Positions 1-64,000 of a stretch of DNA of 64,000 nucleotides are shown here, one piece after another. Each line of letters opens with the position of its first letter. Within the stretch, counting starts at the first letter, position 1. Source of the stretch: Polytrichum commune (lineage: Eukaryota; Streptophyta; Polytrichopsida; Polytrichales; Polytrichaceae); NCBI GenBank assembly GCA_950295325.1, contig OX485805.1, positions 7,688,501-7,752,500 on the forward strand. The letters are read 5' to 3'. The translations under genes and the position numbers were made by a program. The notes beneath the pieces are model-generated. The model did not search any database, was not told the origin of the DNA, and was given only the letters and a program-made list of their open reading frames with translations.

Positions 1-1320
1 AGAGACTATGGTTCACTCAAGGAGTTCATGCCTTGGGTTTTCTAAGACTATGGCGTAACCAAATGACAATTGCTGAGCTGTGACTCCCTGAATTGCAAAA
101 TACATTATAAGAGTGATGTTACTGATGAGAGTGGGTTGTGAGGGAGTGACTGATCAATTGCATGTACTGCTGTGAGTGACCCTCAACCTTAATTGAATCA
201 ATCCTAAAACTCGCTCTAGAAGTCTTCTTCCCTGTGTTTGTTGTCCTAAATACATCCTAATTCTCTTGAAATCTATCAAGTAACTCAATGGTGATCCCTA
301 GATGTAACACCTGACACTCATTTGGTCTTCCCTGTGTGGTTTTCTTAATTGGAACCCAATCTAAAAACCTGTCTACAGAGGCTCTTCCCAAAAACAACGA
401 ACATTTAGAGTTGGAAAAAACGTATCACTTCTCGACATTGTTTTTCACAAAACCAATTGCTTAGATAATGTTATTGTGAGCCCTCAGGATGTGCTCACAT
501 GTTTATTAACCCTAAAATAAATATGGAGAGTGAAAAAGCAAATGAAGGGGGTAACTTCACCCTTAAAAAGAGATAACATAAATTATACTAAAATAAAAAG
601 GGGTAAGTGCAAGTAACTTGCGCGGGGGGGGGGAAAGAATCTTAGAGAGGAAGGGACCAATGGAGAAGGCAAAAACCGTATTTTTTTCGGGCGGCTCGGA
701 AGATACCGGGCAACGTGAGAAAAAAGGGAAAGTTGGAGGGGTCTCGGGAGGTAGGAAGGAAGAGGCTCATTTTTTTTAGGTAAGAAAAGGGGAGAGAGGA
801 GAGAGTAGAGGAGGAAGGCGGAAGCGTTGTTGCTGTGGGGAATGTTGGTTATGATGTGAAGGTGTTGTTCTCGGCAGTGATGCAAACGGGGCCTTGCTTC
901 GTAGAGTCTTTTGTTGGAAAAAGAAAAAGAAAACGACAGTTAGGTGGTAGAGGTGTTTGGGACTTGAGTGCGATTTTTGAGAGTTCGGTGGACACGACTG
1001 GTGCGGACGGGATCCCTTAGCTGCGAATATTCGGCGAGAGAGCTTAGCAAGAACAAAGTCCCTTTGGGGAAATCCATCCGGCTGTTGTTGCGTGGATCCA
1101 CACATTGCAACCGACTGCAGGCCAGCCGGCGTAGGAATGGATGGATAGGCCAGATAGTCTGGCCACGGCAGTCTACTTCACCGAACCGAGGCTTACCTTA
1201 CCCTTTGGGGTTTCTCTCATGCCGACTATTGGGTTCTCAACAAAAAAGGCACCGCAGTCAATCAGGTGAGCATCTTGCCATCGTCTTTGAGTGAATCCTC
1301 CACAACTCACTGCTGCTTGG
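1..1320. other. Unrecognised flank, no supported gene
   Basis: No recognisable domain in either strand. A poly-G run lies near 627-636, and the short open frames at 583-1294 are low-complexity and unlike any family I know. The stretch from about 600 becomes more GC-rich and appears to continue beyond the solo LTR (from 2964), because the LTR inserted into it at CTTGG. Confidence 0.5.
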
Positions 1321-2958
1321 TGTCAGCCATAAACCCCCACCCTTAAGCGTCGTGGTCCGGGTGAGAGCCTGTGGCTCACATGTACTTGCTCACTCCCCTT
1401 GTCCTTAGTTAGGTACTCGATTCCTCCACAACATAATTTCCAACACATGCTTTATTGAAATAACACAAGGCCGAGAGTGTTTAGAAACACTCCCCCCTTA
1501 ACGGTTCTTGCTATACACAGTCACCCAACTCACAATTATGCCCAATTCCAAACTCACTTCCCCCCACACTTAGTACATTGGGCCATCTTGCACACATCAA
1601 GAAAATGCCCAAGTAATGCTCAAGGTCTCCCTTGAGATACCACTAGCCTCACTATCCACATTTCCTAACCTACCCTCTACCACACAACTCCTCTCCTAAG
1701 TTCACTACCCATCCCCTATCCCAACTAGTTCAACCCTTTAACAACCTACCAGCTCGTTCTCCCTTGGTCTCCTCACAAAGCCTTATGCCTTTCCCTTGTA
1801 TGTGCCTTGCTGCCGGTTGAACCAGTAACTCGGAAAGGCCAACACCCAGGTCCCAATCGGAACCAGTAGCCACCGGAGGACTGGGCTAACCTCCCACCTT
1901 CCTTTCTGCCGTCCGAGCGCGCCTGGACCCAGAGTTCTTGGACTCTACGAATTTAAGCACATACCTCGACTGCCGGCAAGCCTCCACCCTTGTAGACTGA
2001 TGACAATCCATGAGAAACGAAGCACCCAAAAATATGGCCAAATGTCGGCTTCCCTTTCCTCCCTTTACCGGATGCACAACCCAGCTTAGCTGGGCCCAGA
2101 TTTTGGGTGCAACCACCTCAATTTTTGGGTGGCATACCACGATTTCATGAGGGTGGTCCAATGCGGTGACAGAATTTCAAATGCCAACAAAATTTAATGG
2201 TCCTCCACCCATCTTCTGCACTCTGCCCTCCTTCACTCTCGTTCCATCTTCGAGTAGTTGTTACCCACTTTGAAATCCTCTTCCCTACTGATCAAGCGAC
2301 TACCGAAAGCGTTATAAGCTCTTCCCCCTTTTCAAAGCCTTTCGCTCCCTGGACCTTCAGGGTCCCCCTCTCACCGCATTCATAAACCCAGAACCTGCCT
2401 TGACGGATGTTGCATTATCTTCGCCCTTCCCGCATCATCTCGCAGCTGCAGCTAAGGCAGCTGCAGTAGCCCACAACCTCAATTCGGTGCCGCCATCCCC
2501 CTTGGTAGACCCTGGAACCCGAGACCAGTTGAGGTTTTTCGCCACCTCCGGCCACACTCCACACCAGCCAGCACGAGAGACAGACCAAAGAGCCCTTCAC
2601 CGAACGAAACAGGGGACCCTTCCCAGATTCGGGAAACCAGCAACAACCTCATCCGTTGGTAACGACCTTCCTCTTCAATAAACCCAATCAAAGCCTAAAA
2701 TGAACACCCACACAACCCAAAGTAGCCGCTTGTTTGAAGTCCAAGCCATGCTCCAAACCTTAACCACAATTGGCTATTCGTGACTTAACCCACCTGCCTA
2801 GCTCCTAGTGACCCTCATTCAAGTCTTTAACCTCACATTAGTCTAAATATCAAAGCTTCACTCTTTTTATAATTTTGAATGATTGAATAAATATCAAACC
2901 CGAATTCTAATGATTTTTTAGGATCAAAAACACATGTGGGCACCATTTTGGGCTCACA
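1321..2958 (+). mobile_element. Solo LTR, family 1, copy a (1638 bp)
   Basis: It begins TGTCAGCC and ends GGGCTCACA, with a perfect 5-bp target-site duplication CTTGG at 1316-1320 and 2959-2963. The opening block (CCCACCCTTAAGCG, then a GTCCGGGTGAG motif) and the end (ATTTTGGGCTCA) match the LTRs at 30774-32278 and 58146-60480, which defines one family. A TTTTTATA-like promoter motif near 2865 sits at the same relative place in all three. There is no primer-binding site or coding region, so this is a solo LTR. Open frames within it (1886-2161, 2400-2681) are not conserved between copies and are not genes. Confidence 0.88.
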
Positions 2959-2963
2959 CTTGG

Positions 2964-4520
2964 CTCAGATCCGTTGCCGCCAGGCCCGGTCGCCGAATTC
3001 CATCTTCATGTGCACGGCCCTAGATAGGTGGAGCATTGGTAGGCACAATCACTCGTGGCGATAGTGCAACTATCGCTTGTTGCCTAGACATTGTCGACAA
3101 TACGACTGGGTGGAGGAGGTGCCAGCGATGAGAGTGAGGCAAGGGTCATCAGATGCATCGACACCGAATTCTTGCCCGAACATTGGGGACACTAGAACAG
3201 TTCGGTTCCTAGGGAAGGTTGGTAACTGCGGAAGTGGTATAGATCCGATCGATCTCCCCAGTGGATGCTTATGCACCTCCTGCCAAACACAGTCGCATGA
3301 AAACTAGGTTGAGATCATGCTTCCATCCCGAGCTTCAATTTACAGAGACTTCAGGTGGCTTTAGTGGGGCTATCATTGTGGTAGGCGAAGGGTGCAATGG
3401 CAGGGTGGTGGCTGAGTGCGGCAAGGGCCTTGTGGACATTATAGTGAGATTGTGTGGGGGATCTGTTGTTTAGGTTTCTACCGTGGCAGTGTGTCAAGGG
3501 AGTAGGAGGGAGATGAGCAGTGAGGAGGGAGTGGGTTGTGTTAGAGAAGCTTAAAGGGGGAGTTCCGAAGGTCATGGAGGGGTGAAGTAGCGACGTCCAT
3601 CACAACCGCCTAGGTGTGGGAAGGATTGCCATGGTGAGGACTCCAGTTTCGTTGCCGCAATCGGGCAGAGGCCATTGATGGTGGACTGGATGGTTTCGCG
3701 ACCATGAATGCCGTCTGCGATCGACTGAGGAGTTTTTAGTCACCTTCAGCTTCTTGCATGTTAGGGTGTGCCTTCCCGGTTGATGGCATTGTGAGAGCCC
3801 AACAATTAAAACCTTGCAATGGAGAGTGGAGGTCGCACAGACCGTGAAGTGAGAATTCTCACCCTGCGGTCAAACCCCTTGCTGATTTCATGGTTGCAGG
3901 CTGAGGACTGTGGGATATTCTGCACTTGTTGTTTCTGAGGTTACGAAGGGAATTAATCATTCTACCCTAGAGTTCCGCAACAAGGCTTTGGTCAATTTGA
4001 GTGTTAGACAGTGGGTGTTGGTTGTCAAATTGTCCCTGGGAATAACCGCCGCACCCCATGATAGAGTTGATTTCATGAAGGTGATTGGAGATGGACTCGG
4101 GAGGGGAGTCAGAGTCAGAGAAGCAGCTACAATGGCAACAGAAGGAGAGGGGAGGACGAGATGCGAGCTAGGAGGTGTAACCCGAATGCACTGGGGTGCC
4201 GAAGATGCTCAATGCGCGGATGGTAGCATTGTGTGTTGAGGTTGTTGAAGTGTAGCTGGGTTTGAGCAGTGGGTGTAGGGTAGGTAGTGAGCTAAGTCCC
4301 CGCTTGTGGGGAATTAGTGAAATTAGGGGAAGGGGACGGAAGGGAATCAAGCATTTGAGGGTGGATTAACATTGTACGTAACTAAGCATTTGTGAATGCT
4401 TACATTCTCTAATAAAGGGTGTTATACACACCACTTCTCCCACATTAATTGAATTGAAGTTGCACATGTGAATGAAGAACTTGGGCATGTGAAGAGGAAT
4501 CCCCCACTCAGACTAGGACG
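2964..4520. other. Unrecognised GC-richer stretch
   Basis: Several short open frames occur on both strands (for example 3077-3307 and 3910-4239), but none shows a domain, a repeat or a splice pattern that I can support. It may be the old continuation of 600-1320, split by the LTR. Confidence 0.4.
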
Positions 4521-7500
4521 CAATCAAGAGTGGTTGGTGATTCTTGCTCACAGTTATGGAGGCTTATTGCTGGCTTTCTTTTTTGCATTGGGACTGCAAA
4601 GATCTATTTGTTGGCTGCTCATGAGGAGTTCTTGAATTCAAATGCTCGGATGTACATTGTCATCTTCAACTTCCGATTCGTTAAAAAATTTGTTTCTTCC
4701 CTTTATCTTCCTCCTTCAAAATAATTGTTGTCTTCTCATTCAACAACTATGTCTAGACGTAATTTTGAAACATTGTGGCAAAGATTAGAGTCCATGAAAA
4801 CCCAAATGTTTGTGGAAATTGGATGTCAATGGGATTCGCATGAGGATATTTGGTCACTATAAAAACTGGAAATCACTAAGCTCGAGCTAAGGATGCTAAT
4901 GAACATGGTAGATTCTTTCATCCCTAGACATAGTATCCACATCAATTGGTGTCATCATCTAAAGCAACTATGGTGTAATTGTTGGTATCACCTATCAATT
5001 AATAAGTTCATCCATTAAAAGAATAATCCATAAATAATTGGAATGATTGTCCCATGAACACTTGGATCTCTCTCTACTTTGACGGAAAACTAGCTAGGTG
5101 GTCAATCACCTCATGTGTTCCCAAAAAAAAAATTTAAAATTTATATATATATATATATACATTTGGATCCAAGCATATAACTGTTAAAGTACTTCTTTTC
5201 CATTTTTAAAATTTTAAAAGATTTTCTTATCTTTCAAAGCATTTTAGTTGTCACAAATTTCAGTTGCAAAATTAGGACCTTCTTGTCTCCATTATTCCTC
5301 CTCTTTTATCTTACAAATGTAACACCACATGAATAGAGCTCACTACTTGGATTTGTCAATGTTTCGCACCTTGTAAATTCCAAATTACTATATAGGGTTC
5401 CCTATTTCATCCTTACATGTGCCGGAATGTAGTTTCCACGGGGATACAAGTGGGTCTTGGCGAATGTGGGCATGACACGTGGCATATGAGTAAACTAATT
5501 TGTCGTCGACAAACTCTCATCTTCTGTAATTTTACCAATGAAGCACTAGGAGAGTTGGTGTCCTTCAATGGTTGATTTATGATGATTGTTGTTAATAATA
5601 TGTTATACAACATGACATGCATAAGGACATTTTGCCCAATTCTTCCCCGAATGGTCAAATCATGATTATTCTTGCAATAGTTACCCTCCATGGCTCTTCA
5701 ACTTGTGTCATTCTTTAGAAGGAAGCATGTGCAATGGAGCAAGTATCATTTTGATTGTATGCTAACATGTATCATGAAGGAAATTTAGATGTCATAACAT
5801 TGCTAAGCATAATGAGGGCTGACCCTTTCTTTATGAAAATGGACTATTTTGCCTCCACCTCAACAATTTTCGTCGATGAAAATGTGTATTGGATGAAACT
5901 AACGCATCTACTATCAAAATTTTCTCTAAACCCTAGGGGTCCCCTTTTGTATGTCTGCCTTTACTTCGTAATTCTTAATAGCCTTTTTCAATGTATACGT
6001 ACACTAGAGAAAATAATACCTCTCCATTATGTACACTAATGCTTCAAATAACACCCCTCCATACACTCACGTTAGTTCATACATGGTATGAACAATCAAC
6101 CTCCCTTGGTGAACCTAACACCAAGACTTTTTCTCCATCAGCTCACTTTTCCCTAGAGGATAGAAGATCAAACACACAATTAGTACAAGAGAATTAACAA
6201 ATCTAGATCAAGTACATTGACATTTTCCTCATTACTTTTGCAACTCATATGAATATCTTATTCATTGTCAAGGTAAGGATTCTTATTCTTCTTTGATTAT
6301 CATATGAGTAAGATGACTATGAGCTTAAAATACATCAACTTAACTATTTAGCACGTAATCCAATCTTTCCCAATAACATGCCTTTTTTTTAATGTCCATT
6401 CTTAAATTCACACATAACAACACACCACTCAAATATGATCGAAGCAAATTAGGTCATGCTTACCACAGCAACCATCTCCTCCACACATAAGTTGATATTT
6501 TCTCAACTGTAGATTACGCGTCTTCAGTGCAACATGCATCCTAGTAAAATGCCACTCTAGTTTCTCGAAAACCTAAACAATTGAGTTCCGAAGATTCCAA
6601 CCTTTTGATCAAATCATCTAAATTATGCCACTCCCAAACCCTATAAACAACTACAGTTCCTCAATCTTGAATGGACAAATTTTTAAAACGGTTAATCATG
6701 TATTAATCATGTACCTTGTGAACATTTTAACTACAGGGACCACAAGTCATTCGCACTACACCGTTTATAGGATTTAGTGTCACTTACTATTTGGAGTTAC
6801 CTTGTGCTATAATATTTTGCTGTGGATTTCATTTTTTTTATCAACAAAGTGGTTAAAAACCAGTGCTAATAACATGTGATCCTTGTAGTTGTAAAGTGTT
6901 GCTCTATAATATTCACTTTCTACCACAATGTTGTAGAGTCTTCATACATCGAGAAATTTGCTTCTAGTCCAAGGTCAAGTTGATTTAAACACATGTAATA
7001 AATCTTGTTGGCTAATACGTTTCATAAAGAGGTTCCCTAAAGATATGTAGGCCTTAGAAACTTATTTCACCTGTTTGGACACCAGGTGAGACACATGTTT
7101 GATTATATTTGTGCAATATCATGTAGAGTGTGGAAGAGACCCCATCTCTCTCTACCCTTAGTTTCTTGGGGTGTATTTGCTTGCAATCTACCATGTACAC
7201 TCTATCGAATGGAGCTAGTAGGGTTTGCAAAGCCCTTATAGTCATTGGGTTTTGTAGACCATCACACTTTTGGGTTCTTGTAGGGAATATGAAGGGTTTA
7301 GCCCACATGTTTGAAAAATGAGTAAGTAGAAAGTGAACAATTTTAAGATAATGAGATCACAAGGTTGTATGAGGTAACAACCCCCGGAAATGGTGGACGA
7401 AGAGAATTGGTTTCCCTTGGTAAAACTTGTAACTTAGAGAAAGGGATTGACTATGAAAATATGAATGAACTAAAAATGGGTCACATGCACCCAAATTCAA

Positions 7501-9132
7501 ACATGTTGCCACCGTAGAATTGGCAACCCTTACTTGAGCCCCTTTGGACAATTCAACCCCTAAGCATTTGGGGTGGGTCCTAGATTATTTTTCAAATTTA
7601 CCATTACACACACACACACACACACGTGTATATATATATATATGGAATAAAGGAGGTGTGTGGCCACCTTGCTAGTTCTTTTGCCAAGTAGAGAGGAGAT
7701 TTCACGACTAAGAATCAAACCGCCAACCATTGCGTTTGGTTTTGGGTACCTCTCCATTATGATCCAGTAGTTTAGGGTCATCTTGTACCAAAATTTTCCA
7801 ACTGCTTTTGTTTTCAACTTTTTATGATCTAAAATGGTCCTTCCAACAACTCCCAAAAAAAAGCTCGTAGGGGGGCTTAACAACCCCCTTGTCGTATTAC
7901 CTTGGCCAACCACTAGGCCATTCATGGGTTCTTGTACCCTCACATTATATGCGCCAAGGATTGTAAAGGTTAAGGATAAACCGACTACCACAAGTGGGGC
8001 CTAGCCTTGTTCTATGTGGAGAACAAGTACACACTCTAACATGTAAGATCCTAGCACCCGACACCTAGTCTTTGCAACCCAACCTTCGCCACCCATCCCC
8101 ACAACCCATCCCCGTTGTGCCAATTGTAGGAGCGTAGATTGCACCAAATGTGGAACATACCCCTGTTCCAACCCACTCATGTTCCACATCATGTGATGTT
8201 TTGAGTAATTGCATGTTCCGAGGTACATATTGTAAAACCATTTTTCTGGCCATAGCCTAGCCAAATTAGGCAATTCTCAAATTTTGACATCTTTCATTCG
8301 GCCATTAGCAACTGAAAATCATCCAGAGTAAGAAAGAGAGGTAATTGCCGTTATGGGTTGGTTAGGGTCTCTAACCGACTGCCCTCTTCCTCGACTCTAT
8401 GAGGAGGAGGGAGGTGGGGAGTAAAGCATGCTATTTTCCAAATTAGAAATCAGGTGTAGTCTCTTGCTTGAAGCAATAGGCTTTCTAAAGCACCAACGCT
8501 CAGTGATTGAGGCTAGGTGGCTATTAGGCAATCCCAAGTGAGATGTTTGCGGGCATAGTAGGGTCTTCCAGAGCCGAGTGATTTAGACTCTAGTATTTTT
8601 TGAACTTTGACATTGGAAGTAAAGTTGCAGTTTTAGTGCTATATTCTTGGTACACTTGGAGTGCAAAAGTCTGTTGAGCGTGTGTGTAATTATCCTGAAG
8701 TGGAATGATGTTCTGGATGTGTAAGAACAAGATTGTCAAATGTAAGTCATGTAAGTAGTATGTTGAGGAGTATGAATGAATGTGAATAAAGAATATAGTG
8801 TTAAAGATGTGATGTAAGGAAGATTTGGCCGAGTAATAGGAGGCAAGTAGTCTGAGTGGAAGTAGTAAAGACTAAGAGGCATGGGATGGGCAAGGTTATT
8901 ACCTAGAGATACTAAGTGGCCATAGCCATATCAAAAGGCTTGAGTCTGGACGTCCAAAAAGGACATTACCTGGTGGTGAACACCGAGGTAGGGGTATAGC
9001 CCAGGTAGGTTCCTTGTATTAGAGAGGGAGAAGGGCCGAGAGCCTGTTGCGGGTAGTGACAAGGCCTAATGGGTAGGCTATAGGCTGCTAGGACACTATC
9101 CTAAGGAGAAGGAGACAATGCTTTTGAAGAGT
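4521..9132. other. AT-rich intergenic DNA with microsatellites
   Basis: No gene recognised. It contains an AT dinucleotide run near 5140-5159 and a compound CA/TA microsatellite at about 7605-7643. A stretch at about 6773-6830 resembles one arm of the small inverted-repeat element at 23978-24164 (shared TTTAGTGTCACTTACTAT). The open frames here (such as 7560-7991 and 8001-8273, minus) lack family features. Confidence 0.45.
7605..7643. repeat. Compound (CA)n(TA)n microsatellite
   Basis: About ten CA units are followed by GTG and about ten TA units. A simple repeat. Confidence 0.9.
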
Positions 9133-9742
9133 AAGATTACAACTAGTGCAAGCTTTAAGGATAATCAACAGACTAAGGCTATAACATAGGATATTGCCTA
9201 ACTTGTCATGCGTTGTTTTATGTATTAACGGTGTGAATGTTTTTGAGATGAGGTGCTAGGTTTTCCAAAAGATGAAGATGATGACTACTAGCTCTGCAAC
9301 ACTTGCATGATTGTTGTATGTTGATTAAAGAGAACTTAAATTTTGAATTACTGCAATCATTATTTCTGATGATCAAAGACTATGCGGTCATTAAAACGAC
9401 ATTACCCCGGACTTCGTCCTGACTATGAGTCATTGACTACTTGCCAAGCTTTTGAGCTTCACGACAGAAATAAGTCAAGACATAGAGTGATGGAAAATTC
9501 CCTATAGATAGAACGGAATCACTCACGATGGAAGGATCACTAATGACCCCTTGAAAGAGGAATAAATTAATATGAATGAGAGTATGTAATGGGAATTACC
9601 CCGTATTGTTATTATATACCTTAATCCAATGTGACATAAACCCTTATAGACATCAGCTCAGTCTTTCTTGAGACTTAGTTCCCTGGGTTGTTGTTTTAAG
9701 AGATAGCAAAAACCTAACTACACATATTATGTACCACTTTTA

Positions 9743-10094
9743 GGCACCACGGGCTTGGCTTGGTGGTTATGGCTCATGGCTCCCAATGAGGAGGTTATGG
9801 GTTCTATTCCCCATGCCAACGTGGTGCTTACCACCTTAGTCCACCCAACTATGGTGGGGGGTCCTTGGACCTTGTTGTATGGGTACCTCAAAGCCCTTTG
9901 GGGGGATTCCATGCCCGGTATCCTCAAGGCACTGGTGGCTAGCTAGGAACTAGTATAGTGTGTCACTATAGTGCCCACCCCGAGAGGGGTTAGTAGTCTT
10001 GCACCACTGGTATTATGCCCTGAGGGTTTAATGCCAAGGGTGGGTCGAACGGGCATTCCAATCACGCTGATCACATGGTCAACGTTTCTTCTTC
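9743..10094 (+). mobile_element. tRNA-derived SINE (352 bp)
   Basis: A 352-bp insertion flanked by a perfect 13-bp direct repeat TGTACCACTTTTA (9730-9742 and 10095-10107). The duplicate locus near 43577 has one copy of that 13-mer and no insert, so this is a filled site against an empty one. The 5' end is tRNA-like: A box TGGCTTGGTGG at 9756-9766 and B box GGTTCTATTCC at 9800-9810, each one base from the RNA polymerase III consensus. The 3' end is TTTCTTCTTC rather than poly(A). Length, internal promoter and long duplication fit a SINE mobilised by a LINE. The short open frames across it are not genes. Confidence 0.9.
9756..9810 (+). promoter_or_regulatory. RNA polymerase III A and B boxes of the SINE
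   Basis: A-box match at 9756-9766 and B-box match at 9800-9810, starting 44 bases apart, which is normal tRNA-type spacing. No complete tRNA cloverleaf can be folded, so this is the SINE promoter and not a tRNA gene. Confidence 0.8.
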
Positions 10095-11049
10095 TGTACC
10101 ACTTTTACATAATATGCCACATGTTACGACATATTGCTTCTAGCACACTGGCGGTGGGTCACAAAGACCAATGGACAAAGACTAGGTCATCAAGGTCGGG
10201 TGTCGGGTGCCAGGGTTTTTATGTTGTTGGAGTGTGTACATGTTTTCCGCAGAGAACAAGGTTGGGCCCCACATGTTGCCACAGCTGGAGGCGGCCGGTT
10301 TGCCCCTTACCTTTTACAAACCTTGGTGCATATAGTGTGAGCGGGTTCTTGCAGGACTCTTCAGCATGAGGTTGACCCCACATGTTTGGGTTTTAATAGC
10401 ATGTAGTAGGTAACATGAGCAGTAAATATTAGAGATTAGAAGGTTTCATGGCGTGGTAAGTTGGTAACCCAAGAAAACAACCGGCGGAGAGAGATGGATC
10501 CCCTCTATAACACTTGTTCCACTACAAGCCGACCCACCCAAATTATTTTAAAACACTTACAAGGAATCTTGACAGTTTTTATGGTTAACTTTGAGTAGGT
10601 AGAACGTGAGCAATAGGGAGGTAATGAGATTAGAAGGTTGCAAGAGGAGACAACCCTAGATAACAGACAAAGAGAACTAGGTCTCCTCTGGGCACTGCAA
10701 TACTTGTCTCATTGTAGGCCAACAAGGCCAAGCTATACAAGTTGTCATGTTTTAGGTTCTTGAAAGAAACATTAACCCCACATGTTTGGATTATTTAAAT
10801 AACAATAAGTCTATACAAATTCATGAAAAAATGAGCAATTTCAATTTCTATTATTAAAAGTATGTTCCTCTCTATGAAAGACAAAAGTTGCAGAGTCAGC
10901 AACCCAAAAAAAGGGCGGGCAGAGAGGGTTGCGGTGCATTGGACTAGACTGTCATCAGGGATAACACGAAGGGACTCGACAGTGCAGCTCAAGAGCACAG
11001 AATTTGAGAAATGCATGTATGTTAGGTATTTTCTGCGTAAATAATTACG

Positions 11050-11590
11050 GGAAATGTCACAAATAAAACTGTCACAAGCTACGACGAGTCGTGAAATAAC
11101 ATTGAAAGTAAGCTACCAAGAGAGAAGCTGAAGTGGCGATCCTTTCTGCTGTTATGAAATTCTGTAATGGTGACAACCGGAAACCATTTGAACAGCCAAA
11201 GAACAAAGTTCTTAGAAAATCCATCACCATTACAAAATGATGCATACTCTAAGAATATCTTGTGGCAAATGATGCTCCATTCAAGCATGACACGAAGAGG
11301 TTGACTTGATGCAGCTCAAGAATGTAGCAGTTTCAGAATTCAAGGACGTGGTTTCCTTCTCTGAGCATGTAGGAAATGTGTCACAAACAAAACTGTGACA
11401 AATTACAGCATTGGATTCTCAACTTGAAGTAATTACAAAGAGAGAAAGAAGTGGCAATCCTTACTCCTAAGAGAGTCTCTAATGGCGAGAGGCGAAACCA
11501 CTGGAACAAAAAGAAGAAATTCTTGCAAAATCCATCACCATCGAAAACCGATGTATACTCGAAGAACATTTGATGATGGTTAGATGCTCT
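11050..11590. repeat. Diverged tandem duplication, period about 310 bp
   Basis: The stretch 11050-11270 and the stretch 11370-11590 share ordered blocks: AAATGTCACAAA, CAAGAGAGAAG, AAATCCATCACCAT and ATACTC(T/G)AAGAA. The same pair occurs in duplication copy 2 (about 45307-45850), so it predates the segmental duplication. Minus-strand open frames across each unit are distantly alike, but I recognise no family and treat the units as non-coding flank of the MYND gene. Confidence 0.65.
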
Positions 11591-11729
11591 CCAACTCCTG
11601 CACCGAATGTATCGTTCATGTAGAGGACTTAAGGTCTTGCCTCATCACAAGAATCAATGAAACTGCTCCTCTCGGCAGTTGATTGGTGCAACCTGCCAGA
11701 CACCTTACAAAATCGTTCTCTCTAGTGCA

Positions 11730-12260
11730 TCCTGATCGTCTGCAAACATGACACCCCGAAGAAACATCACAGTAGATCTCAGTACTGCATCTGGGAATTT
11801 TGTTGCTTCGAAGCGAACTAGATCCAGGACCGTTGGCGACATAAAACCTTGTGACGTAAATTGACCAAATTCGACTCCAGCAAGCAATCAAGGGGTGTCA
11901 AGTCTCTGCGCAGTCTACGAGATCTTCATTGAGTCTACAAGCAGTCTTGTCGTTAGACCACTCCTGGCACTCCCGTGAGCAAGAACACGAGATCTTTTAA
12001 TACACGACACGCCGAAGAAACAGCAATGAGATCTCGGTCCTGCATCTTCAAATTTTGGCGCTTCTAAACAAATTAGATCCAAACCTGTTGGATCTAATTA
12101 AGCCGAAATAGAGAAAATCGGACTCCAGCAAGAAAAGGAATCCAGGGGGATCAGGTCGCACTGATCAACTTCAATGCTGCACTCTGTGCGCAGCAATGAG
12201 TTGACAAGTAGTCTTGTGGATAGGCCACTCCTTCTGGCACTCCTGAAATGAGTAATGCTC
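11730..12260. repeat. Diverged tandem duplication of the MYND 3' flank, period about 250 bp
   Basis: Two units share CGAAGAAACA, GAGATCTC(G/A)GT, CTGCATCT, GACTCCAGCAAG and a CACTCCTGGCACTCC block. The last block is a decayed copy of the sequence encoding the MYND tail (12200-12260), so the 3' end of the gene was itself duplicated. It is present in copy 2 as well. Confidence 0.6.
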
Positions 12261-12701
12261 TCCGCACTGCTTGCACTGTAAGCTAGCCTCCTTCTTGCAA
12301 TGGTCACACCTAGGCTTCGCATTGGGAGTCACCTTCATCTCGCAATCGTCCAGCAAACTCATCCCTGCGCCTCCGAAGCTCTCCATGAAATCACCGAAAT
12401 GGCCCTCCCTCTTCTCATCGTTCTCCGACATCCGCATGTTGATCTTGAACCCCTACTTCGCAAGCATATCGAAAAACCCTCCCATCGTCTTCGGTTTCCG
12501 ATCCTCCAGCACCTTGTCCTCCTCTTCCACCATGATCCTCCACCTCCGATCGTTCTCCGCCTGCTTCCGCACGGGCTCCTCGGTCACCTCCTCGTACAGC
12601 TTGAGCGTGTTCTTCATCGCTGGATCCGCATTGGGATGGCTGGCCAACTCTTTCAGCTTCTTCAGGTCACGAGCACTCAAAGCCTCCCATCTTTGAAGCA
12701 C
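12171..12701 (-). pseudogene. MYND zinc-finger protein, reading frame broken by a stop (copy 1)
   Basis: The minus-strand frame reads about 82 codons, a TAG stop at 12453-12455, then continues in the same frame for about 93 codons to a stop at 12171. The second half holds a MYND-type zinc finger: CDHC, then CKQC, HYSFQECQ, and the WPIHKTTC end. MYND domains bind proline-rich partners through two zinc sites with C4 and C2HC ligands. Here the Cys of the usual Tyr-Cys-Ser step is Ser (HYS), so one ligand is missing. The first half is charged, probably helical, and I do not recognise it. No ATG is present at the 5' end of the frame (first plausible codon GTG), so an upstream exon is missing or unseen. 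A shorter product from the ATG at 12437 is possible. The copy at 46426 carries the same stop. Confidence 0.72.
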
Positions 12702-14856
12702 ATTGCGAACTCCGAGGACGCAGAATTGCCAACAAGAACCTCAAATTGTGTCTGTCGAGATTGAATTGTGTTCTAATCATCGCCACTTGAACCCTAAAGC
12801 TCTGCTTGCTGACAGTGAAAATTGCCAAAGGAATGTGCAGATTGCGGCAAGGCTTCGTCACCAAGTTTCTCTCTTTATTGGCTAATTTCTCTTTATAAAG
12901 TTTAGGGCCCTATTGTGTGCAACTTCCAACTCCAAACATAATTCTAAGGTGGGTGTTATTTGGTTTGTTTTTCATGTTCAACTTCTACCGATAAGACTTA
13001 CACAATAAAACTTGTGTTGCATTAGCAAATCTATAATGAAACATATGCAAAAACCGGATTGAAAATCAGACATGCCCTGATTTAGTTATGATTATCGGAA
13101 GTGAATTTTTCTTGATTTTTGAATTGGAGATATACTAGGTCCTCCCAATTGTGTTCATTGTTAAGTGTAGAGTACTTAGGGTGAGTTTCCATGTAGGCCG
13201 CTTGCCCACTAGATTCTAGATAATAATGGGTTGGAGGTGTTCGCATGCAGTTAAGCACAAGCCACCATCCAACCACATTTTGGTGGTCCGCTAGAATGTG
13301 CAGGGCCATGGACACATGTTGTAAGACCCCCATGTGCCCACTAAGTAATCTTAAACCTACAAGTGCCAATCACTAAGGATTTGAAGACCGGTTTTAAGAG
13401 GAGGAGGAGGTTAGTAGGTGGTCCCGGATATGAGAAGATAGGAGTAGCTAGTTGGCACATACAAACCCTACCCCACTAGATTTCCTCTACATTTGGGTGG
13501 GTTTTTCCTTATTCACACTAGAATGTGTTGAGCAAGCGGTCTACATGAAAATTCGCCCTTATTAACCCCTAACTTCCCTAGCAACCAATTTATGGTTGAT
13601 GGATGGTTTCTTCCTTACATTAACCCACCTAACTCATTCATCCACAATCAAAATAACTTTAAACATCAAGCCAACATGGTTTTCTACGCATGGACTCATT
13701 TGCCATGCAATTTGTAGATGATTAGAATGTGTAAAAATATGTCATAACATTATTGAATCATATGGGTCAGTTCCATGACATTGGAATATGTCAATTATAT
13801 CATGTGGGCCCCCAAACAAAGTAGGAATAATTGTTTACTATTCATACATTCAAACTGAACTTGGAAATATGCTTGGAGTTATCTCCCGGCACTATGCCCA
13901 AGAATCAATGTTCATCACAGTAATATTTGAAGGAAATATTGTTCATCCTAGTATTATTCCCCAAAATAATATTCATAGCATCACTATCATTGAAAATACT
14001 AACATTATTCACAATATTCTTGCTATTGATATTGGCACTATTCATTATTCGTACGGTGTCAACTTCTTCCTGTGAAGGTAGATAGTTGCGGCATGCCTAT
14101 GTTAGATGCTAAATATAGACTGTAATACAACCATGTAGCTAAACTAATGTTATGGTCAAAGTGGGAAGTGATCATGTTTTTGTTGTGTTGGGAGCTCTTG
14201 TGAGGGTGTAGTTTGACTCCAATCAATGTTTGCCACTTCAATGCAAATTTTGCATTAACATCAAAGATATAAATTTTGGTCAAACTATTTTTTTATTTTT
14301 TATTTTTCTTGTTAATGTTCGTGTAGAATTGGCCTTTGTGCTCACATTGACTGTTCGATTTAATATTTGGACACTCTCAAATTTTTAAGGAATTCTTTGC
14401 ATATATGTGGCTAGAAATATGGGACAATTTGCATATAAACCACTTTTTTAAGGTGAAAAAGGTCATTTTGTGTAATCTAAAATTAGAAAACCTTATGTCA
14501 TTTTTCATGGACTAATAATTAAAAGATCCCAAAGATTATATACTTGGATGACATCATCACATTTTGGATGAATGTGTAAATAATTGGATGGTTTTTTTAA
14601 TAAAAATTTCCCTAGGACTATTTGGGCAAAATATATCCATAAAATTTTAGATACATGAAGAGAAACTATTCTCAAAATTATTTTCAAATATTTTTGCACT
14701 GTTGTTTTTGATAGTTCGAACAAAGCGCCTTCAATGATTTGAGGTGGTTGATGAAGTAGAGGTAGTGTAGAGTGCTCTCAAGGTGCATAAGTTGACCCCT
14801 AAAGTCTTGCCAATGATGAGATCCCCACATATCATCTGGGAATAAGGTATACTTAA

Positions 14857-15219
14857 TACACTCTAAACTCCGTAATATCAACCTCCTTAATGTCACTCCT
14901 TCTTTTATATCTTGAAACCCTAGGGAACGGGTGTTCTTAGTTTGAATCTCACTTCTTATTGTCATGTTTCTCTCCCATATATCATGGATTCTAACATCAA
15001 ATTAAAACACCAAAGAATTCAAACCACATGTTCGCATGTATCACATGCTTAACATTATAATTATTGTCATTGTTTGCACTATTGACTTTATGTTATTCCA
15101 TAATATCATGTGCTACGCTAACTCTATGTTATCACGCATCCATGTTCACACTACATAACTCCTTAATATCACATGCATTTTGGTTGCCACAAACATGATA
15201 TTGTGTAGTTTAGAGTGTA
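14857..15219. repeat. Inverted-repeat element, MITE-like
   Basis: The left end TACACTCTAAACT is matched by AGTTTAGAGTGTA at 15207-15219, and similarity extends inward through an AATATCA block. It is about 363 bp long with no coding region. I could not define a target-site duplication, so this may be a decayed MITE or a chance inverted repeat. Confidence 0.4.
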
Positions 15220-15220
15220 G

Positions 15221-15448
15221 TCCTATTAGTGTGGGTGGAAATAAATAATGTGGGTCCAAGACTTGGGGTCTTCCCATTAGTCTTGAGATTTCTGACCAAT
15301 ACCTTACACTAAATAAAATATTCATCCACATGGATTCCCAAGGAAAAAAACAAATAGTGGACCCACACCAATATTAAAGTAGAGATTTGACGTTGGTTGA
15401 CAATTAACACGGGTTCCGGAGAATCATTGTGGTCCACACTAATAGGAT
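15221..15448. repeat. Short inverted repeat, possible MITE
   Basis: TCCTATTAGTGTGG at 15221-15234 is the reverse complement of CCACACTAATAGGA at 15435-15448, and GTGGGTCCA lies inside the left arm opposite TGGACCCAC inside the right arm. No target-site duplication is clear. Confidence 0.4.
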
Positions 15449-17560
15449 GTTCAGTGTACTTAATAACATGTGTACAATAAGAAACATGTGTCTCGTGATT
15501 CAATTGATGTCTTGAAAGTGTTCTCAACTCATAAGAAAATCTTTGAACTTATCATCACTGTACAATATTGAAAATTTTCTAACATGCAATTGTTTGAATA
15601 AAAAAATAAAATTGTTGATAGTAAGATACGTGTTCATCTGAGTCTTCATATTTAATGCATTTAACACCTTAGACCACTTTAAATGAATGAAAAAGAATTG
15701 CATCAATTTTTTTTTGGGTTTGAATGATTTCACATCAATGTCTTGTCTTCCCCAACCTATTGTCAATACATTCCATTGCATCTTATGATAATGATATATC
15801 GGAAGTGTGTGTTGTGTGTTCATTTCAATTTTGTCTAGAATCACATCATTTGAACATTCCATTTCAAACTTGTATGAGAGTTTTCTTGCATAAGAAAATT
15901 GAGGACTACCTATACAACATGTAAATTTGTAAGTGATATTCCCCACAATATGACTAGGTGCAAATGTGAATTATAATTAAAAATTTGAAATTTTGATTGT
16001 TACAAAGTATCTTGGAGACCACATAGCATTACTCAGCTCTTCAGTTGTGTTATGTGGGACCATAGATCAAGTGGCTATAAGTATCCTTTAATTATGGGAT
16101 TCCATGTTCGTGGGGAGCACTAATGTTGTGCACTCTGAAGGTTTTGACAAACAACTATAGATTCAGAGTTTTTTAATTACAACTTCTTTCTTTAGAAACT
16201 AACCATCATCTAGCTACTTAATAAAGCTATGCATGGTGTACTTTCCTTGGTATTTTCAACACGAATGTTGAATATGTGTGGAGGTGGTGATGTGATCATA
16301 CGAAGGCCTTTACACCACATTCCGTTAAAGTTCCATTAAAGTTCCGTTAAACAAACGCCAACTGCAATGGTTGCATTGTCTTTCTCTAATCATAGAGGTG
16401 CTCATGCACAAATTTGGGACCACAAAAGCCATTAAATACTATATTTGCCATAATTGTAGTTAAGTTGGTGTCAAATTAATGGGTAATGATCCTTGACTAG
16501 TTGTGGGTGACAATTGCTTGTTTGTGATTGTTCATTTATATTGGAGAAGCTTTGATCGTGGCACATGAATGTCAAGCAAATTTGGCTCACCTTTTGATGA
16601 ATATGGTGATTATGGAGGGGTTTGCACGAGATGTATAAGATTGTTTGTCATGAGATGACAAAGTGGTCCACTTGACTTGTAGTCAACTTAGACATTGGTT
16701 TGAAGATGGAATTAGGAGCAACTATGATGTTGTTTCGACTTTAACGGATTTTGCAATTCTCTCATGTTGATGTCCCACTATTAAGAAAAAATAGTTTAGT
16801 GTGACTTGGAGAACAAATCCTACACAAATATGCCTCACCACCTCTTATTACCAATTCAAGAGAATCTAAACATATATTTCTTGTGTACAACAACAATACG
16901 AGGTTAGGTTTGAGAAATTTATCAGCACAACAAGCTTAAGTTCATCTTGAAGCGTACTTTATTAGAGGTGATGCACATGGATTTTCTCACCGGCTGACTT
17001 TCTGGGCAGGTTGCAATAAAAGAATGTTGGTTCGTCAAAAAAACTTGCGTTGTATTACATAATTAGGTGACGACAATTCCATGGTTGTCAATTCAAGCTC
17101 ATCGCCTCAATATGCAATACTAGCTATAATGTCTACTTATACATTTTATTAAAAAATTCGTAATGGTTCATATATGAATACAATTGAAATTTGTGGATAA
17201 TATATAGTTTTTTTAAATTATTTAAAATTTCATAACTCATTTTATAACAAACAACTTAGAAATGCTGTTAGAAACAAGTTGGTTTAATATCACTAAATTT
17301 TATATAAAATAATATGTTACAAAATTGAACTTCAATTGTAATTAAGCCATGATCATTTAAGAGTAAACTTTGAGCATCATTAGGCACTCAAGAACATCAG
17401 AATTTGGAAGTCTATGTGATGTTTCCAAATATGATATTGACAATATTACCTAAATTATCCACATGATATCAAGTGTGAATAGGAACTTATCTTTAACCAT
17501 AATTGCATGGGGTGAGATTTAAATTTAGTTTTTTAAAGTGTTGAAGTGGAAGTTGAACAA

Positions 17561-17966
17561 CTACATTAAATAGGTAGATTAGTGTTAGATGAAGATTAGT
17601 GTTAGAGCCAATAGTTACCCAAAACACTAAATGTCACTTGAAAGTACAATTAGTGTTACAATTTCCTTTGTCTTTATTTTGCATTGTCAAAGTTGAGTTC
17701 CATTAAGTTTGAATTTTGTAATATCAAATTCCTAGCATATTACATTTTCTATGAGGCTCACATATTCTACCTCCAATTCTTCATTTGAAGATCTACAAAA
17801 AATGTCATCTAACACTAAATGCGCTTTTGTAAATATTCAAAGTTACTAATTGGTACAAATAGTGTTAGAGTTGACATTTAGTGTTCTAACACTATGAAGA
17901 CAATTGACATTTAGCGTTTTCGTCGACTATTAGTGTTTCCAACACTAATCTACCTATTTAGTGTAG
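17561..17966. mobile_element. MITE with about 26-bp terminal inverted repeats
   Basis: The left end CTACATTAAATAGGTAGATT is mirrored at 17941-17966; the right arm read inward is CTACACTAAATAGGTAGATT, then TAGTGTT in both. The 406-bp element carries many subterminal copies of a TTAGTGTTAGA-like motif in both orientations. No coding capacity. The direct flanks are not clearly duplicated (TTGAACAA against TTTGACAC), so the superfamily is unresolved; the inner CACTA of the right end hints at CACTA. Confidence 0.7.
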
Positions 17967-18876
17967 TTTGACACCTTGTACTTAGGATTTTGATTACACA
18001 AGAAACCAAAGAAACAATTAGAGAAGGCTTCAAAGGCGATTTATATATCATCTAGGTGTCTCATATTAGTTTTATTAGGACACTCATAGTGTTATTTCAT
18101 GTTATTTTAGGGTTTAAAGTCTCAATTCACTCAAGTTAACATAATGATTTCAAACTCATTCAATCACAATACATACATTTTGTGGCTGTCACTCATCTTT
18201 ACACAAATTACTCGGGCTATAGTCTAGCAGTTAATTCATTTTATTTGGACCAAGTGGAGTGCACAAGCATAGGCACAACCATCGGCAATAACCTTGCATA
18301 GGTATCAATTTTGAGTCTTATTGCCAAAGCCAACATCATTTTGGTATCAACAATAGTCTTGGATTAATTAATTTTAAATGGAAATTGAAATTGCAATGTA
18401 GTTATCCTTACAACATTTTCAATCTTCATTTATTAAATATGATTGTAATTATATTGTATGGCAATTGTCTTTTACTTAGTTTTGATTCAACGAAAGTTAT
18501 TACTCAACTTCGATTCTTTTAGATCATCTCATCCTTTAGATTATGGCTTGGTAGTTTCATTATAGGTGGCTTCAATTCCAGATTTCAGTATCTTTGTACC
18601 TTTTAGAACTTGTATGGTTATGGACCTCTTTGTCCTTTAAACACCTTATTGGGTGTCGCTTGGAAGACCATGACGTGAATGAAGTGTCTCTTCAACTTTC
18701 CCAAGGCTATTGACCTTCCGAATTCCTTTGCCCAAAAAACTCCATCTGCAAAAGACAATGGGTAGCCTGCAACATACTACAATGACATAAAAGTAATTGA
18801 GACTCCTTTCTTTATAAGAAACATGTAACTGGTTGGACTTGATTGATTATGCACAAAAATCTTCCTAGACACTGGA
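17967..18876. other. AT-rich intergenic DNA
   Basis: No gene or element recognised. The last 60 bases resemble, in degraded form, the repeat unit that opens duplication 2 copy A. Confidence 0.4.
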
Positions 18877-21206
18877 TAGAGCTAAACAAATGGCTTAATC
18901 TCAAACCTACTAAATCTCTCCAAGTCTTTTTCCAAGAAAAATGGGTTTTTACAAAAACGCAAATTCCTACGGCTGTCAATGTTGTCACCTTCTCCTTCAC
19001 GTTATGTCAATGATAGCACATTTTGCACTTCCAAAATGAAGCAATCTTGTAGACCTTGGACAACTGCCAAAATAATTATAGTTAACTATATTTTTTTTCA
19101 ATACATTTTAGAAAACGACTATAGTTAATTAAAAAAATTCCAAACTAATTTGAAGAACAACTACAATTAATTAGAAAATTTTCAAATAATTATAACTATG
19201 TTCGCCTCTTGATTTGCTTCAGTTGAGGGTCTTTAATATGCGTGGGCTATTAAGGATCATCAAGAAACGTCTTTATACGATCACTCATAATGTTGGGCTC
19301 TAGAAATCTCCATGTACACCACCAACACAACTAATACACTAGTGACACTATAACACTACAACATAATCCCGTGAACATGTTGCGCTCAACTTTAGTTAGC
19401 TAGATATATATAACCATATTTAACTATATATTCTAGTAGACCAAATTTAGAATAACAATAATTAACTACATTTTTTGGTAGGTCAAATTGCGAACAACTA
19501 TAGTTACGAAAGACAACCAATTAACTAATAATTGATTAGTTGGTTAGTTGTCCAAGGTCTACAATCTTAGACAATCTTGTACAATCTTCAAAACATTGCA
19601 TACTAGTCACCTTGGACCATATCGGAACAACAAGAATGGTGGTAAAGGAAAAAACATTGAGATGACCTAAATGGGTCTCTCAATCAGTATCCAAGCATGC
19701 TTCAAAGGGCCATGCGCTAGGATCTTGACCGATCAATGCACAAAAATCTCCATGGAAACTGGTATGAGCTAAACAAATGGCTTAAACCCTAACCTACGAA
19801 ATCTCTCCAAGTCTTTGTTCCAAGAATGGTAGGTTTGAATGAAGGTAAGGTACATGCCGTGGTTGGACTTGGAATCATTAGGATCTTAACCGATTATGCT
19901 CAAAAATCTCCCAAGGCATTCATGTCATAAACACATGTGCTTACTTGAAGCCTTGAAGCCTTCTCAAAATCTTTGATTCGTGGTTCCTACATGCCCCTTA
20001 AACCCTAAATACTAAACCCTAACCCATCCAAATCCTCAACCATGAGGTTGCTTCCTTGGTGATATATGGCAGGGAAATGTGACAACAAGGAGGAGTATTT
20101 GAACTGAGCACATATGTTCCCTAGTGTTTGGAGATATAAGAAAGGATGTGACATTACGGAGTGTGGCATTACAAAGGTTAAGGTGTATGTGAACATCTTA
20201 TATTCATGATTGAAGTGAAGGTTCTCGTGCTCATTAAATAATCATATATTTGATCTCCTTCAACTACATCAAATGTTGAACCTAGAAAGTTTATCGTTTT
20301 CGAAGCACGCAGTCCAGTCTCTTTTGAACACACATCTTTTGACATCCGTTCTTGAAACCACACCAAATCACATGCCACCCAAATACAGGTGTCCAATTAA
20401 GATAAGTAACGAAATTAGGCACATCTACCTTAATGTGAGAAGTAACAATGAATTACGTTTACCCAGAATCCCGTACAGAATCCACCGTCCTTTTTATGGA
20501 CGGTGCAGATGGCTCCCCCAGACTGCTTCCTAGACTCTCTGGAAGCTAGGAGGAAGCTTCCGCGACTTGGCCGACAAGTTTTGTTTATTGTGAAAGCCGT
20601 GTACAGACACTGCATTGTCCCAAAACAGCAACTTAATATGTGCTTGGACACTCTCCAGGGAGCAGTGTGCAGACACGCATTGGAATCATTTGTCTCCGAA
20701 GTTGCATTGCAAGGGTGCTGTAGTAGTAGTAAGGTCAGCTTGTGAACTACGCTCTGCGTGATTCGGTGCACGAATTGGCGCTTTTTATAAGAAGGATTTT
20801 AACGGTGGAAGGAGACTTTGCGATTTTAATGTACAGTACAGCAGCTCGGAGGAGCTTCAAAGAGAGATATCGTGCCGACTAAGCTACATACCGATTCTGT
20901 GCAGACACATGGTGTCACGTGAAGTGGTAGATGCGCACATGTGAACTTTTTTCGACTTCCAAGTTGCCTGCGAGTTATAAATCCCCCTGTAAGTTGCCTC
21001 GATCGATTGTTGCAATTTTTAGTACTATTCAGGAGATCATCTAAGGTTTGTTAATGAAGTGTAGAGAGCAATTCGAATGTCTCCTACTTCGCGCACCTCT
21101 GTTTAGTTACAAATGGAAGCCTAAGCTGAAGCATGCTCCGGAGGTCTGGGCAAAGGTATTCATAGTATCGTCATTGTGTATCTTTATGTCGGAGTTTAAT
21201 TTCCAG
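18877..21206. repeat. Segmental duplication 2, copy A
   Basis: It matches 60843-64000 in the same orientation with small indels and scattered substitutions. Copy B is cut by the window edge, so the true right border lies beyond 21206. It holds a 514-bp MITE, internal direct repeats of a GAGCTAAACAAATGGCTT unit (near 18879 and 19772), and a GC-richer block at 20390-21250 that probably serves as upstream leader or promoter DNA of the trihelix gene. The solo LTR of copy B is absent here (empty site near 20361). Confidence 0.9.
19049..19562. mobile_element. 514-bp MITE with GTAGACCTTGGACAAC inverted termini
   Basis: Terminal inverted repeats GTAGACCTTGGACAACT (left) and AGTTGTCCAAGGTCTAC (right) are flanked by the direct repeat AATCTT at 19043-19048 and 19563-19568. 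The interior is packed with ACTATAGTTA and TTAATTA palindromic motifs. It was inherited by duplication copy B (61016-61522). No coding capacity; superfamily uncertain. Confidence 0.75.
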
Positions 21207-21300
21207 GCGCGGAGGACAGCAATTGACAATCACTACGTGCGCGGGAGGTGCAGATTAAGTATTACAGTGTCGTAATGTGTTTTTGCACTCTAACAAAGAA
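20430..21300 (+). promoter_or_regulatory. Conserved upstream block of the trihelix gene
   Basis: This block is more GC-rich than its surroundings and is kept between duplication copies A and B (63210 to the window end). An 80-codon frame at 20503-20745 stays open in both copies, even across a 3-bp TAG repeat difference, but it has no recognisable domain. I read the block as leader or promoter sequence; a small upstream frame or first exon is the alternative. The short CTTTTTATAAG near 20780 is TATA-like. Confidence 0.35.
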
Positions 21301-21727
21301 GAACATTTGACAAGATCACTTCTACAGTTGCTTATCACTGTAACTTCTGTTGGCAGGTTGAATCAGGTTATGAAGGCATGTCATTGCATTGCTATGATCT
21401 CCTCGTTATCTCTCGAAATCTTAACAAAAATTTAGGAATGCTCAATTCAGAAAATGCTTCAAGTTCTTGACGCCAAAAAAAATTACATAAGCCACACAGT
21501 TATGACCGGATTAAGTTTCTAAGAGATCCAGACAAGCATTTATAAGGAAGGAAGCTGATATTATTCTAAGTTCTCCACATTTGAACTTCTTCTTTGTTTA
21601 TATTGTTCGACTTATAGTCTATGGCACAGTAACAGAGAGCTTCATCGTGAAGTGTGCTTGACATCCTAATTCTAAACATCCTTATTACAAAGAAGTATCT
21701 CGATTGATACATCTGAAACTTTCTTCA

Positions 21728-21911
21728 ATGGCCATGGGAGAAACCTGGGCGGATGATCATGAGCTGAACAATCGAAGCGATCTTGATGTCTCAATACTCG
21801 ATCAAGGAATATCGCATCAGGATCTGGAACCATTTTTGCAAGCATCCGATGCTGATCACTATTTCACGGGTGCAGATCACGACGACCACATGACACAAAC
21901 TTTGGAAGCAG
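21728..21911 (+). CDS. Trihelix protein gene, exon 1
   Basis: The first ATG of the frame (21728, with a second at 21734) starts an acidic N-terminal region rich in Asp, Glu, His and Leu. The exon ends GAAGCAG followed by the donor GTAAGT and is in phase with the next exon, where the split Gly codon is completed. No DNA-binding domain lies in this part. Joined to 22109-22839 it gives 305 uninterrupted codons. The conserved duplication block lies just upstream. Confidence 0.65.
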
Positions 21912-22108
21912 GTAAGTGCAGCCTCGTCCACACTTAAACTTCACTGAAACGTAAGACAGTTCACATTTCCTAGTCAAATGAGGATATTTTGTGAAAGATT
22001 ATTTTCCATGTCAATCAGAGTGTTTAGAAATTTAATCGTGTTTACCTGTGCATAAGGCTGTAGGATCTTAGTTTCTATACGCTTGCTAATTGTTTTCAAC
22101 CGGAGCAG

Positions 22109-22839
22109 GCTCGGAACTCGTATACGGCACATTGATGTATAGTGATATCAATGGACTTAGCTTTTCCAATGATTATAATGGCGGAAGACAGCATGGGATG
22201 TCAGAGGTAAATGAACGGAACCTGTTTGGACACCATGAGGGACATGATGAAGAGACTCCTCATTCTCCAGATCCCCTTCCTAAAAAGAAAATGAAGGCAA
22301 AGGGCGAATTACAGTCACGATATAGAACTTCGAATTGGACGGAGATGCAGACGGAGTATTTGGTTGAGTGTAAGAAGGAATGCAATCGTGCTAAAGAACG
22401 TGGACTTGGGTTTGCCAAGGACGCTTTTGCTTCCAATGACTGGAACAAAATCTCCAGCAAATTCTCAGAGAGGTTTGCAGGTGATCCCGATAACTTCAAA
22501 ACAAGCAAGCAATGTCGATTAAGGTGGGACACTCTTCTGAAGGCCTTTAAGAAAATAAAAGCGCATTGCAAATCATTGGGAATTAAGCACACTGAATTGA
22601 ACAAGGAGGATTTGTCCAAGTTGGAGTTGGCAACAACCTTGAGGACAGATTGGTATGACACTATTGACAAGTTTTGCCCTCCAAGAAGTAAAAAAGGGAA
22701 GCAAAAGATTTCCTCTTTGAAATTCAATCCAGGAGGTGTTGATCATGAAGGGTCGGCCAATTTATCACTTGAGAATGCTTCAGCCTCTTCATCCCAGATT
22801 GAAGTGCAGGCACCAGAGAAGAAGCGATGCGAACAAATT
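22109..22839 (+). CDS. Trihelix (Myb/SANT-like) DNA-binding domain, exon 2
   Basis: The exon opens after the acceptor GGAGCAG and ends at GAACAAATT before the donor GTAAGT (phase 0). After a basic KKKMKAKG stretch come the tryptophan-spaced helices of a trihelix or Myb/SANT-like domain: SNWTEMQTEYL, NDWNKISSKFSERF, then CRLRWDTLLKAFKKIK, then DWYDTIDKFCP. A second basic stretch (RSKKGKQK) could be a nuclear localisation signal, and a Ser-rich linker follows. Trihelix proteins are plant nuclear transcription factors that bind GT-rich DNA. The minus-strand frame at 22260-22727 is a shadow. Read through, the frame stops near 22947 inside the intron, so a short unspliced protein is the alternative to the fusion model. 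Confidence 0.78.
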
Positions 22840-25800
22840 GTAAGTATTTATTTGTGTTTTGGCTGCAATTCTTCAATTATTGTGTCTGTTGTCGTCACAT
22901 CCTCGGGGCGATCACACTCCCTTATGTTTCATAACCATGTGCAATAAAAATTTGCTACCCTGTATTATATGCCATAGATAATTTTTAAAATTATGATATT
23001 TTTTCTACATATACATGATCATTGATAATATCTTTTTTAAAATATTTAGGCATCTTCATTTTTTGTAGTAATTGTTTTAGTTCAATTTTGCATCATTCTA
23101 ACTAGATACGGTATGTTTTTTTAAGAAAACAAATCTTCAAATTTGGTTATCATTCTTTACTATGTAATATATACCGTGTATACTCATGGAAAAAAAAATT
23201 GATAAAATTCTGACCCATTTTGGTGATGCTTTATGATTTTTTTATTTTTTTTATTTTTTAAACGCACGTGGTGTTCAACTTGACAATGGAGTGCACCCCC
23301 TGGGGTCACATCCTACCTCATAGCACACATGTACATTACCATACACCCAACTATCACTAGAAAATCAGGTGATCATTCAATAACTTGGTCGAGCCCAACA
23401 AAGTAACTATACATATATGCATGCAAGACCAACTTATAAGTTGGAAAAAATAAAAATACTTTTGAATTGTTCTGCACAAATTAAAAGCTTCGATAAAGAA
23501 CTATGAAACAAAGTACTCACTTAGGCAGAGGTCACACACAATGGGATTCTAAAAATTTGTTGCATATTCACCATTTTTCAAGGCAAACAATGGAAGCTAA
23601 ATTCTCATTGGACAAAGTAATAAGATTAAATGCATGCTAACATCTCTTATACATGAAGGAGTGGTGCTTTTTGTCTGTGACCCCGATTTAATTTCTAGTT
23701 TGTCGCCCCTCCAGACCACTACTGACATGCCTATTATAATTTGCTACATGAAAAAACTTAAACGTTTAAAATTTTGGATTATGAGTAGACACCTATAATA
23801 TGTAAACATCTATACGGATGGATTTGTCAAAAAACTTCAGCTATGGTTGTTGAAACTAAGGTCACATTTTTTGGATAAATTTGAGTGAGATAGGGCGTGG
23901 GAAGTTAGCGGTTGAACTGATTGCACCAAACGGTTGGGCCCAACTTCAACTTATTTAATGATTTTGTTGAGTTTAACTTTATGGTATTTAGTGTCACTTA
24001 CTATATAGGGTTACACAATGCTTTAACATTTTGCTGAGAATTAAATTTTCATGACATAAAGTCCATACAACCCTTTTAACTTTTTTTGGTAAAACTTGAA
24101 ATCTATAATAAGGAGTTTTGACCTTGTGTAGTTCCAAATAATAAGTGATACTATATACCATAAAAAATGTACCATTCAACTTATCATGTGTAGGTTGCAA
24201 ATTGTACCCATATCTTCAGAGTTCTATCACTTACACAAACACATGTCAAGAAGTTTAAACCAATTGAGAATAGCGAGATTGGAATGCTCTTAACATTGTC
24301 TCCACAGGAGCTTTGTTTTCAAGAAGAGAGTAAGAGGATAGAAATTCAATCGTTAGTGTAGAATGAATAATTCATTCTATTTTTTATTTTTTAAATATTG
24401 TTGTTGAATGGTATACTTACCGAGTAAGTGTCCAGCACGGGCCATCACTAGTTAAATTACACGAGTTCAGAGAAGACAAAAAGGAAAAACAAGAAGTTAC
24501 CTAATTTAGGGACAATTCACACCAATGGATATCTTTCCTTAATAACATTGTGGTTATTCTTGTCTAAAATTACACTTGGTCCATTGTCAACTCACGTCAT
24601 ACATGAAGTTATCATTGCCAAGTTAAGTTATTGCATAGGCATAACCTAACAACAAAGTTAGTGTCTAACCTTGGTGGTAGCTTACCATACGTGTACTCTT
24701 AAGAATGGTGAACTAAATTTAAAGGAACCATGGTAGTGACTAGTGACTTAATAATGATCAAATGACATGTAGATGTGCTTACAAGTGGCAAGCAAGGTGC
24801 TTTTAATGATGACCATGTGCGAGTAGAAGTATTGTTGTAAGTCACATTAAATAAGTGACATCTTTTTGTGAAGTTGCATGTAGGTGTGAATGAAATGACA
24901 TTCAAATTAGCTTAAAATTAGGTTGTTTTACCATGAGGATTGATAAATTTAACAATTACAATTAGGACTTAGCCCGCATCGATGTGAATCATCCCTTAAA
25001 CTCATAAGTCTTGTCTTTGGACATAGTTTAGTATAAGTGCTTAGCTTACTACATTTTGGGTTGAGGTATGTAACTCTTTACACCCTAATATCTTAAGCAC
25101 CTAGTTTGATGGTGAGATCAATCAACACATAAAAATGTAAGGTGTATTGGTATCAGAAATAATAAGCTTGAACTAGAGGTGAGTTGAAGATGGTCCCATG
25201 TGAACCAATATAAATCAATCAACATGGTTAGGCAATCAAAAGGTCATCATTAGTAACTTCTCCTATGTGCAATATGTGTCTCATAATAATTTAGAAGCCT
25301 TACATAGACTAACACACTTTTGTAAAAGCCTTCATTGAGGATTTTTGAGGCATAGTTTTTATAAGTACCTCACCTTTTGAGGTCAAATATCTATTTTATG
25401 AAAATTTTATATGAAGAAAAAACCATCCTTATGCACTTTCTAAATCTCAAATTCTAGGTGCAATGTCTTCACTAAGTATGAAGGTTTGAGCTACATCTAC
25501 TCTCCTAGATTTGGATACTGAATAAATGACAAAGTTGAAGGTATCAAGTATTTTTCTCAATCAACCAAAGATTTTTTTGAGTTGGATCTAATGTGATTAT
25601 GTTTATTGTCCACAACACTATGATGTGTGCACAAATAATCTTATATTTTATAATTTTAAATGTCAATAGAGTTTTTGGTAATGACCATGATGACGACTAC
25701 ATCAATATGTGATTCATGTCAAACCATGTGACATACATTAACATAGTTGTGACAAATATGGCACTTCTTTGTGCACCACATCACACTTTACGAGTATGAT

Positions 25801-26462
25801 GTGGTTAAAAAATGAACATTAATTGACATTAAAGTTTCTTGGTGTCCTAATATACCATGAGAATGCAAATTAAGTCTTTGAGTAACAATTAACATTTCCT
25901 AAAACTTAACAAATATATGGATATCTATACATATTGAAATGAAGATAATAGTTAAAAAAATCTAGTTACATTTTGATGTACAATATCATCTTATCCCTTG
26001 AAAGATTTAGTTATTATTTTTCAATTCAATGTTGATTTTTTTTCCCTATGAAAGCATGTCACAAATATATTCAGGATTTGGATTGGCGAACATTGTTGAA
26101 TATGGATTTGGATAATTTAAATATAATACATATATTTTATTTACACTATTTTAGATGATGATAGTATAATCAATTGACTTTATTATTTGTCAGCAAACGT
26201 GCGTCTCAAGAGTTAATAAATAGTGCAAATCATATGTTGATTTATAACATGAACATTTACATTGCTTTTGTAACGGTGGTCTCACATTTGAATACATTTG
26301 TCATTACGAGAAGTTATTTTGTTTCATAGTACAGATTTTCTTCGATTTATTTAAATACATAATACGCTAAAGGTGGATGAGGAGTATAATCATTAAGTGC
26401 AACTTTTTTAGGTGCTTTTGGATTTTGATCTAACATGAGTGGTATAATGGCTTTTGATGCAG
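22840..26462. other. Putative 3.6-kb intron or intergenic DNA
   Basis: AT-rich, with no recognisable exon. It contains the inverted-repeat element at 23978-24164. No P-loop or other NB-ARC motif was found here, which matters for the fused-gene model. Confidence 0.45.
23978..24164. mobile_element. Short MITE, 187 bp
   Basis: Ends TTTATGGTATTTAGTGTCAC and the reverse complement of GTGATACTATATACCATAAA form imperfect inverted repeats of about 38 bp. One arm is also found near 6773-6830. No coding capacity, and no clear target duplication outside the repeat. Confidence 0.6.
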
Positions 26463-26612
26463 GTCATTCCAAGCTTTGATGCTTTACCAAACTTGATGCA
26501 ACGGATATTACTTGATTTTGTTTTTCATAACTTCAAACGTTTCGGTTTTATGGAGATTTGTCGTTGGCTTGCCCTTGTGCATGATGAACGTGAAGAATGC
26601 ATTTTGGCATGT
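26463..26612 (+). CDS. ARC2-like exon of an NLR protein
   Basis: An open 50-codon stretch lies between a CAG acceptor and a GTAAGT donor, phase 0 at both ends. The pattern SFDALPNLMQRILLDFVF followed by a Gly, a Met-Glu and a Cys-Arg-Trp-Leu-Ala segment matches the ARC2 (winged-helix) part of NB-ARC proteins, where a Ser-Tyr/Phe-Asp-x-Leu step precedes an Ile-Phe-Leu-Asp core. NB-ARC is the nucleotide switch of plant immune receptors, but its P-loop half is not seen upstream. This is too short to stand alone. Its phases fit both the trihelix exon before it and the LRR exon after it. Confidence 0.6.
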
Positions 26613-26822
26613 GTAAGTTGACCACCCGTTTCATATGTTGGTGATTTTTTTGTAATTCTCATATAACACCCATTGAGTACCACGTTACAATATTGAACAA
26701 TGTTTGTTCCAATAATATCAACTTCAAATGTATTAAATGGGTCTAGTAAATTGAAATCCCCATCAAATTTCATTGGCATGTGGTACAGATATAACAAAAT
26801 TTTGTTCTTAAAACTATCGCAG

Positions 26823-27752
26823 GTACTTCAACTCTTGCACACAAACCTTATACGCCCTAAATTTGCACATGACGGCGTACATTCGATCAAATTTGGGCGA
26901 ATGAAACATTATCATACATTTGCACACAAGATGCTTACCTATTATCCCCATTTCCGCATCCACCTAAACCTACGGCATTTTTGTTCTAAAGACTTTGGGA
27001 CAAGCATCCAACACGAGGGGTTAAGAATATTGACTTTTCATGAATGTGCTCAACTTATCAACGTGAGTCTCAAGTACGTGCCAAATCTCAAGTGCTTGAC
27101 CTTCAGTGCTTGCCCAAATCTTGCCAAGGTACTTGGGTGGGAGGAGTTAACAAATCTTGCTCGCTTGGACGTGACCTATTGCCCGAAATTGAGCCCTACC
27201 ACCAAAAACTTGAAGGCACTCAAATATTTTAACATGTCCTCCAAGAAATTGGACGACTTTGGGAGCACGATCTTAGAAGGAAATACGGAGTTCGACACGA
27301 GGACCATGACTAATATGGAGCAGTATTTGAATCTCAATAATTTGAGAACCCTAGAAATCTTTAGCGTATGTCATTGTAGTGGGCTTAGGAAAGTGGAGGA
27401 TAGTTTTGGTAGCCTTAGCTCACTCACTGAGTGCTCATTTCATGGGTGCCATAGCCTTCACGCTTTACCGGATTTGAGCAACCTTATAATGCTGAAAACC
27501 TTGGATATACAAGACACGAAAATCCGAACTATTCCGGGGCTCGAGAATTTGAACAACTTGGAAAGGTTGCTTTGTCAAGACTCGCAAGTGAAATCGCTTC
27601 CCGATTTGAGTCATATGCAAAAACTAAAGGAAGTCCAACCCGATGACATTTTCAAGGGGAAAATATCGAGCCAAAAACCTCCAAGTTCTCAAGACATACT
27701 TCCTATTGTTGTTGGTGATGACACTTATACGGATTGGAGTGGAGAAGATTGA
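26823..27752 (+). CDS. Leucine-rich-repeat exon, NLR type, C-terminal
   Basis: 309 codons after the acceptor ATCGCAG, phase 0, ending at TGA. The start continues the ARC2 exon (LQLLHTNLI). About eight irregular LRRs of the plant intracellular type follow (LRILTFHEC, LKCLTFSAC, LARLDVTYC, LRTLEIFSVCHC, LTECSFHGC, LKTLDIQDT, LERLLCQDS). The C x x L spacing is typical of NLR receptors rather than secreted LRRs, and there is no signal peptide or membrane segment. The tail is acidic. Such repeats usually mediate effector or autoinhibitory contacts. The frame extends to an ATG at 26700, but that part overlaps the probable intron. An isolated NLR fragment is the alternative to a complete gene. Confidence 0.75.
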   Translation, partial: VLQLLHTNLIRPKFAHDGVHSIKFGRMKHYHTFAHKMLTYYPHFRIHLNLRHFCSKDFGTSIQHEGLRILTFHECAQLINVSLKYVPNLKCLTFSACPNLAKVLGWEELTNLARLDVTYCPKLSPTTKNLKALKYFNMSSKKLDDFGSTILEGNTEFDTRTMTNMEQYLNLNNLRTLEIFSVCHCSGLRKVEDSFGSLSSLTECSFHGCHSLHALPDLSNLIMLKTLDIQDTKIRTIPGLENLNNLERLLCQDSQVKSLPDLSHMQKLKEVQPDDIFKGKISSQKPPSSQDILPIVVGDDTYTDWSGED

Positions 27753-28797
27753 TGCCTCAACCAATAGTTCGAAAATGATTTAGAACCCATTTTCGCTTTG
27801 CGAGTGGCGGGGGTTTCGTTTCCCACTAAGTTGTCCTAACGATATCCAATATTTGGTCAACTTGAGGATTATTGGAAGAGGCAAATCATGTTAGCTGAAC
27901 GATTCCAAGCATTGAAGGGCTTGGCAAGTCCAATGGGAAGAAACGTACCATCGAATTGCCTAGTTTCGATCGATAGAAATAAAATGTAGTAGCATGTGTG
28001 TGAATAGTCTTCATAATCATGCTAATGTTTGCAATGTAGACACGTGTTAATATATATACAGGCGTCCGCTCTTTTGTTTCAAGATAGTCAATGATAGTTG
28101 GCTAACACTCAAAGGTAGTAGAATTGAGCATGATCTCAATTTGAAAGATTCGTATGCTTTGATATTTACATTTATAATATTTATACAACATATGTAATAT
28201 AATATGTAATGTGTCATGTAATAGGGTGTAGTACATTGTAAGCACCTCATGGCCATTTTAAGCATAATTGTTGCAACTCTACTAACCACAAGATTTGCAT
28301 AAGGTATTTAGGATTGATGTCAAATGAATTTGTTTTAATATTTTCATGCAAACTCTTGTCAAACCTTCATGGGTTTCTCTTATGGTTTGTCGAATGGGGT
28401 GTACATGCACCCAAATCCTATAAGGTTGCTTGACTCCTTGATTCCTCTAGTTTGATTAGAGTTGACGAAGAGTCTTGGTGAGGGTTGTTATGTGCCTCGA
28501 GTGCAAACCTCAACCTAGAACTTGACCCACTTAAGTTGAAGATATTCACCAACAACCATCGCCTTATTGAGTTAGTGGTGAAAAAGACCAATTTTATCAA
28601 TGTTATGTGAAGCTTATTCCAAATCAACAAAATAAAAGTTCATTTGAGAATTTACTTCACGAAATCATGTCGCCTGGGATTTAGCTTTGGGGATGCATAA
28701 AAAGGGCAATGATTGTGCCTAGGTTTTACATAATATATATAAGGTATGGGTTACTTTATTCTAGCATTATAAATATACTAGATGTAATACGTATATA
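27753..28797. other. 3' flank of the LRR exon
   Basis: No gene recognised. AT-rich beyond about 28030. Any polyadenylation site of the upstream gene should lie here, but none is certain. Confidence 0.4.
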
Positions 28798-29721
28798 TGT
28801 CGCACACCTCTCCATGAGGAGTGTCCAAAACACCATGGGCACAAAGGGGACCCCGGAGTGACACCCGGGACTTGTGGCGCCGTTGGTGAGAGGGCCCAAG
28901 TGATCCTAGTGTGGGTGATGGCCCCGGGCGTTGGGAACGCCTCCCACCCATGAAGACTATAATGCACGAGGGTAAGGCCATCAGCTATGCGTAGCTTATG
29001 GCGTGTATATTCTAGAATGCTCAAGAACACCTCAATCGGACGTGTGAGCTAGGAGTTATGGCAATTTGAGTGGTTCCCGAGACTGCCAAGTTTGAACAGG
29101 CATAACTTCCTCAATACTTGCCCGAATGGGGCAAGTGAGGAGTCCATCAGCATTTACGTGAAGCGTAGATGCAGATGAAATGGTCGCTTGTTAGCATCAA
29201 AGATCAAATAAGGAAGTTATGATGATCTGAAGCTGCTAAGGACTTCTAGGCCCAACGGCTAAGGGAAAATGTCACTTGGCCCCAACTCTTGGTAGAGAGA
29301 CAAAAGGGTTCTTGACAGTGGTATAGAGGCCCCGCCTAGAGTGCTAGAGGCTTATATGGGTGAGGTGGTGTGGCCTCACCCACCCGAGGCCAAACGGCAC
29401 GGCCTCCATGGGATTTGGCCCAATGTGAGGACATAATTGCCTAGTATGGTTCGGGTTGTTGTAGTGTTGCTCCGGCAACGCGATGATCAACATAAGATTG
29501 GACTTTCATGAATGAAAATCCACATCTAAGAATTGGTTACCGATTAAGGGGTGAGTCTTGAAAGCAAAGTAGGAGGGTTGGTTCCCCTTTTATGAACAAT
29601 AAGGTCCGGGGTAGGAGGAGCTAACCATTAGAATGGCGGAATGCGAAGGGTTAGCACTCGTAACCTTTGCTAGAAATGGAAATTAGCAAGATTGTTAAGG
29701 AAGCTAGCAAGGGTTGCGACA
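28798..29721 (+). mobile_element. Solo LTR, family 2 (924 bp)
   Basis: It begins TGTCGCAC and ends TTGCGACA, flanked by the 5-bp duplication ATATA at 28793-28797 and 29722-29726. A second copy, in reverse orientation, is nested in the LTR at 58146-60480. There is no internal region and no tRNA-primer site. Orientation follows TG...CA but is symmetric at the ends, so the strand is tentative. Confidence 0.85.
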
Positions 29722-30773
29722 ATATAATTCTACTTGTAGTTCTACCTTTAGGTCTATAGTCAACTATAATGAAGTGGGTAACCTATAAGAGGCCCAAATG
29801 AATATTTCATTCAATACATGAACAACATTTGTTCCTGAAATATAGGGTTTAGGACAAGCTCGGTAGAAAGACTACCCTTTGGAAATCCCTAAAGGTTTCT
29901 TATTGTGGAGCTTGTAGGTGGAGTACAAGTGGAGCTCGTAGGTGGTTCTTATGGTTGCTTCTCTAGCTTTTAGGTATAGGGTTCGATTGGAATATGGATT
30001 CTTTTGCTTGGCTTTCTGAATTTTGAAGAGTTGGTTTGGGCTAGGAATTTTGTGTGATATTGTTGCCAGTGAGTTTGTGGCCTTGTGTCACTTTAAGAGT
30101 AACTTGTTTGAAAAAATGTCCAATCTCTTTAATATAGCTTTGCTAGAATCAACAATATTCCTACAAACCTGAGGCTTGACCTTATCATTTGCACATGAGG
30201 GAAGCTAAGACAAGAGCATTAAGTAGTAATCGGTGAGCAATAACACATGATTAATGAACGGTAACATGCAAGAAATTTAGTCAAATATAGATTATAGGAG
30301 TTATAACCTTAACTTGGTATTATATTATTTATTTTATTTACTTGTACAATAGTAATATCTCAAAAATTTAGAATTGAAGGGGGGCATGTTACTATGGACT
30401 ACTGAAAACCTATTCAATCAATTGTTGATTCTTATTATAATTGTTGCGTGCAACCAAAGTAGATAAGAAATATTGAATGATATATATTGACATTTGAAAC
30501 ATTAAGGTGAATACTACACTAGCATCACTACTCGTGTTTAACAACACCACCATGCTTACATAATCACATGACCTCGTTGTAGGGATATATTGGCTTGTTG
30601 ATGAACTCGTCATTGTCGTAATCCACCTTGTATAAAATTTGAACATATAGTATAGGTGTTTGGAATACACCCATTTCCTCTCTCTTTTCAAAGCCACAAA
30701 CAACAATTTGATGAAGTCCAGGCATGTGCATTGTAGGATGTCATCAATTGTGACACATTACAAGTTAGCCTCC
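29722..30773. other. Unrecognised intergenic DNA
   Basis: Nothing supportable on either strand; AT-rich in its second half. Confidence 0.4.
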
Positions 30774-32278
30774 TGTGAGGCCAAACCACCCACCCTTAAG
30801 CGTCCTAGTCCGGGTGAGGGAATGGATGTCACATTCGTGTTCGCATAACTCCATCTTACCAAATTAATGTGTGAGAATTCAGTACGTTTCTCATCAATTC
30901 GAGTACACCAATTTATTCCATCATAAGATTACAAGTGTTAAAAAACACTCTTCCCTATCATGGCGCTATTAGCGTACTCCAGTACAATTCCACACAACTC
31001 AATCACAAGTCTATCTCCTAATGCCACCTTATATTGTCTAGTGATCAACCAAATTACTAATGACTAAACATCTAACTAACATTTGGTGCTAACTTTATTA
31101 ACTAGCTATAACCTAATCCAATGTCACACTCGTACATTCCTCCTCCCTCTATACTATTGCCATCTCACCCCCTTGGACCATTGCCTAAATACCACACTAG
31201 TCTAAGGTATGTAATCCTACTATAAACCCAGCCTTTTTCCTAGTTCTCCCTAGCCAAGCATCCACCCCCCTTAGCTGCGGCAGTTCCCAGCTAGTAATCC
31301 AACCAGATTCCTTCAACTGCAGCAGTCTAATCCAACCAGCGGCGGCAGTCTAATCCAACAAGCGGCGGTAGTCTAATCCAACAAGTTGCGGCAGTTCCTA
31401 GCTAGTAATCCAACCAGGCTTCCTTCAACTGCAGCAATATAATCCAACCAGCTGCGGCAGTTCCAGCTAGTAATCCAACCAAATTCCTTCAACTGCAGCA
31501 GTATAATCCAACCAGTTGCGGCAGTCTAATCCAACAAGCGGCGGCAGTTCCCAGCTAGTAATCCAACCAGGCTTCCTTCAACTACAACATTATAATCCAA
31601 CCAGTTGCGGCAATCTAATCCAACAAGCTGCGGCAGTTCCCAGCTAATAATCCAACCAGGCTTCCTTCAACTGCAGCAGTATAATCAAACCAACTGCGGC
31701 AGTCTAATCCAACAAGCTGTGACAGTCCCCAGCTAGTAATCCCTTGTCTACTTAATCTCTAACAAACCTCCTAACTAATTAATTTAACCAAACCCACTAA
31801 TTCTACTAAAACACTACCTAATCCCCACATTTTCCTAGATCTAAGAGCTCATGTTCCTAAAGAGGAAGGAGAGAGAGAGAGAGAGAGAGGAGAGGAAGAA
31901 GAGAGGAATGAAGAGGGAAGAGGAGGAGGAAGAGAGGGCACCCAAGACCACAAGCCCCTTAACCTTTTCCTACTTAGTAGGACCTTATCCTATCCACTAA
32001 GTCCTCACCCTTTAAACCAACAAGAGCATGTTCTAATTCAAACATTTAAATCCAAGGACCTTCCTCTTGCTTCATCAACCACTACTCACTTAACCACAAC
32101 ACTCCCTAATATCACTAAGCTTTTACTTAACCACACAAAATAGGCTTAAAGCCTAAAACATAAAACACACCAAGCCTCACTCTTTTTATACTTTTAATTG
32201 TTTCAATCACACTCCAAATGCAATTCTAAGTAGATTCTAAACATAAAAACCAATATGAGCACTCATTTTGGGCTCATA
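30774..32278 (+). mobile_element. Solo LTR, family 1, copy b (1505 bp)
   Basis: It begins TGTGAGGCCAAACC and ends TTTTGGGCTCATA, with the perfect 5-bp duplication CCTCC at 30769-30773 and 32279-32283. It shares its first 70 bases and last 450 bases with the copy at 58146-60480. The middle holds a private tandem array (31290-31740) and a GA microsatellite (about 31868-31890). Confidence 0.9.
31290..31740. repeat. Tandem array inside LTR copy b
   Basis: Irregular head-to-tail units built from TGCGGCAGT, CCCAGCTAGTAATCCAACCA, GGCTTCCTTCAACTGCAGCA and TATAATCCAACCA. At the same relative place, LTR copy c has a different array (AAGGCCCCTGGACTGCACC units), so this part of the LTR turns over rapidly. 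Confidence 0.85.
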
Positions 32279-32283
32279 CCTCC

Positions 32284-33524
32284 TTAGAGACGATGTTGAT
32301 ATTTAGTTCAAATTTGTGATACAGAATGGCATCGATTCCAATAACATAGTATATGTCCATGAGTCCGGCACTCTCCGATTTGTTTTTGTGACGTGTGTAG
32401 TAAGTTTTTGCTATGTCTCAAAACAACAAAACCTAGGGAACAAGGTCTCTAGGAAGACTGAGATAGTGTCTGTAAGGGTTAACGCCACATTGGATTAAGG
32501 TTCTTCATAACATTTGATGGTGATTTTCATTCTTTACTATCTCCAATATTCACTTATCCCATTCTTTTCCTCTCTCTTTCTCTTTAATTCCTTTGTGATG
32601 GTTCGGTAGTGAGTGAGGTCTGTCATATCTTCCAGGTAGGTGCTATCACTCTAAGGCTCGGACCTAATTTAGTCGTGAAGCTCAATAGCTTGGCAAATTG
32701 TCAAGTAACTCATAGGTAGGACAACATGTCCGGGGCAACGTCTTTTGAGTAACCATCTTCGTCTTTATTTGTGAGGAATTATGCTTGCAACCAATTCAAA
32801 TTAATTCCAATTATACTTACTTCCAACCATCGGCAATTCTTCATGGACTGTAATCACCACCGCCATCTTCCGATAGACCTGGCGATACATCTCGAAGAAT
32901 ATCCATTCCGTCAATACATTAGATATGTATAAATTTATCAGGCTATATCCTTTGATTAACAAGTTTTTATCATCCAAAATATGTGCATGCAAATAGTCTT
33001 ATCTCACAAGGTAAAGTCTTCTTCTTCTTTCCTGACTATGTGGTCTAGGCTTACGTCAACCCTTGTCTAATCTTTCCTCACTGGCTAGCGATATGCGGTT
33101 AACTTGCCCAGGCGATATCCTCTCTCAGGAAAACTACCACAGGGTAATGTCTATAGCTCTCATGCTTCCCTGCTCTGGCTATGGCCTGTCAGCCTCTCTC
33201 AACGACTGCCTCGCCCATCTTAGGCCTCTCTGTCTTTTCTCACTTTCTCTTTCTGCCAATCGCCCTATGGCTTAGGCTTCATCCTCTCTGCTTATCGCCA
33301 CAGATCTCTCCTTAGACCAATTGCCCTTTCATCTCCCTCATGGGAGTTACTTCCGTCTTGACCCTTTAGCGGTCATGCCTTTTCACCAACGGCTTCAGAA
33401 TATGACCTTACTGCCATCTGTTCATCTTCACTCCCCTCTCACAGGGTAAGTGATTATCTTGCAGCTTATCGCCTGCTCAGACTTCGTCCACTCACATTAA
33501 ACTTAATCTTCTTCACACATATGA
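32284..33524. other. Unrecognised intergenic DNA
   Basis: Pyrimidine-rich stretches around 33080-33480, with recurrent TATCGCC words. No domain recognised. Confidence 0.4.
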
Positions 33525-33775
33525 CTATATTCGTTAATTTGGGACTTTTTCGGCATTTTGAGACAGTTACAAATATAAGAACATGGATAAAATCACACAT
33601 ATATTGGAGAATGTTGTAAGATGCAAATACTTTGAAGCAGGTGTTCATATCAAGAACCCAATTAAGAACTCATATATCAAGATGGTTTAGGTAGGACGAC
33701 CCAAACATTAGACCATGTTGTTGTGGTCCACATATTAATTTGAGACAAGAGAAAGTCTCAAATTAACGAATATAG
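33525..33775. mobile_element. 251-bp MITE with CTATATTCGTTAATTTG termini
   Basis: CTATATTCGTTAATTTGGGAC at the left is matched by its reverse complement at the right (one mismatch: GTCTCAAATTAACGAATATAG). Both ends are flanked by TGA (33522-33524 and 33776-33778), a possible 3-bp target duplication. Non-coding. Confidence 0.7.
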
Positions 33776-34683
33776 TGATACATTCAGATTTTACTTTATG
33801 GCCACTCGCCAAGAATATGACATTTTTCCACAAAATTGATTACTTGCTCATATGTCCGCTCTCGGACCTTACAACCTATTGTTCTTCCGGCATATAACTA
33901 CGTCTTTACCTCAGAAAGACTCTTGCCTTCTCTGAGTATCTTGTTCAATCACACTTCTCTCTCTCTCTCCTATTGCTAGATTGGCGCAATGTATACTTGG
34001 CCTCACGCCCTCAAAACATACATACTTTACTGCCATTACTCAAGACTCGATTTGCTTACGTCAATACTGTGTGATTGTAGAGACACCAACGATCTCAGTA
34101 CACAACAAGAGCAAGGTGAGAGAGCAAAGAGAGGGACTGGTGAGAGCGAGAAGAGTCGACGCAGCAGCAGCAGCAGGTGAGAGTGGAGCTGGCCGGGAGT
34201 GAAGACGAGCTGGCCAAGAGACGGAGATGAGCTGGCCATAAGAGGAGCTGGCAAACTGGCCGAGGGCGAACGGACTAGTTAGGCCAATTTAGGGTTAGGC
34301 CAGGACCTTTGTACTAGCCCGGTTAGGTAGAGGTTAACTGGTTACTAATAGGACCAAACGAACTAGTTCTGGCCGGGAATAGGGCCCGGTCTACAAGGCC
34401 GAGATGGTAACTAGAAAATGAATGTAAAAAGGGGCCGATTTTGAGAATTGAAAAGGCATGAACATATTTCCGCTTTAGGGCACATGTTTAATTGTAATAG
34501 GATGGATGAAAAATCCAACTAGGAGATAGGAAAAGATATGTAAGTAGGAAGTACATTTCAAGCATGATAGATTTAGAAATCTAATTTTGAAACTCTAAAT
34601 TCAGACTCTAAATTAGATTTAGTTCTAAAAATAGCTGAAGAGGACATTTAAAGGAATCTTACAAAAACGAAGATGTGGAAGGC

Positions 34684-34690
34684 TATATAA
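34684..34690 (+). promoter_or_regulatory. TATA box of LTR unit 1
   Basis: TATATAA in the setting GGCTATATAAGAAGGCCAAG. The equivalent position in unit 2 has TATATAAAG, and the downstream transcript-start region is conserved between the two. Confidence 0.65.
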
Positions 34691-34759
34691 GAAGGCCAAG
34701 TTAGGGGCCATAATACACTTCATTTTCATTCCGAATATTCTACATGAGTGTCCGAGTCT

Positions 34760-34935
34760 CGAGTTAATTTAGCGGCATGATTTTGTGCAAATTAATTTAG
34801 CGGCACGATTTGGTGCAAATTAAGTTAGCGGCACGATATGGTGCAAAATTAACTTAGCGGCACGATTTGGGGCAAATTAACTTAGCGGCACGATTTGGTG
34901 CGAAGTACCTAGAGGCACGATTTTGGAGCAAATTA
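34760..34935. repeat. 30-bp tandem repeat downstream of the LTR 1 TATA box
   Basis: About six units of a TTAGCGGCACGATTTGGTGC motif followed by AAATTA. They lie just after the presumed transcription start, so they would be in the R/leader part of the RNA. Confidence 0.85.
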
Positions 34936-36424
34936 ATCTAAGGCACGCGGGGTGCATCTCTAGTTGATATATTAAGAGAATTAGCAATTGCGGGAGCAAG
35001 CTAATTCGCGGCTGCAAGGTCTCTTACAAGCTTAAAGAGAATTTTTACACAAATCAAATAGAGGCATACACTAAATCATTGACCCAAATCATAACTTGAG
35101 GTGGAGTAGCCAAGGGGCTAGCAACACTCCACATGGGCAAGCTTACATAAGGCCGTCAAAATCGGAATGGACACCTAGGATTGCAATTACCTTGCTCGAG
35201 TAAAGCTTGGTTTCGAGGTGATTGACGGGTGAAGATTCTTTCGGAGGATACCTTGAGCTATCAAGTGCAAAGCGAGCAAGAAGAGATAATCTAAGGGAGG
35301 CTAAGCCTTCTCCTCGCCATCATATCCCCTACTCCTCATTAACCTAAAGGTGATTCGGGTAATCAAAGGGGGATTTCACGTAGGAGTTTAGGCCAAGGCC
35401 ATGATTTGAAATCTAAGAGTGGCCGAATCATGATCTTGCTACCAAATTCCTTGTTCCTCCATAGAGAGTTTTGGGGAAATGAGAGGGATACTTTGGTAAT
35501 TATATGCCGGCCATGACCAAGGATTGGAATGCCCTTGGGAATATGGAGAATTATTAATCAAGCACCTTTGAATGTCTATTGGAGTTATATGCCCTTATGG
35601 AATGAATAGGGATTCCACGACATCAAAGGAGATATCTAACTAGGTAGCTTGAAATTAGTGAGGGAGTCTACTTGCCTTGAAATGAAACTAAGGTAAGGAA
35701 CCTCAAAAGAGTATTTGAGAAACTAGAGTGCTCTCATTAGTGAGAGAGTATGCTTGAAGACATAAATAAAACATTCTTGGAATAGTTCTAAGGGATAAGG
35801 AAGATTTTAAACATCCAAACCATGAAAGATATTGTATGTATGAACAATGTTCTCCCTAAAACACTTAACCTTGACATTAGGATGTCGGGGAACATAAACT
35901 TAAAGACTTGGACACTTTATCCTTAGAGATTTATAAAGGGTTCGTGATTAGAAAAAGGATTATGTTACTAAATCCATATAAGATGCAAAATCTAATAAAG
36001 GTTTAGGATCACCTAACCTTGACATTAGATTTCGGGGAACATAAACTTGAAAACTTAGGTCAATTTGTCCTTGAGGATTCAAAAGAGCATTAATATTATG
36101 TACCACAAAATTAAGATTATATGAGTGCAAACACCTTCACCAGAAATGGAAAACCTAATGAAGGTCTAATTTTGGTGGGAGTAACTTCCATGTAAACCAG
36201 TCAGCAGCAGGTTACACCGTCTAAGTTTGCTGAGGGTTTGAAGGTGACCCCAACAGTGATCAGTCGGCACCACACCGCACCGGCAGCGGTGCCAGGCGAA
36301 ACGCCGAAGAGGAAAGATGCAAGTTTGTAGTTGGAGGCCTGAGAGCCCAGAGGGAGACGTCGAGGAGAAGAAGAGAAGACGGGGAGGTGACCGAGACACG
36401 ACGGGACTTAGGGCCGGCAGTCAC

Positions 36425-36680
36425 AGGCTGCCACGCGGCACCGGGAACGCCGACGGCCTTGGGAACGCGCGAGAACCGGGAACGCACGAGAGAACCGGGA
36501 GCGGGGAGAACGACCCCCGGGAACACAGGGAGCGGCCCGGGAATGGGGGAGCATCACCGGGAGCGCACCGGGAACGCCGACCGGCCTCGGGAACGAACCG
36601 AGAGCGTGGGAGCAGCCTCGGGAACGAACCGAGAGCATGGGAGCGGCTTGGGAACGAGCCGGGAGCGCCTGAGACCCGAA
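36425..36680. repeat. GC-rich direct repeats in U3 of LTR unit 2
   Basis: Recurrent GGGAACG, ACCGGGAGCG and GAACGAACCGAGAGC words, strongly GC-rich against the AT-rich surroundings. In unit 1 the matching zone (34190-34260) has GAGCTGGCC repeats instead. The open frames on both strands here are by-products of the composition. Confidence 0.8.
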
Positions 36681-36900
36681 GAGGCATGCTAATTAGGACA
36701 CGTGTTAGAATTAGGGAAATGAATGGAGGACGGATGAACTTTGAACCGAAGGAGATGTACCTATTTACTACATCTCAAGGATGGTAGATTCCTAGCTCCT
36801 AGATTAAAAGACTTGTAATTCAGGCTATTTATAGATACATGGCTATTTATAGTCGAGACGGTTATTTCAGAAAATTAGGCAAATGGTAGATTTAAAACAC

Positions 36901-36908
36901 TATATAAA
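36901..36908 (+). promoter_or_regulatory. TATA box of LTR unit 2
   Basis: TATATAAA, aligned with the TATA box of unit 1 and followed by the shared ACACTTCATTT block at about 36930-36941. Confidence 0.65.
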
Positions 36909-36969
36909 GGGGGCAAGTTGGGACCCCTATTACACTTCATTTGCCGCGGACCACTAGTCGTGAAGTGTC

Positions 36970-37090
36970 TTAAGAGGCCGAACGAGCAACCCTTTGGAGA
37001 CCAAAGGACTCGTGGACCTCGAACCTTTATTAGCTCAAAGAGGCCGTACGAGCAACCCTTTGGAAACAAAGGACTCGTAAACCTCGAACC
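36970..37090. repeat. Two-unit tandem repeat downstream of the LTR 2 TATA box
   Basis: Two units of about 63 bp share GAGGCCG(A/T)ACGAGCAACC, CTTTGGA and AAAGGACTCGT. It sits where unit 1 has the unrelated 30-bp array. Confidence 0.8.
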
Positions 37091-38111
37091 AAACTTAGGA
37101 TTAAAAGCCGATGAAAGGCCAACAGAAGCTTAAAAGAAAAATTAAGCGAAACTTATGAGATTTACAAGATAGACAAAGAGATCATCGGAATTACATACGA
37201 ACTCAAGTAGGAACTTGAGGAACGGCCAAATCATTTACAAAGGCCAATCAAGTGGAGCTAATTAAAGATTGGAAAAAAGACTTAGAAAAGATTGTGATTT
37301 ACTTAAGAGAACTTATCATGAAACAAGCATTGTAAGAAGCCGGAAGAGGCTAGCTCTTTTGAATGAACAATCACAAAGATTTGTGTATAGTAACACTTTA
37401 GCTTAAAAAGGACTTGAGTTACCTTTCACTTGAGCAAGGTAAGTTATTCATTGTATTAGGCTAAGGTTTGTAAACCAAGGATTTCTACTCAAGCAAAGCC
37501 GCCGAATAGGCAAATTCCACATCTTGCCACCATGATACCTATACTAAGATTTCACGTCATTCCAATCTAAGGAAACTTAGGAATAGTAAGTTAAGGCGTT
37601 GAAATCTAACCAAGGATATCTCAGAGAATTCTACTTAATAGATCTTGAGAATTCGGAATTACACCTAAGTAAGGGAATGTGAACCTTGTGGACTAAGAAT
37701 AAAACCATAAGAGGAAAGGGGTACAATAATACATTAGCGAAGGAGTATGTTGGAATCTAAAAGAGATCTTGGTACAATAATCTGGGAATTGAAATGGAAT
37801 AAGAATATTTCATTATCATTCAAACCATGAAAGATATTGCATGTAAGGATAAGAGTTTCCTTTAAAACATTTAACCCTGACATTAGGATTTCGGGGAACA
37901 TAAACTTGCAAAATTAGGTCAACTACTCCTTGAGAGTTCAAAAGAGCATTAAGATTACATGTTACGAAATTAAGGTAACAGAGAGAATACAAACACCTTC
38001 ACAAGTATGAAAAGCTAAGATAATCTAATTTTGGTGGGAGTAACTTCCATGTAAACCGGTTCAGCAGCGGGTTACACCGTCTAAGGCTGAGGGTTGAAGG
38101 TGACCTCGACA

Positions 38112-41100
38112 AATACCCTCACATTCAATACTGACGCTACCACTATCAAACTTGCATCACATAAACAACCAAATTATTGCTCATCAAGATAATATTTCAC
38201 TTGTATTCAAATATAACATTGTCCAAGACTGAATCACTCAGTTCTTCTCTGTCTATTCCTACTTCTCCATCTCGGAGTTGCTAATAGCCCTCAGACTCTA
38301 TCACAAAGATCTAATGTCACTAAGCCTATTGCTAACACTGGGAGACTACGTCAAATTCTACGTTGGGAAAACACCCTGCCTGCTCCTTGCTCGCCTCTTC
38401 CTTATGACGACGAAGGAGGAGGAGTCGGTTAGAGGCTATAACCGCTTCTTGATGATGATGGCCTCCAATTGCCGCTCCCGACGTTGGGTAAAGTCTGATT
38501 GCCGGATGAATGTCATCAAATTTCAAAAATTGCCTAATTCAGCTAGGTGATAGCCAAAAATTGGTCTTACAACCTGCCATTGGTGCTCCTAGATTCTGAA
38601 GCACTATCTTTACAAATTGGAAGTTGGGTGGGTGTCATGGATTGCTTGCACACAAAAAAGTAATGCGGAGATGGGGATGTGTCCCAATTATTGAAAGCCT
38701 ACGATGAGGCAAAAGTGCCTCCCTCTTCTAAATTCAAAACCCGGTGTCCGCTAGTGTCAACACTTTCACCCTCAAGATATTGGTTCTTATCTTCACCGGC
38801 CACATGTTAAGTAATACCTTCCATTCCATAATATATTTATTTTTGCTGCCATTCACACAACACTTGATATCATCTTGGCAAAACCAAAATTTATGCTTCA
38901 CATTGTTGGTGGAAGGAAACTTCTTCTTCGACTCTTTGTATGTTGAAGATGAGATGCCATGTTTGCTAGTTCCGGATTTGGCATTCCACAAAGTCCATGT
39001 ATTGGCTTGCATTGCCTAACATTCTTTGGAAGAGTTGGGTGGACTAGGAAGTAGGGTAGTTAGTCTCTAACATTGATGTGCTATGTGCCACACCATGCTC
39101 TACAAAATTAAAAGACTCCTCTATACATGCTTAAGAATGGAATAGTTCGCTTTGTTAGGTCCACGTGAGTTGCATTCGGCATCAGGTCGCAAACCAAGGT
39201 TATGTTTGGTACCACCAAACAACTATGAGCCCTCTAAGGCACAATCCATGGTATTAAGAACTTCTACCCTTGGATAAGATGTCATGGCCTCCGCCAGTAG
39301 CTTTGGAGTTTCACACTTGGTAGTAGCCTTCAACTTCAACAATGTTGAATCAAGGCATTCACTAGTGGACCCACCTTTTAACCATGACCTGTAATTTTCA
39401 ATCTACATGAAGGCTTGGATCAAATCCTTCACTGTGGGTTCATATAGACAAACCATTTTGTTTCTAGATTGTTGCAACCACTTGTTGTGAACTTCTTCCG
39501 CAAGGTTGAATGTTGGCATTTATGCACATTCATCTATGGTCATGTCTTACATACACGATTAATCTTGGTCATGGAGGTTATATACAAAACACTATGTGTA
39601 TTAAGAGGTAACTATTGGACATATTGGACACCACTAACAAGACAAGTAAGAAAACAACAAAAAGGGGTGAAGAATGAATCACATGCCACCCTTTACAACC
39701 ATAATTCCAGCAAGGTCCCACATGTTCAATGCCATTGCAAAACCCAATGGCCGTTGAGGAACGCCAACACATTCCTTCCCTCAAAAAAATCTCACGACAT
39801 TTCCCTCCATACTTACATGTTTGATTTAAATTTGGACAAAAACTACACACTTCTTCATCCCAGCAGTCAAACCCGTAATCATTTTACTAATCCTACTACA
39901 CACTTCTAGGGGGATCCTATGTCTATGAACCTATTTTTTTCTACTGATTACTAAAATGAAGGAATTATTCACCACCCTATTTTACATATAATCATGTACA
40001 GAACATATTTCCAATGCTATGGTAGATCTAACGAACTTATAAATTTTACCCTATACAAATTAAATTGACATTATTTTTTTTAATCTCATATGGTTTTCTA
40101 AAATTCCAATAGTCACCACCCCGAGGAAGCCGGAGATGCATGGGTTGCTGCCCCACAAGTGTTGAACCCCTTTGTTGCAAATAATTTTGTTTAGTGTGCC
40201 TTCTTGGATTATAATGATTCTAAGAACAAGTAGATTTTGCAAGACCTTCAAAACACCTTAAAAAGCTTTGCTTTAAGGCCGCATGTTGTGTACGAAGGAA
40301 ATTTCATAGATAAATTACATATTGAGCCTTGAGAAACAAAGTCATATGATTCAATTTTGCTACGAATTGTATAAGAATATCAAAAAAAATGTTTTATGCA
40401 TGCTTTTCTCGCATGCCAGGATATCCATTTTAGGTTTGAACTATGTAGATGAACCTCTGAAGTAATTTGTAACAATATATCCTTCAATGTAAACAAACAT
40501 TTGCACATTGAAAGTCTTACATCTTAAGTCATATTGATTTGCAAAAAAAATAACCCTTGATCATTAATGGCTATCCGGAGTGTACGTTTAGAAACAAAGT
40601 AGGTCAAATTGAACATTCGTGGATGGCAACACATTGTGGTTTTGAAATGTCTACCTATTTGGGGATGGCCCAGGCGAGTGTATTAGGGCCGCTTAACACT
40701 TAGAGGCTAGGCCAATTCCCCTTGAGGCCGATTGCATGAAATTACAGCCCCTTTTGGGTTGGAGATCGGTCTCAACTACACATTATAAAAAGATTATAAT
40801 GGGGGCCAAATTTTCCATATGTAAAGGTCTTCGGGTCAAGAAGCTAGGCCGATTCAAAAAATCTAGCATAATCCAACGGATCTTGCATAATCTAGCATAG
40901 TGCCGTTCATATTTCCACATAATCCAATGGATATTGTTCGCTGAAAAAATCATATTTTATTGAAATGTGACATGGGCCCCAAGGCCGAGAATTGGCCCTC
41001 CATTTTGGGTACACCCAATTCAACGAGCTTGGGCCGTGTCATACCATGCATTTTTTAATATAAAAAATTCATACCACCAAATCGGCCGGGCCTCTAGGTG

Positions 41101-42978
41101 TAAAGAAGTTGGGGCCGATTTCAGCCTTTTGGCCAATCACAAGTGAGGGTTTTAAGACTCTTACACAACGAATTGGCCCGGCCTCTAGGTGTAAAGCGGC
41201 CCTTAGTGACTGTAGGGACTTGAAGAGTAGATTGAGGTATCTATGATGGGAACACAAAGTTCTCTCTCTAACTTTAAAAGAACTACACCGATATGTGCAA
41301 TTAGGTTGCCCTATGCTAATTTATTGTGATTCCACACTATTTGGAATATTGATTCCCGTAGGTAACAAATTACAAGAACTTTCATACGATGATTACTATA
41401 CAAATGAATAAACAAAGTTACAAGTTTTTTGTGATATGATTCTAATCCAAGGTAATTTGCATGGGTGAAGAGGCAACCTATTCACAAAGGCAACCTAATT
41501 GCTCAAATCAATGTACATCTTCTACACCTATTACTGAGGTCCACTATAATATTGTCATGCCACAATAATTTTGGTCAAAGTTTACACCCATGTCATTTTT
41601 GAGCCCACAATATTCTATGTTCAAATATATATATCAATCATTTCTACACAAACATGAAACACTATGGGCTGAAAAAAATAACTATCAATATAGCATCAAT
41701 TTCATGCCCAGAAAATCAACTTTTATTTTAATAGTATATCACTCTATGTATAGATATTCATACTTTATCCAAAAAAATTACCCACTCTAATTTTCAACCC
41801 ACAAAGAAAATATCAATGGGCCATGATAATTATTCTTACCCACACTAACTTTCAGCCCACAGTAATAGGTGTAGTTGCAAGTTTCCCTTTGTGTCAATAT
41901 ACTGCACAATGTGTTCACAAGCTCACAACATGTAAGACACAACCTTTGTGATGAGATTAAGGTGCCATAATACATGGCCGCCTGCGGGATGGTCCAATTT
42001 CTTTTAAAAGCCTTTGTGGTGATTCAAGAGCTTCACTTTTGAATTGTGCTGGTAATATCAATTGAAGTTACCAAGCACTTGAAACCAGTTGGGGTTCAGG
42101 GTTCAGGGTCACTTCACAGACAAGACTGAGAGCCCGTGACCATTACACTTCAAGCACTCTCATTGGTGGAAAAGGCGGAGCCGGTCCAAGTTCGTTTCAC
42201 ACTACACTTGAGGGACCAACATAGTATGTGAATGCAAGATGGATGTAAAGTCTACATGGACTCCTACATGGCATCGAATGGATCATGTTTCATGGTCACT
42301 TGGACTATTTTCAAAAACCACCTCTTGGAGGCAGGTCTAACGCAAAACCGGGAGACCACGGCACTCCGAACGCTCACAACCGTTGGTTTATTCTATTTTA
42401 CTATGTGTGAAGACCCGCATGATTAGAAATCCATTGAAATTGCATTTGGTTGAGGGCCCGGTCACATATGACTTCACACTACACTTGAGGGTCCGTGACC
42501 GCACTGCATGATTGTGGAGGTGTGTTGGGACGGCCTTTGGACACTTTCTTTTGGGCTCTCACAATTCATGGTCACGGCTCGTGGCTCGTGTGTGAAGTGG
42601 CCCTCAGACTCAGTGTCAAATTCCAAAATTCTGAAAGTTTCATAAAATGTCTCACAGACCTTGAAGAAAATATCACATGTCGGGAGAGAGAGAGAGAGAG
42701 AGAGAGTCTTAAAAGGACTTTTATAGGCTTTTCTCTGCACTGTCAGTCTGTCGTACTGTGCTGGCCTGTTCAAAATATATTTCTCAGTGACATCATAATG
42801 CCGAGTCATAAGAACACGCCAAACCATCAATTTATAATGTAAAGGCCGGAGGGAAGGATTACAATAATGAATGGAGCAAAACATCGACGTGCATGTCTCA
42901 GAGATGTGTTATGAAAGCATCATCTCAAAGGCTTTTTCGAAACCTTGTCACCAACAATAAGTTATGTGGCACCACCAA
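38112..42978. other. Unrecognised intergenic DNA, possible degraded coding traces
   Basis: No supportable gene. A minus-strand stretch at about 38734-39440 gives several coding-like peptides broken by stops (for example around 38734-39012) that I cannot assign. A pair of direct repeats (GGCCTCTAGGTGTAAAG) lies at about 41090 and 41180, and TTCACACTACACTTGAGGG occurs near 42197 and 42474. A GA microsatellite lies at about 42682-42705. Confidence 0.4.
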
Positions 42979-44089
42979 AAGATTACAACCAGTGCAAGCT
43001 TTAAGGATAATCAACACACTAAGGCTATAACACAGGATATCGCCTAACTTGTCATGCGTTGCTTTATGTATTAACGGTGTGAATGTTTTTGAGATGAGTT
43101 GCTAGGTTTTCCAAAAGATGAAGATGATGACTACTAGCTCTGCAACACTTGCATGATGGTTGTAAGTTAATTAAAGAGAACTTAAATTTTGAATTACCGC
43201 AATCATGATTTATGACGATCAAAGACTATGCGGTCACTAAAACGACATTACCCTGGACTTCGTCTTGACTATAAGCCATTGACTACTTGCCAAGCTTTTG
43301 AGCTTCACGACAGAAATAAGTCAAGACATAGAGTGATAGAAAATTCCCTAAAGATAGGACGGAATCACTCACGACGGAAGGATCACTAATGACCCCTTGA
43401 AAGAGGAATAAATTAATATGAATGAGAGTATGTAATGGGAATTACCCCGTATTGTTATTAGATACCTTAATCCAATGTGACATAAACCCTTATAAACACC
43501 AGCTCAGTCTTCCTTGAGGATTAGTTCCCTGGGTTGTTGTTTTAAGAAATAGCAAAAACCTAACTACACATATTATGTACCACTTTTACATAATATGCCA
43601 CATGTTACGACCTATTGCTTCTAGCACACTGGCAGTGGGTTACAAAGACCAATGGGCAAAGACTAGGTCATCAAGGTCGGGTGCTAGGGTTTTTATGTTG
43701 TCGGAGTGTGTACATGTTTTCCGCATAGAACAAGGTTGGGCCCCACATGTTGCCACAGCTGGAGGCGGCCGGTTTGCCCCTCACCTTTTACAAACCTTAG
43801 TGCATATAATGTGAGGGGGTTCTTGCAGGACTCTTCAGCATGAGGTTGATCCCACATGTTTGGGTTTTAATAGCATGTAGAAAGTAATATGAGCGGTAAA
43901 TATTAGAGATTAGAAGGTTTCATGGCGTGGTAACCCAAGAAAACAACAGGCGGAGAGAGATGGATCCCCTCTTTAACACTTGTTCCACTACAAGCCGACC
44001 CACCCAAATTATTTTAAAATACTTACAAGAAATCTTGATAGTTTTTATGGTTAACTTTGAGCAGGTAGAACGTGAGCAATAGGCAGGTA

Positions 44090-44875
44090 TAGTCTACCCT
44101 CTATAAATGTTAACCCTCGGGAGTGGATCAAAGTTAACATTTATAGAGGTGTTAACAGTTAACAATTAACAATTATAAAATAACTTTTTTGAGCAATTAT
44201 ATACAAATCTTAACATTTATAAATATAAGCAATTGTGAAGAGTCCTTGTGAGAGAATACCATTCATAAAATTGCAAACCCAATCAAAACTTTATTCAATA
44301 TCAAGTCTACAAATCACGGGTGAAGTATGAATCAATGGTTCTTTGGTGAGATTCATCTGCATGCACAACTTGCAAATATTTCTTAATCTGCACCAACAAA
44401 CCCACATACTTGGACACATCACATGAACGTGATTCCATGTACCTTCTAATGGTACCAAAACTAGATTGCAAGTCACTATAAGATGGAATGGGTTCCACCT
44501 CACACTCCTCTCCCTCACAATCATCATCTGAAACATTAGAAGTCCCACCAATAGAGCCTAAAACATCCCATACATCCTCTTCAGTGACCTCATATGGATT
44601 GTTCAAATCAAAGTCTAATTCGTATTGCACATACTCTTGTGCCTCCATTCTTGAACTTCCATCACTAGAATTATTAGTAGCCATACTTAGTTCATATTAT
44701 GGTTGTATTTCATTCGTTAACATTTATAGAGTCAAATTTACAAAGAAGGGAGTACCATTTTGTTAACAGTTAACACGTTTAACATTTATAGTGTGCAATA
44801 TGTGGGGAGTAGAAGAAAGTTAACATTTAGAGAGGGTTAACACTTATAGGTGTAACATTTATAGAGGGTGGACTG
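44090..44875 (-). mobile_element. pogo-like (Tc1/mariner group) transposon, internally deleted, 786 bp
   Basis: Inserted at TA (44088-44089 and 44876-44877); the other duplication copy is intact at the matching site near 10616. The termini are inverted: TAGTCTACCCTCTATAAATG at the left and, read inward from the right, CAGTCCACCCTCTATAAATG. CAGT plus a CCTCTATAA core and TA duplication is the pogo/Tigger signature. Subterminal TTAACATTTATAG motifs recur. It encodes only a C-terminal transposase remnant, so it would need an autonomous helper. Confidence 0.88.
44307..44684 (-). CDS. pogo transposase C-terminal remnant with a PIP box
   Basis: A 125-residue acidic protein from an ATG to a stop inside the pogo-like element. 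No DDE catalytic domain or DNA-binding helix-turn-helix is present. Acidic stretches (DDDCEGEECEVE) are typical of transposase tails in this group. The C-terminus carries QRTIDSYF, which fits the PCNA-interacting (PIP) consensus Q-x-x-I/L/M-x-x-F/Y-F/Y. Drosophila pogo transposase is known to bind PCNA through such a box. Whether this remnant is translated is unknown. The element's AT-rich flanks could hold a promoter, but none is certain. Confidence 0.68.
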   Translation of the reverse strand: MATNNSSDGSSRMEAQEYVQYELDFDLNNPYEVTEEDVWDVLGSIGGTSNVSDDDCEGEECEVEPIPSYSDLQSSFGTIRRYMESRSCDVSKYVGLLVQIKKYLQVVHADESHQRTIDSYFTRDL

Positions 44876-45306
44876 TAATGAGATTAGAAGGTTGCAAGGA
44901 GACAACCCTAGATAATTACAGACAAAGAGAACTAGGTCTCCTCTAGGCACTGCAATACTTGTCTCGTTGTAGGCCAACAAGGCCAAGCTTTACAAGTTGT
45001 CATGTTTTAGGTTCTTGAAAGAAACATCAACCCCACATATTTGGATTATTTAAATAATAATAAGTCTGAACAAATTCATGAAATTTTTTGAGCAATTTCA
45101 AAATCTTTTATAAAAAAATATGTTCCTCTCTATGAAAGACAAAAGTTGCAGAGTCAGCAACCCAAAAAAAGGGCGGGCAGAGAGGGTTGCGGTGCATTGG
45201 ACTAGACTGCCATCAGGGATAACACGAAGGGACTCGACAGTGCAGCTCAAGAGCATAGAATTTGAGAAATGCATGGATGTTAGGTATTTTCTGCGTAAAT
45301 AATTAC

Positions 45307-45850
45307 GGGAAATGTCACAAATAAAACTGTCACAAGCTACGACGAGTCGTGAAATAACATTGAAAGTAAGCTACCAAGAGAGAAGCTGAAGTGGCGATCC
45401 TTTCTGCTGTTATGAAAGTCTGTAATGGTGACAACCGGAAACCATTGGAACAGCCAAAGCACAAAGTTCTTAGAAAATCCATCACCATTACAAAATGATG
45501 CATACTCTAAGAATATCTTGTGGCAAATGATGCTCCATTCAAGCATGACACGAAGAGGTTGACTTGATGCAGCTCAAGAATGTAGCAGTTTCAGAATTCA
45601 AGGACGTGGTTTCCTTCTCTGAGCATGTAGGAAATGTGTCACAAACAAAACTGTGACAAATTACAGCATTGGATTCTCAACTTGAAGTAATTACAAAGAG
45701 AGAAAGAAGTGGCAATCCTTGCTCCTAAGAGAGTCTCTAATGGCGAGAGGCGAAACCACTGGAACAAAAAGAAGAAATTCTTGCAAAATCCATCACCATC
45801 GAAAACCGATGCATACTCGAAGAACATTTGATGATGGTTAGATGCTCTCC
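45307..45850. repeat. Tandem duplication, copy 2 equivalent of 11050-11590
   Basis: Same paired units as in duplication copy 1, inherited with the segment. Confidence 0.6.
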
Positions 45851-46425
45851 AACTCCTGCACCGAATGTATCGTTCATGTAGGACTTAGGTCTTGCCTCAT
45901 CACAAGAATCAGTAAAACTGCTCCTCACGGCAGTTGATTGGTGCAACCTGCCAGACACCTTACAAAATCGTTCTCTCTAGTGCATCCTGATCGTCTGCAA
46001 ACATGACACCCCGAAGAAACATCACAGTAGATCTCAGTACTGCATCTGGGAAATTTGTTGCTTCGAAGCGAACTAGATCCAGGACCGTTGGCGACATAAA
46101 ACCTTGTGACGTAAATTGACCAAATTCGACTCCAGCAAGCAATCAAGGGGTGTCAAGTCTCTGCGCAGTCTACGAGATCTGCATTGAGTCTACAAGCAGT
46201 CTTGTCGTTAGACCACTCCTGGCACTCCCGTGAGCAAGAACACGAGATCTTTTAATACACGACACGCCGAAGAAACAGCAATGAGATCTCGGTCCTGCAT
46301 CTTCAAATTTTGGCGCTTCTAAACAAATTAGATCCAAACCTGTTGGATCTAATTAAGCCGAAATAGAGAAAATCGGACTCCAGCAAGAAAAGGAATCCAG
46401 GGGGATCAGGTCGCACTGATCAACT

Positions 46426-46839
46426 TCAATGCTGCACTCTGTGCGCAGCACTGAGTTGACAAGTAGTCTTGTGGATAGGCCACTCCTTCTGGCACTCCTG
46501 AAATGAGTAATGCTCTCCGCACTGCTTGCACTGTAAGCTAGCCTCCTCCTTGCAATGCTCACACCTAGGCTTCGCATTGGGAGTCACCTTCATCTCGTAA
46601 TCGTCCAGCAAACTCATCCCTGCGCCTCCGAAGCTCTCCATGAAATCACCGAAATGGCCCTCCCTCTTCTCATCGTTCTCCGACATCCGCATGTTGATCT
46701 TGAATCCCTACTTCGCAAGCATATCGAAAAATCCTCCCATCGTCTTCGGTTTCCGATCCTCCGGCACCTTGTCCTGGCTGGCCACCTCTTTCAGCTTCTC
46801 CAGGTCACGAGCACTCAAAGCCTCCCATCTTTGAAGCAC
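46426..46839 (-). pseudogene. MYND zinc-finger reading frame, broken and deleted (copy 2)
   Basis: Paralogue of 12171-12701 with the same in-frame TAG (46708-46710), the same missing zinc-ligand Cys (HYSFQEC), and an extra 117-bp (39-codon) in-frame deletion that removes most of the N-terminal charged region. Small substitutions in the finger (CEHCKEE against CDHCKKE) leave the remaining zinc ligands intact. The retained finger frame from the ATG at 46692 is still open for 88 codons. As in copy 1, no ATG opens the upstream half. Confidence 0.72.
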
Positions 46840-47258
46840 ATTGCGAACTCCGAGGACGCAGAATTGCCAACAAGAACCTCAAATTGTGTCTGTCGAGATT
46901 GAATTGTGTTCTGATCATCGCCACTTGAACCCTAAAGCTCTGCTTGCTGATGAAAGTTGCCAAAGGAATGTGCAGATTGCGGCAAGGCTTCGTCACCAAG
47001 TTTCTCTCTTTATTGGCTAATTTCTCTTTATAAAGTATAGGGCCCTATTGTGTGCAACTTCCAACTCCACACATAATTCTAAGGTGGGTGTTATTTGGTT
47101 CGTTTTTCATGTTCTCCAAAGAAAAGAAAAAGAAAATATAACGCCCGTATATTTCATACCGGCGTGAATGTGAGCCCGTTAACCCTGTACTGATCACGGT
47201 TCATGTGATGCAATATAGGGCGTTATGCCTCTTTTGGGAGGTGGGCTCTGGTGTAGTG

Positions 47259-47852
47259 CTAGCTTGCCCCCACCCTAAGGTGGGGGGACGGGGGTTTGTT
47301 TATTGTCAAGTTTCCTTTTGTTAAGACCAAGTAAGTAAGGTATTTGATGGCATTTTGGTGTATGTTTTTCATGAGATTTTTGATGTGAGTTTTGGGGATT
47401 TTTAGCTCTATTAGTTGTTCAATGGGGCTCTCATGTATAGCTCCTCTTACTCCAGCTGTAATGGTAATGAGGGGGTTTGTTTTCCATCCGGTGTTCCTTA
47501 GTGTGGCGATTAGTGGGTCATATTTGGTGTGTTTGTGTGTGCGGGCTTGTTCGGGGAATCTGTCATGGCAGTATGTGAATTCGATGAATTGTATGGTGTA
47601 GTTGGGGGAGGGTAGTATAGGTGTTTGTGTTTGATTAGGTGCTCCAATGATGCACATTATGTCAGGGCTTAATTTGGCCTGACATTGGCATGTTCCTTGT
47701 GTACATGTGCATTTAAGAAGCCATTCTGGGATTGTTTGGTTTGGGGGTTGATTAATGAGTTTGCCTGCATTGGTCAGGGTGTAGTATCGGGTGTTTTTAT
47801 TGGCTTGTAGGGTATGGGCGATGAGGTGGATTGCTTTGTTGTGTCTTGCAAT
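47259..47852 (-). pseudogene. Retroelement C-terminus: restriction-like endonuclease (RLE)
   Basis: The reading frame continues that of the RNase H/CCHC part after a single TGA at 47853-47855. It opens with ARHN, then a Cys-rich stretch (CTCTQGTCQCQ), a PD step in SPDIMCII, an EFT step in IQFIEFTYCHDR, and a KY in KHTKYDPL. This order (R-H-N/D, P-D, D/E-x-T, K) is that of the PD-(D/E)XK nuclease of R2-type non-LTR retrotransposons, which nicks the target for reverse transcription. About 100 residues follow to the stop at 47259. It is the 3' end of the element, and its poly(A) or tail is not obvious at 47115-47258. Confidence 0.75.
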
Positions 47853-47855
47853 TCA

Positions 47856-48761
47856 TAATCCTTTTAGGTATGGGTGTTCGCATGTTGATAGTAGGTGGGG
47901 CCATGTGTCCCTATCGTTGGTATGGCATAGTGTACAATTGGGGTTTTGGTATTTGAGGGGCCAAAAGATATTTTTCCTATGGTTGCCCATATATTGGGCG
48001 TATCTAAATTTTAGAGTTTGGGTAACTTGTGTGTCTGGTATTTTGTCGTCTTTCCAAAAGTGGTTGGAGAGTTTTTGGTTGATTTGGTCATTTGATAGCC
48101 ACTTATCTACATATGGGATTTTTTGTCTTGCTGATGTGGTTACTCGGTTTACGTGTTTTTTCGTTATAAATGTGTGGAGGTTGCGAATGGCCCTGTCGTG
48201 TGTGGCAATAGGGGAGCTTGCTAGCCAATAAGGATTAGAGTGGGCTATGTGGATGCATGGTGTTTCTTTTGGTTTGTCTTTGAGTGTTCCTTCATTGGCT
48301 AGTATGTCTGCCTTTTCATTTCCATTGATTCCCGTGTGTGCTCGTACTTTGTGTATGTATATCTTATATGGGGTCCAATATATTTGATGTATGATAGCTG
48401 CTATAAGTAATTTGTCTGGATGGTGATGTTGAGATGTTGGGTGTTGTATGTGGTTGTTGATTAGGTAGATGTTGTTAAGGCTGTCTGTGAATATATGTGT
48501 GTCTTTTTGGATGATTTGGATCGTTTTAATAGCGATAAGTATGGCATTGAGCTCTGCTCTTAGAATGTTTTGGTACCCGGGTAACCTTTCGGATATTTGG
48601 GTGTTGTTGTTGGGACTATATACCCCTGAGCCCGCGGTGTTACCCTCTATTTGGCCTTCGGAGTTTTTAGAGGGTGGGATAAATGATCCATATGTACATA
48701 TGCATTGTTGTGGGTGATATTTAAGAGGGTGTATGCGGGTATATGTGGGAGGTAGTGGTGG
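47856..48761 (-). pseudogene. Retroelement RNase H domain and CCHC zinc knuckle
   Basis: In transcript order: a proline-rich linker, then CTYGSFIPP, ILRAELNAIL, HIFTDSLNNIYL, and KVRAHTGINGNEKADILANEG, which is the RNase H type 1 fold with its D/E/D/D-type active-site steps. The first Asp (TDGS in family members) is Tyr here (codon 48690-48692), so catalysis should be lost. A connecting region then leads to CTLCHTNDRDTWPHLLSTC, a CX2CX9HX4C knuckle like that between RT and nuclease in R2-type elements. RNase H removes RNA from the RNA-DNA hybrid. The frame is open throughout this part. Confidence 0.82.
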
Positions 48762-49477
48762 CTCGGGGGATGCATTGTACTAAACATGTACGAGTATACG
48801 TGAGTGCACAGGAGGGGTATTGATTTGGACCTTGCCGTATTACGTATACATATGGTATACATGTTATAATTTATAATTACGTACATATATGGAAGGCCTT
48901 TAAAAAGTATACAATAATTGTACTTATATGGTACTGTTATTATACTACATATCATAAGTTTTCATATTGGATGCGGAGGAAGTTTTGTAATCGTTGGGTG
49001 GAGTATAGGGATCCAATTGACTTGATGGACCATCCATCAAACGTGGAGATTGGTTTATGTTGGTATCAAAAAGGGGCTAACAACAAGTGGACATATGATC
49101 TTACTGATCATTTGATGGTAGACTTAGAGACAATAATTGCATTGGCTACAATGACATATATTGGTGAATCAAATGTTTATGAGTTACATCCGGGAGATGA
49201 AAAAGTTTTCAACGACTTTGCTGATGAAAGCTAGGATATTTTGTTATACATATTATAGGGGTTGATTACTGTTCAAAAGTATATTTGTATACTTATGTTA
49301 ATGACTATATATGAATGGATGTTTTTTTGTGTATACATATTGTCACTTGTATATTTATTGTTGCAATTGTATGTGTATTACTTCATTTCACAAAAAATAA
49401 CTTGTATATAGGGGGTTTTTAGAGTATGCAGTGAACGCACGTGATTCTAGGTTTTAATGAAAGGTGCACCCCCCGAG
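48762..49477. mobile_element. hAT-like transposon nested in the retroelement (716 bp)
   Basis: A perfect 8-bp duplication AGTGGTGG (48754-48761 and 49478-49485) brackets inverted ends CTCGGGGGATGCA and TGCACCCCCCGAG. Eight-base duplications are the hAT mark. Removing the insert and one 8-mer joins the two halves of the retroelement through a proline-rich linker. The interior is AT-rich and encodes only one short frame. Confidence 0.85.
48971..49234 (+). pseudogene. Short frame in the hAT-like element, possible transposase tail
   Basis: 87 codons from the first ATG, open further upstream. It contains a WVEYRDPIDLMDHPSNVE segment; a DPI-x-L-x-D-rich tail is common at the C-terminus of plant hAT transposases. 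No dimerisation (hATC) domain is present. The assignment rests mainly on context. Confidence 0.4.
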
Positions 49478-49485
49478 AGTGGTGG

Positions 49486-50259
49486 TGTTGTGGTATTATT
49501 GGGAGGGGGGGGTGATGATTTTGGGGGCGTTTTTCCATGTATTGGAGAACTTAATGTTGTATTTTTTGGGGGTAGGTTTGATGTGGTAGGTATCTATGTG
49601 TGTGTTTGTTATTCGTTTTAGGGCTTTATTTAGGTCATGTGGGAGTTGTGGGTCTATTGTTGGGTTTGTTTGGTTGTGTATATATATGATGGATGTTAGT
49701 GACGGTTCTGTATATTGGTAATATTTTGGCCATTATGGCGTGGGGTTATATTGTATGGTATGTGGTGGGATGGTTGTTATGATGTAAATATTTGCGCTTG
49801 TGGTGAGTGGTAGTTTTTGTGGTGTCCAATCAGTGTGGTTGACTATTAGTACGGTGCTTGTTTGTGTGTCTTCTTTGGCGGCCATTCTAGCCCAATGGAT
49901 GGCCTCTAGGGTCGTTTTATGGTCTGTGGGGAATGCTAGGCCTATTCCATTCCATCTAAAGGATTGTACGTGTCCTAAAGAACCAAATAGTATGTCTCGG
50001 GTATGAGGTGAGTTGTATAGTGTGAGCTGCATGGGGCAAGTAAGGGGGGATGAGTAGTATGAGTGTGTAATTTTGAAGGAGTCTATTAGTAATTTAGTAA
50101 TTTCCGGGTGTAGTGTGCGGTGTTGGTTGTTAGGTTGTATGTGTTTTGGTTTTTTCTTGGGGAGGATGGCTATGTATCTTTGTAGGAGCCATAATGTGGG
50201 GTTTTGTATTTCTTTAATGATTATGTTGTTGGGGGTTAGCTGGAGTTGTACCGGGTAGT
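49486..50259 (-). pseudogene. Retroelement domain related to PCIF1 methyltransferase
   Basis: The frame is open from 50257 down to a TAA at 49733-49735, then resumes in the same frame (WPKYYQY...) to about 49530, where a run of nine C bases coincides with a frame change. The core reads YYSSPLTC, a Ser-Pro/Arg-Asp step, FGSLG, a Gly-rich FRWNGIGLAFPTD, then an aliphatic strand VLIVNHTDW. The spacing follows the PCIF1 (cap-adenosine N6-methyltransferase) core: a SPLNC-like step, FGS-x-G, the NPPF catalytic loop, and a strand ending in P-x-W. The NPPF position is AFPTD here, so activity is unlikely. It would sit between the RT and RNase H. The RT itself is not in the window, because the CACTA terminus cuts the element at 50260. 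Confidence 0.55.
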
Positions 50260-51353
50260 CACTACAACAGATTGGGTATTTTGTGACTAGGGAAATATGA
50301 CTAGGGATGACTGGTGACTACAGGCAGTCACATTTTGCCAGGCCTCGACCTTTGGGGGGTACGAAATTCAAAAATATGACTCGCAGTCATATATCATTGT
50401 AGTATTCGGCGTATGTACCGTATATGACGTATGAGAACGACGTGTGCCTTCATAGGGAACGGCAGGGAACGTGTCTGGTGAACGCCCAGTCATATGTGGC
50501 AGTCATATTTTCCCGTGAGTCATATTCTTCAGTCACATTTTGACGATGGTCATTTTTGCCCTTTTTTGGGCAGCCCTTAAAAAAATGAGCTGCCCTAGAT
50601 GGGTCACTTGTGTTTTTGCCCCATGACTCATCGTCTAGTATTGGGATTTGTTGTATTTATTTAATAATGACAAATTCTAGTCAAAATTAATTACTTTTGG
50701 TGCTACGGTATGAACGGCAATGAAAATTAATGAATGGCCCATGTATATTTATTGAATAATTTTTGGTAGAATATAGAGGGGAAATTGGGAAAGAATATTT
50801 GAAGATAGATAGATAGAAACTCCGGTCCCTTTGAGGGGCCGGCGTGAATAGAGTGTCCGTTCGTAATGCCAACAACCCGATGTCCAAGCTATTTCCTCGT
50901 CTACGACGCGCGCCTGCCTCGGGTCGTGCGCCGCCGACCTCGGCCCAACTCGGTAGGGACGGGAGCGAATATTTGAAGTAGTTATTGCCATCATACTAAT
51001 TGAACATGTGCGGTCACAACACAACTAATTTGAGAGGGGTGGTGAGGTTGTCCGTATGCATGTCACAAATTTGAAAGGGTTTAAGGGTTTTGTGTCTACA
51101 TATGAACCTTAGACCGATGCATGTGATTGTCCCAAAAATTTTAATCAAGGATTTCCGTGTGATTTTGGTATGTCGTCTTCTTTTATTATGTGCTTGATAT
51201 CAAAGTTTAGGGATACATGAGCGAGCAACGGGAGGACATGGTGCATCTAATGTGTGTGTTATATAGCCAATACAACAAGGGACTTGATAGGGTCGTGTCA
51301 AATATATGCCCACCTAAGTTTCATTTATAAAACTCTCTTTCTCAGACAGGGAG

Positions 51354-52049
51354 TCAATCATTGTCACAGTCACTATACTCTAAATCATCTACCGATACGT
51401 CGTCTGGTCCATCTAGACATTCTAATGCTTTAACAACCACTCCTGGCCCCACTTCCACTGCATCGCCCAATATGGGTGTCTTTGGTACAAGATCGTCATA
51501 TAAGCCCATCGTATGCAATCCGGGAAAATCTGAAGTCTTGCCCAATGCTATGCATTGAACTTCATCCGTTCTCTGTTGTTTGTAGAATACCCGAACAGAT
51601 CTTGGTTCCTTGCGCAAAACAACTTCCCATCCACATTTGGCCACGTCAGGTGCAAAAAAAACTTGTTCGATGTGGAGAGGGAAGGCAAATGATTGTGCGG
51701 AGTAAGGGATCAATCTTTCAAAATTTACAGTGATAAACCCATATTCATCACGCTTCATGGTGGCCCCATCTCCTTTCATGTTTGCAACCACCCAATTGCA
51801 ATAGAGAACCACCACCTCAAAGTGTCCGTAGTCTACTGATAGGATTTCCTCCACCCAACCCACGTATTCCAGCTCTGCTGCCTTTGGATTTGTATCCTTC
51901 AAGCCCGAGCGACATAGTTGTTGAAATATTGTGGCTACTCCAGAGTCCATTGTTGTCAATTGCGCCTGTGCGCTTCGGACACGGACGTGGTTTCCAAACG
52001 CATATATGGATCGATACGACTTCGCTTGATCTGATGGAGGTAACATCAA
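51354..52049 (-). pseudogene. CACTA transposase, DUF4216-like region
   Basis: A 231-residue frame with the order seen in plant TNP2-type proteins: a tyrosine/aspartate-rich opening, YVGWVEEILSVDYGHFEVVVLYCNWVV-like strands, a DEYGFITVNFER step, then AFPLHIEQVFFAPD and a basic VVLRKEPRSVRVF segment. DUF4216 follows DUF4218 at the C-terminus of these transposases; its own role is not established. An acidic tail ends the frame. The piece at 52059-52307, in another frame and rich in Lys/Arg, probably belongs to the same protein. Confidence 0.78.
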
Positions 52050-52550
52050 GGCCCTAACCTATTCTTGTACCTCCTTAGTCCCTTCTTCTATGGCGCGCAA
52101 CACTGGCTTTGGAAACCAAATGTGAAAATCCTCATCGCGCAACTCCGCTGGGTACACTACCCGGGCCTTCCGCTTCTTACGCCTATATTCGTGGCGCTCA
52201 CATTTGCATCGTGATATGTTATCTTGGTGTTTCCTGCATGACAGACTAGTTATAGCTATGTACATGTTCATACAAAAGTCTACAATCAGAGTGACCACTT
52301 TGGTCAAAATCCCTTGCTGATGGGAAAATCTACGAGGTCCAAGGATTGCATACTAGCGCCAGTCACATTATTCATGTGACTGCATGATATCACTAAGTGC
52401 AGTCATAAATGCAAATAATCGTAGTCATAGGTGACGGAGTTGAGTGTTGTTATAAGAGAGGGGGTGCAAGACAAGTTCTTTCCTCCGAAATTGAACTCAC
52501 CTCCTCCACTCCTCTAGTGGTGCCGCATTGTTCACCACAAACTCGTGTAT

Positions 52551-53405
52551 TCATTGTCGGAGGCTAGGTGAGAGGCGACGCACCCGCTCGGCACCTTCGA
52601 GTATCTCATCATACATTGTTGGGTCTTCTTTGTTATCCCACACTCTTCTAGTGCTCATTGTGTATTCTTGCATATACTCTATGCAATATCCCAATGCCTC
52701 CACTACAACATAGCCTTCAGCCATGCAACCCTCCGGTCGAGCACAGTTTTGGACGTACCCTTTTAGAGTCTTGAGGTACCTCTCTATAGGGTACATCCAA
52801 CGTGTATGCACGGGTCCACAAATTTCCACCTCCTCCACGAGGTGCACAACCAGATGGCTCATGATGTCAAAAAATGATGGCGGGAATTCCTTTTCCAACA
52901 TGCATAGTGCTATGGCCGCTTCGCCCCTCATCTCCTCTATTGCTGCGGGATCAATGGTCTTAGCACATACCTTCCTGAATACACGGCTCAACATTATGAT
53001 TGATGTCCGAACTTCCTTTACCATTGTGCACCGCACACATAGTTGCAACACTTGTTGCATGAGGACATGGTAGTTATGGGATTTCAGGCCTTTTATGTGC
53101 CCATCTACGTTTATACGCTTCATCAGCTGACCCACGTAGTGGCTGGGGGTTCGCAGTGCATGCACTTGCTCCACAAAGACATCACGCTCTTCTTTTGTCA
53201 TAACGTATGAGGACCGAGGTAAAATGACACTGCCTGGTTTCTTTCCTATTACAGGCCAAAAATGCTTGCGTATACCCGCCTCCTTCATGTCGAGACGAAC
53301 TCCAAGTGTGTCCTTCTTTCCAAATATGGTTTTCATGACATTCTCTGCGATGTTTTTTTCACAGCGCATGACATCCAATGTGTGTCGAATTAAAAGATCA
53401 TGCAC
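52551..53405 (-). pseudogene. CACTA transposase, DUF4218 region
   Basis: A 284-residue frame with clear family landmarks: LLIRHTLDVMRCEKNI at the start, GLKSHNYHVLMQQ, a FPPSFFDIMSHLVVHLVEE segment, GPVHTRWMYPIERYLKTLKGYV, and RPEGCMAEGYVV. This is the middle of a CACTA TNP2-type transposase. The preceding TNP2 catalytic domain should lie directly upstream (above 53405) but is absent: the family's tryptophan-rich step before LLIRH cannot be found. The frame is otherwise undamaged, which suggests recent truncation. Confidence 0.88.
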
Positions 53406-53420
53406 AATAACTCGTGCCAG

Positions 53421-54224
53421 TCAGAAATTTGATGATGCGAATCACAATATCACTACATCCAATCATGTGATTGTACATGACTATGTCCCCTCACATAATG
53501 CGCATCGTGAAGTATGATCATGTACGAGGCGTTCATGTTGGACACCTGAACTTTGCAATAAAATATGTTGTTATTATTTCAGGTTTCATAATCTATATAT
53601 GTGAAGTGTTTGTTGTGTACATTTTGTGGACAGATGTAGTCTAAGATGCTGGTTGGTAAGGAATTGGAGTATGTTTCATGCATTGTAATGAACATATTAA
53701 GGTTATGTGTTGATTTGGAAAAGTCAACTACTCGCTTTATGAGGACCTTGTCAAATGCTGCTGTGGAGATGCAATGAGTGAGGTACAAATATGTTTTGCA
53801 GTGTATACTTTTGTTATGTGTAGGTCAGCGTAACTTTATATGGTGAATGTCCACATTCTACGGGAAGTGTTTAGTTTAGGGCACAATGCATAAAAGAGTA
53901 TCAAAAGTTGAATGTGGCAAACTAAGGCAGATCCGTAATTTTATGTTCGGCCATATATGTTGAACCTCCTGTGTTTTCAGTCTTTGTCCGTTCAACAGTG
54001 TATTGATGATTTACTAGTTGTGGAGAATAATAAATATGTAGCAAAATCAGGAACTGAGTTAATGGATGGGCAACCCATGAAGTTGTCAACATTTGTGAAA
54101 AATTTAGAACTTAAAAATGTAGAAACCTGAGTTGTGCTTGTGAAATTGATACAATCTGGATTCAGTGAGGTGATACACTATTTTTCTTAAAGTAATTATG
54201 ACAGGTTTGAGCTTCTGATTGCAG
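53421..54224. other. Spacer between the CACTA remnant and the CLASP fragment
   Basis: No exon of CLASP or of the transposase recognised. The CACTA/host breakpoint should lie near its left edge. Confidence 0.4.
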
Positions 54225-56024
54225 GTACGCTCAATTGCAAGACAGTGTTATCAGAGTTTTTGGCAGGTGCTGGCCAGATCGTGCTCGCCGTCTTTTTCAA
54301 ACTTTTGATCCTGTCATTCAGAGGGTGAGTTGCCTTTTATGTGATCTATGGAAATGCTTGTGAAATAGACATCGGATATTAGCTTGATAATGTTTTTTTC
54401 TTATGCTTTGGTTTCCATTTGATCTAAAATAGTTCCTGTAATCTACAGCATATACATGATGAAGATGGAGGATTTCCAAAGAAATATGGCTTCGCAGTTG
54501 TCAATGACATAGGTGTTTCTCACCAATTTCGTCATTCAACTACCCCTGTGCCTGGGCACTAAGATCAAAATTTTCAGGGTCATCAATCCCATTATCTGGA
54601 CATCCGGCCTCCATGACCAACAGACACAACCATACTCTGGTGTCAGGGTCAAATTTGCTTCAGAAAAGGTCATCAGAGAGTGCTTCTGAGAGGAGTTTAG
54701 AGAGTGTTCTACAAGCTAGTCAACAGCAAGTGATTGCCATAGAGACCATGTTGAAAGGAGCTGTCCTTGAGGACAAGGGGTCCTTCTTTCCCGTCACCCA
54801 GACTGGAGGAAATATGCCAGGTGATTTGCCGCACTTGCTCTTTGGAAACAGCGTTACCAATATTTCATGCTTGTCTGTAATGGACTCAATTAAGTTTTGT
54901 TTGCTGTTATTTGTGTACGAGTAGCACTCACCAGGAATGTGCAATTGCTGGAATCCAATTTGAATGTAACAGGTGATGGAACATATTCAAGGATACACCC
55001 AGCTACGGCTGGTTGGCCACCGCGATCAGGTGTTGAGCCTCCCTCTACTCAAGACCCAACATATCCTGCCAATTTGCGGTCAACGGCATTCATGGGATCT
55101 AATATGCCTTCTTACCATTCAGGAAACGCGAGTAAAACTGTAAGCGGGATACACAATTTTCATGACTTGGGTTCTGGGAAAATAGGAGATTACAATGGCA
55201 TGAATAGAGAGGCTGAAGTTGCTGGGAAGGCACAGACAGCAAAGAGGGTACCGGCAAACACACAAAAATACAATTTTCGCAATATATACGGTGATTCTGA
55301 TGAGATCAAGTCTGCAAAAAGAATCCCAAAGTTAGATGGGCATTTGGAAAGATTACTGGCTGAAGCCACTTCGAATGTAATGCCTGCTTATCAAAGGCCT
55401 CTTCTTCGACGGAGTGGCGCAGTGAGGTCATCAAGCACTATTAGGAACAACATAGAGGATAGTTACCCAGCTGTTGATATGAATTTCTCTGGAGAGGCGT
55501 CCGCATACATGGACGGATTGACGTCCTTGAATGATGCTCTTACGGAAGGATTGAGCCCAAGTGCAGATTGGTCTTCTCATGTTGCAGCATTTACATTCCT
55601 CAGGAAATCACTTCAACAAGGGAATAAGGGACTTCAAGAAGTAGGACAAAGCTTTGAGAGAGTGATGAGACTGTTCTCTGAACACTTGGATGATCCGCGT
55701 CACAAAGTGGCACATGTTGCACTGTCTGCATTGGTGGAGCTAGTACCAGCTTGCCGGAAGGCATTTGAGACATACTTGGAGAGGATTTTGCCACATGTAT
55801 TTGCGCGGCTTGTAGATGCTAAAGAGGTGATTCGACTCTTGAGTACCTCTGCTCTAGAGACTATGGGGAATACATATAGTATTGATGCACTGTTGCCTGC
55901 ACTTTTGCGGTCACTAGATGAGCAGCGTTCTCCAAAGGCAAAGATGGCAGTAATTGAATTTGCCATCGCTGCATTTACGAAGCTTGCTCTTAATGGCGAG
56001 GCATCAGGAGGGAGTGGGTTACTT
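54225..56024 (+). pseudogene. CLASP (microtubule plus-end protein) fragment, three exons
   Basis: Exon pieces with canonical borders: 54225-54324 (RCWPDRARRLFQTFDPVIQR), 54449-54820 (opens with DEDGGF; later SASERSLESVLQASQQQV) and 54973-56024. The last has YQRPLLRR, then a TOG-type HEAT array: SADWSSHVAAFTFLRKSL, LDDPRHKVAHVALSALVEL, and LLPALLRSLDEQRSPKAK. Plant CLASP stabilises cortical microtubules. The N-terminal TOG domains and the C-terminal part are missing, exon 2 has a stop at 54560-54562 and a frame change, and similarity ends after GEASGGSGLL. It joins directly to glutamate synthase sequence in the same orientation. Confidence 0.85.
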
Positions 56025-56080
56025 AGTCGTGGAAAACAATTCTCATGACTTCTGACATTGACATTTATATTCCATTCCAG

Positions 56081-57043
56081 ACTTTGATCACAACTCGCTC
56101 CGTGAAAGGGTAGCACTCAGAGTTGATGGAGGCTTCAAAAGTGGAGTGGATGTGGTGATGGCAGCAACTATGGGTGCTGATGAATTTGGGTTTGGGTCCA
56201 TTGCCATGATTGCCACTGGCTGTATCATGGCTCGTATTTGCCTCACAAATAATTGTCCCGTTGGTGTTGCCAGCCAAGTAAGATTATGTCTATTCTCATT
56301 GGTCCTGTATACGATCTTTTTTTCTTCTTTTTTTGGGTCAGGAATATGGTGCTTGTAGTTGTTATGTCACATTGTGATCACTGAATCATTTGCTGCAATA
56401 GCATGCTTTTTATCATAAGCATGTTGGGTCCATTTCCAAGTTTGATATGTTTATAAACTGTCACAAGCCTGCAGTAGTTGAGCAAATGAAGAATTTGGAG
56501 AAGCTGGAGCTCAAATTAATTTGTTTTGCATGGAGAGAATGCACTTTTGTAAACATTAGACGTGTAAAAGTAGCCTAACAAAATGAATATCTTTCAGAGG
56601 GAAGAGATGCGTGCGAGGTTCCCTGGAGTACCTGGTGATCTTGTGAATTATTTCTTATATGTTGCAAAAGAGGTAAGCTTTTATTGGCATCGCTATTTTA
56701 AGGCAAAGATACATCCTCATGATACAAGTTGCATAGGAGTTTTAGTTGTTAAACTACTAATCTTTAGTATTTCTCTTATTTTCTACAAATCTAGTGGATG
56801 TGAATCTTGGTTATAATGTCTTCACATGAATTCAGTGTTATGGTGATTCTACCTTCTGAGACTTTTGAGGTTAGAAGTCTACGACAGATTGATTAAGCTC
56901 CTTGTACATCAGGTTCAAGGGATTCTTGCACAACTGGGATTTGAAAAACTTGACGACATCATTGGGCGAACTGATATTTTGAAATCACAAGACGTTCAAC
57001 TATCAAGGACAAAATCATTGGACTTGAGCTTCCTGATGGCTGT
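56081..57043 (+). pseudogene. Ferredoxin-dependent glutamate synthase fragment, three exons
   Basis: Exons 56081-56277, 56598-56672 and 56913-57043 with AG/GT borders (the last 3' border uncertain). They encode the FMN/synthase region of Fd-[54 protein letters not shown] (contributing the Cys-rich Fe-S segment), [20 protein letters not shown] and LAQLGFEKLDDIIGRTDIL. Fd-GOGAT makes glutamate from glutamine and 2-oxoglutarate in plastids. Only about 130 codons are present, out of a protein of about 1600 residues, so this is a fragment. Introns are retained, which argues against retrotransposition. It begins about 55 bp after the CLASP break. Confidence 0.87.
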
Positions 57044-57429
57044 ATGACTGGTTTCAACATGCTCTGCTTTTGATATGAATTTGATATCTGATTTAAGTAG
57101 GTTGAAGTATCAGTCCATGTTAGAGGCTTTTGTTTGTAAAATATGCATCTCGTGTCAAATTTGGAGAATAGGCAAGTCGGACTAGGTTATGTACTGTGAG
57201 CATAAGATTTTGGAGTTCTATAGATTTTGTAGAAAAATCACAAACTAGTTCTGGCATAGGATATTTTCTATTTTGTAACATTGTTATGATATATCCATGG
57301 GTATTTAATTTTTTGTCTTTGAATTACATGCTAGTTTCTGAAAGTAGCAGATCACCTTTTTGAAAAGAAAAACATGTATACTATATTACTATCATTTGAA
57401 CTTGGTTCTATGATTCAGTAGTAGACACA
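57044..57429. other. AT-rich flank after the GOGAT fragment
   Basis: No further GOGAT exon recognised. It may be intron sequence of the captured fragment. Confidence 0.4.
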
Positions 57430-57780
57430 AGAGTGTGTTGTTAAAACATCCACCCATCCACCGAGAAGACGTACCTAACACTAACCCATCCACCGAGAAT
57501 GCCCACCCAACACTAACCCATCTACCGGGGATGCCAACCCAACCCCCACTCAACTCTTAACCATCCACCGAGGGTGCCCACCCAACACCCACCGGACATT
57601 AACCCATCGCCGAGGACGCCCACCCAACACCCACCCAACCCTAACCCATCGTTGAGGACGTCCACCCAACACCCACCCGACCCTAACCCATCGCCGAGGA
57701 CGCCCACCCAATACCCACCCGACACTAACCCATCTACCGAAAACGCCCACCCAACACTAACCCTTGAACACCCGGGCCCA
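57430..57780. repeat. 42-bp minisatellite
   Basis: About eight units, best read as AACCCATCGCCGAGGACGCC followed by CACCCAACACCCACCCGACCCT. The period is a multiple of three, so all frames stay open; this explains the Gly-Val-Leu-rich and Pro-Thr-rich frames on both strands, which are not genes. Flanking DNA to 58140 shows nothing further. Confidence 0.9.
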
Positions 57781-58499
57781 ACCCAACACCTACCTAGTAC
57801 CCACCCTCACCCATTGAATGCCACCCACTAACGGGTAACAATGGCACCTATTTGGTCACTTGTCGACCGACGTGGCATGCTTGGATAGGACAATTAGAAA
57901 CGAAACCGGCAGTGGTGACCATGTGGGTGAGTATCTACCCGAATGCCACCTCCATATGTACCCTACATCAGACTCGACACCCAGCCCGGTTTATCCTGGT
58001 GCACCATGCCACCCAATATGTCCACCCTCAGTCGGTTAGTTTGGTGACCGGTATGCTAAACCCGTGAACGGGTAACTTGTCATACCCTCCATATACTCTA
58101 ATGTGGGCCGTGTCAACACATGATAGGTGAATGGCATATGTGCACTGTGAGGCCAAACCACCCACCCTTAAGCGTTCTAGTTCGGGTGAGGGAATGGGTA
58201 TCACATTCGTGTTTCCATACTCCATTTTACCAAATTCGTGCGACTCCATTACAATTCCATCAATCATAGCACACCAATCCATTCCACGATAATATTACAA
58301 ACGTTAATAAACGCTCTTCTCTATCATCACAATCATAAAGCCCTCCTAGCTTGCTAATGAACTAAGTATTTAAACTAACATGAAGTAATAACCTAATTAC
58401 TTCACTATCTCTAAGCCTAAGGTAGCACCATGGTCCCCTCACTTACATCACCTTGGCCCCCTTTAATCCTCTACCTAACTACAATTGTAAGCCTCGGCT

Positions 58500-58758
58500 A
58501 TATCAGTTAGGACCTGGGAATGCGACCGTATAAGGCCCTTGGACTGCATCGTATAAGGCCCCTGGACCGCAACTGTCTAAGCCTCGAAGTAACCAGCAAG
58601 GCCCTGGAACTGCACCTGTTAAGGCCCCTGGACTACACCGTATAAGGCCCCTGGACCGCAACTGTCTCAGCCTCGATGGTAACCAGCAAGGCCCTTGAAC
58701 TGCACCTGTTAAGGCCCCTGGACCGCAACTGTCCAAGCCTCGAAGTAACCAGCAAGGT
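58500..58758. repeat. Tandem array inside LTR copy c
   Basis: Units with AAGGCCCCTGGACTGCACC, GTATAAGGCCCCTGGACCGC and AACTGTCTAAGCCTCGAAGTAACCAGC. The array resumes after the nested LTR at 59734-59930, showing that the nested element landed within it. Confidence 0.85.
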
Positions 58759-59733
58759 TGTCGCAACCCTTGCTAGGTCCCTTAACAATCTTGCCAATTT
58801 TCGTTTCTAGCAAAGGTTACGAGCGCTAACCCTTCGCATTCCGCCATGCTAATGGATAGCTCCTCTTACCCCGGACCAATAATTCATAAGAGGGAACCAA
58901 CCCTCCTACTTTGCTTTCGGGACTCACCCCTTAATCGGTAACCCATTTCCCCAATGTGGACTTCCATCCATGGAAGTCCAATCCTATGTTGATCATCGCA
59001 TTGCCGGAGCAACACTACAACAACCCGAAGCATACTAGGCAACTATGGCCTCACAATAGGCCAAAGCCCATGGAGGCCTTGCCGTTCGGCCTCGGGTGGG
59101 TGAGGCCACACCACCTCACCCATATAAGCCTCTAGGACTCTACGCGGGGCCCCTACGTACCCCACCGTCAACCAACCTCTTGTCTCTCCACCAAGAGTTG
59201 GGGCCAAGTGGACATTTTCCTTTAGCCGCTGGGCCTAGAAGCCCCCACAGCTCCAGACCATCATAACTTCCTTGTATGATGTCTGATGCTAACACTTGAC
59301 CACTCCATCTTCATCTACGCTTCACGTAGATGCCGATGGACTCCTCACTTGCCCCATTCGGGCAAGTCTTGAGGAAGTTATGCCTGTTTGAACCTTGGCA
59401 GTCCCGGGAATCACTCCCAGGCACTGCTGTACCAGGGCGCTGTCCCGGGACAGCGCCCCACTCAAATGGCCATAACTCCTAGCTTACACCTCCGATTGAG
59501 GTGTTCTTGAGCATTCTAGAATCACCATGCCATGAGCTACACATAGCTCATGGCCTTACCCTTGTGCCTCCTAGTCTCCGTGGGTGGGAGGCGTTCCCAA
59601 CGCCCGGGGCCCTCACCCACACTAGGATCACTTGGGCCCTCTCACCAACGGCGCCACAAGTCCCGGGGGTCACTCCGGGGTCCCCCTTGTGCCCATGGTG
59701 TTTCGGGCACTCCTCATGGAGAGGTGCGCGACA
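58759..59733 (-). mobile_element. Solo LTR, family 2, nested and reversed (975 bp)
   Basis: Reverse-complement relative of 28798-29721. It begins TGTCGCAA and ends GCGCGACA on the plus strand, flanked by AAGGT (58754-58758) and AAGGC (59734-59738). The array unit has AAGGC at this place, so the left copy has one substitution. It shares the GTGCCCATGGTGTTT and ACTCCTCATGGAGAGG end region with the other copy. Confidence 0.85.
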
Positions 59734-60485
59734 AAGGCCCTGGACTGCACCGTATAAGCCCTTGAATTGCAATTGTCTCAGCCTCGATGGTAACCAGCAA
59801 GGCCCCTGGACTGCAACTGTCTAAGCCTCGAAGTAACCAGCAATGCCTTGGACTGCACCGTATAAGCCCTTGGACTGCAACTGTCTCAGCCTCGATGGTA
59901 ACCAGCAAGGCCCTTGAACTGCACCTCGGCCTAAACCTTCTCAACTATCTACCTAATCCTACCCAACCCACTACCTAATTACTTCTAAACAAGCCCACTA
60001 ATTATACTAACACTTACCTAATTCCCACATTCTCTAAGAGCTCTAAGAGCTCCCAAAGTCCTAGAGAAGAAAGAGGGGGAGAGAGAGGGGAGGAGAAGAG
60101 AAGAGAATGAAGAGAGAAGAGGAGGAGGAGGAGAGGGCCCGGCACCCAAGCCCACAAGCCCCTTAGCCTTCTCCTACTTAGTAGGACCTTATCCTATCCA
60201 CTAACCTTCACCCTTTAACCAACAAGAACATGTTCTAATTCAAACATTTTAAATCCAAGGACCTTCCTCTTGCTTCATCAACCACTACTCACTTAATCAC
60301 CACACTCCCCAATATCATTAAGCTTCTACTTAACCACACAAAATAGGCTTAAAGCCTAAAACATAAACCACACCAAGCCTCACTCTTTTTATACTTTTGA
60401 TTGTTTCAATAACACTCCAAATGTAATTCTAAATAAATTCTAACCATAAAACAAATATGAGCACTCATTTTGGGCTCATATGCAC

Positions 60486-60842
60486 CCACAACGGTGCCCA
60501 TCTTGGTATGTCCACCGATTCGGGTAGATGGTGCGCACCACAAAGCACCCAATTCCGGCGCACGTCACCAAGAGGGCACCGAACTAATGTCACCCTAAAC
60601 CAAATCCACCCACCCATTGTGGTAGAATGGGCAAAGGGTATGCTTCACCCTTGGGATGGGGATCATCACCCACAGAAGCCCCAAGGGGTTGAAAAGAGCA
60701 TTATTGGGTGCATCACCCGGCTTTTAACTAGGCCATCAAGACTGCACCGACAGACTACTACCCACCCATACCGGTGCCCTTTTACAGTGAAATTCCTGCT
60801 ACCCTGCAGGGTTGATTTGGACATGATTCCTTCTAGTGTAGG
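60486..60842. other. Unrecognised spacer
   Basis: Short spacer between the LTR and duplication copy B. The frame across it has no recognisable domain. Confidence 0.4.
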
Positions 60843-61015
60843 TAGAGCTAAACAAATGGCTTAATCTTAAACCTACTAAATCTCTCCAAATCTTTGTTCC
60901 AAGAAAAATGGGTTTTTACAAAAACGCAAATTCCTGCGGCTGTCAACGTTGTCACCTTCTCCTTCACGTTATGTCAATGATAACACTATCTGCACTTCCA
61001 AAATGAAGCAATCTT

Positions 61016-61522
61016 GTAGACCTTGGACAACTGCCAAAATAACTATAGTTAACTTTTTTTTTTTCAATACATTTTAGAAAACAACTATTGTTAATTAGAA
61101 AATTTTCAAACCGATTTGAAGAACAACTACAATTAATTTGAAATTTTTCAAACAATTATAACTATGTTCGCCTCTTGATTTGCTTCAATTGAGGGTCTTT
61201 AATATGCGCGGGCCATTAAGGATCATCAAGAAACGTCTTTATACGATCACTCATAATGTTGGGCTCTAGAAACCTCCATGTACACCACCAACACAACTAA
61301 TACATTAGTGACACTACAACACTACAACATAATTCCGTGAACATGTTGCGCTCAACTTTAGTTAGCTAGATATATATAACCATAGTTAACTATATATTCA
61401 GGTAGATCGAATTTAGAATAACAATAATTACTACATTTTTTTGGTAGGTAAAGTTGCGAACAACTATAGTTACGAAAGACAACTAATTAATTAATAGTTG
61501 AATTAGTTGTCCAAGGTCTACA
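61016..61522. mobile_element. MITE, copy inherited with duplication 2
   Basis: Same GTAGACCTTGG termini and AATCTT flanks (61010-61015 and 61523-61528) as the 19049-19562 element. Internal differences are small indels in the AT-rich palindromic part. Confidence 0.75.
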
Positions 61523-62294
61523 ATCTTATACAATCTTCAAAACATTGCATACTAGTCAATGTAGTCATCTTGGACCTTAGCGGAACAACAAGAATGGTGG
61601 TAAAGGAAAAACTTTGAGATGACCTAAATGGGTCTCTCAATCAGTATCCAAGCATGCTTCAAAGGGCCATGCACTAGGATCTTGACCGATATATGCACAA
61701 AAATCTCCATGGAAACTGGTATGAGCTAAACAAATGGCTTAAACCCTAACCTATGAAATTTCTCCAAGTCTGTGTTCCAAGAAAGGTAGCTTTGAATCAG
61801 GGTAAGGTACATGCCACGGTTGGACTTGGAATCATTAGGATCTTGACCAATTATGCTCAAAAATCTCCCAAGGCATTGATGTTAGAAACACATGTGTTTA
61901 CTTGAAGCCTTGAAGCCTTCTCAAAATCTTTGATTCATGGTTCCTACATGCCCCTTAAACCCTAATCCATCCACATCCTCAACCATGAGGTGATATATGG
62001 GAGGGAAATGTGATAACAAGGAGGAATACTTGAACTGAGCACATATGTTCCCTAGGGTTTGGAGATATAAGAAAGGATGTAACATTACGGAGTGTGACAT
62101 TACAAAGGTTAAGGTGTGTGTGAACATCTTATATTCATGATCGAAGTGAAGGTTCTCGTGCTCATTAAATAGTCATATATTTGATCTCCTTCAACTACAT
62201 CAAATGTTGAACCTAGAAAGTTTATCGTTTTCTAAACACGCAATCCAATCTCTTTTGAACACACATCTTTTGACATCCGTTCTTGAAACCACAT

Positions 62295-63155
62295 TGTAAT
62301 GTAACTAGAAATATTAAGGAATATTCTAACTACATGTGCCAGTGTGTAAGCAGAGAAAGATGAGAGCTAGACAACTCTCAGTTGAAGATGAATGGATAGG
62401 AGTAAGACAACTTCAGATTGACAACATGTGCACTGGAGTTAGACAGCTCCGCATTTAGTGCATTGGAACTAGACCATTCCAATTGAGGACGTACATGTGC
62501 ACGTGAGTTAGACAACTCTCAATGAGGTGCACAGGAGTTAGACCACTCCATATTTGGAAAGATGAATGTTATTCATTGGAGTTAGACAATTCTCAATGAA
62601 TAGATAAAGCTAGTTGGAATTAGACAGTTCCAACTAGAAGATTGAATGAATGAATTAGTTGGAATTAGACATTTCCAACTAAGAGAATGGTTGGATGAAC
62701 CAAGTTGGAATTAGACAGTTCCAACTGGAATAAAGGATGGATGTATTTAGTTGGAATTAGACAGTTCCAACTAGAAAGAAGAATGGATGAATCCAATTGG
62801 AATTAGACAGTTCCAATTGGAAGAATGGAATTGAGATAAGAGATGAAAGAAGGTTCTAGAAGAACCAAAGATAGAAGATAGAGCTATGAATAGAATATTT
62901 TTACTATATGTAAAGATAGAAAGTAAAAGTGGTGCCTTTGGCGTAAGAGGAAGCTCGGGGGAGGAGAGAGGGGCTTTTTGGATTGTTAGCTCTCTCTCCT
63001 ATGGTCGGGTGATAGAGCTTCTTTGACCAAAACTTAATTGGTCTCGGATTGTACTTAGAGATTTGTACAAAGAAATAAATTGTGTTTATTTCAATTCTTT
63101 ACTTGGAGGTATTGTTGTCGTGAAAAAACTGCCAACCGGTGAGATGTCTTTAACA
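62295..63155 (+). mobile_element. Solo LTR with palindromic array (861 bp)
   Basis: It begins TGTAATGTAA and ends TCTTTAACA, flanked by CACAT (62290-62294) and CACAC (63156-63160). The empty site in copy A reads AAACCACACCAAATC, so the target was CACAC and the left copy carries one substitution. Near the 3' end, a TTGTACAAAG stretch with AATAAA-like sequence (about 63070-63080) fits an LTR R region. No coding sequence. Confidence 0.9.
62370..62830. repeat. Array of short palindromes inside the LTR
   Basis: About eleven copies of a hairpin-like motif, best TTGGAATTAGACAGTTCCAA, with variants such as GGAGTTAGACAACTC. The last five are spaced about 46 bp apart, and compensating changes keep the arms paired in several units (GGAGTT/AACTCC and GGAATT/AGTTCC). 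Confidence 0.85.
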
Positions 63156-64000
63156 CACACCAAATCACATGCCACTCAAATACAGGTGTCCAATTAAGAT
63201 AAGTAACGAAATTAGGCACGTCTACCTTAATGTGAGAAGTAACAATGAATTACGTTTACCCAGAAATCCCGTACAGAATCCACCGTCCTTTTTATCGACG
63301 GTGCAGATGGCTCCCCCAGACTGCTTCCTAGACTCTCTAGAAGCTAGAAGGAAGCTTCCGCGACTTGGCCGACAAGTTTTGTTTATTGTGAAAGCCGTGT
63401 ACAGACACTGCATTGTCCCAAAACAGCAACTTAATATGTGCTTGGACACTCTCCAGGGAGCAGTGTGCAGACACGCATTGGAATCATTTGTCTCCGACGT
63501 TGCATTGCAAGGGTGCTGTAGTAGTAGTAGTAAGGTCAGCTTGTAAACTATGCTCTGCGTGATTCGGTGCACGATTTGGCGCTTTTTATAAGAAGGATTT
63601 TAAGGGTGGAAGGAGACTTTGCGATTTTAATGTACAGCAGCTCGGAGGAGCTTCAAAGAGAGATATCGTGCCGACTAAGCTACATACCGATTCTGTGCAG
63701 ACACACGGTGTCACGTGAAGTGGTAGATGCGCACATGTGAACTTTTTATCGACTTCCAAGTTGCCTGCGAGTTATAAAGCCCCCTGTAAGTTGCCTCGAT
63801 CGATTGTTGCAATTTTTAGTATTCAGGAGATCATCTAAGGTTTGTTAATGAAGTGTAGAGAGTAATTCGAACGTCTCCTACTTAGCGCACCTCTGTTCAG
63901 TTACAAATGGAAGCCTAAGCTGAAGCATGCTACGGAGGTCTGGGCAAAGGTATTCATAGTATCGTCATTGTGTATCTTTACGTCGGAGTTTAATTTCCAG

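Follow-up and report, generated by a model that had tools for sequence, protein, structure and literature searches.

What is a domain resembling the cap-adenosine methyltransferase PCIF1 doing inside a retrotransposon? The question is raised by a stretch of 64,000 nucleotides from the moss Polytrichum commune (GenBank assembly GCA_950295325.1, contig OX485805.1, positions 7,688,501 to 7,752,500), hereafter the window. The original prediction, made from the letters alone, held that a non-LTR element had recruited a PCIF1-type domain, lost its NPPF loop and kept perhaps an RNA-cap or nucleic-acid-binding role. We found that the peptides on which it was built (YYSSPLTC, FGSLG, GIGLAFPTD and a strand ending in DW) do lie in one minus-strand frame, in the order claimed and ahead of the RNase H ORF at 48779-47853. 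Its coordinates needed adjustment: the frame read from 50257 is correct, but a start at 50259 gives many stops, and the open frame really spans 50317-49733 (minus; 194 aa, ending in TAA). The features of the window copy are as follows.

50195..50266, minus: C-terminal APE endonuclease remnant joined to the PCIF1-like domain, placed by local alignment to residues 629-648 of the protein of L009, a long-frame copy
49736..50215, minus: putative PCIF1-like pseudo-methyltransferase domain (PF12237, E 8.2e-7; tblastn match to L009 protein residues 1685-1922)
50203-50174, minus: NPTLWLLQRY, N-terminal helix of this domain
50059-50036, minus: YYSSPLTC, resembling the active-site loop
49999-49973, minus: RDILFGSLG, motif I
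49948-49922, minus: GIGLAFPTD, degenerate catalytic loop
49846-49826, minus: IVNHTDW, strand
49496..49732, minus: C-terminal continuation of the domain region, in the same frame beyond an in-frame TAA at 49733-49735, placed by copy alignment
48762..49477, no strand: 716-bp insertion foreign to the LINE, with inverted ends CTCGGGGG(G/A)TGCA and an 8-bp flanking duplication CCACCACT, seen as a break in copy alignments
47853..48779, minus: ORF with RNase H and CCHC (PF00075, E 2.3e-14, Pfam match 48638-48288; CCHC motif 47936-47880)
47259..47852, minus: ORF with RLE-like motifs, downstream of an in-frame stop, core 47669-47511 (PD...FIEFTY...KHTKY), by motif reading
47119..47258, minus: 3' UTR, with structured RNA and a T/C-rich tail; similarity to other copies stops at 47119-47129

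A dead window copy with an internal deletion

The window copy is dead: its RT is missing, a 716-bp DNA transposon has inserted into it and its frame is broken by stops. Approximately 20 residues of APE near 50260-50200 (minus) are fused directly to the PCIF1-like domain; this remnant aligned to the L009 protein with a local score of 58, against a best of 47 in 500 shuffles, while its scores with two proteins of the other subfamily, 36 and 34, were within the shuffle range. The RT and a chromo-like region are absent from this copy, an internal deletion having joined the end of APE to the PCIF1-like domain. The 716-bp insert, which is DNA-transposon-like and has an unassigned open frame of 136 aa on its plus strand, stands between the end of the domain region and RNase H. 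In RNase H itself, the first motif reads TYGSF in place of the TDGSF of intact copies, its first Asp having been replaced. RNase H and an RLE nuclease had both been predicted for the element; the former is borne out by its Pfam match, whereas the ORF at 47259..47852 has no Pfam match, and its core carries motifs resembling those of an RLE.

Other mobile elements lie nearby. Just upstream, 50803-50886 (minus) is a 3'-terminal piece of another element, from the subfamily with AHP in its catalytic loop; this piece is 92.9% identical to the copy L036 and keeps the terminal hairpin and TATC tail; at 51354-53420 (minus) there are remnants of a CACTA-like transposon with DUF4218 (6e-38) and DUF4216 (5e-7).

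The domain matches the PCIF1 methyltransferase domain

Against Pfam (hmmscan, E up to 10), the window ORF matched PCIF1_WW (PF12237) as its sole family, at 29.2 bits, which falls just below the curated cut-off of 31.1 bits. The family name is misleading because the region matched by PF12237 falls in the PCIF1 methyltransferase crystal chains. For a WW domain proper, no family was listed in five long ORFs (E up to 1 in three and 0.5 in two), in searches where HMMER filters may drop weak matches.

We compared profiles of the element domain, built with PCIF1 excluded, with 177,635 PDB sequences. A profile of 25 element copies (A1) ranked zebrafish PCIF1 (1.7e-4) ahead of human PCIF1 (0.012), with a ribosome-binding factor third at 0.96; a longer profile of 24 copies (A3) returned zebrafish (0.0012) and human (0.28) PCIF1 and nothing else. 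All 24 members of A3 matched PF12237, the best at 1.1e-13 over profile positions 12-144. In the reverse direction, an 87-aa fragment of zebrafish PCIF1 found element copies at 3.8e-4, the six best rows being 34-38% identical to it. The fragment scored 28.3 bits against A1 and 25.4 against A3, where the best of 2000 shuffles reached 5.5 and 5.0. When the window ORF alone was compared with the PDB by phmmer, PCIF1 was not among the matches listed, so that the PDB case depends on profiles; the ETV6 fusions and Rsa4 that it returned were taken as short local matches. Modelled on its own with AlphaFold2, the window protein gave an unusable structure (pLDDT 39); Foldseek on it found nothing at E <= 0.001 and no PCIF1 in the best 50 rows, and its best match, an unrelated protein at E 0.035, was discarded.

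The aligned block spans the SPLNC stretch and FGS-x-G of PCIF1, and the human alignment continues, placing EANPPF onto the elements' YAHP; the HMM alignments are firm to about the catalytic loop and less certain in the C-terminal part. In PCIF1 the active-site loop is F479-P494 and the catalytic loop N553-C557 (PMC10544176), and the SSPxTC of the elements would correspond to the former. Together, these searches show that the element domain is homologous to the PCIF1 methyltransferase domain, as predicted.

The domain is integral to a large moss LINE family

The host genome, of 408 Mb with seven large contigs adding up to 406 Mb, matches the LFY family domain PF01698 at four places, against 0 of 14 control genomes; exons at the two places read encode a LFY C-terminal stretch with YLFDLYEQC, the form found in mosses. 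With the window ORF as genome query, the best 150 of 2028 candidates were scored and the weakest had an E of 7.2e-64; with PF12237, the best 150 of 697 were scored, all above the curated cut-off and the best at 1.1e-12. Eight long frames were read (L009-L012 and L035-L038; 2305-2924 aa between stops). They run from a 2A-like motif through APE and RT to a region weakly resembling a chromodomain, then the PCIF1-like domain, RNase H and, last, CCHC and RLE-like motifs. All eight have the RT YADD motif, YLCQW, the PCIF1-like domain, RNase H and the APE-type motifs TWN, QETK, GDFN and SDH, and seven have NPGP. CCHC and (R/K)PD ... FIEFTY, motifs resembling those of an RLE, are present in 7/8 without a Pfam match, the L010 frame stopping earlier. 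Pfam found RVT_1, RNase_H (PF00075) and PCIF1_WW in each of the five long ORFs submitted, and an APE family at E <= 1e-4 in four, with none listed for L036. The host element belongs to a large non-LTR family of the LINE type in the moss, a dual-endonuclease family by its APE and RLE-like motifs.

The domain is also a constant companion of the RT. With the RT of L009 as query, the best 150 of 1699 hits were scored, and 33 of these lay in frames of at least 1500 aa; every one of the 33 carries the PCIF1-like domain, 27 with a correctly spaced match among the matches listed and six on individual reading, among which L044 encodes the domain across a frameshift and L047 has SSL for SSP. L009 was itself found via its PCIF1-like domain and is one of the 33. 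The domain is integral to the family, between RT and RNase H.

Ahead of APE, a 2A-like NPGP motif is found in L009, L010 (twice), L011 and L035-L038. The 2A consensus D(V/I)ExNPGP (PMC4981915) is exact in three of the eight long ORFs (L009, L035 and L038) and relaxed to DI(Q/H/K)PNPGP in four; the motif is absent from L012. The YLCQW region between RT and the PCIF1-like domain (L009, L010, L012, L035, L036 and L038) has weak chromodomain matches, with PF00385 below cut-off (E 0.02-0.12) in two of six sequences searched and in L010; a PDB profile search reached CDYL chromodomains with E-values of 1.3 and 1.9.

Two near-identical copies have approximately 11.9 kb in common, a stretch that includes a long upstream ORF; the upstream ORFs had nothing above cut-off in Pfam, and a search for target-site duplications in two near-identical copies gave none that were convincing. 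Copy pairs are 99.2% and 99.6% identical over 8.3 and 9.2 kb, pointing to recent mobility or duplication. On contig C6, similar broken copies cluster at 29.9-30.7 Mb, all on the plus strand among the matches listed; perhaps this cluster was amplified inside a larger repeat.

Catalytic residues are replaced family-wide

N6-adenine methyltransferases require a (D/N/S)PP(Y/F/W) motif. In the elements, the NPPF of PCIF1 is replaced by AHPx in the larger subfamily and AFPT in the window subfamily, so both the catalytic Asn and the aromatic are lost. The original prediction that NPPF was lost was right for the catalytic residues, but the loop itself is present, with replacements fixed across the family. 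NPP[FYW] occurs in 0/8 long ORFs. For the larger subfamily, the pattern K-W-x-G-x-G-Y-A-[codon]-P matched 414 genome sites, with His at the catalytic position in 404, Asn in 1 and other residues in 9; for the window subfamily, (K/R)-W-x-G-x-G-L-A-[codon]-P matched 67 sites with Phe and 0 with Asn, counts taken codon by codon with no any-codon total. These genome-wide counts rule out local decay as the source of AFPTD in the window copy. PCIF1 loses its activity when NPPF is changed to APPA or SPPG (PMC10544176). Because NPPF is replaced family-wide and these PCIF1 mutants are inactive, the element domain is very probably no longer an N6-adenine methyltransferase.

Selection keeps the domain

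Nei-Gojobori dN/dS ratios for the domain were 0.087 for L037/L038 (dS 0.38) and 0.131, 0.130 and 0.139 for L009/L012, L009/L010 and L010/L012 (dS 0.8-1.1 in all three); with dS of approximately 0.8 or more in three of the four pairs, L037/L038 alone is free of near-saturation. For comparison, the defined ratios for RT were 0.038 and 0.045, and those for APE ranged from 0.08 to 0.17. We left out rows with undefined dS (including the L035/L037 domain), the near-identical pairs L010/L011 and L036/L037, which have too few changes, and RLE-Cterm rows of pairs beginning with L010, whose bounds were wrong. A further alignment, A2, has L004 on the wrong strand and contributed to no count. These ratios indicate that the PCIF1-like domain is under purifying selection. 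Conservation is concentrated: among the 257 columns of A3 filled by at least 20 rows, 35 are invariant, and 11 of these lie within the 34 columns that make up the active-site loop and motif I, a hypergeometric p of 0.002 that is descriptive only because the copies are related and the segment was picked from the PCIF1 alignment. A dead enzyme kept by selection in a mobile element points to a new use for it.

A candidate RNA- or nucleotide-binding module

What might that use be? The dead fold, the strong conservation on the side of the old pocket and the position between polymerase and RNase H lead us to infer a non-catalytic module that binds RNA or a nucleotide. A LINE would have captured a PCIF1-type methyltransferase domain into its long ORF, between RT and RNase H; the domain has lost the catalytic Asn and the NPPF aromatic, with the active-site-side loop and motif I retained by purifying selection; the old pocket and loop would hold a nucleotide or RNA, presumably the transcript of the element itself, and would help the template to stay positioned between the polymerase and RNase H. 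We consider this reading as a whole, in which both the binding and the identity of the bound RNA are proposals, somewhat better than an even bet. A narrower form, closest to the RNA-cap role first suggested, is that the domain is a non-catalytic cap reader that holds the mRNA of its own element by the capped 5' end; we think this improbable. If true, it would let the RT complex select full-length capped transcripts and pass on their 5' end during joining of the second end of the DNA.

The main rival is that the dead fold merely spaces RT from RNase H as a structural tether, much as a connection domain does. Its constant position between RT and RNase H in the long ORFs examined and its lost catalytic residues suit a tether, and the conserved pocket residues could be kept for folding alone; yet a spacer has no need, folding apart, of conserved columns that cluster in the former active-site loop and in motif I instead of being evenly spread, and we regard the tether as unlikely, though worth serious consideration. 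That the domain is still an enzyme, with the fixed His or Phe supporting another chemistry or methylating another substrate, draws on the constancy of His (404/414 sites) and on a retained motif I that makes SAM binding conceivable. It has to contend with the motif requirement of N6-adenine methyltransferases, with the inactivity of the APPA and SPPG forms of PCIF1 (PMC10544176) and with the difference between the subfamilies, one having His and the other Phe, which speaks against one shared chemistry; we think it very unlikely.

Two further explanations are fainter still. The similarity to PCIF1 could be chance or reflect a different Rossmann-type fold, as the modest PDB E-values, the phmmer search that misses PCIF1 and the unusable structure model would allow; Pfam, PDB profiles, the reverse search with zebrafish PCIF1 and the 2000-shuffle control all concur against it, and we give it very little credence. 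Least probable of all is a PCIF1-like role for the domain in directing the element to transcribed genes through contact with RNA polymerase II. PCIF1 does bind this polymerase, at its phosphorylated tail, but through a separate N-terminal WW domain (PMC10544176), and no WW family was listed for the five long ORFs.

Returning to the binding module, the 3' UTR offers a candidate ligand. Its RNA is structured in the window copy (47138-47250, minus; fold z-score -3.3), L009 (8235-8360; -9.1), L012 (8260-8392; -6.1) and L010 (8218-8340; -7.2), with an enclosing stem, two inner hairpins and a 3'-terminal hairpin. The consensus of five sequences has two-sided changes at 5/37 pairs, with several other pairs broken in some sequences; seven element loci had no match in Rfam. 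Element tails are (TATC)n and T/C-rich. This structured 3' UTR could be the natural partner RNA of the PCIF1-like domain, a speculative link between the two.

How LINEs select their own full-length RNA and complete the 5' junction is an open question, and a dead relative of a cap methyltransferase would be a concrete, testable part of the answer.

Origin of the domain

The fixed presence of a PCIF1-like domain in the main protein of a LINE raises the question of where it came from. PCIF1 dates to the last eukaryotic common ancestor (PMC8868631), and small jumbo-phage enzymes are described as being closest to PCIF1 (PMC7824862). Our searches of eukaryotic genomes covered this one moss, in which we found no unbroken exon of a host PCIF1 gene, although introns could hide one. 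An ANPPF-context pattern had one genome match (L039), which lies in no plus-strand frame of at least 50 aa and was rejected as host PCIF1. The zebrafish PCIF1 fragment gave no outstanding match among the best 150 of 263 candidates, and the two best (L050 and L051) are both element copies. Patterns made from two conserved peptides alone matched 65 and 54 prokaryotic or viral stretches, with 0 confirmed in each, a search that distant relatives would escape.

No paper listed in our searches of the open-licence literature describes, in its title or abstract, a PCIF1-like domain in a retroelement; an earlier description is possible, including in Repbase or Pfam. Among the LINEs of plants, a 2022 review names just L1 and RTE (PMC9033089), a picture with which a moss element carrying APE and RLE-like motifs contrasts.

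Comparison with known systems

The element domain shares with PCIF1/CAPAM (PDB 6irv and 6irx; PF12237) the N-terminal helix, SPLNC-type loop, FGS-x-G, position of the catalytic loop and following strand; it differs in having AHPx or AFPT for NPPF and no WW family found, and in lying within a retrotransposon polyprotein. PCIF1 also has a helical domain for binding the m7G cap, and transfers methyl groups to capped RNA to make m6Am. A relative with an altered catalytic motif has a precedent in Drosophila PCIF1, reported as catalytically dead, with the Phe of NPPF changed to His, in an animal without m6Am (PMC9479742). That protein, however, is the product of a host gene in which Asn is kept, whereas the moss domain belongs to a mobile element in which Asn itself is replaced.

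As for the element, Dualen encodes both APE and RLE (PMC4640811) and occurs in Chlamydomonas and its relatives (PMC8226300), and algal RandI tails include (ATT)n and (CTATTT)n (PMC3747384). In content, the moss family resembles these green algal elements in having APE and RNase H and in its 3' tails of simple repeats other than poly(A), and its RLE-like motifs may match their combination of APE with an RLE. We know of no PCIF1-like domain or 2A-like motif in Dualen, and the available parts of the Dualen papers mention neither. For placement within the protein, the nearest parallel is the connection domain of retroviral and Ty3-type elements, a degenerate RNase H between RT and RNase H. Both are degenerate enzymes in the same position; there, the remnant is an RNase H, whereas here it would be a methyltransferase, in a LINE.
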